From: Pseudobdellovibrionaceae bacterium
Lineage (GTDB): Bacteria; Bdellovibrionota; Bdellovibrionia; Bdellovibrionales; Bdellovibrionaceae
Reading direction: 5' to 3'
Length of the DNA: 64,000 nucleotides
Assembly (NCBI GenBank): GCA_019637875.1
Contig: JAHBUW010000003.1
Coordinates: forward strand, 248,001 to 312,000
The notes beneath the pieces were generated by a model. It was not told the origin of the DNA, did not search any database, and saw only the letters and a program-made list of their open reading frames with translations. Below are positions 1 to 64,000 of the stretch, one piece after another (position 1 is the stretch's first letter; each line of letters starts with the position of its first letter). Position numbers and translations under genes: made by a program.

Positions 1-1419
1 GTGATGGCGGACTTCGTGATTCGCACGAGCGAAGAACACGGCCTGTTCCTGACCGCGAACGAGCAACGTCAGATCGACCAGCTCCGGATGATGAGTCCCG
101 AGTCGGCGCGCGCGACGCTGATCCCGATGTTCGTGTCGATGGCGCGCCAGCTGAACGGCGGCCGTCTGACGCCCACGGATGTGGGTAACGACATCCGCTT
201 CAAACGTAAAATGATGAAAGAGGACGAGCTGCAAAAGCACGTCGTCGCCGCGCAAGGTTCGCGCGAAAAGCTGAACGCCGCGATCGCACCGCAAATCATC
301 GAGTACAAGATGCTCGTGAAAATGATGGCGCGTCTGAAGCAACAGAAAGCGGAGCAAGTCGCCAATCCCCTGCCCGAGATTCCCGCGGTGAAAAAGCCGC
401 TCAAACTCGGTAGCGTGGACGCGTCGATTCCCGCGATCAAAATGCGCCTGGCGGCCCTCGGTTTCCCCATCTCGTCGATGGACAACAAATTCGATCGCGA
501 CACCGAGATGGCCGTCGCCGATGTCCAACGTCAGATGAAATTTAAACCCGACCGGGTGATCTCGCCCAAGGGTTCGACGTTGCGTTACCTGTCGACGTCC
601 GTCGATGCCCGCATTCAGCAGGTACGTGCGGATTTAGAAAAACTCCGTTGGTTGCCGCAAGATCCGGGGCGCAAGTACATCTTCGTCAATCTCGCGTTCT
701 CGAGCCTGATCTTGATGGACTATAATCAATCAAACCCCGTCGTCATGAACTTCCGCACGATCAACGGACGTGTGGATCGCAAAACGCCATCGATGGCCGA
801 CAAAATCTTTCAGGTGATTTTGAATCCGTTTTGGACGGTTCCTCCGACCGTCTTCATCAAAGACAAAGTCGAAGCCATTAAACAGCTGAGCTATTGGGAA
901 ATTGATCACTACTTCGCGCAAAACCATTACACGGTCGTCAGCGAGAACTTCCGGACACAGTACAATCCGTCGTCGATTGATTGGCACAACATCTCGTCGA
1001 GCAAAGTCGGCTTCTACATTCGCCAGTTGCCGAATTACTACAACGCCCTGGGGGTCGTGAAGTTCTCGATGACGAATGGTGAAGCGATCTATCTGCACGA
1101 CACGGGTGAGCGCGGACTGTTCGTCGAAGAAAACCGTCTGCGGAGTTCGGGCTGCGTTCGCGTGGAACAACCCATGGAACTCGCCGAGTATTTGTTGAAA
1201 GGCACGAAATGGGATCGTTGGGCGATTGAAAATCACGTCGCTCGTCCCGGCGATGTTATGAGTAAAGACACGCCGATCGACCTCAAGAACGCGTCGATGA
1301 ACGTTTACATGCTTCCGGTCACCAGCCATTTGGGCTCCGATCAGATCATGCGCTTCAGCGACGATGTCTATGGCCACAATTCATCGATCCGCGTTCTGAC
1401 CTCAAGCGGACTCTATTAA
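1..1419 (+). CDS. L,D-transpeptidase (YkuD family), 5'-truncated
   Basis: Peptidoglycan cross-linking or remodelling enzyme of the periplasm. The reading frame is open from the first base and shows no signal peptide, so the true start almost certainly lies left of the window. Residues about 135-200 look like a peptidoglycan-binding domain, and 220-430 form the YkuD catalytic domain. The catalytic histidine is His366 (LHDTG) and the nucleophile is Cys385 in SSGCVRVE, matching the family pattern H...S-x-GC-x-R. The long N-terminal part resembles the scaffold of the YcbB/LdtD group. A terminator follows at 1474. The call is secure; the exact substrate (3-3 cross-link formation or lipoprotein attachment) is not visible. 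Confidence 0.88.
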   Translation: MMADFVIRTSEEHGLFLTANEQRQIDQLRMMSPESARATLIPMFVSMARQLNGGRLTPTDVGNDIRFKRKMMKEDELQKHVVAAQGSREKLNAAIAPQIIEYKMLVKMMARLKQQKAEQVANPLPEIPAVKKPLKLGSVDASIPAIKMRLAALGFPISSMDNKFDRDTEMAVADVQRQMKFKPDRVISPKGSTLRYLSTSVDARIQQVRADLEKLRWLPQDPGRKYIFVNLAFSSLILMDYNQSNPVVMNFRTINGRVDRKTPSMADKIFQVILNPFWTVPPTVFIKDKVEAIKQLSYWEIDHYFAQNHYTVVSENFRTQYNPSSIDWHNISSSKVGFYIRQLPNYYNALGVVKFSMTNGEAIYLHDTGERGLFVEENRLRSSGCVRVEQPMELAEYLLKGTKWDRWAIENHVARPGDVMSKDTPIDLKNASMNVYMLPVTSHLGSDQIMRFSDDVYGHNSSIRVLTSSGLY

Positions 1420-1473
1420 TTCCGATATATATAAATTCCGTCCCGCAAAAGATTGGGCCGGATGATCATGGAG

Positions 1474-1497
1474 AGCCTCGGGCAATCACCCGGGGCT
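1474..1497 (+). terminator. Rho-independent terminator after the L,D-transpeptidase
   Basis: A 9-bp stem (AGCCTCGGG/CCCGGGGCT, one G-U pair) with a 6-nt loop is followed by TTCTGCTTTTT on the plus strand, 55 bases after the stop codon. Confidence 0.8.
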
Positions 1498-1513
1498 TTC
1501 TGCTTTTTGGGGT

Positions 1514-1548
1514 GCGCCCCGATTTCGGAATCGACGTTCGCGGGGCGC
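1514..1548. repeat. Inverted repeat GCGCCCCG/CGGGGCGC
   Basis: Perfect 8-bp arms at 1514-1521 and 1541-1548 lie between two convergent genes. There is no T-run on either side, so it is not a standard terminator. Function unknown. Confidence 0.45.
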
Positions 1549-1623
1549 CGACTTCGGAAAATTGGTGAGGCGCGGTCAATCGGCGTCGTCCCCGCCCCAT
1601 CACGGCAAACGTGTTGGCCCCGC

Positions 1624-2016
1624 TTAGCGGGCAAATGCCGACTGATAGTCGATTCGTTCAATCATAACAGTGATGAGCGAAATGGCCGTCAAATCCGACG
1701 AGCTGTAAGCGGCACCACCCCAGCGCCCCTTTACGCAGAACAAAGTGCCGCGACGTGCGCTCATCTGGATCCCTTTTCGGACGAAATTCTCGTAACGAAC
1801 CGGAATTGCCAACAGACCCGCGTAAGCTTCATCCCAGGGTTCGAGTTCGCCGAATCTCACCCGCGATTCCACTTCCAGAATGGCTTCCGGCTGGCCCGAG
1901 AAGACGTCAATCTCACCCGCGCTCCCGTCGATCAATTTTCCACAGTAAGTTGCATCGTGTTCGGCAAAGGCCGCGACCGCCAGGAACACAGTCATTAAAA
2001 ACGCACAGATTTTCAT
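1624..2016 (-). CDS. Small secreted protein of unknown function
   Basis: A 130-residue protein. The start at 2016 was chosen over an upstream ATG at 2058 because it is preceded by an AGAGAGG ribosome-binding site and begins directly with a signal peptide (MKICAFLMTVFLAVAAFA). The mature part has two cysteines (YCGK near the N-terminus and LFCVKG later), which could form a disulfide. No family is recognised. It converges with the L,D-transpeptidase gene. Export is well supported; function is unknown. Confidence 0.7.
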   Translation of the reverse strand: MKICAFLMTVFLAVAAFAEHDATYCGKLIDGSAGEIDVFSGQPEAILEVESRVRFGELEPWDEAYAGLLAIPVRYENFVRKGIQMSARRGTLFCVKGRWGGAAYSSSDLTAISLITVMIERIDYQSAFAR

Positions 2017-2095
2017 CGGGGACCTCTCTTGAAATGAGGCCCTTCTAGGCCTTATCAAGGGATAGGGACTGTTAAGTTTCCGTTCTTGAAAACGA

Positions 2096-2665
2096 TCAAG
2101 GCTTTTTGGCGAGCAGATCCCGAACGTACTGCTTAGACTCGTCCGAATACCAGTTGATGGTGCCCACGATTTTCGTCACGAGTTTCCCATCGACGCCCGC
2201 CAGATAAGACTCAGGGAGGCGGTCTACCTGGTAAGCTTTCCCGATCTCGCGCGATTCGTCCCAGACCACATGGATCGCGGGATCGTTCCCGTCCGGGAAC
2301 GACTTTAAGAAGGCATCGATGTCGGCACGGTTGGAATCCTGGCTCACGGCCAAAAGGACAACGTCCCCTTTAAATTCTTTCACCAGCTTGATCATCGAGG
2401 GGAATTCCTCGAGGCAAGGTGCGCACCAGGAGGCCCAGAAATTGACGATAACGATCTTCCCGTTCAGCGCCTTCATCGAGATCTGTTCGCCCGTCAGGGA
2501 CGTCTTAGGGATGTCTGGCAGCCCCACATTCTCCATCTGTTCCATGAGCGACAGGCGCGCCTCTTCCGGGCTCTTCAGCGTGCGGTCCCGCCACAGAGCG
2601 AAGCCCCATAGAATCAGGGTTCCAACGATCAGGACAGCCAACAGGCCCTTCAGGTACTTAGTCAT
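2096..2665 (-). CDS. TlpA/ResA-like membrane-anchored thioredoxin
   Basis: A 189-residue thiol-disulfide oxidoreductase expected to face the periplasm. It has an N-terminal membrane anchor at residues 6-25 (LLAVLIVGTLILWGFAL) and a thioredoxin fold with the active site WASWCAPC. The spacing, the long insertion after CAPC (AlkHP-TlpA type) and the late cis-proline region (DRLPESYLA) fit the TlpA/ResA family, which reduces disulfides for cytochrome c maturation or protein folding. It lies 120 bases after rplQ. The ATG sits directly after the T-run of the rplQ terminator, so its translation signal overlaps that hairpin. No cytochrome biogenesis genes are nearby. Confidence 0.85.
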   Translation of the reverse strand: MTKYLKGLLAVLIVGTLILWGFALWRDRTLKSPEEARLSLMEQMENVGLPDIPKTSLTGEQISMKALNGKIVIVNFWASWCAPCLEEFPSMIKLVKEFKGDVVLLAVSQDSNRADIDAFLKSFPDGNDPAIHVVWDESREIGKAYQVDRLPESYLAGVDGKLVTKIVGTINWYSDESKQYVRDLLAKKP

Positions 2666-2670
2666 AAAAA

Positions 2671-2692
2671 AACCCCAGGTGTTCCTGGGGTT
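2671..2692 (-). terminator. Terminator of the alpha operon, overlapping the tlpA-like leader
   Basis: A 9-bp perfect stem (AACCCCAGG/CCTGGGGTT) with a 4-nt loop is followed on the minus strand by a run of T residues leading straight into the ATG of the TlpA-like gene. It lies 94 bases past the rplQ stop. Confidence 0.9.
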
Positions 2693-2785
2693 TTAGCAAG
2701 ATTCACAAGCTTTGTTGAGCCCAAAGGGCTTAAGACCTGCAGATCCAAGCCTCTGATGCGCAGTGGGACCGCGCGGTTCAGAGCC

Positions 2786-3349
2786 TTACGCGCGGTTTTC
2801 AGCGCGAGACTTCGCTTGGATTTTGCGGACGTTCCGCTTCTTCGCGACTTTTGCAGCCGCGACGAGTTTTTTCGCCTTCGACTGAGCCTTCGCTTCCGAA
2901 ACCTGAGCGTCAGACTTCTTCGCGGCCTTCTTCTTACCCTTCGCCTTGGTCTCAGTCGCCTCGGGCGCTACACCTTTTGCGGTTTTGTAATCGTAATCCA
3001 CGAACTCGATGAAAGCCATTTCCGCCGTATCGCCCGGACGACGTCCGATTTTGATGATACGGGTATAGCCGCCAGCGCGATCTTTCATACGGGGAGCCAC
3101 GTTCGAAAGGAGCGACTCAACGGTCGCTTCGTTCGGGTAACGGCTCAGCAGAAGACGGCGAGTCGCCAGTCCATCGCTCTTTTTACCGAGAGTGATCGCC
3201 TTTTCGACGTGGCGGCGAAGTTCTTTCGCCTTTTCCACGGTCGTCTTGATGCGACCATGCTCGACCAGCGAAGAGACCAGGCCTCTCCACAAAGCTTTGC
3301 GAGCGTTGAATTTACGACCAAAATATTTCGTACGTCTTCTGTGGTGCAT
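2786..3349 (-). CDS. rplQ: 50S ribosomal protein L17 with a long basic tail
   Basis: Large-subunit protein near the exit tunnel. Residues 1-118 match L17 (MHHRRRTKYFGRK, then the conserved R-x-L-S and RAGGYTRI regions). At 187 residues it is well over the usual 115-130. The extra C-terminal 65 residues are rich in Lys and Ala and look disordered, probably an rRNA-binding extension. It is the last gene of the alpha operon, 19 bases after rpoA, and is followed by a strong terminator. Confidence 0.96.
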   Translation of the reverse strand: MHHRRRTKYFGRKFNARKALWRGLVSSLVEHGRIKTTVEKAKELRRHVEKAITLGKKSDGLATRRLLLSRYPNEATVESLLSNVAPRMKDRAGGYTRIIKIGRRPGDTAEMAFIEFVDYDYKTAKGVAPEATETKAKGKKKAAKKSDAQVSEAKAQSKAKKLVAAAKVAKKRNVRKIQAKSRAENRA

Positions 3350-3368
3350 AACCCAATTCCTTCAATTC

Positions 3369-4394
3369 TTACTGTTCACGCTTCTGAACGGGAGCATTCG
3401 GATCCCAGCCCGGAGGCGGCCATCCCTCGATTTTCATACCGAGGCCGAGTCCCATTTCAGACAGGATTTCTTTAATTTCATTCAGCGACTTACGGCCGAA
3501 GTTTTTCGTCTTCAGCATTTCCGCCTCGGAACGAACAACGAGCTCACCGATATAGCGGATATTGGCATTCTTCAAGCAGTTCGCCGAGCGAACCGAAAGT
3601 TCCAAGTCATCCACCGAGCGGAAGAGATTGTCGTTCAAGACCGGCGACTTGATATCCTTCGATTCTTCAACAGGCTCAAGGGATTCGTCGAAAGTCAGGA
3701 AGATTTGCAGTTGTTCTTTCAAGATCTTCGAAGACAACGAAACCGCTTCCTCGGGCTTCAGCGAACCATCGGTCCACAGCTCCAGAGTGAGGGCATCGTA
3801 ATCGGTACGTTGACCGACGCGCGCATTCGAGACCGAGTAGTTCACTTTGCGAACGGGGCTGTAGAGCGCGTCCACGGGGATGAAACCCAGCGGATAAGTC
3901 GCGCTGCGAGTCTCTGCCGCGTCGTAACCGCGACCGAAGGTCACGATGATTTCGCAGTTGAAAGTCGCGTTCGCGCCCAGAGTCGCGATGTGCTGATCGG
4001 GATTCAGGATCGTCAGACGGTCCGACGACTGGATGTCCGCCGCAGTCACTTTACCGGGACCTTTTTTCGAGATCCGGAGAGTGTGAGGTTCAGCATCGAA
4101 GTGTTTGAAACGGATTTCTTTGAGGTTCAGGATGATATCCGAAACGTCCTCGAGAACGTCGGGGATCGTCGTGAACTCATGCAGAACGCCTTCGAATTTC
4201 ACGGCCGAAACTGCCGAACCCATCATCGAGCTCAACAGAATACGGCGCAGGGAGTTCCCCAGAGTCACGCCATAGCCGCGCTCCAAGGGACGAATGACAA
4301 AACGAGCGTAGTCTTCCCGAAGGGTATCTTTATCGATTTCGAAACCCTTGGGCTTAATCATTTCGCGCCAAAATTTGTAATAATGCTCTTGCAT
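3369..4394 (-). CDS. rpoA: RNA polymerase alpha subunit
   Basis: A 341-residue assembly platform for RNA polymerase. The start at 4394 ([16 protein letters not shown]) was chosen over an upstream in-frame ATG at 4544 because AAGGGAAGG precedes it at good spacing and the family begins here. The N-terminal dimerisation domain ([12 protein letters not shown]) and the C-terminal UP-element and activator-binding domain (FGRKSLNEI) are both intact. A 195-base structured gap separates it from rpsK, where rpsD normally lies. rplQ follows. Confidence 0.98.
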
Positions 4395-4435
4395 AGTGCC
4401 TTCCCTTGGATGCGTTAAAAACCCCGAGTCGCACT

Positions 4436-4472
4436 CGACAAAAACAAAACCGCGCATCGGTTTTGCTTGTCG
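4436..4472 (-). terminator. Terminator-like hairpin between rpsK and rpoA
   Basis: On the minus strand, stem CAAAACCG/CGGTTTTG (loop of 5) is followed by TTTTTGTCG, and outer bases CGACAA/TTGTCG extend the pairing. A second hairpin, GACAAC/GTTGTC, is at 4511-4528. Shape and T-run fit an intrinsic terminator or attenuator that would lower rpoA-rplQ expression relative to upstream genes. Whether it terminates in vivo is unknown. Confidence 0.6.
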
Positions 4473-4589
4473 GGTCAACTTTGCTCGCTTGCCACGCCAC
4501 AGAATATGGTGACAACAAACGAGTTGTCGAGTTCTCGCGTCCATGATGCTTCACGAACGCGATTATCGACGCAACTCATCAATCCCCGA

Positions 4590-4994
4590 TTAGATCCGAC
4601 GTTTCTTCGGAGGACGGCAACCGTTGTGCGGAACGGGTGTGATGTCCTTCAGGATATTGATACGCAGACCCGAAGCCGCGAGAGCGCGGACCGCAGGTTC
4701 ACGACCCGCACCGGGTCCTTTAACGTAAACATCAACCGAGCGCATGCCGGCCTCTTGAGCCTTGCGTGCTGCATCTTCTGCCGCCATCTGCGCTGCGAAC
4801 GGAGTTCCCTTACGGCTTCCTTTGAAGCCCAAGTGACCCGCCGACGACCAGCAAACGGTATCCCCGTTCGGATCGCTGATGGTGACGATGACGTTACCGA
4901 AGCCAGATTGGATTTTCACATGTCCAACCGGGACATTCTTCTTTACTTTTTTCTTCGTCGGCCCGCCGGCCTGTTTGTTCTTTTCGGTATTCAA
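4590..4994 (-). CDS. rpsK: 30S ribosomal protein S11
   Basis: A 134-residue platform protein of the small subunit. Family motifs are clear: [25 protein letters not shown] and a C-terminal [12 protein letters not shown]. The start is a TTG at 4994, preceded by TAGGGTGA. It lies 16 bases after rpsM. Downstream rpsD is absent and replaced by a structured intergenic stretch. Confidence 0.97.
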
Positions 4995-5010
4995 GCAATC
5001 ACCCTACGCC

Positions 5011-5385
5011 TTAAACGGCTTTTTTCTTGTTCGCGACAGTTTGACGAGGACCTTTGCGAGTCCGCGCGTTCGAACGAGTCCGTTGACCACGCACCGGCAA
5101 ACCTTTGCGGTGACGAGTTCCACGGAAGCAGTTCAGATCCATCAGACGCTTGATCGACAAACCGATCTCACGACGAAGATCCCCTTCCACTTTCCAGTTT
5201 CCTTCGATGATCGAACGGATTTTCGCGATATGTTCATCCGACAGAGCGTCAGTGCGCATTTCCGAGGGAATACCTGCCTGTGCGCAGATTTGTTTCGAGC
5301 GCGGACGACCAATTCCGAAGATGTAGGTCAGCGCGATTTCGACTCGTTTGTTACGAGGTAAGTCGACACCAGCTAAACGAGCCAT
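5011..5385 (-). CDS. rpsM: 30S ribosomal protein S13
   Basis: A 124-residue head protein that contacts the P-site tRNA and the subunit bridge. It begins [14 protein letters not shown] and holds the S13 signatures [25 protein letters not shown] and [10 protein letters not shown]. It lies directly after rpmJ (3-base gap) in the alpha operon. Confidence 0.98.
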
Positions 5386-5388
5386 TTA

Positions 5389-5502
5389 TTAACCCTGCCT
5401 CTGTTTGTGTTTAGAGTTTTCACAGATGACCCGGATCACGCCTTTGCGTTTGATCACCTTGCACTTGTTGCAGATCTTCTTTACAGAAGGACGCACTTTC
5501 AT
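5389..5502 (-). CDS. rpmJ: 50S ribosomal protein L36, zinc-binding form
   Basis: A 37-residue protein. The start at 5502 ([14 protein letters not shown]) is fixed by homology; a longer in-frame ATG at 5607 would add 35 unrelated residues. Cys11, Cys14, Cys27 and His32 form the zinc site of the C+ type of L36. It lies between adk and rpsM. infA, often found here, is not present. Confidence 0.96.
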
Positions 5503-5625
5503 ACCAAAGACCCCATTTTCAAAAACGGATATCCAGCCAAATTCGGAGCAGCGGAAGCTAACACCCGGAAAACCGCGTGTCCACCTCGTTTTGGGAGATT
5601 TTCCCAAGCCTTTTCTGCCCCGGAT

Positions 5626-6264
5626 TTAACGCAAATTCCGGTTCAATTCCTCATATACGGCTTCAGCGTCCCGGTCCCCATCCATGTCCACCAACTTGCC
5701 CTGACTACGGTAATAGTCTTTGAGTGGTGCCGTGGTCTGGTCATAGGTGTTCAGGCGGTTCCCGATCACTTCAGCCTTGTCATCATTTCTCTGCACCACG
5801 GGGCCACCACACGCATCGCAAACACCCTCAGATTGGGGCGGCTTCGAAGCAACGTGGTACACCGTGCCACAATTTTTACAAACGCGGCGTCCAGTCAATC
5901 GCTCCAGAAGGACCTGACGAGGCACTTCCAGGGAGATCACCTGATCGACCGACAGTTTATTCTTTTCGAGCATGCCATCCAGGGCATTGGCTTGCGCCAG
6001 AGTGCGGGGGAAGCCGTCCAAAATAAACGCCTTTCCCGCGAGGGCCTTGAGGGCTTCTTCTACCATTCCGACGACAATGTCGTCCGGAACGAGCCCGCCA
6101 AGATCCATAAAGACCTGAGCCTTCTTGCCAAGGTCCGTCTGATTCTTAATGGCCGCCCGAAACAAATCGCCTGTGCTGATTTGGACGTACTTGTTTCTTT
6201 CGACCAGGAGGGAGGATTGAGTTCCCTTCCCGGCTCCCGGCGCACCAAACAGAATCAAATTCAT
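5626..6264 (-). CDS. adk: Adenylate kinase, zinc-lid type
   Basis: Interconverts ATP, AMP and ADP in the cytoplasm. The 212-residue protein starts with the P-loop GAPGAGKGT. The AMP-binding region ([17 protein letters not shown]) and the lid are present. The lid carries four cysteines (CKNC and CDAC), so it is the structural-zinc form. It starts immediately after the secY stop, a common arrangement at the end of the spc operon. Confidence 0.97.
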
Positions 6265-7587
6265 TTAAAACTGAACCCTCCGGGACCGCATCTTCGCGCC
6301 CTTCAGGAACCCTTCGTATTTTTGAGTCAAAAGATGCGATTGGATCTGCTGGCTGGTATCGAGAGCGACCCCGACCAAGATCAGCAGGCTCGTTCCTCCG
6401 AAGAAGAACGGGACTTTGAGGAGCGCGGCGACCACCTGGGGCATCACGCAAAGAGTACTCAAATAGATCGCGCCACCGACGTTCACGCGATCCAGAACCT
6501 TCTGGATGTACTCGGCCGTCGACTTGCCGGCGCGAACGCCCGGGACGAATCCACCGTACTTCTTGAGGTTGTCCGCCACTTCATTCGGATTGAAGACGAT
6601 TTCCGTATAGAAGAAGCAGAAGAACACGATCAGCGCGACGAACGCGATGTTGTACAGGACGCCCGTGGGGCTCAAATGGTCCTGCAGAGCCTTCAGCCAA
6701 GGAGCCGTCGAGAACTGGGCCATGGTGGCCGGGAACATCAACAGCGACGAAGCGAAGATCGGGGGAATCACACCCGAAAAGTTGATTTTGATCGGAAGAT
6801 GGCTCGCGGGAACGTTCATCGCCTGCATGCCGGCGCCACGTTGCGAGTATTGAATCGGGATGCGGCGCTGAGCGACTTCCAAATAAACGACGCCCGCGAT
6901 GATCGCGACCATGAAGGCGACCAAGCCCAGAGCGATCGCGCCCTGCATTTCACCGGTCGAAACCAGGGTCCAGAGCTGATGCGCGCCACGGGGAACCGAG
7001 GCCGCAATCCCCGTAAAGATGATCAGGCTGGCCCCGTTGCCGATCCCGCGCTCGGTGATCTGCTCACCCAGCCACATGATAAAGCAGGTTCCTGCCGTCA
7101 AAGTCAAAATCGTCATGACCTGGAAGGGCATGAAGCCACCCACGGTCGGGCTCAAAACGAGCGCCTTGCCGTCATGGCTGGAGTTCATCAGCCAGGTGCT
7201 AATTCCGTAACCCTGGATGATCGCCAGGACGACGGTCGCATAACGCGTGTACTGATTGATTTTACGACGGCCATGCTCGCCCTCTTTTTTCAGAGCTTCG
7301 AGCATGGGAATCGCGGAGGTCAAAAGCTGGAAAATGATCGACGCCGAGATGTACGGCATGATCCCCAAAGCGAACACAGAGAATTGCTCGAGTGCTCCAC
7401 CCGTAAAGGTGTTGAACAACCCGAAAATACCCGAGCTCTGAGCCTGGAAGAAGCCCGTCACCGCATGACTGTCGACTCCGGGAGTCGGCACGTGCACGCC
7501 CACGCGATAAACCGCGAGCATGGTCAGGGTGAAGAGAATCCGTCTTGTCAGATCCGAGTTTTTCGCTGCGTCCGCTAAGTTTGCCAC
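6265..7587 (-). CDS. secY: Preprotein translocase subunit SecY
   Basis: A 440-residue, ten-helix core of the Sec channel in the inner membrane. Family segments seen include YRVGVHVPTPG near the N-terminus, the plug region after it, and the cytosolic loop FCFFYTEIVFNPNEVADNLKK. It starts with GTG, whose G overlaps the last base of the rplO stop (TAGTG), indicating translational coupling. Its partner secE is in the same window at 35550. Confidence 0.98.
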   Translation of the reverse strand: MANLADAAKNSDLTRRILFTLTMLAVYRVGVHVPTPGVDSHAVTGFFQAQSSGIFGLFNTFTGGALEQFSVFALGIMPYISASIIFQLLTSAIPMLEALKKEGEHGRRKINQYTRYATVVLAIIQGYGISTWLMNSSHDGKALVLSPTVGGFMPFQVMTILTLTAGTCFIMWLGEQITERGIGNGASLIIFTGIAASVPRGAHQLWTLVSTGEMQGAIALGLVAFMVAIIAGVVYLEVAQRRIPIQYSQRGAGMQAMNVPASHLPIKINFSGVIPPIFASSLLMFPATMAQFSTAPWLKALQDHLSPTGVLYNIAFVALIVFFCFFYTEIVFNPNEVADNLKKYGGFVPGVRAGKSTAEYIQKVLDRVNVGGAIYLSTLCVMPQVVAALLKVPFFFGGTSLLILVGVALDTSQQIQSHLLTQKYEGFLKGAKMRSRRVQF

Positions 7588-8021
7588 TATTCAATGACCT
7601 CGATTTTGCCACCGGCCTTTTCGATCAGTTCTTTGGCTTTTCCAGAGAACTTGTGAGCCTTCACGGTCAGGTTCTTTTTCAGATCTCCCTGAGCGAGAAT
7701 TTTCACGGGCAACCGATGAATGATCCCGGCCTTCAAGAGTTCCTCAGGACCCACGGTTCCGTCCAGCTTATTCAGCTGAGCCAGATTCACGACGCTGTAC
7801 TCAACGCGGAAAGGGTTCTTGAAACCGAACTTGGGCAGACGGCGGGACAGGGGGGTTTGACCACCCTCGAAGCCACGACGGACCTTACCGCCCGAACGAG
7901 CGATCTGACCTTTGTGACCTTTACCGGCAGTTTGTCCCAGACCTGATCCACGACCACGGCCGATACGCTTCTGATAATGTGTCGAGCCCGGCTTAGGGGC
8001 CAATTGAGAAAGAAGGCTCAT
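7587..8021 (-). CDS. rplO: 50S ribosomal protein L15
   Basis: A 144-residue large-subunit assembly protein. It has the glycine- and arginine-rich N-terminal tail ([20 protein letters not shown]) and the [17 protein letters not shown] motif of L15. It ends by overlapping secY by one base and follows rpmD by two bases. Confidence 0.98.
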
Positions 8022-8023
8022 GA

Positions 8024-8209
8024 TTACCTCTGAACTTCCACATCGACGAGATGTTGGACTTTAAGGATTTGGCCGCGGTTCGCCGGGTTATCGGCCATCA
8101 CGACGCTCTTACGGATGCCACGGAGACCCAGGGCCTTCATGGTCAGGCGCTGAGATTGTGTGCAACCGATCGTCGAGCGAACTTGTGTCACTTTAAATGT
8201 TTTCGCCAT
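8024..8209 (-). CDS. rpmD: 50S ribosomal protein L30
   Basis: A 61-residue protein of the short bacterial type. Seen: [16 protein letters not shown], then [11 protein letters not shown] and a C-terminal [11 protein letters not shown], all typical of L30. It lies between rpsE and rplO in the standard spc order. Confidence 0.97.
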
Positions 8210-8220
8210 AACTCACCTAC

Positions 8221-8685
8221 TTACGCGTTGGTATTGCGGTTCTGATTCACACGCAATTGCGCCAGACCGTCGAGGGTCGCGCGAACCGCGTTGTGAGGGT
8301 TACGAGTGCCGATGCACTTCGTCAAAATATCTCTGACGCCGACCGATTCCAGGACCGCGCGGACCGCACCACCGGCGATCACACCTGTTCCGGGAGCCGC
8401 AGGCTTCATCAGCACTTTCGCGGCGCCGAAGGTTCCGATCACTTCGTGCGGGATGGTGCCCGAGGTCAGTTCCATCGTTGCCGCCGATTTTTTGGCCGCA
8501 CGGCTGGCTTTGCCGATCGCTTCGGGAACTTCGCCGGCTTTACCGGTTCCGAATCCCACTTCGCCCGTTCCGTTGCCCACAACCACGAGAGCTGCGAACG
8601 AGAAACGACGACCGCCCTTCACGACTTTCGTGACACGGTTGATCGCGACGACTCTTTCTTCCAATTCACCCATCGGTTTTTCCAC
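8221..8685 (-). CDS. rpsE: 30S ribosomal protein S5
   Basis: A 154-residue decoding-fidelity protein. Motifs: [34 protein letters not shown] and [15 protein letters not shown]. The start is a GTG at 8685 preceded by AAGGGAA. A second in-frame ATG lies four codons in, so the exact start is slightly uncertain. It follows rplR in the spc operon. Confidence 0.97.
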
Positions 8686-8703
8686 TGAGTATTCCCTTCG
8701 AAA

Positions 8704-9069
8704 TTAAAATTTGAGTCCGCCGGCGCGAGCACCGTCTGCCAACGCTTTCACACGACCGTGATAGACGAAGCCGTTCCGGTCGAAGACGACCGATTCGATC
8801 TTCTTCGCGATCGCGAGCTTCGCGATCTCTTGTCCGATCGCTTCCGCCAGCGCCTTACCCGACTTGCCGTCGAGCTTCAGCGAAGACGTGGTCACCAGAG
8901 TTTTGCCCGCAGCATCGTCGATGATCGACGCGTACATGTGAGCGTTGCTCCGGTAGACGCACAAACGAGGACGTTCTGCGGTTCCCGCAACGATCTTGCG
9001 GATCCGGATTTTTTTCGTCAGACGCGAGACCGTCCGTGCGCTTGTTTTTTTACGAAACTTCAGTTTCAC
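8704..9069 (-). CDS. rplR: 50S ribosomal protein L18
   Basis: A 121-residue 5S rRNA-binding protein. It has a basic N-terminus, RPRLCVYRSNAHMYASIIDD, and a C-terminal VFDRNGFVYHGRVKALADGAR block diagnostic of L18. The start is GTG with GAGGTGA upstream. Confidence 0.97.
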   Translation of the reverse strand: MKLKFRKKTSARTVSRLTKKIRIRKIVAGTAERPRLCVYRSNAHMYASIIDDAAGKTLVTTSSLKLDGKSGKALAEAIGQEIAKLAIAKKIESVVFDRNGFVYHGRVKALADGARAGGLKF

Positions 9070-9104
9070 AAATCACCTCAATCAGTAATTAAAGAGTCCG
9101 CCGA

Positions 9105-9647
9105 TTACTTGCCGGCCGACTTACCCGCCTTACGACGGATCTTTTCGTCCGCATAACGAACGCCTTTACCCAAGTAGGGCTCCGGCGGACGGAAGCTGCG
9201 GATCTTCGCTGCGACTTGACCGACCAGCTCGCGGCTTGCGCCGGTCACGCTGATGTTGGTCTGCTTATCAACCTTGATCTCGATTCCTTCGGGAATTTCG
9301 AACACGATCGGGTGCGAGAAACCCAGCGACATTTCGAGTTTTTTACCCGAAACGCTCGCACGGTAACCGACGCCATGGAGTTCGAGGCCGCGGTTGAAGC
9401 CTTTCGACAGTCCGGTGACCGCGTTCTGAATCAGAGCGCGATACATACCGTGCAGCGACTTCGCTTCTTTCGAGTCTCCTTTGCGAGTCAGAACGACTTT
9501 TTTGCCGTCAAGAGCCGCGCTCACTTCGGGACGCATTTTGATGGTCAAAGAGCTCTTCGCTCCTTTGACGACCACTTCGTTACCCGGAGTGACGTTCACT
9601 TGGATTTTATCGTCAAAATGGACGGGTGCTTTTCCAATACGCGACAT
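9105..9647 (-). CDS. rplF: 50S ribosomal protein L6
   Basis: A 180-residue protein near the factor-binding site. It begins MSRIGKAPV and ends with the L6 signature PEPYLGKGVRYADEKIRRK. Two L6 domains in tandem are apparent. It lies between rpsH and rplR. Confidence 0.98.
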   Translation of the reverse strand: MSRIGKAPVHFDDKIQVNVTPGNEVVVKGAKSSLTIKMRPEVSAALDGKKVVLTRKGDSKEAKSLHGMYRALIQNAVTGLSKGFNRGLELHGVGYRASVSGKKLEMSLGFSHPIVFEIPEGIEIKVDKQTNISVTGASRELVGQVAAKIRSFRPPEPYLGKGVRYADEKIRRKAGKSAGK

Positions 9648-9653
9648 GGTGAC

Positions 9654-10043
9654 CTACCAAACCCTGCAAAGCAGTTCGCCGCCGACGTTCTTTGTCTGAG
9701 CTTCCGCGCCCGCCATCAGACCACTGCTGGTGCTGAGGATCGCGATACCCAAACCCGAACGAACTACGGGAATATCGGTGGAGCTGACGTACACGCGACG
9801 ACCGGGACGCGAAACGCGTGTGATCGAGTTGATCGCGTGTTGGCCTGCTTCGTTGTATTTCAAATAAACGCGCATCACACCTTGCTTCGAGTCTTTCGCG
9901 ACTTTGAAGCTACGGATGAAACCCTGTTGCGCCAGGATCTCAGCCAGGTTTTGGCGGAACTTCGAAGCCGGGATATCGACTTTCTCGTGTTTCGCGATAC
10001 CAGCGTTACGAATGCGTGTCAGAAACTCAGATACTGTATCCAT
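9654..10043 (-). CDS. rpsH: 30S ribosomal protein S8
   Basis: A 129-residue central-domain 16S rRNA-binding protein. Seen: DTVSEFLTRIRNAG at the N-terminus and the C-terminal STSSGLMAGAEAQ region of S8. In enterobacteria S8 represses the spc operon. The usual target region lies around rplX-rplE, and rplX is absent here, so any such control must differ. Confidence 0.97.
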   Translation of the reverse strand: MDTVSEFLTRIRNAGIAKHEKVDIPASKFRQNLAEILAQQGFIRSFKVAKDSKQGVMRVYLKYNEAGQHAINSITRVSRPGRRVYVSSTDIPVVRSGLGIAILSTSSGLMAGAEAQTKNVGGELLCRVW

Positions 10044-10051
10044 CTTTTACC

Positions 10052-10357
10052 TCACCAGCTGGCTTTCGTGACGCCCGGAAGTTTTCCATCCAAAGCGAGT
10101 TTACGGAACGCCAAACGCGACAGACCAAATTTGCGGTAGTTCCCACGGGGACGACCGCTCAGTTCGCAACGAGTGCGGACCTGAGTCGACGAAGTCCAAC
10201 GGGGCAGAGCTTGAAGCTTACGGCGAGCGGTTTCGCGCTCTTCATCCGACAGCTTCATGTTGACCGACGTCGCGCGCAGCTCATCACGATGCTTGCGGTA
10301 CTTTTCGGAAGCCAATTTCTTGAAGTTGTTTTTTTCAATAGCAGCTTTACGTGCCAC
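10052..10357 (-). CDS. rpsN: 30S ribosomal protein S14, zinc-free form
   Basis: A 101-residue long-form S14 without the CxxC zinc motifs. It contains [19 protein letters not shown] and the C-terminal LPGVTKASW. Start GTG. Standard position between rplE and rpsH. Confidence 0.97.
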
Positions 10358-10374
10358 AGTTCACCTTCCTAAAG

Positions 10375-10914
10375 TTATTTCCTGAAAGGCATACCGAGAG
10401 CTTCAAGAAGCGCTCTGCCATCCACGTCGTTTTCCGCTGTCGTGCAGATCGTGATATTCATTCCACGAACTTTCTCGACGCGGTCATAGTTGATCTCAGG
10501 AAACACGATCTGTTCCTTCAGACCCATGTTGTAGTTGCCACGGCCATCGAAGCCTTTTGTCGGCAGACCACGGAAGTCACGAACGCGAGGCAAAGCCAGC
10601 GCATTCAGACGATCCAGGAAGGCCCACATTTTCTCGCGACGCAAAGTCACGCGCACACCCAAGGGGATGCCGGCGCGCAATTTGAAGTTCGAGATCGCTT
10701 TCTTCGCCTTGGTGATCACGGCTTTTTGGCCGGTGATCGCGGTGATTTCGTCAACGACGGTGTTCAACACTTTCGCGTTGGTCACGGCATCGCTGGTCGT
10801 CACGCTGAGAATGATTTTCTCAAGGCGAGGAACTTCCATCGAGTTTTTCTTCCCGAGCTGTTTTTGCAGCGAGGGAGCGATTTCTTTATTGTATTTGTCT
10901 TGCAAGCGGTTCAT
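10375..10914 (-). CDS. rplE: 50S ribosomal protein L5
   Basis: A 179-residue 5S rRNA- and tRNA-contacting protein. Seen: [37 protein letters not shown] and [20 protein letters not shown]. Its start lies only 10 bases after the rplN stop, leaving no space for rplX, which normally separates these genes. Confidence 0.98.
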
Positions 10915-10924
10915 CCGGCTCTCC

Positions 10925-11293
10925 TCACAACACTTCAGGCGCCAGCGACACGATCTTCACGAAAGATTTTCCGCGAAGTTCACGAGCGACGGGTCCGAAA
11001 ATACGTGTTCCGATCGGTTCTTTATTGGCGTTGATCAGAACCGCCGAGTTATCATCAAAACGAATGTAAGAGCCGTCCGCGCGCTTCAGTTTGTGGACGG
11101 TGCGGACGACGACGGCTTTCGCCACGTCTCCCTTTTTCACCTTCGCGTTCGGCAGCGCTTCTTTGATCGAAACGACGATGATATCGCCGATCGATGCATA
11201 ACGACGCTTCGAACCGCCGAGGACTTTGATACACATGACTTCACGTGCACCCGAGTTGTCTGCGACATTGAGTCGAGTTTGCATTTGGATCAT
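10925..11293 (-). CDS. rplN: 50S ribosomal protein L14
   Basis: A 122-residue protein at the subunit interface. It begins [19 protein letters not shown], with the L14 signature [16 protein letters not shown]. It leads the spc group here and is followed directly by rplE. Confidence 0.98.
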
Positions 11294-11301
11294 GTGTTAC
11301 C

Positions 11302-11604
11302 TCAGACCTTTGCCGCTTCGACGACTTCCACCAAAGCAAAACGCTTGGTTTTGCTGAGGGGGCGGGTTTCACGAATGCGGACGGTGTCGCCCACTTTCGC
11401 GGTGTTTTTCTCATCGTGGGCTTTGAAGACCGAAGTGCGCTTCATGTACTTGCCGTACTTCGCGTGACGGACCATGCGGTAGCTGATCACCGAGATGGTT
11501 TTATCCATCTTGTCGCTAACGACTTGTCCGACCACTTCGATCTTGCGACCGCGTGAGTTGGTTTCTTCTTTAGTGGTTGCGGTTGCTTTTGCTTTTGCAG
11601 CCAT
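11302..11604 (-). CDS. rpsQ: 30S ribosomal protein S17
   Basis: A 100-residue primary 16S rRNA-binding protein. The core starts near residue 19 ([17 protein letters not shown]) with [19 protein letters not shown]. An 18-residue Ala/Lys/Thr N-terminal extension precedes the usual start. It closes the S10 operon after rpmC. Confidence 0.96.
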
Positions 11605-11607
11605 CGC

Positions 11608-11796
11608 TTAGTCCTTCTGACTCGCCAGAGCGGTTTCGACACGAGCCAGATCGCGACGGATGAAGCGAATCTGCACGGGGTTCGAAAGTTGACCCAGGGT
11701 GTTTTTCATCTTGGCTTGGAAGTACTCGGCCTTGAGGGCATCGCGCTTCTTCGTCAGCTCCAGACGACTCTGATTTTTAATATCGGCGAATTTCAT
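11608..11796 (-). CDS. rpmC: 50S ribosomal protein L29
   Basis: A 62-residue protein at the exit tunnel, near the docking site of nascent-chain factors. Seen: LTKKRDALKAEYFQAKMKN and IRFIRRDLARVETAL. It begins with ATG after GGAGTAGG, 3 bases past rplP. Confidence 0.96.
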   Translation of the reverse strand: MKFADIKNQSRLELTKKRDALKAEYFQAKMKNTLGQLSNPVQIRFIRRDLARVETALASQKD

Positions 11797-11799
11797 ATC

Positions 11800-12207
11800 C
11801 TACTCCCGTACCAGGAAACGAGTCTTGAACGGCAGCTTGTGAGCCGCGCGCAGGAAAGCTTCTTGCGCGACTTCTTTCGGCACACCGTTCATTTCAAAAA
11901 TGATCCGACCCGGAAGAATACGTGCCACCCACAATTCGGGGTTCCCTTTACCGCTACCCATACGAGTCTCGGCAGGTTTCTTCGTGACCGGAGTGTCGGG
12001 GAAAACGCGGCACCAGATTTTTCCACCCCGCTTGATCGAACGCGAGATCGCGATACGCGCGGCCTCGAGCTGACGAGCGGTCATGCGGTGCTCTTCCGTC
12101 GCTTGAAGACCGAAATCACCGAAATCCAGGTTCGAACCGCGGTTCGCGAAACCAGTCGCGCGACCGACGAATTGTTTACGACGTTTTACACGCTTAGGAC
12201 TTAACAC
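11800..12207 (-). CDS. rplP: 50S ribosomal protein L16
   Basis: A 135-residue protein at the peptidyl-transferase and A-site region. The start is placed at a GTG (12207, reading [11 protein letters not shown]), 13 codons inside a longer ATG frame, because GAGGAGG precedes it by six bases and L16 proteins begin here. It therefore overlaps the rpsC end by 14 bases. Seen: [18 protein letters not shown] and [11 protein letters not shown]. Confidence 0.95.
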
Positions 12208-12859
12208 GGCCAGCCTCCTCGACTTCGCGAGCTGACAAGATGTCACCTTTATAGATCCACACCTTCAGGCCGATAATGCCGTAAGCTGTAGATGCTTCTG
12301 CCGTTCCGTAGTCGATATCCGCGCGCAGAGTGTGAAGAGGGACGCTCTTCTCATTGTACCACTCGCTACGTGCGATCTCGGCACCGTCAAGACGGCCACC
12401 CACTTTAATTTTGATCCCGCGGACTCCGCCTTTCATTGCGGCCGCGATCGCTTTCTTCATCGCACGACGCCACGAGATCCGCTTCTCGAGCTGGAGTGCG
12501 ATGTTTTCCGCAACCAACTGAGCATCGATATCGGGCTTACGCACTTCTTGAATGCTCAAGAAGACTTCGTTCGGAGTCAGCTTTTGGACTTCGGCTTTGA
12601 GTGAATCAATGCCGGTTCCTTTTTTACCAATCACGATCCCGGGGCGAGCCGTCGAGATGATGATTTTCACTTTGTTCGCCGCGCGTTCCATTTCGATCTT
12701 CGCAACGCCCGCGTGTTTCAGTTTCGCCTTCAGGTAGCCGCGCAACTTGATGTCTTCATGCAAGTTGCTGAAGTACGACTTCCCTTTCGCGTACCAACGG
12801 GAATCCCAGGTACGAATGACACCGACACGGAATCCAACTGGATTAACCTTCTGACCCAT
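12194..12859 (-). CDS. rpsC: 30S ribosomal protein S3
   Basis: A 221-residue protein at the mRNA entry tunnel. It begins [18 protein letters not shown]. The KH domain ([11 protein letters not shown]) and the C-terminal [20 protein letters not shown] are clear. It follows rplV by two bases and overlaps rplP. Confidence 0.98.
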
Positions 12860-12861
12860 TC

Positions 12862-13194
12862 TTACCTCTCATCCAATACGACGTTGATGTGGCTCATGCG
12901 CTTACGAACACCGGTCGCGCGACCTTGCGCGCGGGGGCGGAAACGCTTGAGAACGGGACCCTCGTCGACCGTGATGGTTTTGACGTAGAGTTTGTCCAGA
13001 TCGATGGTCTTTTTGTAATCCGCATTCGCCAGGGCCGACTCGATCAGCTTTTTGATCATGTACGCCGACTTCTTGTTCAAGAAGGTCAGTTCTTTGATCG
13101 CCGTGTCGACACTTTGTCCACGAACCAGATCAGCCACCAAACGGCATTTCTGGGCGCCAACTCGTGCGTAGCTCAGCTTCGCTTTGACTTCCAT
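12862..13194 (-). CDS. rplV: 50S ribosomal protein L22
   Basis: A 110-residue protein lining the exit tunnel; its loop is a known site of macrolide resistance mutations. Seen: [19 protein letters not shown] and a C-terminal loop [20 protein letters not shown], matching the normal unmutated form. Confidence 0.97.
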
Positions 13195-13202
13195 TCAAGT
13201 CC

Positions 13203-13493
13203 TCACTTCTTCGCAGCTGCGGGTGCAGCCGCTTTCTTCTCGGCGTGTCCGTTGAATGTCCGCGTGGGAGCGAACTCACCGAATTTGTGACCGATCATAT
13301 TCTCGGTGACATAGACGGGAACGAATTTACGACCATTGTGAACCGCGAAGGTCAGTGCCACCATTTCGGGAAGAACTGTCGAACGACGCGACCATGTTTT
13401 AATGACTTTTTTATCGCCTTTGGCGTGGGCGTTATCGACCTTCTTCTGAAGATGAGTGTCGACGAACGGACCCTTTTTTACTGAACGAGCCAC
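13203..13493 (-). CDS. rpsS: 30S ribosomal protein S19
   Basis: A 96-residue head protein. Seen: [37 protein letters not shown] and [16 protein letters not shown]. Start GTG. A short Ala-rich C-terminal tail is present. Standard position between rplB and rplV. Confidence 0.98.
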
Positions 13494-13500
13494 AACCGAC

Positions 13501-14319
13501 CTACTTTCTACGCTTCACGATGGTTGAATCAGTCCGCTTATTATGACGAGTCTTGTAACCTTTCGAAGGTTGACCCCAAGGTGTGACCGGGTGGTGACCC
13601 TTACCCACACCCTCACCACCACCCAAGGGGTGATCGACAGGGTTCATCGCCATACCACGAACCGAGGGACGTACACCGCGCCAACGTGCGCGACCAGCCT
13701 TGCCCAGTTTGATATTTTCGTTATCCAAGTTGCCGACTTGACCGACCGAAGCGCGGCAAACCGACAAGATTTTCTTCACTTCACCCGAGGGCAGACGAAC
13801 TTGGCAGTACTGGCCTTCTTTCGAAACCAGAATCGCTGCCGAACCCGCACCGCGTGCGATCTGCGCACCTTTACCGGGACGCATTTCGAGGTTGTGAATT
13901 GTTGTCCCCACGGGAATCGCGCTCAAGGGCAACGAGTTGCCCGGCTTGATATCCGCTTTGTCCGACGACACAACCGTGTCACCGACGTTCAGACCCACCG
14001 GCGCCAAGATGTACGCTTTCGCGCCATCGACGTAGCTGATCAGAGCGATACGCGAAGTGCGGTTGGGATCGTACTCGATCGCCACCACTTTCGCGGGAAC
14101 TTCAAGTTTCAGACGAGTAAAGTCGACCAGGCGGTAACGGCGCTTATGGCCGCCACCTTGGTGACGTACGGTGATCTGACCGTGGTTGTTACGAGCCGCT
14201 TTTTTCGAAAGGGGCGCGGTCAGCGACTTTTCGGGCTTGGTCTTTGTGACTTCCGCGAAATCGAAACCTGTTGCGCCACGGCTTCCGTGTGAACGTACTG
14301 AATAATTCTTGATACCCAT
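13501..14319 (-). CDS. rplB: 50S ribosomal protein L2
   Basis: A 272-residue core 23S rRNA-binding protein. Seen: [21 protein letters not shown] and the C-terminal [17 protein letters not shown] with the conserved histidine needed for peptidyl transfer. Usual length (about 275). Confidence 0.99.
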
Positions 14320-14322
14320 GGA

Positions 14323-14601
14323 TTATGCTCCCTCAAACAGAGCGATTTTTTCGCCCGGCTGGAGTTTCACGAAAGCTTTCTTCCAGTGCGGAGCCTTGGT
14401 GCGAGCAAACTTGTTTGCTTTCGCAGCGCCACGGCAACGAACTGTGCGGACCGAGTCCACTTTCACTTCAAAAACTTCTTCCACCGCTTTTTTGATCTCG
14501 GGTTTCGAAGCCGACAAATCGACTTCGAACACATAGACGCCAGCCGCATTCAGGATGGCGTTTTTTTCCGTGATCAGAGGGCGCTTCACTGTCATTTGCA
14601 T
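14323..14601 (-). CDS. rplW: 50S ribosomal protein L23
   Basis: A 92-residue exit-tunnel protein that docks trigger factor and SRP. Seen: KRPLITEKNAI and FEVDLSASKPEIKKAVEEVF. It begins one base after the rplD stop. Confidence 0.97.
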   Translation of the reverse strand: MQMTVKRPLITEKNAILNAAGVYVFEVDLSASKPEIKKAVEEVFEVKVDSVRTVRCRGAAKANKFARTKAPHWKKAFVKLQPGEKIALFEGA

Positions 14602-14602
14602 G

Positions 14603-15223
14603 TTATCCCTCCGCCTGCAGGCGCTTCGAGAGCTCCGCCACCGACGATTTGGTGAGGACTGCAGCGTCGTATTTCAGCAGGTCGAAAACGTTCACGCCAT
14701 CGATCGCCAAGAACTTGTACTTGGCCAGATTGCGTGCCGCGCGCGAAGCCTGCTCGTTACCAGCGTCAACCAAGACCGACTTTTCCAAGCCGAAAGCCTT
14801 CAGTTGTTTCGCCAGAGCGTTGGTTTTGCCATCGCTTTTCATATCATCCACGATGAACAGCTTGCCGGCTTGATTCAGCTGCGACAGCGCCATACGGAGA
14901 GCGAGTTTACGAACCTTCTTCGGCAGTGCCCACGAATAGTCGCGGGGAACGGGTCCGAAGAGCTTCGCTCCTCCGGGCATCAGGGGCGAACGGGTCGAAC
15001 CCTGACGGGCGTTACCGGTTCCCTTTTGCTTGAAGGGCTTCTTACCGCCACCGCTCACCAGCGAGCGAGTCTTCACCATGTGCGTTCCTTGGCGGCGCGA
15101 AGCCAATTGCCAACGAACCACTTCGTGCAGGATCTCTACGCGAGGAGTGATGCCGAAGATCGTGGGATCGAGATCGATCGAACCAACCTTCTCTTTTTTC
15201 CAGTTATAAACAGTCGTGCTCAT
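14603..15223 (-). CDS. rplD: 50S ribosomal protein L4
   Basis: A 206-residue protein with a tunnel loop (GGGKKPFKQKGTGNARQGSTR). In E. coli L4 also represses the S10 operon; whether it does so here is unknown, although the operon has a long leader. Its ATG overlaps the rplC stop by one base (TAATG). Confidence 0.98.
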   Translation of the reverse strand: MSTTVYNWKKEKVGSIDLDPTIFGITPRVEILHEVVRWQLASRRQGTHMVKTRSLVSGGGKKPFKQKGTGNARQGSTRSPLMPGGAKLFGPVPRDYSWALPKKVRKLALRMALSQLNQAGKLFIVDDMKSDGKTNALAKQLKAFGLEKSVLVDAGNEQASRAARNLAKYKFLAIDGVNVFDLLKYDAAVLTKSSVAELSKRLQAEG

Positions 15224-15906
15224 TACTCAGCTCCCTTCAGGAGGCGAACGAGCGAGTTGCGTGCGCCGGGAACCGGGCCCTTGACCAGAACGACGCCGTC
15301 GTCCGCCAAGACTTTCACAACTTCAACGTTCTTCACGGTGATGGTTTCATCACCCCAGTGACCGGGGAATTTCTTGCCCGGCATGACCCGTCCGGGCCAA
15401 GTCCGGTTACCGCTCGATCCAGGACGACGGTGGAATTTCGATCCGTGAGTGGCCGGGCCACCCGCGAAGTTCCAACGACGAACCGAACCTTGGAAGCCGC
15501 GACCTTTCGAAGTGCCGGTCAAAGAGACCGAGTCACCCGCAGCCAAAGAGTCGATGCCGACTTTCTGACCGACGGTCACGCCATCAACGGCTTGACGAAT
15601 TTCGCGAACGAGCGAAGCGGAACCCTCGAAGCCAGCGGCTTTCAAGTGTCCGGCCATCGCGCCCGACGAATTTTTAGCTTTCTTAGGACGGCAAGCGATC
15701 TGAACGGCGGTGTAGCCATCCGAGTCCTGCGTCTTCACCTGGGAGACAACCCAGGGTTCATATCTCAAGATCGTGACGGGAATCGCCTCACCGTTTTCGG
15801 TGTAGATGGTCGACATTCCCTCTTTGAAGGCAAACAAGCCCTTCAATTTGGCGTCTTGAGAGCCAGCTGTCGCTGTTTGTGCATCATGAGTCGTTTCTTC
15901 GCTCAC
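15223..15906 (-). CDS. rplC: 50S ribosomal protein L3
   Basis: A 227-residue assembly-initiator protein. The core begins near residue 22 (LKGLFAFKEGMSTIY), preceded by an unusual Thr/Ala/Asp-rich extension of about 20 residues. The GTG start at 15906 has GAGGAG at proper spacing, supporting the extension. Seen: SKGRGFQGSVRRWNF and GSSGNRTWPGRVMPGKK. Confidence 0.97.
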   Translation of the reverse strand: MSEETTHDAQTATAGSQDAKLKGLFAFKEGMSTIYTENGEAIPVTILRYEPWVVSQVKTQDSDGYTAVQIACRPKKAKNSSGAMAGHLKAAGFEGSASLVREIRQAVDGVTVGQKVGIDSLAAGDSVSLTGTSKGRGFQGSVRRWNFAGGPATHGSKFHRRPGSSGNRTWPGRVMPGKKFPGHWGDETITVKNVEVVKVLADDGVVLVKGPVPGARNSLVRLLKGAE

Positions 15907-15925
15907 TGTTCACTCCTCTCGCGGC

Positions 15926-16243
15926 CTATACGGCCGACAGTTTAATTTCAACGTCCACGCCAGCCGACAGGTCCAACTTCATCAGTTGGTCGATCGTCTG
16001 TTGAGTGGGTTCCAAAATATCCAACATGCGCTTGTGAGTCCGGATCTCGAACTGCTCGCGCGACTTCTTATCAACGTGGGGCGAACGCAGAACCGTGTAA
16101 CGGTTAATGCGTGTGGGAAGCGGAATCGGACCCGCAACACGCGCGCCTGTGCGACGTGCGGTCTCAACGATTTCTTTCGTCGATTGATCCAGAAGTTTAT
16201 GGTCAAAAGCTTTCAGGCGAATGCGAATTTTCTGACTTTGCAT
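15926..16243 (-). CDS. rpsJ: 30S ribosomal protein S10 (NusE)
   Basis: A 105-residue head protein and antitermination factor partner of NusB and NusG. Seen: [43 protein letters not shown] and HKRMLDI. It is the first gene of the S10 operon, about 175 bases from a predicted promoter. Confidence 0.98.
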
Positions 16244-16422
16244 ATTCCGCTCTTTCTCAGTTTTCTAAACACTCAAAAACACGAACAAACATATTCGTCT
16301 CGAGAGAATTCCTGCGTTTCAGTTCTCGGCTTAGCAAGCCCAACGAAAATCCCGTACTCATTCCCGAGCACGTTAAGAACTGACGGCCACGAATCTTTTT
16401 TAGATCTCGTTACGAGGTGCCG

Positions 16423-16452
16423 AATATGCCCGAGCCCGGAATCCCATGTCAA
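16423..16452 (-). promoter_or_regulatory. Predicted sigma-70 promoter of the S10 operon
   Basis: On the minus strand, a perfect TTGACA (16447-16452), an 18-base spacer and CATATT (16423-16428). It predicts a leader of roughly 170 bases before rpsJ. Confidence 0.7.
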
Positions 16453-16724
16453 AAGAAAATCCAGAATTTCATTGCGCTCTCGGGATCTTCCCGCTCCACC
16501 CTCAAAACGAAACTGTGAGGGGGTGGCGCCCTCTCCGCTCCTTCGGAGAGCTGCCACTCCGTGACATTGTTTAAGAGGCAGGCAGTCGCTCTGGAGGCGC
16601 GGGAACTGGAATCCGGCGGAGGCTCCGGTGGGGAGCGGCTTGGCGCGATCACAAAGACCGCGAGCCCGGAGTTGAAGGAATTTCAGGTGGCGCGAGAGGC
16701 CCGGCACCGCAGAGACGCGAAAAA

Positions 16725-16757
16725 GCCCTTTCCCTCGCACGGCACGAGGGAAAGGGC
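16725..16757 (-). terminator. Terminator after the small secreted-protein gene
   Basis: A 13-bp perfect stem (GCCCTTTCCCTCG and its complement, loop of 7) is followed on the minus strand by TTTTT. It lies 25 bases after the stop of the gene at 16782. Confidence 0.9.
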
Positions 16758-16781
16758 CTGTATTTGGGAGAACCAGACCGC

Positions 16782-17117
16782 CTAATAACCGCCGGTGATC
16801 ATGACCCAGCCGCCGGTCGAAGCCTTCGTCCAGAGCTCCGATGAGCTCGGCGTCACGTAAGCGCTGATCAGCAGCTGCCCGTTCACCGAAAACTCCGCAC
16901 CGACCTGGGTGCTCGTCTTACAGTACGTCATGTACTCTCGCGCCCGCTGCAAGCAGCGATGGGGATTCACCGCCGAATCCTGATAGGAATCCGCGAAGCT
17001 CGTGCCCGAGTTGATCCTCATCGGTCGGCACTGACTGAGTTTGATGGTGCAATCCGCCGAGGCCGTCACGGCAGAGAGGACCACGAAGAGCGCTAAAACG
17101 GTTTTCAACAAGTTCAT
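16782..17117 (-). CDS. Small secreted protein of unknown function
   Basis: A 111-residue protein. The start at 17117 is preceded by AGGGGG and gives a clean signal peptide (MNLLKTVLALFVVLSAVTASA). The mature part has four cysteines (DCTIKLSQC, HRCLQR, MTYCKT), suggesting two disulfides in the periplasm. No known family is recognised. It sits alone between the str and S10 operons, with terminators on both sides (17248 and 16725), so it should have its own promoter. Confidence 0.75.
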   Translation of the reverse strand: MNLLKTVLALFVVLSAVTASADCTIKLSQCRPMRINSGTSFADSYQDSAVNPHRCLQRAREYMTYCKTSTQVGAEFSVNGQLLISAYVTPSSSELWTKASTGGWVMITGGY

Positions 17118-17247
17118 TTGAACCCCCTGTTTTGGTTGCGAACATCGATCTGGGTTCATTGTGACCGGCTTCAGACTCCGGAGAGACTGACATATCCGCG
17201 CAGAAAACGATCCTTCACTTCGCCGTGTTTCATCATGAAACGAAAAA

Positions 17248-17266
17248 GCCGGGCGCTGGGCCCGGC
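17248..17266 (-). terminator. Terminator of the str operon (after fusA)
   Basis: A 7-bp stem (GCCGGGC/GCCCGGC, loop of 5) is followed by TTTTTCG on the minus strand, about 30 bases after the fusA stop. Confidence 0.88.
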
Positions 17267-17298
17267 CGATACGAAAATGGAGTTCGCGGAACGAGTCG

Positions 17299-19416
17299 CT
17301 AGAATCGGCCGAGTCGCCCCAGGATCTCTTCGCGCTTTTTCGTGGGCACCGCTTGGTACTCCAGGAAATCCATCGCGAAAGAGGCACGCCCCTGCGACAA
17401 CGAGCGCAGATCCGTCGCGTAACCGAAAAGCCCTTCGAGCGGCACCTCGGCCTGGATGACCTGGGTTCCCTGACTTTTCACGTTGATCGAGTTCACGCGA
17501 CCGCGACGCGAATTCACATCGCCGACGACGCCGCCGACAAAACTGTCCGGCGAAGTGACCTCGACCTTGAAGATCGGCTCGAGCAACTGAACTTGCGTCT
17601 TCTTCACGGCATCCCGGAGCGCCAGCGAAGCCGCCGCCTTGAACGCCATTTCCGACGCCGACTTTTCGTCGCGCATCGTGGCCGAAAGCAGGGTGATCTT
17701 CATGTCGATCATCGGATACGAAGCCAAAGGTCCGACCTCGGCCGTTTCGCGCGCGCCCGACTCGATCGCCTTCGTGATCGCCAGCGGCAGCGGAGGCGTC
17801 GCCTTCGGAATCAGGTTCACCAGCTGGATGCCCGCGCCCCGCTCAAGCCCCTCGACCTTCACGCGCACCGCCGCGAACTGCTCTTCGCCGGCGATCAGAC
17901 GTTCGTAAACGTGCTCGGCGTCCGCCGATCCCTGAATCGCCTCGCGGTACGAGACCTGGGGTTTACCGACGTTCGCTTGGACTTTGTGTTCACGCAGCAG
18001 ACGGTCCACCAGAATCTCGAGGTGAAGCTCGCCCATGCCCGAGAGCAAAGTTTGCCCCGTCTCGGGATCCATGCGCAGACGCGCCGAGGGATCTTCCTTC
18101 ACCAGCTTTTCGAGCCCCGCCATCATTTTATCTTGATCGGCGGAGCTTTTCGCCTCGACCGCGACCGAAATCACGGGCTCGGGCGGGACGATGGACTCCA
18201 GGACGACGTTCTTTTTCGATTCGCAAAGGGTGTCGCCCGTTCCCGTGAACTTCAAGCCGACGATCGCGCCGATATCCCCGGCCTTCAGCTCGGTGATTTC
18301 TTGGCGCGAGTTCGCGTGCATGCGGACGATCTTCTGCACGCGCTCTTTTTTCTCGGTCCGGGGGTTATAAACCTGATCGCCGACTTTCATCGTGCCCGAG
18401 TACACGCGCACGTAAGTCAGCGAGCCCGCGAACGGATCGGTCGCGATCTTGAACGCCAGGCCCACCGCCGGGTCGTCGAAGTTCGTTTTGCAGACGATCT
18501 CTTTTTCGGGTTTTTCCGGATCGTGACCGACGACATCCGGTACGTCCAGGGGCGAGGGCAGATAGTCGATGACCGCATCGAGCAAGGGCTGCACGCCTTT
18601 GTTTTTGAAGGCCGCCCCGCAAAGAACCGGGAACACCTTCATGGCGAGCACGCCTTTGCGAAGGGCCCCCTTCAGCTCTTCGGGCGTTACGTCTTTGCCC
18701 TCAATGAGCTTTTCCATGATGGCATCGTCGAAATCGCCGATACGCTCGATGGTCTTCGCGCGGGTCAGCGCGACCTCTTCCGCCATGTCGGCAGGAATGG
18801 GGCCGCGGGTGAACTTCTCGCCTTTGTCTTTGTCGGATGATTCCCAAATCAAGGCTTCGTTCGCGATCAGATCCACCAGACCGACAAAAGCATCCTCGGA
18901 GCCGATCGGCATTTGGATCGGCAGGGGCTCGGCGTTGAGTTTGTCTTTGATCGTGCCCACCGACATCCAGAAATCGGCGCCGACCCGGTCCATCTTGTTG
19001 ATGAAGCAGATCCGCGGCACTTTGTGTTTGTCGCCCTGACGCCAGACGGTTTCCGACTGGGGCTCGACGCCGTTCACGCCGTCAAAAACGGCGACGGCGC
19101 CATCGAGCACGCGCAGCGAACGCTCGACTTCGATCGTGAAGTCCACGTGCCCGGGAGTATCGATGACGTTGATCCGGTGCTCACGCCATTGGAGAGTCGT
19201 CGCGGCCGCGGTGATCGTGATCCCGCGCTCCTGCTCTTGCTCCATCCAGTCCATGGTGGCCGCGCCATCATGCACTTCCCCAATTTTGTGGGATTTGCCG
19301 GAGTAATAAAGAATACGCTCGGTCGTCGTGGTCTTACCGGCATCAATATGCGCCATGATCCCGATATTCCGGGTCCAACGCAGCTCTTCAACAGTTTGCG
19401 GATCAGCAGCAGACAT
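17299..19416 (-). CDS. fusA: Elongation factor G
   Basis: A 705-residue ribosomal translocase GTPase. The start at 19416 ([19 protein letters not shown]) was chosen over an upstream ATG by family alignment; its ribosome-binding site (CAGG) is weak. G1 [13 protein letters not shown]3 DTPGH and G4 NKMD are intact, as is the C-terminal [15 protein letters not shown] of true EF-G. It is separated from rpsG by an unusual 419-base palindrome-rich spacer, so coupling within the str operon may be altered. Confidence 0.98.
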
Positions 19417-19519
19417 AGCCTGCGAATGTAAGCGCCAGAACCTAAAATGTCGAGACGGAAAGCCCCTCTTCTCCCAGCCCCCACACCAAAAGATCGGCAC
19501 AAGCGGCCCCAATCCCAGC

Positions 19520-19737
19520 CTTGATTTTCCTTCACCCTCACCCGAGAGGATGAGCCTTCGGATTTCCCGTCAGTTTGCTTTTTCTTCTTTTGGCGGGACC
19601 TCCGCCACGCCAGGATGGCGTATTCATTGGCGGCGAGGCCTGGAGGGCCGTGTCCCGCCAAAAGAAGAGAAAGGAAAGTGATGGGAAATCCGAAGGCCAC
19701 CCGGAGCCCCTCCCCACGAGGGCGAAGGAAAACCAAG
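19520..19737. repeat. Giant nested inverted repeat between rpsG and fusA
   Basis: A 218-base imperfect palindrome. Three nested arm pairs: 19520-19539 with 19718-19737 (18 of 20), 19555-19572 with 19679-19696 (17 of 18), and 19578-19599 with 19652-19673 (21 of 22, around TTTTGGCGGGAC). The centre holds shorter pairs (CTCC/GGAG, CCAGG/CCTGG). More inverted pairs follow at 19754-19768 with 19789-19803 and a perfect 16-base palindrome at 19818-19833. The spacer 19417-19835 holds no gene. Architecture resembles an ERIC-like or MITE-like element; family unknown. Confidence 0.85.
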
Positions 19738-19835
19738 CGCCCCAAACGACAACGGCCCCTTCACGTCAATCCCCAGAGAACCCGGGAGCTGACGAGAAGA
19801 GGCCGGTGCCTGTTCTCGGATTTCTAGAAATCCAA

Positions 19836-20309
19836 TTACCAGTTGTAGTGCGAGAAAGCCTTGTTCGCTTCCGCCATACGGTGAACATCTTCGCGCTTTT
19901 TGATCGCGTTACCGCGATTGTTGTAAGCGTCGAGGATTTCGCCGGCCAGGCGCTTCGAGAAGTCTTTTTCGCCACGAGCACGCGAGTACTCGATCAGCCA
20001 ACGCATCGACAGCGCCAGACGGCGCGAGGGACGAACGTCAACGGGAACTTGGTAAGTCGCACCACCAACGCGGCGGCTGCGGACTTCCAGCGAGGGCTTA
20101 CAGTTCTCAAGAGCTTTCTTGAGGACCGCAACGGGCTCTTCGCCAGCCACTTTGTCTTTCAGTTCATCCAATGCTCCGTAGAACATCTTCTGAGCGATCG
20201 CCTTGCGACCTTGCAGCATCATCTTGTTGATGAATTTCGCGATCACGATGTCTTTGTAGACGGGATCTGGAATGACTTCGCGTTTAAATGTCTTTTTACG
20301 ACGTGACAT
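19836..20309 (-). CDS. rpsG: 30S ribosomal protein S7
   Basis: A 157-residue head-assembly initiator. The start at 20309 ([16 protein letters not shown]) is preceded by GGAG; a longer frame to 20372 is not family-like. Seen: [16 protein letters not shown] and [17 protein letters not shown] perfect palindrome (GGATTTCTAGAAATCC) lies three bases past its stop. Confidence 0.98.
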
Positions 20310-20405
20310 GATCAATCTCCAAAAGTTTGTCCGGTGTCTAACCCGGATCAAGTCTGTTCGGCCGCCTCTCAATTTGAGCGGCCGAAACCTGAGTTAGATA
20401 ACGAA

Positions 20406-20780
20406 TTACTTCTTCGGGCGTTTCGCGCCGTACTTCGAACGTGCGCGCAAGCGACCGTTCACACCTTGCAGGTCGAGGACGCCGCGGACGATGTGGTAAC
20501 GCACACCGGGCAGATCCTTCACACGACCACCACGGATCAAGACCACGCTGTGCTCTTGAAGGTTGTGACCGATGCCGGGGATGTACGAGATGACCTCGTA
20601 TCCGTTCGACAAACGAACTTTCGCCACCTTACGGAGGGCCGAGTTCGGCTTCTTGGGAGTTGTCGTGTAAACACGAGTGCAAACTCCACGACGCTGCGGG
20701 CACTTCATCAGCGCCGGAGACTTCGTATCGTTCTTCTGGACTGTCCGCTCTTTGCGGATCAGCTGGTTGATCGTAGGCAT
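20406..20780 (-). CDS. rpsL: 30S ribosomal protein S12
   Basis: A 124-residue decoding-centre protein. The start at 20780 ([12 protein letters not shown]) has AGGAG. The streptomycin-related lysines in [11 protein letters not shown] and [13 protein letters not shown] are the wild-type residues. First gene of the str operon. Confidence 0.98.
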
Positions 20781-20910
20781 TTCTGCTCCTGTAGCTCTCT
20801 GTTGGGACGCGCTTTCGCGGGCCCTCTGTCTTTCGACACGCTTCACTTCAACCGACTCTGGATCTTCCGGTACCGATCCGAGCTTTGTCCGGTTGAAATT
20901 ACTCAACGAG

Positions 20911-20939
20911 TTTATTCCGGAAAACTAAGGCCCGGACAA
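20911..20939 (-). promoter_or_regulatory. Predicted promoter of the str operon
   Basis: On the minus strand, TTGTCC (20934-20939), a 17-base spacer and AATAAA (20911-20916). It lies just past the rpoC terminator and 130 bases before rpsL, the expected place. Each box matches consensus at four of six positions. Confidence 0.55.
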
Positions 20940-20980
20940 TAGCCAGCGGGGTTGGGGGCGTCAAGACGTGAGAACGAAAA

Positions 20981-21002
20981 AAGCCAAGGTTCCCCTTGGC
21001 TT
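20981..21002 (-). terminator. Terminator of the rpoBC transcript
   Basis: A 9-bp perfect stem (AAGCCAAGG/CCTTGGCTT, 4-nt loop) is followed on the minus strand by a T-run, 60 bases after the rpoC stop. Confidence 0.92.
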
Positions 21003-21063
21003 TTCCGCTCTGGAGCCGCCCTTCCGGACAGCCCCAGATCTCTTATAAACGAACTGGCAATCG

Positions 21064-25188
<4,125 letters not shown>

Positions 25189-25267
25189 GGTTACTCCTCT
25201 TGTTGTTTAAAAACGTTCCAAAAACTTCGCGGGGGCACGGGGCTCTTTCGAGCCCCTGTCAGATCAG

Positions 25268-28200
25268 CTAGTGAGCCTGATCCGTCGGAGGAGCGTCGTC
25301 GCTGTCACCAGCAGGTCCGCCCTCGTCTCCGCCACCGTCGCCTTCATCATCGCCCTCGTCATCCGAAGCATCGTCCGCTTCGTCCGCCGCCGACTCCGCC
25401 TCGACCGCGACATCGCGATCGGGACGAACGGTGCGTGCCGTGGGTCCTTCCGAAAGCATCATCGAGGGTTCACCTTCATCGATCATGTCGCCGTCATCCG
25501 TGAGGATGTCCGATTCCATGAGTTCAATGTTCAGTGCCAGAGACTGAAGCTCTTTCACCAAGACGTTGAACGATTCCGGCAATCCGGGTTCGAGGATGTT
25601 TTCACCCTTCACGATGCTCTCGTACATCCGAGTCCGGCCCGCGACGTCATCCGACTTCACGGTCAAGAACTCTTGCAGCGAGTATGCGGCACCGTAGGCC
25701 TCGATCGCCCAGACTTCCATCTCCCCGAGACGCTGACCACCGAACTGAGCTTTACCACCCAGAGGCTGTTGCGAAACGAGCGAGTACGGCCCAATCGACC
25801 GCGCGTGGATCTTCTCTTCGACCAAGTGGTGAAGCTTCAGCATGTACATGATTCCGACCGTGACGGGGTTCTTGAAGGGTTCTCCAGAACGTCCATCGAA
25901 CAGAATCATCTGACCCGTGGTGGGCATGTTCGCGCGCTCGAGCAGCTCTTTCACGTCGGTCTCACGAGCACCGTCGAACACGGGAGTTCCGACGTGGACC
26001 CCGCGTTTCATGGTGTCGATCATGCGTTTGATCGACGCATCGTCTGCGCCTTCAATTTTCTTCGAGATCTCGTCATCCGAGAACACATGCTTCATCTGTT
26101 CACGGGCTTGCGCGCCGTTGAACTTCTCAAGCTGTTCTGCGAGCTGAACGCCCAAGTTGCGTGCGGCCCAACCCAAGTGGACTTCGAGGATCTGACCGAT
26201 GTTCATCCGCGAAGGGACGCCCAAGGGGTTCAGAACCATGTCCACGGGAGTACCGTCCGCCAGGTAAGGCATGTCTTCCACGGGGAGGACTTTCGAGACG
26301 ACCCCTTTGTTTCCGTGACGACCGGCGAACTTATCGCCGACTTGCATCTTACGCTTAATGGCAACGTAGACTTTGACCATCTTGATCACGCCGGGAGGAA
26401 GTTCATCCCCCTTACGCAGACGATCGATCTTGTCGTTGAAGACCATTTTCACGGCTTCCAACTGGTTACGTGCGCCATCCAAGATACGGGTCACTTGGAA
26501 TTCGAGTTCTTGATCCAAGGGGATGTAGGTCAACAGTTCGAAAGGAATCGACTCGAGGTCGTCCGAAGTGATGTCCTGACCCTTGTTCAAGAGTTTCTGG
26601 CTACCGTCCTCGTTCAACAGGACGCCCGTGGTCTTCTTACCGACCAGGATGTCCTTCAGTTTTTCGAGGGCGTTGTTTTTGATCACGTTCTGCTCAACCG
26701 AGAGATCTTTCTCGAGTTTGCGTTTCTTCTCTTCGATGATCGACGCCAAACGTTCATCGCGGTCTGCGCCTTCGCGGCTGTAGACTTGAGCGTCGATGAC
26801 CGTTCCGTAGACGCCCGAGGGCACGCGGAGCGAAGTATCGCGAACGTCGCCGGCTTTTTCACCGAAGATCGCGCGGAGCAGTTTTTCTTCAGGCGACAAC
26901 TGAGTCTCGCCCTTGGGAGTGACTTTACCGACCAGGATCGAGCCGGGACGAACTTCCGCACCGATGCGGATGATCCCCGAGCCGTCGAGATCTTTCAGCG
27001 CTTCTTCACCGACGTTGGCGATATCGCGAGTGATCTCTTCCTTACCCAGCTTGGTATCACGAGCGACGCACTCGAACTCTTCGATGTGGATCGAAGTGTA
27101 GACGTCGTCTTTGATCAGGCGTTCCGAAATCAGGATGGAATCCTCGAAGTTGAAACCCTGCCAAGGAGTGAAGGCGACCATGATATTCTGTCCGAGAGCC
27201 AATTCACCGAGTTCCGTCGACGGACCGTCCGCGATGATGTCGCCCTTACGGACGCGGTCACCGGCGAAGACGATCGGCTTCTGGTTGAAGCTCGTGTTCT
27301 GGTTCGTACGTTGGTACTTGGTCAGGTTGTAGATATCGACGTTCGCGCCGAGCTCTCCACCTTTTGCCAAACGGCGAACCACGATCCGTGCGGCGTCGAC
27401 TTCTTCGACGATCCCGTCGTTCGTCGCCACCACCGAAGTTCCCGAGTCGCGGGCCACCAAGTGCTCAACGCCAGTTCCGACCAGCGGTGCGCGCGAGCGC
27501 AAGAGCGGAACGGCCTGACGTTGCATGTTCGATCCCATGAGGGCGCGGTTGGCATCATCGTGCTCGAGGAACGGAATCAAAGACGCCGCGATCGAGACGA
27601 GCTGCGAAGGCGACACGTCCATGAGAGTGATTTTTTCTTTTTCCGTCACTTCGTATTCACCATCGGCACGGCAAACCGTGTTGTCTGCGGTGATCTCGGT
27701 CACGTAGCCACCATCGCGAGTCGCGGGAGCAATGACTTGCCCTGCTTCTTCCAGTGCCGACATGTACGAGATCTCTTTCGAGACTTTACCTTCGGTCACT
27801 TTGCGGTACGGAGTCTCGATGAAACCGTAGTGGTTAATACGTGCGTAAGTCGCGAGCGAGGCGATCAGACCGATGTTCGGTCCTTCCGGCGTCTCGATCG
27901 GGCAGATACGACCGTAGTGCGTGGGGTGGACGTCACGAACTTCGAAGCCGGCGCGATCACGAGTCAAACCGCCCGGGCCGAGGGCCGACAGACGACGTTT
28001 GTGCGTGATTTCCGACAGCGGGTTCGTCTGATCCATGAACTGCGAGAGCTGCGAAGCGCCGAAGAATTCTTTGACGACGGCGTTGACGGGTTTCGCGTTC
28101 ACGAGATCGTGAGGCATCATCGTTTCCACATCTTGCAGGCTCATACGTTCGCGGATCGCGCGCTCCATACGGACCAGACCGATGCGGTATTGGTTTTCCA

Positions 28201-29617
28201 GAAGTTCACCGACCGAACGGACACGACGGTTACCGAGGTGATCGATATCGTCGACGACGCCGCGACCGTTTTTCAGGTCGATCAGGTGCTTCACGGTGCT
28301 CAAGACATCTTTGTGGGTCAGAGTGCGGTGCTCGGGCGGGCACTCTTCCATCGAGATGTTGAACTTGTGGTTGATCTTGATCCGGCCGACTTCCGAGAGA
28401 TCATACGTCTCGGGATCGAAGAACAAACGCTCGAAGAAGGTGGTGGCCGCTTCCATGGTGGGCGGCTCGCCAGGGCGCAAGTGCTGATAGATCTTCAGGA
28501 GCGCTTCGTCTTTCTGCTGAACTTTATCGACCAGCAGAGTGTTGCGCAGGAACGGACCGACGGTCAGACCGTCAAAGAAGATCAGGTTCAGCTGCTCGAT
28601 ACCCGCTTCCATCGCCTTGAGGATGGTGTTTTTATCGAGCTCTTGGTTCGAGTCCGCGATGATTTCACCGGTCGACTCGTCGATCAAAGGCTTCGCGAGC
28701 ACTTTTCCATCGAGATCTTCGGGATTCACTTCGATCTCTTTCAGATCGAGCGACTGGACTTTTTTAACGACCGCGCGAGTGATACGGCGACCCGCTTTGA
28801 CGAGGACTTCGCCCGACTTGGGATCGAGGATGTCGACCAGCGCACGCTGTCCCGACATACGTTCGATGTCGAGCTGACGGTAGAGTTTCGAGCCGCGAAC
28901 CTGCACGGTGTCGATGTCGTAGAAGTACTCGAGCAGCTGATCGACGTTGTAGCCGAGAGCTTTGAGCAGGATGGTCACCGGGAACTTACGGCGACGATCG
29001 ATACGGACGTGGATCAGATCTTTTTGGTCAAATTCGAAATCGAGCCACGAACCGCGGTACGGAATGACACGCGCGTTGTAGATCAGTTTTCCCGAAGTCG
29101 CGTTCTTACCCGAATCGTGATCGAAGAACACACCCGGCGAACGGTGAAGCTGCGACACAACGACGCGCTCGGTTCCGTTGATGATGAACGAACCGTTCTG
29201 GGTCATCAGCGGGATCTCGCCGAGGTAAACTTCCTGTTCTTTCACGTCGCGGATCGAGCGGGCTTCCGTCTCTTCATCCACGTCGAAGACGATCAGGCGC
29301 AAAGTCACCTTGATCGGCGCCGCGAAGGTCATGCCGCGCTGACGGCACTCATCCACGTCGTACTTCGCCGGCTCGAGCGTGTACGACACGAATTCGAGCG
29401 AAGCGGTGTTATTGAAGTCCGAAATCGGGAACACCGATTTGAAAACGGACTGCAGTCCCACATCCTGGCGGCGGTCGGCATCGACCCCACGCTGCAGGAA
29501 ACCTTCGTACGAGCTCTTCTGGAGTTCGATCAGGTTGGGGATATTGATGACTTGTTTGTTCTTCGCAAAACTTTTGCGAATACGGATGTTCGACGCCGTT
29601 ACGGGAGTCAGGCTCAT
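25268..29617 (-). CDS. rpoB: RNA polymerase beta subunit with acidic C-terminal tail
   Basis: A 1449-residue catalytic subunit. The rifampicin region ([20 protein letters not shown], then [10 protein letters not shown]) is the sensitive type. Switch and sigma-contact regions are intact ([30 protein letters not shown]). Beyond the normal end ([14 protein letters not shown]) there are about 85 extra residues, the last 45 mostly Asp, Glu, Gly and Ala (for example [16 protein letters not shown]). The stop codon and downstream rpoC are normal, so the tail looks genuine. Confidence 0.99.
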
Positions 29618-30026
29618 TCAATCTCCTAAAAATTTACCGCCGTTTTTCGCTCTCAGAACGCAAAAAAGCGCGACTCGTTTCCGAATCCCGCTTTCAATTT
29701 GCCAACTTCAAACAAAAAAATGCCGCATCTAATTCCTAGCTTGGTCCCGAGCTGTACGGGCTCGTGACGTTGCTTACACATCGATTGCACGCGAACTCTT
29801 TGAGAGGAGGAAGTTCGCTGAAACCCCACAATACTTCTTGAGAAAAATCGGCTCGCCAAATCGCGCTGAGCTTTCCCAAAAATTATCTTTCACGTTCACT
29901 GGCCAATTTTTTGCATTCCGAGACGCAATTGCCCAATATATCGAGATTTTCCTAAATGTTGAGCACAAAACCAAAAAAGAAACGGAGCCCCATTTGGGAC
30001 TCCGCTCCATAAACCCGAAGGTTCGA
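29618..30026. other. Intergenic region between rplL and rpoB
   Basis: 409 bases without a credible gene. Right end: the rplL terminator. The rest is AT-richer than its neighbours and must carry the rpoBC promoter, since the terminator separates the units. I found no clear -35/-10 pair. One inverted repeat (GCGAACT/AGTTCGC) lies at about 29791-29818. Confidence 0.6.
29983..30004 (-). terminator. Terminator after rplL
   Basis: On the minus strand, a 9-bp stem (CGGAGTCCC/GGGGCTCCG, one G-U pair, loop AAAT) is followed by TTTCTTTTTTGG, about 20 bases past the rplL stop. It could work as an attenuator if rpoBC also depends on read-through. Confidence 0.88.
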
Positions 30027-30401
30027 TTACTTGATTTCGACTTTCGCGCCTGCAGCTTCGAGAGTCTTCTTCATTTTTTCAGCTTCGTCCTTAGTCACGC
30101 CTTCTTTCACAGTCTTGGGCGCGCCTTCGACCAGAGCTTTCGCTTCTGCCAGGCCCAGGCCTGTCAGTGCGCGAACTTCTTTGATCGCGTTGATTTTGTT
30201 CGCGCCGGCATCTTTCAGGATGACGTCGAACGCTGTTTTCTCTTCAGCGGGAGCAGCCGCTCCGCCGCCAGCCGCAGCAACCGCAACGGGTGCAGCAGCC
30301 GAAACGCCCCACTTCTCTTCGAGAAGTTTCACGAGTTCAGCGATTTCCAGGACAGTTTTCTTCGAGAGTTCTTCAACCAATTGGTCGTTTGTCAGAGACA
30401 T
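30027..30401 (-). CDS. rplL: 50S ribosomal protein L7/L12
   Basis: A 124-residue stalk protein that recruits translation factors. The start at 30401 ([15 protein letters not shown]) has GGAGGAA. It shows the N-terminal dimerisation domain, an Ala/Gly-rich hinge (residues 38-55) and the factor-binding C-terminal domain ([20 protein letters not shown]). It follows rplJ in the usual pair. Confidence 0.98.
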
Positions 30402-30463
30402 TTTAAATTCCTCCAAAAATGGATTAAAAAATTACGTTAAATTCAACAGTTTCAATATTCAGA

Positions 30464-30976
30464 CTACTCTTTACGAGCTGCCAGAACGCGGACGAGACTT
30501 GCCGGCGCCTCTTTAAGAGTGCGAGCGAGTTTCGTACCCGGAGCTTGAAGAACTCCCAGGAACTGAGCGCGAAGGACTTCTTTCGACGGAAGAGTCGCCA
30601 GAAAATTGATCTTTGCAGAATCCATTTTCTGTCCGTCCATCACACCGGTTTTCAACTGCAGCAATTCCACGTCTTTCGCGAAAGTTGCCAGAGTTTTTGC
30701 CAGTGCCGAAGCATCTTCGTACGCGAACACAACAGCGTTTGTCCCTTTGAACGAACCCGACAGGGCTTGCTCAATTTCGGGAAAACCCTTGAGTGCACGC
30801 TTCGCCAGAGTGTTCCGGAACACTTTCATCTCGCCCTTCACCGGGTGAAGCTTTTTGCGCAGGTTTGTCACCTGCTCAACCTTCATCCCTTTGAAATCGA
30901 CGAGGAAAGCGGCCTTGGCTTTGCTGAATTTCTCAACAAACACCTGAATCTCTTGCTCTTTTTCTGTACGTAGCAT
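30464..30976 (-). CDS. rplJ: 50S ribosomal protein L10
   Basis: A 170-residue stalk base that binds L12 dimers. Seen: [20 protein letters not shown] and [12 protein letters not shown]. The start has GGAGGA upstream. A long structured leader of 340 bases separates it from rplA, as expected for autoregulation by L10-L12. Confidence 0.97.
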
Positions 30977-31316
30977 GTGGCCATCCTCCTTTCTTGAACG
31001 CCGGGCTCAAAACCCGTGCGAACAGTATTTCAATCAGCTGCGGTGAGACTGGCGTTATGCCAGCTGAGTGGGAGGGAAACCTCACACCTGCTTGTCTCGG
31101 TGGGCCTCCCCCGCGATTCCGGGGGAACTTAAAGACGGAGTCTGCGCTCCGAATACCTACTGTCTATGACCGCAAGCGGTTCTTAACTTGTCTGTGCGCC
31201 TGCCACCAAATGCCCAAACCCTTCGTTGCTCCTCGTCGACGTACCCCAAAGGGTACGCCTTCCTCGTCGCGCCTCGGTCTTGGTCATTTTGTGACCGGCT
31301 TTTTCTTCTCTGCGGA
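30977..31316 (-). promoter_or_regulatory. Long leader of rplJ, probable L10 autoregulatory region
   Basis: 340 bases between the rplA stop and the rplJ start. On the minus strand the part nearest rplJ contains GAGGTTTCCCTCC and CTGGC...GCCAG pairings and a CCCCCGGAATCGCGGGGG stem (about 31106-31123), ending in a strong AAAGGAGG. In many bacteria L10-L12 binds a structured leader here; I infer that role from position. The far part is occupied by a dispersed repeat (31202-31296). Confidence 0.5.
31202..31296. repeat. Dispersed palindromic element, copy A
   Basis: Core at 31221-31276 (CTTCGTTGCTCCTCGTCGAC, then GTACCCC-AAA-GGGTACGCC and a final CGCGCCTCG). It matches a core at 50665-50719 on the opposite strand at roughly 80-85%. 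The core is flanked by an imperfect inverted pair (CCACCAAATGCCCAA near 31203 and TTGGTCATTTTGTG near 31280). Non-coding; function unknown. Confidence 0.75.
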
Positions 31317-32024
31317 CTACTCTTCGCTTTCCGCGCCCGAGACCGCGTTCACGTCCATCTTCACGCCGACACCCATGGTGCTCGACACGGTGATGGAACG
31401 CAGATACGTCCCTTTGGAAGTTTGGGGCTTCGCTTTCATGACGGAACCCATGAAGGCCATAAAGTTCTCTTTCAATTTCGCATCACCCATCGACTTCTTA
31501 CCGATCATGGCGTGCACGATACCGGCTTTATCCACGCGGTAATCGAGCTTCCCTTTTTTCTCGGCCGTCACCGCATCACCGACGTTCATGGTGACGGTGC
31601 CCACTTTCGGGTTCGGCATCAAGCCCCGCGGCCCCAGAACCTTCGCGACTTTCGAAACGGTCGCCATCATGTCCGGAGTTGCGATCGCTTTGTCGAAATC
31701 GAGCCAGCCCTCGTTGATTTTCGCGACGAGATCGTCGCCACCAACGTAGTCCGCACCCGCATTTTTCGCTTCAGCCTCTTTCGGACCTTTTGCGAAAACG
31801 ACGACGCGTACGTTCTTACCCAGACCGTTCGGCAGCGCGATCGCGCCACGGACTTGCTGGTCACCTTGCTTGGGATCGACACCCAGACGAACGGCGACGT
31901 CGATCGATTCATCGAACTTCGCGGTCGCTGCCGCCATCACCGTGGTGAAAGCCGTGTCGACGTTATATTTTTTCTGAGAATCAAAACCCTTGCGGGCATT
32001 TTTCAGACGTTTTCCTTCAGCCAT
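31317..32024 (-). CDS. rplA: 50S ribosomal protein L1
   Basis: A 235-residue L1-stalk protein guiding E-site tRNA exit. Seen: GADYVGGDDLVAKI and the signature VLGPRGLMPNPKVGTVT. It lies 12 bases after rplK. In E. coli L1 represses rplKA translation. Confidence 0.98.
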   Translation of the reverse strand: MAEGKRLKNARKGFDSQKKYNVDTAFTTVMAAATAKFDESIDVAVRLGVDPKQGDQQVRGAIALPNGLGKNVRVVVFAKGPKEAEAKNAGADYVGGDDLVAKINEGWLDFDKAIATPDMMATVSKVAKVLGPRGLMPNPKVGTVTMNVGDAVTAEKKGKLDYRVDKAGIVHAMIGKKSMGDAKLKENFMAFMGSVMKAKPQTSKGTYLRSITVSSTMGVGVKMDVNAVSGAESEE

Positions 32025-32036
32025 AGATCACCAGTC

Positions 32037-32462
32037 CTAATCTGCCAGCTCGAGGCCCATGCTCTTCGCAGTGCCCGCAACTTGAGACATCGCAGATTCA
32101 ACTTTGATACAGTTGAGATCCGGAAGTTTTGTTTCAGCGATTTTCTTGATGTCCGCCGATTTCACCTTACCGACCTTGTCCTTCTGGGGCATTTTCGAAC
32201 CGGATTCCAGTTTCAATGCCTTCTTGAGCAGACTCGACACGGGAGGCGTCTTGGTGATGAATGTGAACGAACGATCCTGATAAACAGTGATGATGATCGG
32301 GATGATCGAATCACCCAACGCCTGCGTGCGGGCGTTGAACTGCTTACAGAATTCCATGATGTTCACACCATGCTGACCAAGTGCCGGTCCCACGGGAGGA
32401 GCCGGATTGGCTTTCCCTGCCGGAATCTGCAGTTTGATCATGCCTGTTACCTTTTTTGCCAT
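32037..32462 (-). CDS. rplK: 50S ribosomal protein L11
   Basis: A 141-residue GTPase-centre protein, the thiostrepton target region. The start at 32462 ([20 protein letters not shown]) has AGGAGAG; a longer frame to 32507 is not family-like. Seen: [18 protein letters not shown]. Normally it follows nusG, but two opposite-strand genes intervene here. Confidence 0.98.
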
Positions 32463-32791
32463 AGCACTTCTCTCCTGCAAATGAGGTCGGCCCCAATGGC
32501 CAACCACCCACTAATCCATTTTTAAAAAACGGTCTTATGAACTCCCACCTCAGAGGGGGCTTGGCAAGGATTGAGCAAAGGAAGAGGTCAGCTTTTACAA
32601 AAATTAACGCATATGCGGCATAGGGCTTGCTCTCCTTCTCCAGCGAATGAGCACAAACACCTTGCCGCAAAGGACGCCCCGGCGCCTGGCAATCTTCCCG
32701 ACAAAGGCGCCCAATCGCGCTCCCTCGCCGGGAAGAGCCCCCATTTCCCCTTAAACTTGATTTAAACAATCCCCCCAAAAAAGGACACCCC
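32463..32791. other. Divergent intergenic region between rplK and an exported-protein gene
   Basis: 329 bases with no credible gene. It must hold the rplKAJL promoter (minus strand) and the promoter of the plus-strand gene at 32792. An AT-rich block (ATTTTTAAAAAAC) lies at 32518-32530 and another at 32596-32606. No -35/-10 pair stands out on either strand. Confidence 0.55.
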
Positions 32792-33295
32792 ATGAGACCC
32801 CCCCAACTTCGGAACCTGATCCTGATCGCCGCCCTCCAAGGACTTTTCACGACCGCCGCTTTTGCCCAAATTCAGGGCCTGCGCATCTCGTGCAACGAAA
32901 GCATCGACTACATCGAGCAAGAAGACTCCATGGACTACAAAGTCGTCACCCAGGGTCAACTCTTGGAAATTAAGGAAAAGGACGGAGTCTACCGCCTGAA
33001 AACCGGAACCGTCGAAGCCGGCGGACTTCAAGATGCCCTGTTTGGCGGCTCTTTGTCGGACTGCCAGGTCAACGCCGCCAATGCCGAATCCAACCCCCCG
33101 CAGTACTTCTTGATGACCGCAAACTGTAAGGGCGACGACCGCGCCAAAGACGGCCCCTTGACCGAAATCTCGATCGCCCGCGCGGCATCGGGCTTTGAAG
33201 TGAAAACGAAGACGACCGTCAACGTCTTCGGCGAAATCAGCGTCAAAGAAAAAACCGATCAGTTCCAGCACTGCTCCGTCGGATTCAACGACTAA
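32792..33295 (+). CDS. Secreted protein of unknown function
   Basis: A 167-residue protein with a signal peptide ending near residue 25 (ALQGLFTTAAFAQ) and an AAGGA ribosome-binding site. The mature part has four cysteines (RISCNES, LSDCQVN, TANCKGD, FQHCSVG) and alternates charged and hydrophobic residues like a beta-rich periplasmic domain. No family is recognised. It is followed 24 bases later by the membrane-protein gene, so the two probably form an operon. They split the usual nusG-rplK junction. Confidence 0.8.
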   Translation: MRPPQLRNLILIAALQGLFTTAAFAQIQGLRISCNESIDYIEQEDSMDYKVVTQGQLLEIKEKDGVYRLKTGTVEAGGLQDALFGGSLSDCQVNAANAESNPPQYFLMTANCKGDDRAKDGPLTEISIARAASGFEVKTKTTVNVFGEISVKEKTDQFQHCSVGFND

Positions 33296-33319
33296 ACCGC
33301 GGAAGGGATTCGAACTCCG

Positions 33320-34879
33320 ATGCCGACACTGGTGAGGCTCCTCCTCATTCTCAGCCTTCTGACGGCTTCCGTCATGGCCCGGGCCCAGGAGGGCCCCGTG
33401 TCGGCGCGCGCATTGGTCGAGGGACTGCCCGCCAACCAGCAGGCCCTGATCCGCCAGGTCGAACACGAAACCGCCCTTCTGATCGAGCCCCTCGCCTTGG
33501 AACTTCTGCGCGGCAGCTCGCGCCTGGAAGTGTCGGCTTTCGTGGACCTTCTCGGTGGCGAGCGCGACGTGCGCGATCAGTACCGGCTGCTGGAGCGGTT
33601 GACCGACTCGCGCGGCACCCACGTGAAACTTATCAGCGCACTTCTGGAGCTACACGAACGCGACCCCCGACGCTTCGACCGACTGAAAACCGCCGTCGCC
33701 CGGCTGGATGCCGAGATCGAAAGCCTTCGCCCTCTGCGCCCGCCCTTCGGAAGCCGCATGGCCATGGGCCTTTTGTACTCGGCCTCGCTCATCACCTATA
33801 CCTACGGTTACTTCGGCACCTGGGCCGATCCCGCAAACCCAGCGAGCGTCGCCTACTGGGCGCTCAAGGCGAAGCAGGTCGCCTGGGCCGGCCTGCTTTA
33901 CGTCGGACTGCAGGTAGGCGGCGAACTCCTGGTCCTGAAGAAGACGTGGCCCTCTTACCGGACCGCACTCCGCAACCATCGCCACTCCCTCGTGATGCTG
34001 GATCATTTGAAAGTATGGATCCAGGACGTCGAGCGCGACGCCGAGCTGCGTTCGCTACGCGAAAGCCTGCGCTATGCGGCCTCGGATCGCCCCGTGCGCG
34101 ATCTCGTGAAACTGCTGCCGGAGCTCATGGCCGAGGCCGAACGCCACACCGAAACCTACCTTCGTGAACCCGACCGCCTTACGGAATTGCGTGCTTTCGG
34201 CGCGCAAACCCAGACGCTGGAAATTCTGCGCGAGTTCGCACGAACCCTCTCGGAACACGAGAAGGCGGCACTCCAAGCGGCCTTCCGCCATCCGCGAGTG
34301 AAACATGAGTTACCATGGACGCTCATTCCGAAGATGCAAAGTCTCGAGGCCGAGCTGAACGAACGTTTCGAACGAAGCCTCCCCGCCAGCGAGGCGAATG
34401 CTCGCGCCAGGATGGCCACCCTCGCTCGCCTGCAAGGCGACGCTCTCGAAAGCCGCTCTCTCTCTGGACATATGGTGCGCGAGGCCGCCGTCGGTAACTT
34501 CACACTGACCGTCAGTCTTGCCATCGCGGCGGTCGCCGTCGGCGTGGGGAACTCCGCGCTCGCGATCGACGGCCACCTGCTCCAGACGGGAATCGACTGG
34601 GTCCGCGCTCACCCCCAGAGCCTGCTCTGGGCTGCGGCGCTGGGCACGATCCCGTCATTCTACGCGCCCCTCCACCGCGTCTACCGTACCCTCGCGGAAC
34701 GCTGGCGCGCGGCCCGCACGCCGCTCTGGGAGCGCCCCGAGTTCAGCGCCACCGAAGCCGAATTCGAGATCCTACGCCGCCACCTGGTGAGCCAAGAGCG
34801 CGACGCCATCCCCAAGATTCTGGGTGCCGCGCGTGCGCGAGCCGGAGCAAAGAGCTGCCGCTCCGTCCACGGCGACTGA
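33320..34879 (+). CDS. Large exported membrane protein of unknown function
   Basis: A 519-residue protein with a signal peptide (MPTLVRLLLILSLLTASVMARA) and four likely membrane segments at about 145-168, 177-205, 393-415 and 433-451. Between them lie long helical, Arg/Glu/Leu-rich stretches (about 205-390) likely to form coiled coils. Base usage is markedly GC-rich, with many GCG, CGC and CTC codons, compared with the ribosomal genes on both sides. No family is recognised. It ends just before a shared bidirectional terminator. Confidence 0.8.
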   Translation: MPTLVRLLLILSLLTASVMARAQEGPVSARALVEGLPANQQALIRQVEHETALLIEPLALELLRGSSRLEVSAFVDLLGGERDVRDQYRLLERLTDSRGTHVKLISALLELHERDPRRFDRLKTAVARLDAEIESLRPLRPPFGSRMAMGLLYSASLITYTYGYFGTWADPANPASVAYWALKAKQVAWAGLLYVGLQVGGELLVLKKTWPSYRTALRNHRHSLVMLDHLKVWIQDVERDAELRSLRESLRYAASDRPVRDLVKLLPELMAEAERHTETYLREPDRLTELRAFGAQTQTLEILREFARTLSEHEKAALQAAFRHPRVKHELPWTLIPKMQSLEAELNERFERSLPASEANARARMATLARLQGDALESRSLSGHMVREAAVGNFTLTVSLAIAAVAVGVGNSALAIDGHLLQTGIDWVRAHPQSLLWAAALGTIPSFYAPLHRVYRTLAERWRAARTPLWERPEFSATEAEFEILRRHLVSQERDAIPKILGAARARAGAKSCRSVHGD

Positions 34880-34888
34880 GGACATAAA

Positions 34889-34914
34889 AAAACCGGCCTC
34901 TCAGGACCGGTTTT
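34889..34914. terminator. Bidirectional terminator between converging genes
   Basis: Arms AAAACCGG (34889-34896) and CCGGTTTT (34907-34914) surround a 10-base loop. A seven-base T-run follows on the minus strand (nusG side) and a shorter one on the plus strand. It serves nusG and the membrane-protein gene. Confidence 0.85.
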
Positions 34915-34969
34915 ATGAAAATCAAAATGAATGAAGGAGAGAGCTTAGGCTTCTGGCCTTCTGGAAAGC

Positions 34970-35503
34970 TTAAGCTTTCTCGACCTGCACGAAATCAAGC
35001 TCGACGGGAGTGGGGCGTCCGAAGATCGAAACGAGGACCTTCACTTTGCCTTTCTCTTCGTTGATCTCTTCAATTGTGCCCGCGAAATTCGAGAACGGAC
35101 CGTCGACGACCGTGACGTTTTCACCGTGGGTGAACTTCACTTTCGAGCGAGGCTTCTCTGCGCCGGTGGTCATCTGTTGAGTGACGCGACGGACTTCGCT
35201 CTCGGGAACTTCCGGAGGACGGGTCTTGGTCCCACCCACAAAGCCTGTCACCTTCGCGCTATTGCGCACCAAGTGCCAAGTTTCATCGGTCAGGGCCATG
35301 TTCACGAAGATGTAACCGGGGAAGAACTTTTTGGCTTTGGTCTGCTTCTGACCTTTCACCAACTGAACGACGTTTTCCGCCGGAATCAGGATTTCGCCGA
35401 AGTGTTCTTCTTGTTTCAGCGAACGGATGCGCTCTTCAATCGCCGACTTGGCCGTGTTCTCACAGCCGGTCTGAACGTTGATGATGTACCATTTTTTATC
35501 CAT
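34970..35503 (-). CDS. nusG: Transcription elongation and antitermination factor NusG
   Basis: A 177-residue RNA polymerase processivity factor. The start at 35503 ([13 protein letters not shown]) has AGTAGG. NGN-domain motifs [10 protein letters not shown] and [16 protein letters not shown] and a KOW domain ([22 protein letters not shown]) are present. It is paired with secE, 46 bases upstream, and followed by a terminator instead of running into rplK. Confidence 0.98.
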
Positions 35504-35549
35504 GGCAAACCTACTTACTGCGCTCAATCTGGAGCGCCGACTTGTCCAA

Positions 35550-35930
35550 TTACTGAAGAATGATGTTGTTCAGAACGTAACCCGAGACAAAATCGAAACT
35601 CGAAATCACCAGGCTCGAAACGACCACCATGATGCAAACCACGATGGTCATCGCGGTCACATCTTTACGCGAAGGCCATACGACCTTGCGCAGTTCGGAG
35701 ACGACTTCATCGCCCCACTGGAGCATCTTGGGGCTGAACTGCAGGAACAGGAACAAGCCGAAACCCGCAGCCACCGGCAGACCGTGACGGAACCAGTCTT
35801 GGCCCGCCAGATTCGCCATCCAGCCGAAGATTCCCGAAAGAGCCGTGATCAGAAGCGACAGCGTGAGGCCAAAAATAGCGCCTGCCGTTGCGAATGCGAC
35901 CGTCAAAATCTTCTGGTTTGTTTTGTCCAT
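35550..35930 (-). CDS. secE: Preprotein translocase subunit SecE
   Basis: A 126-residue clamp for SecY. It is the long three-helix type (membrane segments near 10-35, 50-68 and 93-118) with the conserved cytosolic motif [12 protein letters not shown]. It lies between tRNA-Trp and nusG. Confidence 0.96.
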
Positions 35931-35995
35931 GATCCGTCCTTTTCAGAGCCAGATGCCATCATCTATAAATTGGGACCAGACAACAAGAGGGATAT

Positions 35996-36071
35996 TGGCA
36001 GGGCCGCACGGATTCGAACCGTGAACCTAAGGATTTGGAGTCCTTCGCTCTACCGTTGGAGCTACGACCCT
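35996..36071 (-). tRNA. tRNA-Trp (CCA anticodon)
   Basis: A 76-base cloverleaf on the minus strand: acceptor AGGGTCG/CGGCCCT (one G-U pair), anticodon loop CTCCAAA and T-arm GGTTCGAATCC. The 3' CCA is encoded. It sits between tuf and secE. Confidence 0.96.
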
Positions 36072-36151
36072 GTTGTCCCCCGCTCACCAACGCTCCTTGC
36101 GGCGCGTCGGAATGTCTGGGCTTTGAATTTGAATCGAGTCCTCAAAAACCG

Positions 36152-36179
36152 AGGGGGACGACTCTTACGAGGTCCCCCT
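36152..36179 (-). terminator. Terminator after tuf
   Basis: On the minus strand, an 8-bp stem (AGGGGGAC/GTCCCCCT, loop of 12) is followed by CGGTTTTTG. It lies 54 bases past tuf and may partly separate tuf from tRNA-Trp-secE-nusG. Confidence 0.8.
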
Positions 36180-36232
36180 ACAGTCAAGAGTTTCGAACCG
36201 GTGAAGGCCGAATCGAAACCCTGTCTTGAAGA

Positions 36233-37423
36233 TTACTCAGTGATCGCGACGACGACGCCTGCACCGACGGTACGGCCACCTTCGCGGATCGCGAAGCGAA
36301 GCTCTTTTTCCATCGCGATGGGCGCAATCAGCTCAACGTCAACTTCCACGCGGTCACCGGGCATGACCATTTCAGTTCCCGCCTTCAGAGTCACTACGCC
36401 AGTGACGTCAGTGGTACGGAAGTAGAACTGAGGACGGTATCCGTTGAAGAAGGGAGTGTGACGTCCGCCTTCTTCTTTGGTGAGGATGTACGCTTCAGCT
36501 TTGAACTTCTTGTGCGGCTTGATGGTGCCGGGTTTCGCGAGGACTTGTCCGCGCTCAACGTCTTCTTTTTTGGTACCACGGAGAAGGACGCCGCAGTTAT
36601 CGCCCGCTTGACCTTCATCCAACAGCTTACGGAACATTTCGATTCCAGTGACTGTGGTTTTAGTCGTGGGACGGATACCGACGATTTCAACTTCTTCGTT
36701 GACCTTAATAACGCCACGCTCAACACGGCCAGTGACGACAGTACCACGACCCGAGATCGAGAACACGTCCTCGACGGGCATCAGGAAAGTCTTGTCGATC
36801 GCACGGACGGGCTCGGGGATGTAAGTATCGCAAGCTTCCATCAGTTTCATGACCGAGGGAGCACCGACTTCCGAAGTGTCGCCTTCCAGAGCTTTCAGAG
36901 CCGAACCTTTAACGATCGGGATCTTGTCGCCGGGGAATTCGTACTTCGAGAGCAGTTCGCGAACTTCGAGTTCGACGAGCTCAAGGAGTTCTTTGTCATC
37001 GACCATGTCGCACTTGTTCATGAAAACAACCAGTGCGGGAACGCCGACCTGACGAGCGAGCAGGATGTGCTCACGAGTCTGGGGCATCGGACCATCCGCA
37101 GCCGAGACGACGAGGATCGCGCCATCCATCTGAGCTGCACCAGTGATCATGTTTTTCACGTAGTCGGCGTGCCCGGGGCAGTCGACGTGTGCGTAGTGAC
37201 GGTTGTCAGTTTCGTACTCGACGTGAGTTGTCGAGATCGTGATCCCACGCTCTTTTTCTTCGGGCGACTTATCGATTTGATCGTAGTTCATCGCCTGAGC
37301 TTTACCGGCTTTCGCCAGAACGTTGGTGATTGCTGCAGTGAGAGTGGTCTTACCATGGTCGACGTGACCGATGGTTCCGATGTTCACGTGCGGCTTCGAG
37401 CGGTTAAACTTCTCTTTTGCCAT
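36233..37423 (-). CDS. tuf: Elongation factor Tu
   Basis: A 396-residue GTPase that delivers aminoacyl-tRNA. G1 [12 protein letters not shown]3 [16 protein letters not shown]4 NKCD and domain-2 and -3 motifs are intact. It lies in the tRNA-tuf-secE-nusG cluster, not next to fusA; no second tuf is in the window. Confidence 0.99.
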
Positions 37424-37502
37424 TGCTGTCTTCCTCCTGAGTAGGATCCAAATCCTGTTTATTTACCTAACTTAAAAACTTCGAGCGCGATGACCAAAAA
37501 AC

Positions 37503-37577
37503 TGGAGCCCGTGATCGGAGCCGAACCGACGACCTCACCCTTACCAAGGGTGTGCTCTACCACTGAGCTACACGGGC
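37503..37577 (-). tRNA. tRNA-Thr (GGT anticodon)
   Basis: A 75-base tRNA: acceptor GCCCGTG/CACGGGC, anticodon loop TTGGTAA, T-arm GGTTCGGCTCC. CCA is encoded. Nearest tRNA upstream of tuf. Confidence 0.96.
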
Positions 37578-37607
37578 ATACCCTCGGATCGCCGGAAAAG
37601 TTCAACT

Positions 37608-37684
37608 TGGAGCGGGTGACCGGTCTCGAACCGGCAACCCTCAGCTTGGAAGGCTGATACTCTAGCCAATTGAGCTACACCCGC
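37608..37684 (-). tRNA. tRNA-Gly (TCC anticodon)
   Basis: A 77-base tRNA: acceptor GCGGGTG/CACCCGC, anticodon loop CTTCCAA, T-arm GGTTCGAGACC. CCA is encoded. Confidence 0.96.
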
Positions 37685-37765
37685 CCATTTCAAACTTTTC
37701 CTAAACTCTTGTGACTGAAGGCCTGCGCGAGAGTGGCGGCGCAGGGGATTCAGTTCCTGAATCTA

Positions 37766-37851
37766 TGGTGGAGAGAGAAGGATTCGAACCTTCGTAGGCG
37801 TGAGCCAGCGGATTTACAGTCCGCCCCCTTTAGCCACTCGGGCACCTCTCC
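37766..37851 (-). tRNA. tRNA-Tyr (GTA anticodon)
   Basis: An 86-base class II tRNA with a long variable arm. Acceptor GGAGAGG/TCTCTCC, anticodon loop CTGTAAA, CCA encoded. Confidence 0.96.
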
Positions 37852-37878
37852 GCATCGATCCTTCACTCACAAAAGTTC

Positions 37879-37954
37879 TGGAGCTGGTTATGGGACTCGA
37901 ACCCGCAACCTGCTGATTACAAATCAGCTGCTCTACCAATTGAGCTAAACCAGC
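37879..37954 (-). tRNA. tRNA-Thr (TGT anticodon)
   Basis: A 76-base tRNA: acceptor GCTGGTT/AACCAGC, anticodon loop TTTGTAA, T-arm GGTTCGAGTCC. CCA is encoded. It is the first gene after the predicted promoter. The order Thr-Tyr-Gly-Thr-tuf matches E. coli thrU-tyrU-glyT-thrT-tufB. Confidence 0.96.
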
Positions 37955-37977
37955 TTTGTTCGGCGATACGACGGACT

Positions 37978-38006
37978 GTTCTATGGAGAATTTCAAACGG
38001 AGTCAA
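37978..38006 (-). promoter_or_regulatory. Predicted promoter of the tRNA-tuf-secE-nusG unit
   Basis: On the minus strand, TTGACT (38001-38006), an exact 17-base spacer and TAGAAC (37978-37983), 24 bases before the first tRNA. Confidence 0.7.
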
Positions 38007-38148
38007 AGATTTGCGATGGGGAGGCCGATTCACGCCTGGGACAGCGCGCCGCGCCCGGGGCTTCAGCAAAGTGGGGGGCGTTTCGCTCAATTCCAAAGCA
38101 GGCGCGGCTTCGCGCGCCGAGGCCTCCCACCCCTCTTTTCACGTTTGC

Positions 38149-39078
38149 CTATTTTTGAGGCTGGGCCGAAGCCTGAACTTTAGCCTGGCGGTAACCTTCG
38201 GACAGGATCATCGCGGTGGCGACCGAAACATTGTAGCTCGCCGACGCTTCGACTTGCGGAATACGGATCAGCTCATCGCACGCGCGCTCGGTGGAGGAGC
38301 GCAGGCCTTTGTCTTCCGCGCCCATCACCCACACGACCTTCGCGGGAATATCGAGTTCGTAAATTTCGCTCTTCGCTTCGTGCGAAAGACCGAAAATCCA
38401 GTAGCCCGCTTCTTTCAGTTGCGCGAACACCGAAGAGAAATTGTTGTCGCGTAAAACGGGAACGTGCTCGGCGCCGCCCGCGGCCACTTTGTGCGCGACC
38501 GGAGTCAGCCCCACCGCACGGTCTTCCGGAATGAGAACCGCGTTCACACCCATCAACCAACTCGTGCGCAAAACCGCGCCGAGATTGTGCGGATCCTCGA
38601 CGCCGTCCAAGGCGACGATCGTCGCCGATTCGAGCTTCAGCAGATCTTCGATTTCGACGGAAGGTTGATCCTTCGCGATGAGGAGCGCGCCTTGATGACT
38701 TCCCAAACGATCCATCGCGACCGCGGTCCGCGTCTCGAGCCGCAGACGTTTCGCGCGCGCGAGCTCTTCGATCTCGCGCAAGGTTTCGTTGTCCCGCCAA
38801 TTGTCGATCAGGATCAAAGTTTCGAGCGACGCGACCTTGGCCGCGAAGGCCTCGCGGATCGCGTGATCCCCCATGATCAAACGCCCGCCCTTCGGCACAT
38901 TGATGAAATCGCCGCGGGACGAGCCCGCCTTCGGCGCCGGACCGCGCGGCCCACCCGACGGAGCGGGGCGACCGCCCGACGGAGCCGAGCGACCACCAGA
39001 CTGAGGCGAACGGCCTCCCGATTGCGGACGACGAGATTTCGAAGAGGAACGAGAGGGGGGACCGGATTGTCTGCGCAT
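38149..39078 (-). CDS. TrmH/SpoU-family RNA 2'-O-methyltransferase, RlmB-like
   Basis: Methylates a ribose in rRNA (RlmB acts on 23S G2251) or tRNA using SAM. The 309-residue protein has a low-complexity N-terminal region (residues 1-55) of repeated QSGGR/PSGGR units, a substrate-binding domain (about 60-135) and the knotted SPOUT domain with the three SpoU motifs: DGVEDPHNLGAVLRT, VMGAEDKGLR and SYNVSVATAMIL. Family is certain; the exact target base is inferred. It lies upstream of the tRNA-tuf cluster with its own transcript, diverging from the lipoprotein gene. Confidence 0.88.
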   Translation of the reverse strand: MRRQSGPPSRSSSKSRRPQSGGRSPQSGGRSAPSGGRPAPSGGPRGPAPKAGSSRGDFINVPKGGRLIMGDHAIREAFAAKVASLETLILIDNWRDNETLREIEELARAKRLRLETRTAVAMDRLGSHQGALLIAKDQPSVEIEDLLKLESATIVALDGVEDPHNLGAVLRTSWLMGVNAVLIPEDRAVGLTPVAHKVAAGGAEHVPVLRDNNFSSVFAQLKEAGYWIFGLSHEAKSEIYELDIPAKVVWVMGAEDKGLRSSTERACDELIRIPQVEASASYNVSVATAMILSEGYRQAKVQASAQPQK

Positions 39079-39223
39079 GATTTCTACGGGTGTAAACGGA
39101 GAGGCCGGGCTTGTCTATGCGCCGCGTTTCCAGCCTCCCATTTTGATACAACTTACAGCGAAGCCGAATATTTCTGAGGCCTTGGCGGCTTTGATTTCCT
39201 ATGATGGAGGAAAGGGGAACCCG

Positions 39224-40390
39224 ATGAACCGCACACGCCGATACCGCGATCTTTTCCTGATGGGCCTCGTGGTCCTTCTGGGTTTCCAGAACTGCTCGCC
39301 GTCGTTCCAAGAGCCCGACAATACCGATCCCCGCCTGGGCACCCTCGGCGACGAAGATCCGCAACCCGAACCCACGCCCCGTCCGGCGACGGCGCAATTC
39401 CGCGCGGGCGATCCCGTCAGCCGCAACGCCCTCGGCCACCTTTATACTTTCGAGCTGCGCGCCCTGTTGGACTTCGCCGCGTACGAAGCCTATTCGGGCG
39501 AAAAAGCCATCGCGCTGGCGCCCAACGGACTCGCGGCCGTGCGTTTCTCGACGGCGGCCAGCGCCGCCGAAGTGGAGCGCGCCGCGATCGAGGCGTGCAA
39601 CGCCATCGCGGGGCAGGCCTGCGCGCTGTTGATGAGCGGTGACACGTTCAAAGTCGACGCCGATAAAATCTCGGCCGATGCGCAGATGCTTTTGAAATCC
39701 GGAAACGCGGCGCTGGTCGCGACCGATACCCCCTTTCTGCTCGATGCCCAGCGCGTGCTCGTGCAAAATTACCTGCTGACGAGTTCGACCAGCCATGCGT
39801 TCAAGGCCCTGGCCCTTTCCCCTTCGGGCGAAGCCTATTCAACCTACGGACACTCGCAAAGCGAAGCGAACCGGCGCGCGCTGCAGATCTGCGAATACAA
39901 CGCGGCGATCACGCCGTGCTTGATCTTTGCCGAGGGGAATCAGCGTGTTTTCAATCTGGCCAACTGGGATCGCGCGCAGCGCCTGCGCCTTTTCCCCGCC
40001 GTGCTCACGCAGGCGGAAGTGCCCTTCATTTTCGACGAGGACCGCCCGGGTCTGGATCCGTTCTTCGCGGATCTCGCGAATCAAAAAATCGTCGCGCTCG
40101 GGATCGCGCAGTCCGGCTCTTACGGCGCCGCCCAGAACGGGGTGAAGGCCGAAGCGGAGCGCGTGGCGGTCGAGCGCTGCTCCTCGGGCTCGAGTGAAGC
40201 GTGCTTTTTGTATTCGAGCGTGAATTCGGTTGAGCTCCGCTGGGATCGTCTGCCGACCAAAAGCGTTCTGCGCGCCGTCGTCTGCGCGGTGCCGCGCGCG
40301 AGCTGCGCCGCCCACAAAGAGCGCGGCTGCGCGGCCGCCACCCGCTGGATCGCGAACGGCGGAACACTCACCCGACAAAGCTGCAATTGA
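39224..40390 (+). CDS. Exported (probable lipo-) protein with three cysteine-pair modules
   Basis: A 388-residue protein. The start at 39224 follows GGAGGAAAGGGG. The N-terminal signal ends in LLGFQNC (Cys24), an unusual lipobox I associate with Bdellovibrio-type exported proteins. A proline-rich linker is followed by three similar modules about 95-100 residues apart, beginning near residues 94, 194 and 288. Each has an A-L-A-x-x-x-G motif, an Ala/Glu helix and two cysteines 8-9 residues apart (C125/C133, C223/C232, C319/C327). The pattern recalls DUF4189. Function unknown. Confidence 0.75.
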   Translation: MNRTRRYRDLFLMGLVVLLGFQNCSPSFQEPDNTDPRLGTLGDEDPQPEPTPRPATAQFRAGDPVSRNALGHLYTFELRALLDFAAYEAYSGEKAIALAPNGLAAVRFSTAASAAEVERAAIEACNAIAGQACALLMSGDTFKVDADKISADAQMLLKSGNAALVATDTPFLLDAQRVLVQNYLLTSSTSHAFKALALSPSGEAYSTYGHSQSEANRRALQICEYNAAITPCLIFAEGNQRVFNLANWDRAQRLRLFPAVLTQAEVPFIFDEDRPGLDPFFADLANQKIVALGIAQSGSYGAAQNGVKAEAERVAVERCSSGSSEACFLYSSVNSVELRWDRLPTKSVLRAVVCAVPRASCAAHKERGCAAATRWIANGGTLTRQSCN

Positions 40391-40416
40391 GGACACGCCC
40401 TAAGGAAAATAAAAAA

Positions 40417-40451
40417 GGGCGACGATCGTGCTAAGGACAAGATCGCCGCCC
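40417..40451 (-). terminator. Terminator after the small basic secreted-protein gene
   Basis: On the minus strand, an 11-bp stem (GGGCGGCGATC with GATCGTCGCCC, loop of 13) is followed by TTTTTTATTTT. It also lies just past the plus-strand lipoprotein gene, for which no T-run is seen. Confidence 0.85.
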
Positions 40452-40544
40452 CAGAGAACTCGTCCACCAGTGAAGGTGGTCATCAAGTGGTCGCCCCATC
40501 CAACCCGACGGAGCGACCGTCTCACCACCGCAAGGAACTCCCGA

Positions 40545-40721
40545 TCACTTGCGATAATTCTTAATGCACTTTTTCAGTTTCTTACCGGAGAGAGACGGGT
40601 CCTTTTGCAGACAGGCTTGTTTCGCCTCGCTGTTGCCCTTCCCTTTTCCTTTTGCCGATGCCACATCCGCATTGATCGCGAAAACGAACACCAACGCCAT
40701 CACACTCAAAACAACTTTCAC
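40545..40721 (-). CDS. Small basic secreted peptide
   Basis: A 58-residue protein. A GTG start at 40721 is preferred to the ATG at 40733 because GGAGG lies between them, five bases before the GTG, giving MKVVLSVMALVFVFAINADVASA. The mature part is about 35 residues, very rich in Lys and Gly (KGKGKGN), with two cysteines (QACLQ, KKCIKN) that may form a disulfide. No family is recognised. A strong terminator follows, so the unit is monocistronic. Confidence 0.7.
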   Translation of the reverse strand: MKVVLSVMALVFVFAINADVASAKGKGKGNSEAKQACLQKDPSLSGKKLKKCIKNYRK

Positions 40722-40875
40722 GACGACCTCCATGTCACCCGTGAGGGTTCTAGTTCAGCATAGGTGGGGCCCATCTTGAATAAATGGGTTCTGGATCAAA
40801 AATTTTTGATTTCGGAATGACCGCCTGCATAAAGGGGTCGGTGTTCGAGTCAACGCAGGTTATGTTCTGAAACCG

Positions 40876-41547
40876 ATGAAAGTTCTTTTGATCGAAGACG
40901 ATCTCAAACTCGCGGAACACTTGGTGCGCAATCTGCGTGAGCAGGCGCTGATGGTTGAGCATGTCGCCGACATGAACTCGCTGCAAGCGCAAATTGACGC
41001 GAACGCGCGTTACGATCTGGTGATTCTGGATCGCCTGATCGGTCAGAAAGATACCAAGCAAGACCTCCCCCGTTTGCGGGCGAAGTGGCCGGACGCGCCG
41101 GTGCTTGTGCTGTCGGCGATCTCCACGCCGCAAGAGCGCAGCGACGTTCTGAATCTGGGGGCCGACGACTACCTCGGCAAACCTTTCTCGACCCAAGAAC
41201 TGATCGCGCGCCTGAACGTTTTGTCGCGGCGACGCGCGCAAGCCCCGAATCCGTTTTTGCGCGTGGGCGACCTGGTGGTCGATACCGTCCAGCGGTCGTT
41301 GACGGTCCTTGGTCGTACCGAAAACTTACCCGCGAAAGAGTTTTTGCTTCTGCGGATCCTTTGCAAAGAGCCGGGCCGCGTCTGGAGCCGCGACGAACTG
41401 CTCGACTACATTTGGGGCTCGAGCGTTCATCTCGACACCAATGTGGTGGAAGCGACGGTCGCGAACGTCCGACGTAAACTCGAAGCCCTGGGAGCCCAGG
41501 CTAAAATCAAGAATATGCGCAATGCGGGCTATTGGATTCAGGAATAG
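40876..41547 (+). CDS. OmpR-family response regulator
   Basis: A 223-residue DNA-binding regulator. The receiver domain (1-120) has the acidic pair D8/D9, phospho-acceptor D52 (VILDRL) and K102 (GKPF). The C-terminal winged helix (about 130-223) is of the PhoB/OmpR type (RVWSRDELLDYIWG, VEATVANVRRKLE). It overlaps the sensor kinase gene by 26 bases. Targets are unknown; the divergent small secreted peptide gene upstream is a possible one. Confidence 0.93.
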   Translation: MKVLLIEDDLKLAEHLVRNLREQALMVEHVADMNSLQAQIDANARYDLVILDRLIGQKDTKQDLPRLRAKWPDAPVLVLSAISTPQERSDVLNLGADDYLGKPFSTQELIARLNVLSRRRAQAPNPFLRVGDLVVDTVQRSLTVLGRTENLPAKEFLLLRILCKEPGRVWSRDELLDYIWGSSVHLDTNVVEATVANVRRKLEALGAQAKIKNMRNAGYWIQE

Positions 41548-42868
41548 GCTTTTCCTCACCATCCTGCTGGTCTTGAGTTTGGTGACGACGGCGTCTTTGG
41601 TGCTGCACTCGAAATTCCTGCAACGCGAACGTTTGGCGCTGATCGACCAGCAGGTGCGCGAAACGGCGGCCTCACTCCTCGATTCCGAGCTCGCGGAAAA
41701 ACGCGTCGACTTCAAAGAGGCCGAAGCCATCATCTCGGAAGAGCTGGGCGACAGCCGCATCGGGAAGTTCTTCATCATCCGCGACGCGAAAGGCGAAACC
41801 GTTTTTTCCTCGAACACCGCGAACGTGCTGTCCATCGCGCGTGTGCCGAATTCGCAAACCTGGGTCACGATCCGCACGAACGGCAAATACATCCGCGCGT
41901 TGAACTTGAAACTGCCGCGCATCCCGAACCGCTCGCTGCAGGTGGGCTTGGTGATGGACGAGGAGCTCGCCTCGCCAAGCTACTGGTCATGGTCCTCGCT
42001 CGTCTTTTTCACGGTCATCCTGGTCATGGGACTGGCGGCGACTTGGTTTTCGAGTTCGTTTCTTTTGCGTCCCGTCTCGCGTTTGGAAGAGTTTTTGACG
42101 GGCATCACCCAGCAGCGGAAATTTCCGCTCCCGGCGCTTCCCGACTCGGTCGCGGCGGCCCCGCGCACGGACTCCTTCGATGAATTCGAGCGCATGCTCG
42201 CGGCGCTGAACGCCTTGATCCGTCAGCTGAACAAGAACTATCAGTTCTCGCGTTTGTGGGCGTACCAGATGGCCCACGAGCTGAAGACGCCGCTCGCGAT
42301 CCTAGGTTTTGAAGCCGAAAAACTCGCGAAGAAAGCCGACGTCCGCGCCGTTCAAGAAGAGGCCGGTCGCATCTCGGGCATCGTGAACTCGTTCTTGAAC
42401 TGGGCCGAGCTCGAGAACTCGCCGCAAAAGGCGACCTTGTACATCAACCCTCTCGCGAAGGTCGCGAAGTCAGTGGCCACGCGGCTGTCCGAGATCGGCA
42501 CGTCCTCCATTCAGGTCGACATTCCCGAAGAGATCGAGATCGCCGCGGACCCGCAGCACCTCGAGCAGCTCTTCGCGAATCTTTTGCGGAACGCCTCTCG
42601 CTACTCGACGCCGGGAACGGCGATTCACGTCAGCGGAGACAAAAATCACTTCCTGATCGCCGATCAAGGCCCCGGGATTCCGACCGAGGTGTTGAATCGT
42701 CTGGGCGAGCCGTTCAATCGCGGCAACAACCCGCACGAAGGCCACGGCTTGGGGCTCGCGTGGGTGAACTCGATCTGTCACCAGTACGGCTGGAAACTCA
42801 AAATCCACAACCGTCCCGACGGCGCGGACGTCTGCGTGCAGTTCCCGCCCGTGGAGTCCCACGATTAG
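41522..42868 (+). CDS. Membrane sensor histidine kinase
   Basis: A 448-residue partner of the preceding regulator. The start at 41522 (MRAIGFRNRLFLTIL) lies inside the end of the regulator gene. Membrane segments at about 8-28 and 157-180 enclose a periplasmic sensor of about 125 residues. The H box is at His252 (AHELKTP), the N box at Asn357 (NLLRNAS), and the G boxes are DQGPGIP (381) and GHGLGLAW (about 408). The stimulus is unknown. Its stop overlaps that of the converging transporter gene. Confidence 0.92.
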   Translation: MRAIGFRNRLFLTILLVLSLVTTASLVLHSKFLQRERLALIDQQVRETAASLLDSELAEKRVDFKEAEAIISEELGDSRIGKFFIIRDAKGETVFSSNTANVLSIARVPNSQTWVTIRTNGKYIRALNLKLPRIPNRSLQVGLVMDEELASPSYWSWSSLVFFTVILVMGLAATWFSSSFLLRPVSRLEEFLTGITQQRKFPLPALPDSVAAAPRTDSFDEFERMLAALNALIRQLNKNYQFSRLWAYQMAHELKTPLAILGFEAEKLAKKADVRAVQEEAGRISGIVNSFLNWAELENSPQKATLYINPLAKVAKSVATRLSEIGTSSIQVDIPEEIEIAADPQHLEQLFANLLRNASRYSTPGTAIHVSGDKNHFLIADQGPGIPTEVLNRLGEPFNRGNNPHEGHGLGLAWVNSICHQYGWKLKIHNRPDGADVCVQFPPVESHD

Positions 42869-44151
42869 AATTTGGCGAACTTCGCGCGCGCTACGGGTGT
42901 CCGCAGATAAAGCCCGATCGACAAGCCCACCACCGACGCCACCGCCACGTAGTACGCGGGCGCCATCGGCCCCACGTGCGAAGCCGCGTAGCTGATCAGC
43001 GGCGGCGTCAAGGCGCCGAAGATCGCGTAGGACACGTTGTAGCTGAAACTCAAACCGGAGAAGCGGACCCGCGGCGGGAATGCCGCGATCATCACCGAGG
43101 GCACGACGCCCGCGACGCCGACGCAAAAGCCGGCCACGCACGAAAGCGCCATGAAGTTCGTCGCCCCCGCCGCCAGATCGGCGTACAGCGCCAGGCTCGT
43201 GATCAGCAGCGCGCCGGCCCCGACCGCAAGCGCCCGCGCCGCGCCCCAGGCGTCGACGAGCGCGCCGCCGGCCAAGCAGCCGAAGCACAGAAACAGACTC
43301 GCCAGCGCGTTCGCCTGGAACGCGCGCTCGGCCGCAATGCCGAAGCCGCCCTGCACGAGCGTGGGGGTCATCAGGATGATCACCAAAATCCCCGCCGTCA
43401 GCAGCCACGTCACGAGCATCGACAACACGACCGACCCGCGGTGCTTCGCGAAGACTTCCTTCAAGGGCACACCTTGATGAACGGCCTTCTCGGCACGGAG
43501 CGCCTCGAAGACCGGCGTTTCGCTGAGCCATTTGCGCAGCCACACCGCCAGAAAGCCGAAGACGCCCCCGAGGAGGAACGGAATCCGCCAACCGTAGCTG
43601 AGCAGATCCTCGGGCGCCATGCGGGTGTGCAGAGCCGTGGCCAGGAGCGAACCCATCAAGATCCCGGCGGTCAGCCCCGAGGTCAGACTCGCGCACGCGA
43701 TCCCCACGCGACCGCGCGGCACGTGCTCGGCCACGAAGACCCACGCGGCGGGAACCTCGCCCCCGATGGCGATCCCCTGCACGATGCGCAGGGTGAGCAG
43801 CAGCACCGGTGCGAGCGCGCCGATCTGCGCGTAGGTCGGCAAAAGCCCCATCAAGAGCGTCGGGAGCGCCATCAGAAAGACGCTGAACGCGAACATCTTT
43901 TTGCGTCCATCCTTGTCTCCGAAGTGCGCCATGATCACGCCGCCCAGAGGACGCGCGAGATAACCCGCGGCGAAGATCCCGTAGACCTGCAGCTGCGCGA
44001 GCCAGTCGGCCATACCCTCGGGAAAGAAGAGGTGACTGAGCGTCTTGGTGAAAAAAACGAAGATCACGAAATCGAAAAACTCGAGCGCCCCGCCCAGCGC
44101 GGAAAGCCCCAAGGTGCGGAAGTCCTTCGCGCCCAGACGACCTTGTCTCAT
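42865..44151 (-). CDS. MFS transporter, metabolite:H+ symporter type
   Basis: A 428-residue inner-membrane carrier with about 12 helices. The motif between helices 2 and 3 (RPLGGVIMAHFGDKDGRKKM) and GIAIGGEVPAAWVFVAEH in helix 5 fit the MHS/ProP-like group, which imports organic acids or compatible solutes with protons. The ATG overlaps the pyrF stop (ATGA), so it is translationally coupled to pyrF. The substrate cannot be read from sequence. Confidence 0.87.
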   Translation of the reverse strand: MRQGRLGAKDFRTLGLSALGGALEFFDFVIFVFFTKTLSHLFFPEGMADWLAQLQVYGIFAAGYLARPLGGVIMAHFGDKDGRKKMFAFSVFLMALPTLLMGLLPTYAQIGALAPVLLLTLRIVQGIAIGGEVPAAWVFVAEHVPRGRVGIACASLTSGLTAGILMGSLLATALHTRMAPEDLLSYGWRIPFLLGGVFGFLAVWLRKWLSETPVFEALRAEKAVHQGVPLKEVFAKHRGSVVLSMLVTWLLTAGILVIILMTPTLVQGGFGIAAERAFQANALASLFLCFGCLAGGALVDAWGAARALAVGAGALLITSLALYADLAAGATNFMALSCVAGFCVGVAGVVPSVMIAAFPPRVRFSGLSFSYNVSYAIFGALTPPLISYAASHVGPMAPAYYVAVASVVGLSIGLYLRTPVARAKFAKF

Positions 44152-44846
44152 GCGCGATTCGCCGCGTACTTCAGCGCGGCCGCGCGCGGGTCCGCCGCCT
44201 TCACGATGGGGCGCCCGACGACGAACGCGGACGCGCCGGACTTCAGCACGTCTTCCGGTGACATGATCCGGGTCTGATCGTCGGCGGCTTCTTCCGGCAG
44301 ACGCACGCCCGGCGTGACCAGGTAAAGTCCCTGACCTTGGAGCGCCGACAACTCAAGGGGCGAACACACCAAGCCGCTGAGGCCCGCCCGCTTCACTTCC
44401 TTCGCGAGCTGGGTCACTTGATCGAGGATCGGGGCTTTGCGGTAGATCTCGCTGAAGTCCTTTTCCGACCAGCTGGTCAGAATCGTGACCGCCAGAATCT
44501 TGAAGGGCCGCTCGCGGTTCAGCTCGGCTTCGACTTCGGCCAGTCGCTTCAGCGCGGTCGCCCCCGCCATGGCGTGGATCGTCGCGAAAGTCGCGCCCGC
44601 GGCGAAGCTCGCGCGGATCGCGGCTTCCATGGTCGAAGGGATGTCGAAGAACTTGCAGTCGACGAAGACCGGGGCCTTCGCGGCCATCCGGCGCACGAAG
44701 CCCTCGCCGTAACGATGGATCAAACGCGGCCCGAGCTTCAGGCAGCCCGCCACGCCCTGAAGGGCATCGGCTAGGCGCTCGGCCTCGACGTCGCTATCGA
44801 CATCGAGGGCGACCATCAAAGGAGAGTTCAGCTGGGGATCGGGCAC
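44148..44846 (-). CDS. pyrF: Orotidine-5'-phosphate decarboxylase
   Basis: Last step of UMP synthesis (OMP to UMP). The 232-residue TIM-barrel enzyme starts at a GTG (44846), chosen over a longer frame because CGGAGGT precedes it by four bases and the fold begins LMVALDVDS. The catalytic D-x-K-x-x-D motif is in FVDCKFFDIPSTM, and phosphate-binding TPGVRLPEE and VVGRPIVKA follow. No other pyr genes are near. It is coupled to the MFS gene. Confidence 0.94.
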   Translation of the reverse strand: MPDPQLNSPLMVALDVDSDVEAERLADALQGVAGCLKLGPRLIHRYGEGFVRRMAAKAPVFVDCKFFDIPSTMEAAIRASFAAGATFATIHAMAGATALKRLAEVEAELNRERPFKILAVTILTSWSEKDFSEIYRKAPILDQVTQLAKEVKRAGLSGLVCSPLELSALQGQGLYLVTPGVRLPEEAADDQTRIMSPEDVLKSGASAFVVGRPIVKAADPRAAALKYAANRA

Positions 44847-44907
44847 GTGGACCTCCGAAGGTAGGACCCTATCTTTAGCGCGCGCCCGGCCAACTATCAA
44901 TGAGCGA

Positions 44908-46182
44908 TCAGTGAGCGCTCAACGCGCCCCGGGGGCAGTGGCCCAGGCTTCGCTGCACCATGTACAGCTCACGATCGAGAACGGAGGAGTCCGGAAGGCG
45001 GGCCGCCGCCAGCATCGCGATCATCGCGGCCTCTTGGCGGAAGCCCAAGGTCCGCCCGTTCGCCTGCACCAGCACCCCGTGCGGCTCGGTGCAGTCCCGG
45101 GTCGGCAGGTGGTGAACGTAGCTGCGGGTCAGGCCGACGAGCGCGCGGGTGACCTCGGTTTCATTGTTACCGATATACGCGCGCTGGCGCTCGATCTCGA
45201 CGAATTGATCCACCAGGTAGTGCCCCGCCTCGAGCGCTTGCAGCACCTTCCGGCGCGCGCCCAGGCGGCCGATCCATTCAGGCTTCTCCAGCTCGATGCG
45301 GGCCGCGAACTGCGCGGCCGCGCAGAATTTTCCGCGCGCGAACAGACGCTGGTATTCCCCGTCGGCCTCACCCGCAGTTCGCGGCAGATCCCGTTGCCCG
45401 CGCTCGGCCGCCTCGTTCAAATCGCAGCGATCCGTCAGGTATTTCGGCCCGTTTTGCCAGCGCCAGATCGCCCGCAGTCCCGCGCCGTAGCCGTACTCGC
45501 CCTGCGCGTTCCGTTGCACGATCGGGGACACGCTCAAGGTGACTCCCGACGCTTTGATCGCGCGCAACAGCGAGGTGAAGGGATCCAAGAAGACCTTAGT
45601 GGACCGGCCCAAACGTTTGGAGCCGAAGATACGATCGTCGTTCGCCTCGATGGCGAGAATCGCCTGGTAGGCGGCCTCGCCCATCAGGCTGCCGATGATC
45701 GGCGTGCTGAAAAGATCCTGCAACGAGGGTTTCTCGAAGAAGGCCTCGATGCCGTACTCCCACCAGAAGGTCGACATCGCGACCGAAAACATGAAGGACT
45801 GAAGCGGCGAGCGGCCGCAGGTGCGCGACATATTGTAGTAAGCCATGCCGCTGTAAGGGTGACCGATGTAGTTCACCGCCCAGTGATCCCCGTCCATGAC
45901 GAGCTGTTTGGTGTGGCGGCGGTAGTTTTCCCAAAGAGAGGAATCCTTCAGCTTCTTCGGCCAGTTGGTCACGTCCTCGGGGAGCGTACTGAACGCGCCG
46001 TAAGCGGTGCCGATGGCCGCGGTCGAAAGGATGGCGACCTGCTCGAGCGGATGACAGACTTCATCGGAACGCAGCTCGGGCCGCGGCTTGATTGTCCAGT
46101 CCACCCCACGCCAGGCGGCGCTCGAGGCCTGAGCTTGCGAAACGCACACCGAGGCCAGCAGGAACAAGAAGGCGCTTTTCAA
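44908..46182 (-). CDS. Exported DUF3943-like protein
   Basis: A 424-residue protein starting with TTG (46182) after GGGGGG and a signal peptide (FLFLLASVCVSQAQA). The region around residues 95-140 (DGDHWAVNYIGHPYSGMAYY, then SRTCGRSP) strongly recalls DUF3943, a family of outer-membrane-associated proteins of unknown function. The C-terminal 170 residues are Arg/Glu-rich and do not look like DUF3943. Transcribed towards pyrF, with 61 bases between them. Confidence 0.72.
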   Translation of the reverse strand: MKSAFLFLLASVCVSQAQASSAAWRGVDWTIKPRPELRSDEVCHPLEQVAILSTAAIGTAYGAFSTLPEDVTNWPKKLKDSSLWENYRRHTKQLVMDGDHWAVNYIGHPYSGMAYYNMSRTCGRSPLQSFMFSVAMSTFWWEYGIEAFFEKPSLQDLFSTPIIGSLMGEAAYQAILAIEANDDRIFGSKRLGRSTKVFLDPFTSLLRAIKASGVTLSVSPIVQRNAQGEYGYGAGLRAIWRWQNGPKYLTDRCDLNEAAERGQRDLPRTAGEADGEYQRLFARGKFCAAAQFAARIELEKPEWIGRLGARRKVLQALEAGHYLVDQFVEIERQRAYIGNNETEVTRALVGLTRSYVHHLPTRDCTEPHGVLVQANGRTLGFRQEAAMIAMLAAARLPDSSVLDRELYMVQRSLGHCPRGALSAH

Positions 46183-46352
46183 ATGGAACCCCCCGAGATT
46201 TGGTTAAGATCGTGAACCCCTACCGGACAGCAAAACTCCGGCCACCGGCGAGGGCCAAGGAATACGGTCTCGCGCCCTGGGGACTTGAATTTTTTTTGGG
46301 TTGTCGCAAAGTTTGGCGCGGGGTCGACCCGTCGGTGGTAAAACGCGCGTCT

Positions 46353-47417
46353 ATGTCGAAACATCTCTCGCTTCTGGGTCTTCTTGTTCTGTCCTCGATC
46401 GCCGCGTCCGCTGACCCCATGACCGTCCACGGTCAATCGGTCGAGGTCACCGTCGAGTCCTACCGTCCCGCGCCGACCGGCATGACCGCCCACGCGGTTC
46501 ATCTGAAAGAGTCCCGCGTTTTCGAATTCGGAAATGGACTGAAGATCGAACTCAAAGGCCGCGTCCTGTTGCACGACAACGGCAATATCTGGATGGCGCA
46601 AGGTTCAAGCAACAAGGCCCCCGTCAGCCTGGAGATCCAGGGCCGTGCCGTCAGCCTGAACTGCTCGGAGCGTCCCGTGGTGAACGGCATGACTCCCGCG
46701 ATGCGGATCGTGCAGTTCCACCCCAATGGCGCTTACCGCCTGGGTTGCGACGTTTTCGGTCACGCGCAAGTTTCCAGCGAAATCGCCGATCTCGAAATCG
46801 CGAACGGATCGTCCATCGACATGACGGCCGAAGGCGACTTGGCCTACGCGGCGAAGATCAACACCGGCCGGATCCACTACCGCGGCCAAGAGCTGGAGCT
46901 GAACCCCTCGTCGGAAGTGTCGTTCCATAACCGCGCGCAGCCGGCGTTCTTTACCTTGAAACCCGGCGCGATTTTGAAATCCGTTTTGCCCTCGGGCGAA
47001 GAGATCCTGGTGCACGGTGGAGCGATGAACGCTTCGATCACCCTCGACGTCCAAGGCCGCCTGGAAAAGGGCGTCCTGGCGCAGGACTATGTCGTGCCCC
47101 GTCTGGGCTACCGTTTGGCGAAGAACTCGGGCGTGATCTACGCCGTGAACACCATGGATAAAGAGTCGCCGCCCTATTTGTCGTCGGTGCTGCTGAGCGA
47201 ACCCGTCGAGATCAAAATCGCGGGCCTGGCGGTCAAGGTGAACGCCATCGAACTGAGTTTGTTTGAGATGGTGAAAAGTGTGACGACGGCCGAGCCGTTC
47301 GACTTCCGCCCGCCCGAAAATCCCGCGGAAGTCCTGTCGCTCCCCGCGGGCGCCAAGATCACGATGGCGAACAGCCGCCGGATCCTGAAAATCGAAGTCC
47401 CCCGCGCGCGCCAGTAA
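46353..47417 (+). CDS. Secreted protein of unknown function
   Basis: A 354-residue protein with a signal peptide (MSKHLSLLGLLVLSSIAASA). The start is the first ATG in frame with a good signal sequence; the ribosome-binding site is weak. The mature part is beta-rich with two cysteines (SLNCSERP, RLGCDVFG) and repeated L/I-x-G turns, as in periplasmic or surface beta proteins. No family is recognised. It diverges from the DUF3943-like gene and converges on proS. Confidence 0.75.
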   Translation: MSKHLSLLGLLVLSSIAASADPMTVHGQSVEVTVESYRPAPTGMTAHAVHLKESRVFEFGNGLKIELKGRVLLHDNGNIWMAQGSSNKAPVSLEIQGRAVSLNCSERPVVNGMTPAMRIVQFHPNGAYRLGCDVFGHAQVSSEIADLEIANGSSIDMTAEGDLAYAAKINTGRIHYRGQELELNPSSEVSFHNRAQPAFFTLKPGAILKSVLPSGEEILVHGGAMNASITLDVQGRLEKGVLAQDYVVPRLGYRLAKNSGVIYAVNTMDKESPPYLSSVLLSEPVEIKIAGLAVKVNAIELSLFEMVKSVTTAEPFDFRPPENPAEVLSLPAGAKITMANSRRILKIEVPRARQ

Positions 47418-47435
47418 CGCTCGCGGGAGTTCCCG

Positions 47436-49184
47436 TTACTTCTTGGGCTGAAGGCCTTCGAGGATCTGCTTCACGGTGTCCGCGACCTGCGCGGGCGCCA
47501 CTTTGACGACCGCTTTGGTTTTGCGGTTCACGATCTCGATCTCGTTGTTATCCAGACCTTTTTTGCCGACGACGATCCGCACGGGCATCCCGAGCAGATC
47601 CGCGTCTTTGAACTTCACGCCCGGACGCTCTTCGCGATCGTCGACCAGAACGTCGATGCCCTGACCTTCAAGCTGCTTCTCGACCTCGGTGACCGCGCCC
47701 GCGATTTTCGGGTCGGCCGGATCCAGCGAGCAGATATGCACCGCGAACGGCGCAATCGACACGGGCCAAATGATGCCGTCCTTGTCGTGACTTTGCTCGA
47801 TGGCGGCTTGCACCGTGCGGGTCACGCCGATGCCGTAGCAACCCATTTCGAGGGGCTGCGCCTTGCCATCTTTGTCCAGATAGGACGCGTTCATCTTCAG
47901 CGAATACTTCGTCCCGAGATAAAAAACGTGCCCCACTTCGATCCCGCGGTATGCGCGCAGCAGGCCTTGGCCTTTGGGATCGCGGTCCCCGGCGCGCGCC
48001 ATACGCACGTCGACCTGAGCGGTGGGCTTGAAGTCGCGGCCGATGTTGACGTTCTTCAGGTGGAAGCCGTCTTCATTCGCGCCGACGATGATGTTTTTGA
48101 GTCCCGCCACGCCGTTGTCCATATAGACGGGAATCTTCAGCCCCACGGGACCGCAGCTTCCGGGCAAGGCGCCGCTGGCTTCGCGGACCTCGTCGTCGGT
48201 CAGCATGCGCGGGGGGTTCGTCATCTTCAGGACGTTTTTGAGTTTGATGGGGTTCAGCTCATCGGACCCGCGCAAAAGCACGGCGACGGGCTTCAGCGCC
48301 TTGTCGCGCGGATCGAGACCTTCGTTCATCGAGACGAACAGGATCTTCACGAGGTCGCGCTCCGCGACGCCGGTGAACTTCGAAAGTTCCGCGATGGTTT
48401 TCTGATTCGGGGTCGCGAACTTCTCGAGCGGTGCTTCCGCGGCGCTCGAGACATGCGGTTCGGCATCGATGGCCGGGCAGACCTCGATGTTCGCCGCAAA
48501 GTCGCTGGAATCCGAAACCAGGAGCGCATCCTCGCCCGCTTCGGCGAGCAGCTGGAATTCGTGGGTCTGCGAGCCGCCGATGTTCCCGGCATCCGCTTGG
48601 ACGATCCGGTAATCGAGCCCCAGACGGTCGAAGATCGCCTGGTACGCGCCGTACATCATGTCGTAGGCTTTCAGCGCGCCCGCCTGATCGGGATCGAAGG
48701 TGTAGGCGTCCTTCATGATGAACTCACGACCGCGCATCAGGCCGAAGCGCGGACGGATCTCGTCGCGGTACTTGGTCTGCACCTGGTAGATGTTCCGGGG
48801 CAGGTCACGGTAGGACTTGATGTCGTGACGGACGTAATCGGTCACGGCCTCTTCATGCGTCGCCGCGAGACAGAAACCGTGCTGATTGCGGTTCTTGAAC
48901 TTCAGCAGACCGTCGCCCATCTCGGACCAGCGACCGGTCTCTTCCCAAAGGGCCTGGGGATGCACCATGGGCATCAGGATCTCGGTGGCGCCGCGTTTGT
49001 TGAGCTCTTCGCGGATGATGTTCTCGAACTTGCGGATCGCCCGCAGTCCGAGGTTTCCGTAGGTGTAAAGACCGGGACCGAGCTTTTTGATCAAGCCTCC
49101 GCGCACCATCAGCTGGTGGCTGGGAATTTCGGCGTCCGCCGGAGCTTCTTTAAGGGTGTAAATGTGGGCTTGGTTCCATCTCAT
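47436..49184 (-). CDS. proS: Prolyl-tRNA synthetase, bacterial type
   Basis: Charges tRNA-Pro. The 582-residue class II synthetase has motif 2 (KYRDEIRPRFGLMRGREFIMKD) and motif 3 (GCYGIGVTRTVQAAI). Between them, about residues 225-390, is the YbaK-like editing insertion that removes misacylated alanine. The C-terminal anticodon domain is complete. It starts nine bases after ntrX, so it is probably cotranscribed with ntrYX. Confidence 0.97.
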   Translation of the reverse strand: MRWNQAHIYTLKEAPADAEIPSHQLMVRGGLIKKLGPGLYTYGNLGLRAIRKFENIIREELNKRGATEILMPMVHPQALWEETGRWSEMGDGLLKFKNRNQHGFCLAATHEEAVTDYVRHDIKSYRDLPRNIYQVQTKYRDEIRPRFGLMRGREFIMKDAYTFDPDQAGALKAYDMMYGAYQAIFDRLGLDYRIVQADAGNIGGSQTHEFQLLAEAGEDALLVSDSSDFAANIEVCPAIDAEPHVSSAAEAPLEKFATPNQKTIAELSKFTGVAERDLVKILFVSMNEGLDPRDKALKPVAVLLRGSDELNPIKLKNVLKMTNPPRMLTDDEVREASGALPGSCGPVGLKIPVYMDNGVAGLKNIIVGANEDGFHLKNVNIGRDFKPTAQVDVRMARAGDRDPKGQGLLRAYRGIEVGHVFYLGTKYSLKMNASYLDKDGKAQPLEMGCYGIGVTRTVQAAIEQSHDKDGIIWPVSIAPFAVHICSLDPADPKIAGAVTEVEKQLEGQGIDVLVDDREERPGVKFKDADLLGMPVRIVVGKKGLDNNEIEIVNRKTKAVVKVAPAQVADTVKQILEGLQPKK

Positions 49185-49193
49185 GGTGCGGTC

Positions 49194-50594
49194 CTACTGC
49201 TTGGGTGCGGTTTCGAAGGCTTCGTCGTCTTTGTGGACGTCGATGCCGTAAGCTTTGATTTTACGATGCAAGTACGAACGCTCCAGGCCGATCGTCTCGG
49301 CGGTGCGCGAGATGTTGCCGTTGTTCTCGTTGATCTTGCGGACGAGGTATTCTTTCTCGAATTGGGCGCGGGCGTCGCGGAAGTTCAGCTGATCGCCGAT
49401 CTGCAGATCGCCGCCGACATTCAGACCGGCGAAACGCAGATCGTGCACGTCGATGAAATCGCCGGGCGTCAGGATGTAGACGCGCTCGATGAAGTTTTTC
49501 AGTTCGCGCACGTTACCCGGCCAAGGGTACTTGCCCATCTCTTCGATCGCCTGGGGCGAGAACTGCTTGTGATTGAAACCGCCGGTCTTCGCCACCTGGT
49601 CCGAGAAATGTTTCGAGAGCGCCGCGATGTCCTCGGGGTGATCGGCCAGGCCCGGAACCTTCAGCGCGACGACGTTCAGGCGGTGGTACAGATCCTCGCG
49701 GAAACGTCCGGCCTGCACTTCGACCTCGAGGTCTTTTTCGGTCGCCGCGATCACGCGGACGTCGACGTTGATGAACTCGCCGCCACCCAGACGCTGGAAC
49801 TTACGTTCCTGCAGAACGCGCAAAAGACGCTCTTGCGCCTTGGGCGTCAGATCCGAAACGTCGTCCAGGAAGAGCGTTCCCCCTTGCGCCATCTCGAATT
49901 TGCCTTTTTGCGTTTTCTCGGCGCCGGCGAAGGCGCCCTTTTCAAAACCGAACAGCTCGGCTTCGACCAGGTCTTCCGCCAGGTTCGAGCAGATGACTTC
50001 GACGAAGGGACGCGAAGCGCGCGGACTCAGGTAGTGGATGTTCTGCGCGATGAGCTCTTTGCCCGAGCCGTTTTCCCCGAAGAGCAGCACCCAGCTTTGG
50101 GTGGGCGCCACGCGCGCGATCATCTGCTTCAGCGTCACCATGGAGGGCGACTCGCCGATGATGGCGATGTTGCGACGGAGTTTCGTGAGGAGCGCTTCTT
50201 TCTCGGCTTTCTCGCTTTGGTATTGGACGAGGTTCGAGATGATGATCAGGATCTTGTCCATGGAGAGGGGCTTCTCGATGAAGTCCCAGGCGCCGAGTTT
50301 CGTCGCGCGCACCGCGGTCTCGATGGTCCCGTGGCCCGAGATCATGACGAAATCGAGGTTCGGAAACTGCTCGCGCGCGATTTTCAAAACTTCCAAACCG
50401 TCGAGGCTTCCGGGCATCCAGATGTCCAGGAACACCAGATCCGGACGATGATCGCGCATGGCGCGCAGACCGCTTTCGCCGTCGTGGGCGGTGACCACTT
50501 GGTAGCCTTCATCCTTCAGCGTGGCGGCCAAAACCTCACGGATGGGACTTTCGTCGTCGACGATCAAAATGCGGGTGTTTTTCGGTTCTGTCAT
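49194..50594 (-). CDS. NtrX-like response regulator with altered sigma-54 contact loop
   Basis: A 466-residue regulator: receiver (1-125, phospho-acceptor Asp57 in FLDIWMPG), AAA+ domain (about 145-375) and C-terminal Fis-type helix-turn-helix (NGNISRTAETIGLERSYLHRK). Walker A is GENGSGKE. The sigma-54 contact loop reads GAFAGA instead of GAFTGA, and Walker B reads FLDDVSD rather than FLDE. Family assignment is strong from length and pairing with an NtrY-like kinase. Ability to activate sigma-54 is doubtful. Confidence 0.88.
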   Translation of the reverse strand: MTEPKNTRILIVDDESPIREVLAATLKDEGYQVVTAHDGESGLRAMRDHRPDLVFLDIWMPGSLDGLEVLKIAREQFPNLDFVMISGHGTIETAVRATKLGAWDFIEKPLSMDKILIIISNLVQYQSEKAEKEALLTKLRRNIAIIGESPSMVTLKQMIARVAPTQSWVLLFGENGSGKELIAQNIHYLSPRASRPFVEVICSNLAEDLVEAELFGFEKGAFAGAEKTQKGKFEMAQGGTLFLDDVSDLTPKAQERLLRVLQERKFQRLGGGEFINVDVRVIAATEKDLEVEVQAGRFREDLYHRLNVVALKVPGLADHPEDIAALSKHFSDQVAKTGGFNHKQFSPQAIEEMGKYPWPGNVRELKNFIERVYILTPGDFIDVHDLRFAGLNVGGDLQIGDQLNFRDARAQFEKEYLVRKINENNGNISRTAETIGLERSYLHRKIKAYGIDVHKDDEAFETAPKQ

Positions 50595-50640
50595 AGGGGA
50601 GGATTCTGGCGAAATTCGCCCGGAAAGTCCATCAGTTGCG

Positions 50641-50743
50641 GCAAGGGCGTCTAAAGGTCAGGGACGAGGCGCGAGGAGGAGGCGTACCCCCCGCGGTACG
50701 TCGACGACGAGCAACGAAGGCCCTGGCCTTCAGACGCCCTTGC
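50641..50743. repeat. Dispersed palindromic element, copy B (ntrY-ntrX spacer)
   Basis: Arms 50641-50663 and 50721-50743 are complementary at 21 of 23 positions (outer 12 bases, GCAAGGGCGTCT, perfect). They enclose a core (50665-50719) that on the minus strand reads CTTCGTTGCTCGTCGTCGAC, GTACC-loop-GGTACGCC and CGCGCCTCG, matching copy A at 31221-31276. One arm includes the last codons and stop of ntrY. Expected to fold into a long hairpin in the ntrYX mRNA. Confidence 0.82.
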
Positions 50744-53000
50744 CACCGACCTTCCAGGCTTCGGTTTGCGGGACCGGGAGCTCGATGATCATGCGGGTGC
50801 CCTTGGGCTCATTCGCCAGCGCGCGGATAAAACCGCTATGGTCCTCGACAATACGTTTCACGATGGGGAGCCCCAAGCCCGTCCCGCCCTCTTTCGTGCT
50901 GAAATAGGGTTCAAACATCCGGGAGCGCTGTGGTGCAGGAATCCCACACCCCGTGTCCGCCACGGTGAGTCTTAGGATGCGGAGTTCGGGATCGAACTTG
51001 GTCTCGATGCGGATTTTCTTCACGGGCTCTGAACTGACGGCCGCCACCGCGTTGTCGATGAGGTTCACGAGCACGCGCCGGATCTGGTCCGGATCCAGAC
51101 GGAAAACGGGCAGCTCGGGCTCGCGGTCGAACTCGAACGTCACGCCCGCGTGGGCGCTGGTGAAAAGCGGGAGGGTCTCTTCGATGAGCTGATTCAGGTT
51201 CACCGGCACGGGCCGCGCCTGCGGCAGGCGCGCGAACTGGGTGAACTCGTTCACCAGATTTTTCAGATCATCGGTTTGGCGCACGATCATCGTCGTGCAC
51301 TCTTTGAACGCGGGGTCCGTGATCTGCTCGCCGAATTTGCGTTGCAGACGTTCGGCGGAAAGTTTGATCGGCGTGAGCGGGTTCTTGATCTCGTGCGCGA
51401 TACGTTTCGCGACCTCGGACCACGCGGCCGCGCGCTGCGCGCTTTGGATCGGCGACATATCGTCGAAGACGAGGACCTTCCCGATCTCGTCGTCGTTGTC
51501 GCTTTTCAAAATCGACAGGGTCATCAGAAGCGGGATGCTTTCGCCGTTCACGTTGACCGAAAGCTCCTTCTGGATGGTTTCAGTCCGGTGCTCCTGCATG
51601 GTCTTCAGCAGATCCGCGAACAGTCGGAAATACTCGAGCGTCAGGAGCTCCCGCACCGAGCGGCCGATGTATTTGGCCGGCTCGAGCTTCAACAGCTCGC
51701 CCGCGCGTTTGTTGAAGGTCGTGATGATCCCGGTCTTGTCCACCGAGATGACGCCCGCGCTGACCGAGCCGAGCACGACCTCGATGTAGGCGGTGTGCTC
51801 GTCGAGCTCCAGCAGCGTCGTGCGCAGGCTTTGGTTGGCCGCGCGGACCTCTTGCTCGGACTTCGAAAGGTTCTGGGTCATCTGGTTGAAGCTTTCGACG
51901 AGGCTCGCGATCTCTTCCGAGCCGGTGCGCACCTCGACGGGGGTGTAGTCCCCGCCCGCGATGCGTTTCGTCGCGCGCCCCAGCTGCACGAGGGGGATCG
52001 AGAGCTGCTTCGCCAAGTGGAACCCGAACCACGTCGCCGCCAGCAGGACCACGAGGGTCATCAAGAAGAGGATGATCAGGTACATCGACTTCAGCGGGTA
52101 CTCGAGAGGGTTCACGTCGCGGAACTCTTCGTAGGCCGACGAGATGTCGTTCATCTTCGAGGTCAGGCTGAGCGGCACGAAGCTCGAGACGATCACGGCG
52201 CCGCGGTTCTGCCCCTCTTCCACGGGGACGATGACCCGCACGAGGTTCCCGTCGCCGAACTGGTGGATGGTGCTGCCGTCGACCTGCGACTTGATCCCTT
52301 TTTGCAGAAACTCGAGCGAGGCCTTGGGGATCATCGGGATCGTCTCGTCGTCCGAGATCGCGATCTCGCGCTGACCGAAGAGGTTCGGATAGTACTCGAC
52401 CGCGTCCAGCGCGTAGAGCTTCTGCAGTCCCGTCAGGCGGCGCTTGATGCCCGCGCGGTCCATCCGTTTGATGTCGTCGGCGATCTGGTGGGCGAAGTGG
52501 TAATTCCGTTTCTTCGCGTTGAAGTAGTAGGCGTTCGTCACCTCGAGCGAGCTTTTCAGGACCCCGCCCATCTTGGCCGAGAACCACTTATCGAAGCTCG
52601 AGTTGATGTAATAAACCGAAGTGACGAAGATCAGGAGCGTCGGCACCACGCTGAAGGCCACGAAGGCCGCGATCAGCTTCGCTTTCAGCGAAGAGCCGAA
52701 GATCTTCCCTCGCCGCTCGACGAAGACCTTCACGACGTTGCGGAAGATCAGGAAGAGAAGCAGCAGCAGCAGGATGATGTTGAAGTTGACCAGGCCGAAG
52801 AAAAAGATCGAGTGGACGAACGGCAACTGGTGGCTGATCTGGAACAGGCGGATTTCGAACCACGTCAGCCCGAAAAACAGCGCGGCCAAAAAGAAAATCA
52901 CCAGCACTTCGCGGCGGCGCTTTCTGATCTCGTCGGTCCAGTTCGCGGCCGTCTCGGGCCCGGGACCCGATTCAATTTCGGGATCGTTCAACTTCGACAT
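50730..53000 (-). CDS. NtrY-like membrane sensor kinase
   Basis: A 756-residue kinase. Membrane helices at about 31-50, 63-87, 108-132 and 306-328, with a periplasmic loop of roughly 170 residues. Then HAMP (about 328-380), PAS (about 400-500), dimerisation domain with His536 (RIAHEIKNPLTPIKLSAERL) and ATPase domain (NLIDNAVAAV, DTGCGIP, GGTGLGLPIV). This is the NtrY layout; in other proteobacteria NtrYX responds to nitrogen or redox state. The partner regulator follows 135 bases later across a large hairpin. Confidence 0.9.
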   Translation of the reverse strand: MSKLNDPEIESGPGPETAANWTDEIRKRRREVLVIFFLAALFFGLTWFEIRLFQISHQLPFVHSIFFFGLVNFNIILLLLLLFLIFRNVVKVFVERRGKIFGSSLKAKLIAAFVAFSVVPTLLIFVTSVYYINSSFDKWFSAKMGGVLKSSLEVTNAYYFNAKKRNYHFAHQIADDIKRMDRAGIKRRLTGLQKLYALDAVEYYPNLFGQREIAISDDETIPMIPKASLEFLQKGIKSQVDGSTIHQFGDGNLVRVIVPVEEGQNRGAVIVSSFVPLSLTSKMNDISSAYEEFRDVNPLEYPLKSMYLIILFLMTLVVLLAATWFGFHLAKQLSIPLVQLGRATKRIAGGDYTPVEVRTGSEEIASLVESFNQMTQNLSKSEQEVRAANQSLRTTLLELDEHTAYIEVVLGSVSAGVISVDKTGIITTFNKRAGELLKLEPAKYIGRSVRELLTLEYFRLFADLLKTMQEHRTETIQKELSVNVNGESIPLLMTLSILKSDNDDEIGKVLVFDDMSPIQSAQRAAAWSEVAKRIAHEIKNPLTPIKLSAERLQRKFGEQITDPAFKECTTMIVRQTDDLKNLVNEFTQFARLPQARPVPVNLNQLIEETLPLFTSAHAGVTFEFDREPELPVFRLDPDQIRRVLVNLIDNAVAAVSSEPVKKIRIETKFDPELRILRLTVADTGCGIPAPQRSRMFEPYFSTKEGGTGLGLPIVKRIVEDHSGFIRALANEPKGTRMIIELPVPQTEAWKVGGKGV

Positions 53001-53067
53001 GTGGTGAGTAGATTAGCACCGGCAGGCCCGACGCAACAACGCCGGGACATCATCGTAACGCCGATGG

Positions 53068-53661
53068 TTATTCGCCGCGAGTGAGGATCTTCGCTTTGGC
53101 GGAGCCGGGGACGAGCTGGGCCTCTTTGCGGCGTCCCGCCTCGGCGGGGCTTTTCGCCTTCGCGATCTCGCGGGTGAGTTCGATCATCTCGAGGACGGCC
53201 TCGGCGGCCTCTTCACCCTTGTGGCCATGTTTGCCGCCCACGCGGTCTTCGGCCTGCGCCCAGTTCTCGACCGTGAGCACGCCGAAACCGACGGGACGGC
53301 CGAAATCCAGGATGAGCCGGGTCAGGGCGCGCTCGACGCTTTGGTTCACGTATTCGAAGTGGGGTGTTTCTCCGCGGATCACGCAGCCGAGGGCGATCAC
53401 GCCCTGGCAGCCCTTGTCGAAGAGCGCCTGCACCGCCAGCGGGATTTCGATGGCGCCGGGAACGTCGACCGACCACATTTCGTAGTTGGCGCCACTGGCC
53501 TTTGGATCCGCGAGGCGTCTCTCATTACGGGTCTCGATCACGCGCTCGGCGCCGTCACGGAGTTTGCCCGTGATCTCGGTGTTGAAGCGCGCGGTGACGA
53601 CGCCCACGCGGATGAGCGGGGCTTTTTTCTTTTTCGGAGCGGCCTTCTTCTTTTTCGCCAT
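53068..53661 (-). CDS. ribH: 6,7-dimethyl-8-ribityllumazine synthase
   Basis: Joins 3,4-dihydroxybutanone phosphate with the pyrimidine to form lumazine. The 197-residue protein starts at 53661 with a very Lys-rich leader (MAKKKKAAPKKKK), then VGVVTARFNTEI. The catalytic loop has GCVIRGETPHFEYV with the active histidine. About 40 residues longer than the norm because of basic N- and C-terminal extensions. Third gene of the rib operon, 11 bases after ribBX. nusB does not follow. Confidence 0.95.
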   Translation of the reverse strand: MAKKKKAAPKKKKAPLIRVGVVTARFNTEITGKLRDGAERVIETRNERRLADPKASGANYEMWSVDVPGAIEIPLAVQALFDKGCQGVIALGCVIRGETPHFEYVNQSVERALTRLILDFGRPVGFGVLTVENWAQAEDRVGGKHGHKGEEAAEAVLEMIELTREIAKAKSPAEAGRRKEAQLVPGSAKAKILTRGE

Positions 53662-53672
53662 GAGGTGATTCC

Positions 53673-54770
53673 TTAATTGAGAGCGAGCGTATCGACGATT
53701 TCGAGATCGAAAGCCTTCAGACCCACACGCTTTTCCACGGTGTTGGTCAGCAGGCGGATCTGGTGCGCCCCGATCGCGCGCAAGATCTGCGCGCCGATTC
53801 CGTAGTCGCGTTCGTCCATGGGGGGAACCGAACGTTCGCCAACCCACGTCTGGATCTCGGCGGCCAAACCCTCGGCGCGGTTTTTACCGCGCAGAAGGAC
53901 CAGGCAGCCGCGACCTTCCTTATCGATGGCGTTGAGGCCCGCTTCGAGCGCGGTGCCCCCGTGACCGATGAGCTGCATCAGGTCCCGCGTGTAAGAATCG
54001 AGCTGCACGCGCACGAGCGTGGGCTCGTTGGGGACGATCTCGCCTTTTTGCAGAACGAGGTGTTCGCAGCCGTCGAGTTTCGATTTGAAAACGCGCGCGC
54101 GGTAACCGCGCCAGGGGATCTCGGTGGTCAGGATCTCTTCCACGAGCAGCTCGCGACGCAGACGGAACTCGATCAGGTCGACGATGGTGCCGATTTTCAG
54201 TTTGTGTTTTTCCGCGAAGCTCATCAGATCCGGAACGCGAGCCATGGTGCCGTCGTCGTTCATCACTTCGCAGATGACCGCCGCCGGCTGGAGTCCCGCC
54301 AGGACCGACAGATCCACCGACCCCTCGGTGTGACCGGCGCGCTTCAGGACGCCGCCCTTCTGCGCGCGGATGGGGAAGATGTGCCCGGGCATGTGCAGAT
54401 CCGAAGGTTTCGCGTTCGGGTTCGAAGCGACGCGCACGGTATGCGCGCGGTCCGCCGCCGAGATCCCGGTCGTCACGCCGAAGGACGCCTCGATCGAAAC
54501 GGTGAAGGCCGTCTTGTTGGGCGAGTCGTTGAACTCTTCGTTGACCATCTGGGGGATCTTCAAACGTTCGATCTGCTCACTCGCGAGCGCCAGGCAGATG
54601 AGGCCCCGCGCTTCGCGCGCCATGAAGTTGATCGCCTCGGTGGTCACGAAGTCGGCGGCCAGGATCAGGTCGCCCTCGTTCTCGCGGTCTTCGTCGTCGA
54701 CGAGGATCACGATCTTACCTTGGCGAATGTCTTCGATCAGTTCTTCGGGCGTGTTGAATTTGACGCTCAT
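53673..54770 (-). CDS. DHBP synthase fused to a degenerate GTP cyclohydrolase II domain (RibBX-like)
   Basis: The N-terminal half (1-205) is an intact RibB, making 3,4-dihydroxybutanone phosphate from ribulose phosphate: DDEDRENEGDL and RAGHTEGSVDL carry the metal and catalytic residues. The C-terminal half aligns with RibA but lacks its zinc cysteines. Where RibA has the C-x10-C-x-C site (SECLTGDVFGS...CDCG), this reads PTLVRVQLDSYTRDLMQLIG; the RQEGRG segment is DKEGRG. I infer no cyclohydrolase activity, as in proteins known as RibBX. 365 residues; ATG overlaps the ribE stop (ATGA). Confidence 0.9.
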   Translation of the reverse strand: MSVKFNTPEELIEDIRQGKIVILVDDEDRENEGDLILAADFVTTEAINFMAREARGLICLALASEQIERLKIPQMVNEEFNDSPNKTAFTVSIEASFGVTTGISAADRAHTVRVASNPNAKPSDLHMPGHIFPIRAQKGGVLKRAGHTEGSVDLSVLAGLQPAAVICEVMNDDGTMARVPDLMSFAEKHKLKIGTIVDLIEFRLRRELLVEEILTTEIPWRGYRARVFKSKLDGCEHLVLQKGEIVPNEPTLVRVQLDSYTRDLMQLIGHGGTALEAGLNAIDKEGRGCLVLLRGKNRAEGLAAEIQTWVGERSVPPMDERDYGIGAQILRAIGAHQIRLLTNTVEKRVGLKAFDLEIVDTLALN

Positions 54771-55378
54771 TTGTTTTCCTCGCGGCTCTCGAGCGCGGAC
54801 ATCAGGCCCTTGGCCATCCAGTCCATCTCGATATTCAAGAGCTCGCCCGTTTTGAATTGGGTCAGGTTCGTGCGTTTCATCGTTTCGGGGATCAAGCAGA
54901 CTTCGACCTCGCCCGCGGGCGTGATCTCGTTCACGGTCAGCGACACGCCTTGAATCGTCAGGCTGCCCTTTTTCCAGATCGCGGGTTTGTAGTTCTCGCG
55001 AACCTTCACGCGCAGGATCCACGAATCGCCCTGAGCCGCCGAGTAGGTCACCGGCGCCAGGAAGTCGACATGACCGCTGACGAGGTGACCGTGGATGCGA
55101 TCGCCGAACTTCAGCGAGCGCTCGAGGTTCACGGGTTTGTCCTGGAGTTTTTTGGGTTGGCTGATCTCGAGGACCTTCAGCGTTTCCGCGCCGAGGGCGA
55201 AAGTCATCTGCTCGGGATTGAAAGTCTCGACGGTCAGGCAGACGCCGTTCACCGCGATGGAGTCTCCGGTTTTGATGTCGTCGAATTCGGGTGGACGCTC
55301 GACCACGATGCGAAGCGATTGTTCGCCCGGCTCGAGGCTCAGGATGCGGCGGGTGGACTCAATGATCCCTGAAAACAT
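54767..55378 (-). CDS. ribE: Riboflavin synthase alpha chain
   Basis: Last step of riboflavin synthesis (two lumazines give riboflavin). The 203-residue protein has two lumazine-binding domains: MFSGIIEST...GDSIAVNGVCLTV and HGHLVSGHVDF...KKGSLTIQGVSLTV. The start at 55378 is set by the family start (MF-GIIE). A strong hairpin lies two bases upstream and contains the only G-rich stretch that could bind ribosomes. First gene of ribE-ribBX-ribH. No FMN riboswitch fits in the 50-base gap. Confidence 0.95.
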   Translation of the reverse strand: MFSGIIESTRRILSLEPGEQSLRIVVERPPEFDDIKTGDSIAVNGVCLTVETFNPEQMTFALGAETLKVLEISQPKKLQDKPVNLERSLKFGDRIHGHLVSGHVDFLAPVTYSAAQGDSWILRVKVRENYKPAIWKKGSLTIQGVSLTVNEITPAGEVEVCLIPETMKRTNLTQFKTGELLNIEMDWMAKGLMSALESREENK

Positions 55379-55380
55379 AG

Positions 55381-55407
55381 GCCCCCGATCTCTCATTTAT
55401 CGGGGGC
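55381..55407. repeat. Hairpin immediately upstream of ribE
   Basis: A perfect 9-bp stem (GCCCCCGAT/ATCGGGGGC, 9-base loop). On the minus strand it ends two bases before the ribE ATG with no T-run, so it may mask translation. On the plus strand it is followed only by CTTTGG. Confidence 0.7.
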
Positions 55408-55428
55408 TTTGGCAAGGGCTTGAAGGCC

Positions 55429-56553
55429 TTAGGGATTGCGCGCCTGGGTGGTGGATTTGCCGGTCTTGTCCTTGGGCGGTTCGTAGGCTTTGTGCATGTA
55501 AATCCGGGCTCCGGGCTTGATCACCTGATCGCGTGAGTAGGGATAGTTTTCAGGGTCGTTGTCGATCACCGTCGCGATCGACATGGTATCGCCGACCGAG
55601 GTGATCTTGGCGTAGGCGACGGCCTCGGAGTTCACGGTGGACCCCATCAGCGCCGAGCCACAGACAGCCCCTTGCCAACGGTATTTGACGTTATGGACCT
55701 TCACGACGTCGCCGACCATCAGACCCGCGTCGGTCGCGTTGCCCGCGTTGATGTAGATCGACTTGTCGCAGTTGCGCATGACCATCGCGTACCAAGGGTG
55801 CGCGGCATCCCACTGCTGCTTCAGATCTTTCAAAGAGGCGATCATCCCCTCTTCGACGACCTGACGCAGGGGTGAGTTGTAGTAGTACTTCGGTCCCAAC
55901 GAGAAGCCCGAGAAGCTCAGCTGCGCGGCCACGTTGAACTCGTTACCGTAGGACTGCTGGCTCGTCGCCGCGATGTTGTGGTTGGTGATGAGCGGGTCCA
56001 TGACCTTCAAGGTCATCGCGAGCTCGTAGGATTTGAAATCGAACGACAGTCCGGGCAAAAACGCGATCTGCGACAGCGACAGGCTCAAGCCCCCCGCTTG
56101 TTTGAGGCGGAAATCGAGGATGTTCCCGCTGACCACGCCCTGGGGCAGATCGATCAGGCACGCCGCGCGCTCCGAGATGATCGACTTCGACGCCAGACCG
56201 TTGGCGATCAGCTCCGTCTCTTCGGGATCGATACACTGATTGAATTGCGCGGCTTCCGAATCGCTCAAGCCATCGGGGCTGTAGGTTTTCAGCGGATCGA
56301 TGGTCGACGTCGAAAAGCTCTGCGACTTGCGCAGGACATCGTACATCTGCGCGTTGGCAACGTACTCGAAGTCGAAGCTGCCCTGCCCGCTCGGCAGGAT
56401 GATCGTGGGCGCCGCGATTTTGCCCATGTTCACGCGGCGGCGCAGGGAACGACCTTCGGTCTGCTCGCAGCCCTCGTTCCCCATAATCATGGCGGCGCAA
56501 GAGAAGATCAGACTCGCTTTCAGAATGCTTTTGATCGTGCCCACAGCTTTCAT
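55429..56553 (-). CDS. Exported protein of unknown function
   Basis: A 374-residue protein with an N-terminal hydrophobic segment (residues 8-24, ILKASLIFSCAAMIMG) followed by NEGCEQ; a cysteine could be lipidated, but neither candidate lipobox is canonical. The C-terminal 110 residues (GDVVKVHNVKYRWQG, then VAYAKITSVGD and IKPGARIYM) resemble small beta domains of the FlgT C-terminal kind, a weak resemblance only. It precedes the rib operon by 50 bases; the function of the pairing is unknown. Confidence 0.7.
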   Translation of the reverse strand: MKAVGTIKSILKASLIFSCAAMIMGNEGCEQTEGRSLRRRVNMGKIAAPTIILPSGQGSFDFEYVANAQMYDVLRKSQSFSTSTIDPLKTYSPDGLSDSEAAQFNQCIDPEETELIANGLASKSIISERAACLIDLPQGVVSGNILDFRLKQAGGLSLSLSQIAFLPGLSFDFKSYELAMTLKVMDPLITNHNIAATSQQSYGNEFNVAAQLSFSGFSLGPKYYYNSPLRQVVEEGMIASLKDLKQQWDAAHPWYAMVMRNCDKSIYINAGNATDAGLMVGDVVKVHNVKYRWQGAVCGSALMGSTVNSEAVAYAKITSVGDTMSIATVIDNDPENYPYSRDQVIKPGARIYMHKAYEPPKDKTGKSTTQARNP

Positions 56554-56961
56554 TCTTCCTCCGACGAACCCGACATGGGTTCTTAGCGAACCAAACTTTT
56601 GGCTCTTAACGAACAGCGGTCTAGCCCCTAGACCTTTGTCCGCATCACTCCCTTCGGAGCGCCTTCACTTTCATTTGAGGATGATTCCAGACGTCGGTCC
56701 AGTTCGGTGGAAGTCCGCGCGGGGACTGGGAATTCATGAACCGCGCGCCAAGATGAGGCGCGCTAAGTGGGCGGAATCAATCATTTCGGAAAAAATCCGC
56801 CGATTTACTTTTTCTCCGCGCTGGCTGCGGCTTTGACAGGATTCGGAGAACTCGCACCCGCAAGCTTTATGTTGCGGGCGGAAACTCCGACGGAGTGTCG
56901 ATCTTCTTTTAGTACGCGGTTGTTGGCGCGTCCTTAGTACGCGACTGATATTCGCGCGTTC
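56554..56961. other. Intergenic region with a short tandem repeat
   Basis: 408 bases without a credible gene. TTAGTACGCG occurs three times (56909, 56934 and 56962), the last being the 3' end of the next gene. A CCCGCAA/TTGCGGG hairpin lies at about 56858-56879 and a GGTCTAG/CTAGACC palindrome at 56618-56634, upstream of the exported-protein gene. No promoter stands out. Confidence 0.6.
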
Positions 56962-57375
56962 TTAGTACGCGACTTCGCAAACGATGGCGGCGGGTTTGCC
57001 GTCGCCGATCTGGAAGGTGGCCGGGTGAACGCGTGAACGGCTCCCCCACTCTTTGCCACCCGAGAGGCGCGCCGACTGGGTCGTGTCGATCACGAGCTGC
57101 ATCTTGTCGTTGCCGAGGCCAGGAACGTCGGCGACGTACTTCGCGCCGTCCTTGCGGATCTCGAACTGACGATCGAGGTCGGGCTCGTAGTTGCCGCCGT
57201 TTCCGTAGTAGCTGTCGGTGTACTTCACCTTCATGCGGTCGTACTCGCTCCACACCGTCGTGTAGAACTTGATGCTTTTGCCGCTCACGGCGACGCAGCG
57301 GAATTGAACGTTGGCGCGGGCGTGGCTTGTCGCCGCGACCAGAAGCAGTGCGATCAGGGTCAAAACGGATTTCAT
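56962..57375 (-). CDS. Small secreted protein of unknown function
   Basis: A 137-residue protein with a signal peptide (MKSVLTLIALLLVAATSHARA) after GGAGGG. The mature part has two cysteines, near each end (FRCVAVSG and IVCEVAY), likely joined by a disulfide, and looks beta-rich. The last codons and stop (GTCGCGTACTAA) are duplicated as partial tandem copies downstream. No family is recognised. Confidence 0.75.
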   Translation of the reverse strand: MKSVLTLIALLLVAATSHARANVQFRCVAVSGKSIKFYTTVWSEYDRMKVKYTDSYYGNGGNYEPDLDRQFEIRKDGAKYVADVPGLGNDKMQLVIDTTQSARLSGGKEWGSRSRVHPATFQIGDGKPAAIVCEVAY

Positions 57376-57453
57376 GGGTGTCCCTCCAAGGATGGCTTCG
57401 TCCTAGGAAAGGAGCCCTGGGTGCGGCAAGTGAGGCTTCCGTTGGCGTGAACT

Positions 57454-58422
57454 TTATTTAGGGCGGACCTCGGAACGTGCGGGTTTTCCGGTCAGGACGT
57501 CGTGAATGTTAGCGATAGCGAGAAGTCCCATGGCGTCCCGGGTCTCGCGCGTCGAGCTTCCCGTATGCGGGGTCGCCATGATGCGGGGATGCTTCAGGAG
57601 TCGCGGATCGGGGTTCGGCTCGTTCTTGTAGACGTCGAGCCCCGCCGCGAAGAGGTGCCCACGCTCCAGCGCTTGCAGAAGCGCGTTCTCATCGACGAGC
57701 GAACCGCGCGCGACGTTCACGAAAACCGCGTTTTGCGGCAACAAGCCGAAGCGGTGCGCGTTCATGATGTCGTCGGTCTCTTTTCCGCCCGGCGCGTGCA
57801 GCGACAGGATCTCGCAGTGCGGGAGCATCTCTTCGAAGTTTTTGAAGTAGGTCGCGCCTTTTTCCTCCGCAGGCGGAAGTCGGCGACGGTTCGAGTACAG
57901 AATCTTCATTCCGAAGCCCCGGGCACGGTCCGCGACCGCTTGGCCGATGCGCCCCATGCCAAGGATGCCGAGCGTGCGGCCACTCACTTCGCGTCCGAGC
58001 ATCTCGTTTTGCCCCAGCGCCCGGCCCCAGCCGTCGTCGAGCAACTCACGCTGTTCCGGTTGACGGCGAAGTGCCCCGAGCATCAACAACATCGCCAGAT
58101 CCGCCGTCGCTCTGGTGAGCACGTCCGGCGTATTTGTGACGACAAACCCCTTGGCGCGCGCGGCCTGCACATCGATGTGGTCAAAGCCCACACTACAAGT
58201 CGCCAGCACCTTAAGTTTCGCAGGAAGCTTCGCCATCGCGGCGGCATCGAACTTGTTCTGAAACCCGATCAGCAGCGCGTCCGCTTTCTTCGCGTTCGCC
58301 ATCTCGATCAGCGCATCCCGGTCGATGGCCTCGGTCCCGGTTCCGCAAGTCTCAAATTTCGCACGCGCCTGTTCCAGCGTGGCATCGGTCGCGGCAAAAG
58401 AAATGAGGACGACGGGCTTCAT
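57454..58422 (-). CDS. D-2-hydroxyacid dehydrogenase, GhrB-like
   Basis: NAD(P)-dependent reductase of 2-oxoacids, possibly glyoxylate or hydroxypyruvate. The 322-residue protein starts at 58422 (MKPVVLISF); a longer frame runs back through upstream hairpins and is not family-like. The nucleotide fold is GILGMGRIGQAVADRA, the substrate arginine is in VNVARGSLVDE and the catalytic histidine in TPHTGSST. The ribosome-binding site is poor. Substrate is inferred from the subfamily only. Confidence 0.87.
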   Translation of the reverse strand: MKPVVLISFAATDATLEQARAKFETCGTGTEAIDRDALIEMANAKKADALLIGFQNKFDAAAMAKLPAKLKVLATCSVGFDHIDVQAARAKGFVVTNTPDVLTRATADLAMLLMLGALRRQPEQRELLDDGWGRALGQNEMLGREVSGRTLGILGMGRIGQAVADRARGFGMKILYSNRRRLPPAEEKGATYFKNFEEMLPHCEILSLHAPGGKETDDIMNAHRFGLLPQNAVFVNVARGSLVDENALLQALERGHLFAAGLDVYKNEPNPDPRLLKHPRIMATPHTGSSTRETRDAMGLLAIANIHDVLTGKPARSEVRPK

Positions 58423-58429
58423 GCGGCTT

Positions 58430-58515
58430 AGGGTACCATCTACCCTGCGTAGCAAGGTAGATGGTACCCTACCGATTCCGCGGGGTACCACGTACCGCAC
58501 GCGGTACGTGGTACC
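58430..58515. repeat. Twin perfect GGTACC hairpins between clpB and the dehydrogenase gene
   Basis: Hairpin 1: arms 58430-58444 and 58456-58470 (AGGGTACCATCTACC and complement, 11-base loop). Hairpin 2: arms 58484-58498 and 58501-58515 (GGTACCACGTACCGC and complement, 2-base spacer). Both have perfect 15-bp stems and a shared GGTACCA--TACC arm pattern. No T-run follows on either strand. Confidence 0.85.
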
Positions 58516-58576
58516 TTTCGGCGCCCCGGGGATTCGCGCGGCGCGTTTCAAGAAGTGAGCGGCTAGGCGCCCCCGG

Positions 58577-61168
<2,592 letters not shown>

Positions 61169-61207
61169 GGTTTCTCCTGAAAGAAGGGGAAGCCCCTTCC
61201 GTACAAA

Positions 61208-61236
61208 ACATGGGTTCCCCTTGTGATTTCGTCAAG
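61208..61236 (-). promoter_or_regulatory. Candidate heat-shock promoter of clpB
   Basis: On the minus strand, CTTGACG (61230-61236), 15 bases and CCCATGT (61208-61214), close to the sigma-32 pattern CTTGAAA-N11-16-CCCCATNT. It lies 40 bases before the ATG. The same -35 could serve sigma-70. Confidence 0.55.
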
Positions 61237-61348
61237 TTGCTTTCCCAAACATCGTCCGTCCAAAGGAGATTTTCACCGTTTCATCGCGAGACACCGCGAA
61301 AATCGTCGTGTTAGCCTGATCGAACCGGGTGGGGACCTTGGAGGTTGG

Positions 61349-62527
61349 ATGCGCTTCTTGTTCCTCAGCCTGCTTTTGATCCCGTTTACCTCATGGGCCG
61401 AAACCTGCCCCCAGATCCGGATGAAACCCGGCGAAAATCCCCGACTCTACCAGCATCTTTCCGTTCCTAAAAACTGCACCGCCGAGTCGGTCTTCACCTG
61501 CCCGAACGGCGACATCATCCGCACGCAGTACGCGAGCGCGGACCGCCTGCAGATCGGCGCGCGTTGCTTCGTCAAAGGCGATCCCGAGTACGCGCGGCTT
61601 CGCCCCAGCGGACGTGAAACCCTCACGCCCACGGAGCAATCACGACAACAGACGAACGGCTCACTCGGCCAAGCCACGCCCGCGAACGGAGGGCAAGAGA
61701 CGCCCCGTCGCCGTGGCGCCAACGATCTGAATGCCGCCGAGATCGCGAACCTAAAAAAGAAAGCGATCGCCGCCGGCGTTCCGGAGGTCATCTTCGATCG
61801 CGCGCTCAAAAATTTCCTCGAGATGAAGCGCCAAGGAAAGACCGACCGCCACTGCTTCATGGCCGCCGACATGACGACCCCGGGCGGTCACGGAAAACTT
61901 TGGCAAATCTGCGCCCTGCCCGTCACGAAAATCACCGAAATGCCCACGAACTACGGCAGCGGTCTCGGCGACAACTGCAAGGATCACGTCTACCGGAACA
62001 CGTCGAGCGAGTGCGCGATCTACTTCGGCAATCGCCCGGGCTACTGCCTGACCGCGGGCGGGAACTACGTCACCCAGAACGTCACCCGTCAGCGCGGAAC
62101 CGAGCGCCCCTTCGTGGAGCTGCTGGGGTTGGACGCGGGCGAAAACGACAACGCCGGCCCCCGCGGCGTCGGCATTCACCAGACGACCTTTAGCAACGGC
62201 CGCAGTTACATCGGGCAAACCGATCGGTCCCGCTATTCGAACGGCTGCATCACCATCCCCGCGAGCGGCGTCACGGTCGACCCGCTTTCGCTCAGCGCGC
62301 AGTCGGAGGAAGGCGCGATGGCGCTTTATGTTTACCCCTCCAAACAGGACGTTCTGGACATGCGCAACAAAGGAACGGCGGCCTACTGGCATCAAGGCTG
62401 CGCCAAACAAGAGCGGCGCCCCGCCTGGATCGGCGCGGACGCAAACGACGCCCCCACGCAAGAGGAAGAGTCGCAGCGGGAACTCGCGGATTGGCTGAAT
62501 ATGAAGCCGACGGACGCCCGGCGCTAA
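61349..62527 (+). CDS. L,D-transpeptidase-like protein (YkuD_2 type)
   Basis: A 392-residue exported protein. The start at 61349 follows TTGGAGG and gives a signal peptide cleaved after Ala17 (PFTSWA-ET). Residues 20-75 form a small four-cysteine domain, followed by a disordered Gln/Thr/Pro linker (about 85-125). The catalytic domain (about 130-360) has His277 (GVGIHQT) and the nucleophile Cys300 in RYSNGCITIP, the murein L,D-transpeptidase pattern of the YkuD_2 group. It diverges from clpB and its stop overlaps the DUF962 gene. Substrate unknown. Confidence 0.83.
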   Translation: MRFLFLSLLLIPFTSWAETCPQIRMKPGENPRLYQHLSVPKNCTAESVFTCPNGDIIRTQYASADRLQIGARCFVKGDPEYARLRPSGRETLTPTEQSRQQTNGSLGQATPANGGQETPRRRGANDLNAAEIANLKKKAIAAGVPEVIFDRALKNFLEMKRQGKTDRHCFMAADMTTPGGHGKLWQICALPVTKITEMPTNYGSGLGDNCKDHVYRNTSSECAIYFGNRPGYCLTAGGNYVTQNVTRQRGTERPFVELLGLDAGENDNAGPRGVGIHQTTFSNGRSYIGQTDRSRYSNGCITIPASGVTVDPLSLSAQSEEGAMALYVYPSKQDVLDMRNKGTAAYWHQGCAKQERRPAWIGADANDAPTQEEESQRELADWLNMKPTDARR

Positions 62528-62958
62528 ACGCGGCGGCCGAAGAACACCCAAAGCGGGCCGATGAGCAGGAACTGCAGGTCTTGGAAGAACGAGGGTTTCC
62601 GGCCCTCGATCTTGTGACCGATGAATTGACCGATCCACGCGACCACGAAAACGCCAAGCGAGATCTGCCAGAGCGGAGCTTCGTTCGCGATCAAGAGCTG
62701 GTAGCTGAACAGGCAAAGCGAAACCACGATCAACATAAGGCCGAAAGCTTTGGCTCCCAGCCGCGCGTAGAACACGAGTCCCGCCAGGATGATCGTGTAA
62801 CCCACCGCGTGCGCCACGACGTACGGAAGCCCGAAGAAGAAGCCGAGCAGACTCCAGAAGATCGCGGGCACGCAGACCTTATGGATCAAGACGTTGCGGC
62901 GATTGCGGTGACTGACTCCGTATTCATCCAGCCAATTTTGTAAAGTGCGTGTAGCCAT
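62524..62958 (-). CDS. DUF962/Mpo1-like membrane protein
   Basis: A 144-residue inner-membrane protein with four hydrophobic helices. The start at 62958 (MATRTLQNWLDEYG) was preferred over a frame reaching 63276 because the family begins here. The family marks are HRNRRNVLIHKVCVP near residue 20 and QFIGHKIEGRKPSFFQDLQFLL near the end. In yeast the homologue Mpo1 is an iron-dependent dioxygenase of 2-hydroxy fatty acids, with the HxxxH-like histidines present here; the bacterial role is inferred. Its stop overlaps that of the converging gene. Confidence 0.85.
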   Translation of the reverse strand: MATRTLQNWLDEYGVSHRNRRNVLIHKVCVPAIFWSLLGFFFGLPYVVAHAVGYTIILAGLVFYARLGAKAFGLMLIVVSLCLFSYQLLIANEAPLWQISLGVFVVAWIGQFIGHKIEGRKPSFFQDLQFLLIGPLWVFFGRRV

Positions 62959-63036
62959 CGGTCCAAGTGTAAGGGGAAAGCCCCCCGTGGCCAAGTCTTC
63001 CTTGCCCCCGCCCCGGAACGAAGCTAAATCAGCCCC

Positions 63037-63288
63037 ATGCAACCCAAAAAAGGCCCGCGGCATACGCCGAAGCGCCTCAATAAATCCATCAAGAAGGACC
63101 CCGTCCACCCCGGCGATTACATGAAGTTCAAACTTCCGTACGCCTGCGAGGACTGCACGCACTTCGATCACGTCACCGAACTCTGCACGATCGGTTACCA
63201 GACCTCGCACCACCGCCGGGCCGAGCAGCTCCGCGAGTATACGCTCTCGGGTCGCATGGCCCTTTGTCGCTTCCAAGAGATCGACTGA
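63037..63288 (+). CDS. Small four-cysteine protein of unknown function
   Basis: An 83-residue cytoplasmic protein. The first 30 residues are basic (MQPKKGPRHTPKRLNKSIKK). Cys37, Cys40, Cys50 and Cys77 (C-x2-C-x9-C-x26-C) could bind zinc or an iron-sulfur cluster, with His42, His58 and His59 nearby. The ribosome-binding site is weak, but the pattern of conserved-looking residues favours a real gene. It diverges from the DUF962 gene. Confidence 0.65.
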   Translation: MQPKKGPRHTPKRLNKSIKKDPVHPGDYMKFKLPYACEDCTHFDHVTELCTIGYQTSHHRRAEQLREYTLSGRMALCRFQEID

Positions 63289-63846
63289 ATTCTGACACTC
63301 ACCTTCGTCCTGTCTCGATCTGAAAATTGACGCCGCGACTTCGGTCGGCGGAGCGGACCTCGGTCGAGAAAAGTCGACTTACCCGCGACCTTCGCCCGTC
63401 TGAAAACGCCCACTCACGTTAAATCCGGGACCTTCATCCCTCCTTCTTTTCTGACGCTCGCGAGTCCAAAAACCGCGCGGGTCCTTCATTTCCGGTCTCT
63501 CGTCCTGTCAAGGTTCCGACTCAAATCCCGAATCGTAGGGGGCAACGCAATGACGCGTTTGAAGAACCCTTAAGGATTGAGGGTTCGTCGGAAGCAAGAG
63601 CTTCCACTTATCCAAAGAAGGAGGATTCAAGGAAGAACATCGGTCGACATGGATTTCGATCGAACTGCCGAAGCCTGTCTGAGCGCTTCTACAGTAAAGA
63701 ATCGGCCGGGACGCCGCCCTCAACGACGAGGGGTTCTGCGAACATGGATTGTTCACTCATCGTTTCTACTTTTTTAATTTTTTAAATTTTTGTGTTTTTT
63801 AATTTTTTAGAATCTCAATTTTTTGAGACTCATGGAGGACTTTTAA
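63289..63846. other. Long upstream region of the flagellin gene
   Basis: 558 bases without a credible gene. A candidate flagellar sigma-28 promoter is TCAAGGTT (63508-63515), 11 bases, CCCGAATC (63527-63534), a partial match to TAAAGTTT-N11-GCCGATAA. The last 80 bases are extremely T/A-rich (63770-63830) and end with a TCTCAA/TTGAGA hairpin at about 63812-63827 and the ribosome-binding site GGAGGA. Confidence 0.55.
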
Positions 63847-64000
63847 ATGGGAATGCGTGTAACTACGAATCTGTCTGCGATCAATGCGCAACGTAACCTG
63901 CAAGGAAGCCAGCGCGCGATCGGTAAGAGCATGGCGCAATTGGCGTCGGGAAGCCGGATCAACATCGCGGCGGACGATGCCGCGGGTCTCGCGATCTCCG
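63847..64000 (+). CDS. fliC: Flagellin, N-terminal part (cut by the window edge)
   Basis: Main filament subunit. The visible 51 residues begin MGMRVTTNLSAINAQRNLQ and continue SMAQLASGSRINIAADDAAG, the conserved D0 helix shared by flagellins, which binds FliS and is exported by the type III flagellar apparatus. GGAGGA lies eight bases before the ATG. The rest is outside the window. Which of several flagellin paralogues this is cannot be told. Confidence 0.95.
   Translation, partial: MGMRVTTNLSAINAQRNLQGSQRAIGKSMAQLASGSRINIAADDAAGLAIS

Follow-up and report, generated by a model that had tools for sequence, protein, structure and literature searches.

The str operon of this genome raises the question of how a large palindrome came to lie in the 419-bp spacer between rpsG (S7) and fusA (EF-G), and whether it is an inserted mobile element or an RNA structure that uncouples EF-G from S7 synthesis, the two readings offered by the first-pass annotation. 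The features of the locus, given in coordinates of the window (the whole stretch of 64,000 nucleotides analyzed), are listed in Table 1. The sense strand of the spacer folds with −226 kcal/mol compared with −168 ± 6 kcal/mol for shuffled sequences (z −9.96; 0 of 100 shuffles as good), and the palindrome, correctly placed inside the str operon with a length of 218 bp, is a real structure. Inverted-repeat search yielded inner arms of 46 nt (91% complementary), which exceed in length every other high-identity inverted repeat of the 16 pairs listed for the window, and outer arms of 20 nt (90%). The long arm pairs described before are indeed nested, but there are two blocks instead of three, as the 46-nt arm had been split in two, and the structured tip had been left unresolved. 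The two smaller palindromes noted towards the rpsG stop codon reappear in the fold; the larger one shows no sign of belonging to the palindromic element.

Table 1. Features of the rpsG-fusA region and the insertion sequence related to the young repeat copies
Feature	Position	Strand	Remark
rpsG (S7)	19836..20309	-	gene; stop at 19836
fusA (EF-G)	17299..19416	-	gene; start at 19416
rpsG-fusA intergenic spacer, 419 bp	19417..19835	-	
Palindromic element, older copy	19520..19737	-	218 bp visible palindrome
Inner arm, fusA side	19554..19599		partner 19652-19697; inverted-repeat search
Inner arm, rpsG side	19652..19697		partner 19554-19599; inverted-repeat search
Outer arm, fusA side	19520..19539		partner 19718-19737; inverted-repeat search
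Outer arm, rpsG side	19718..19737		partner 19520-19539; inverted-repeat search
Conserved tip	19595..19656	-	model R1 match 19587-19661, 89.5 bits, E 7e-23
Tip hairpin 1	19637..19649	-	GGCC-CTCCA-GGCC
Tip hairpin 2	19608..19620	-	CGCC-ATCCT-GGCG
Small separate hairpin, in the stretch from the element to rpsG	19748..19810 (about)	-	fold
Short hairpin immediately after rpsG stop	19816..19835	-	TTGGATTTCTAGAAATCC; fold
Sigma-70-like promoter motif, just upstream of fusA	19425..19453	-	TCGACA-17-TACATT
IS1-like insertion sequence, 966 bp	G000:C8:27957-28922 (= L252:1501-2466)		end-pattern search

Short spacers had been taken as the norm in str operons, and in relatives whose rpsG is about 70–89% identical the rpsG-fusA spacer mostly measures 0–140 bp, with three at 274–644 bp. 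The palindromic hairpin is absent from this spacer in all relatives compared. Two relatives (L100 and L110) have spacers of 644 and 548 bp, respectively, in which an apparent small gene follows a terminator-like hairpin in place of the palindrome. Among named relatives, rpsG matched only at a distance (about 60% identity), which provided no close outgroup. The whole 419-bp spacer gave no match in plasmids or phages.

With the 231-bp window element as query, 11 further places were found in the same genome, all via the central tip of 60–90 bp. Plain sequence search had tied the window copy to other copies before use was made of R1, a tip covariance model built from 12 sequences including the window copy. 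R1 detected 14 strong copies in this genome (E ≤ 2e-15, up to 96 bits) and one doubtful one, each family copy being a near-perfect hairpin of 100–300 bp. Because of its conserved tip (R1 score in Table 1) and its architecture, with 91% complementary arms, the window palindrome is a member of a dispersed mobile hairpin repeat family. A BLASTN-type check for other copies in the same genome, as suggested in the first-pass annotation, is thereby answered with about 14 clear copies. For eight of the 14, a predicted gene end, as placed by a crude gene caller, is no more than 10 bp away, and several lie between convergent genes.

R1 matches were present in 33 of 66 genomes of the taxonomic family. 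With R2, a broader model constructed from 87 matches, hits were obtained in 57 of the 291 genomes that sampled the phylum, and in distant examples the arms still comprise tens of perfectly paired bases. In an outside comparison, the 34 genomes that had been reached via other loci gave only three weak matches, each of them single (best E 2.5e-5). The phylum carrying the repeat is probably Bdellovibrionota; the distribution over it is patchy and widespread, and the family is old. Searches of the literature library used found no earlier description of these tip-hairpins, which are apparently previously undescribed. A replication-strand bias of about 17:11, counted by eye in a few complete genomes, was not significant. 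Among the copies elsewhere, an inverted pair lies upstream of a gene resembling a KdsC-type phosphatase (L161, 1451-1949), two distant phylum members (L275, L276) carry tip-hairpins directly downstream of apparent tRNA genes, and a variant tip occurs in two direct copies close together (L279).

Mobility is seen in copies of this genome, seven of which bear GAAACTG-type terminal inverted repeats on both sides. Exact 9-bp target duplications flank five of them (L135, L136, L138, L139, and L147; TATCGAGTA, AAACTAGAA, AAATAAAAA, TGAAAGGCT, and CTTCATTTC), whereas none was found for L137 and L140. Searching the genome for the end pattern revealed an insertion sequence of 966 bp that shares its ends with these young copies (GAAACTGCCCC) and has a 9-bp target duplication (AATTTCTAA). 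It contains a single frame of 306 amino acids and no tip; the encoded transposase matches NCBIfam transpos_IS1 (NF033558, E 2e-11) with 44 bits, below the curated cut-off of 100. At one repeat arm, the outermost 27 bp share 96% identity with the end of the insertion sequence (E 5e-5). Two further end-like matches (L133 and L134) were attributed to chance. Both the young copies and the IS1-like element are located at gene ends, the latter at a gene's stop codon. The young subfamily hence combines terminal inverted repeats and a duplication of fixed length with a partner autonomous element. Judged by these sequence features it is MITE-like, and since the insertion sequence has the same ends and duplication length, it is probably moved in trans by the IS1-like transposase.

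The window copy has neither GAAACTG ends, the terminal repeats of the insertion sequence, nor a 9-bp duplication, the longest direct repeats between its flanks being 7 bp, and copies in most other genomes likewise have ends other than the GAAACTG type. It has either lost these ends and duplications or never had them, and because of their absence its own insertion history is one that we infer. The suggestion of a mobile palindromic element is nevertheless borne out by the other copies, the 9-bp duplications, the terminal repeats, and the same-ended IS1-like element. Of the proposed likeness to ERIC or MITEs, the latter holds for the young subfamily, while ERIC falls away for want of its primer sites. 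We consider it probable that an old copy of the mobile hairpin repeat landed between rpsG and fusA.

Short, palindromic, intergenic, and transcribed, the element bears a general resemblance to known repeat families (ERIC, REP/REPIN, Correia/NEMIS, BOX/RUP). Membership in one of them is nonetheless extremely improbable, as ERIC primer sites are absent (0 matches to the ERIC1R/ERIC2 motifs with ≤3 mismatches), no Rfam family matched above its gathering score, and the duplications are 9 bp and not TA. ERIC elements are also palindromic and intergenic, on a 127-bp scale, but have no sequence relation to the tip-hairpins. REP/REPIN sequences share the palindromic intergenic character, small hairpins, and the occurrence of inverted pairs (here in the rplL-rpoB spacer); they differ in that the present family has a three-part tip of ~62 nt with arms of 35–140 bp, and that its 9-bp duplications, products of staggered cutting, imply a transposase of the DDE type. 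QMITE2 of Coxiella burnetii is a bacterial MITE (review PMC10969869). MITEs of this type resemble the present elements in being about 200 bp long, non-coding, intergenic, and multi-copy, in forming a very stable hairpin, in having terminal inverted repeats and 7–9 bp direct repeats, and in lacking a transposase of their own. Unlike these, the whole element is palindromic here and has a folded tip conserved phylum-wide, and the arms differ between subfamilies yet remain complementary. To the IS1 family, the resident insertion sequence is linked by the 9-bp target duplication and the similarity of its transposase (NF033558, E 2e-11); its length of 966 bp, the single 306-aa frame scoring under the curated cut-off, and its ends GAAACTGCCCC without a tip set it apart.

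The conserved part of the family is the tip of ~62 nt, in which a bulged stem bears two small hairpins whose loops read (N)TC(C/G)(N). On the R1 strand, its first part reads GGRC-RC-[GSSC NTCCN GSSC]-TC- and its second part [6-bp stem, unpaired GNATAC-like stretch around CSSC ATC(C/G)N GSSG]-A-GGYCC. In 84 distinct tips, all 20 pairs vary on both sides and 98.2% of cells are standard pairs, a share reached by 0 of 500 shuffles, in an alignment that was fitted to the covariance model and leans towards the structure. There are 416 cells with double changes and only about 11 with G-U, and the loop bases are nearly invariant. Most copies have arms unrelated to those of the others, yet within each copy the two arms are complementary. 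The pairing of tip and arms is unlike that of RNA stems, because wobble pairs are rare in both and arm mismatches by a single transition are rarer than transversions. The arms do not appear to be captured spacers, as those of seven other copies in this genome match only the partner arm, family members, and ends of the insertion sequence. Nothing was found in phages with a set of 875 nt of concatenated arms, nor in IMG/VR with two tip patterns. CsrA-type binding to GGA loops on the reverse strand was weakened as a candidate by CGA in 7 and 18 of 87 copies at the two loops.

Against a purely DNA-based account, arm mismatches counted in cluster representatives are C-rich on the R1 strand (A-C 103 vs. 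G-T 52, C-T 96 vs. G-A 49, C-C 34 vs. G-G 9), which points either to one single strand (RNA or ssDNA) selected for stability or to biased hairpin-mismatch repair. The asymmetry would suit a trans-acting structured RNA transcribed from the strand opposite R1, in which G-U, G-A, and G-G mismatches would be tolerated and whose genes would have spread by transposition; the excess of A-C over G-T in every gene context and the nearly invariant loops fit as well. Such an RNA is unlikely, however, since the arms are not conserved and so offer no shared promoter, the paucity of single-transition mismatches departs from RNA stems, and the same asymmetry would result if mismatches in a DNA hairpin were repaired with a bias. 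In addition, none of the eight attack-phase sRNAs reported for B. bacteriovorus overlaps the two tip positions listed in the genome presumed to be that of HD100.

Orthologous copies were available in a neighboring genus, where an inverted pair of tip-hairpins in the rplL-rpoB spacer is common to five species (L152, L155, L163, L164, L165), with the two hairpins about 300 bp apart and in opposite tip orientations. The rplL-rpoB spacers of this genus are long, about 290–1300 bp. In MAFFT alignments of the orthologous sites, compensated changes affect 30 of 49 arm pairs in hairpin 2 and 20 of 36 in hairpin 1; one-sided steps are very scarce, and the tip hardly varies. Orthologous tips are also more alike than paralogous ones. 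The tip is thus under constraint beyond palindromy, because it is conserved at rplL-rpoB without conservation of the arms and is closer between orthologues than between paralogues. Both observations speak against a functionless relic whose palindromy is kept only by template-switch mutation and whose tips are alike only through recent copying. Template switching does homogenize the arms of inverted repeats (PMC8604942), and the element is dispensable in relatives; on balance, we regard a relic as rather unlikely.

The rplL-rpoB hairpins bear equally on the idea of a cis-acting RNA in the str mRNA, an attenuator or RNase III site uncoupling EF-G from S7. Their presence at another ribosomal-operon junction, the strong RNA fold, and the position in the str operon agree with such a role. 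The hairpin is, however, missing at rpsG-fusA in relatives, most copies lie at unrelated genes, some of them between convergent genes, the opposite tip orientations of the rplL-rpoB pair are not like a strand-specific cis RNA, G-U pairs are almost absent, and the sense strand lacks a T-tract, which makes a cis-acting RNA decidedly unlikely. On sequence grounds, covariation restricted to Watson-Crick pairs, together with the occurrence of both orientations, favors a palindrome maintained at the DNA level over a cis-acting RNA switch.

A mobile DNA hairpin that has landed in the operon may still affect its expression. No GC-rich stem followed by a T-run was found on the sense strand between 19300 and 20450, and as this strand has no T-tract, there is no intrinsic terminator. 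The promoter-like site before fusA is weak and close to chance (1 found vs. 0.5 expected). Co-transcribed within the str operon, the 218-nt hairpin would be a likely target of RNase III or a plausible site of other processing, and it would hold the S7 and EF-G coding regions of the message physically apart; fusA would then rely on read-through or on its own promoter. An effect of the palindrome on EF-G expression is what we infer from this.

As for the family as a whole, the young subfamily would be moved in trans by the IS1-like transposase in the manner of a MITE. The tip would be the recognized part, kept by purifying selection, and the complementarity of the arms would be preserved on the level of DNA, through template-switch homogenization and/or selection on an extruded DNA hairpin. 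Tentatively, and with somewhat less than even confidence, we propose phylum-wide mobile DNA hairpins whose conserved double-hairpin tip is recognized as folded DNA, whose arms may vary freely in sequence but are re-matched continually, and which are retained in ribosomal-operon junctions. If this is true, the tip would be recognized by the transposase or a host factor, and the retaining junctions would be rplL-rpoB in one genus and rpsG-fusA here. The family offers an unusually clean case of a long DNA palindrome that stays paired during sequence turnover with only the tip conserved. Two questions thereby become testable: which factor recognizes the tip in its folded form, and whether selection or template-switch copying holds bacterial palindromes together. 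The copies at the two junctions are natural examples of a repeat that rewires an operon.

Further repeats were observed in the window. A second, unrelated palindromic repeat is present in two copies, at 50640-50744 (+) and about 31244 (-), with a core like GACGAGGCGCGAGGAGGAGGCGTACCC..GGTACGTCGACGACGAGCAACGAAG; this 27-nt core differs by three substitutions between the copies. At 58429-58471, a near-perfect 20-bp hairpin with a 3-nt loop is probably an ordinary terminator.
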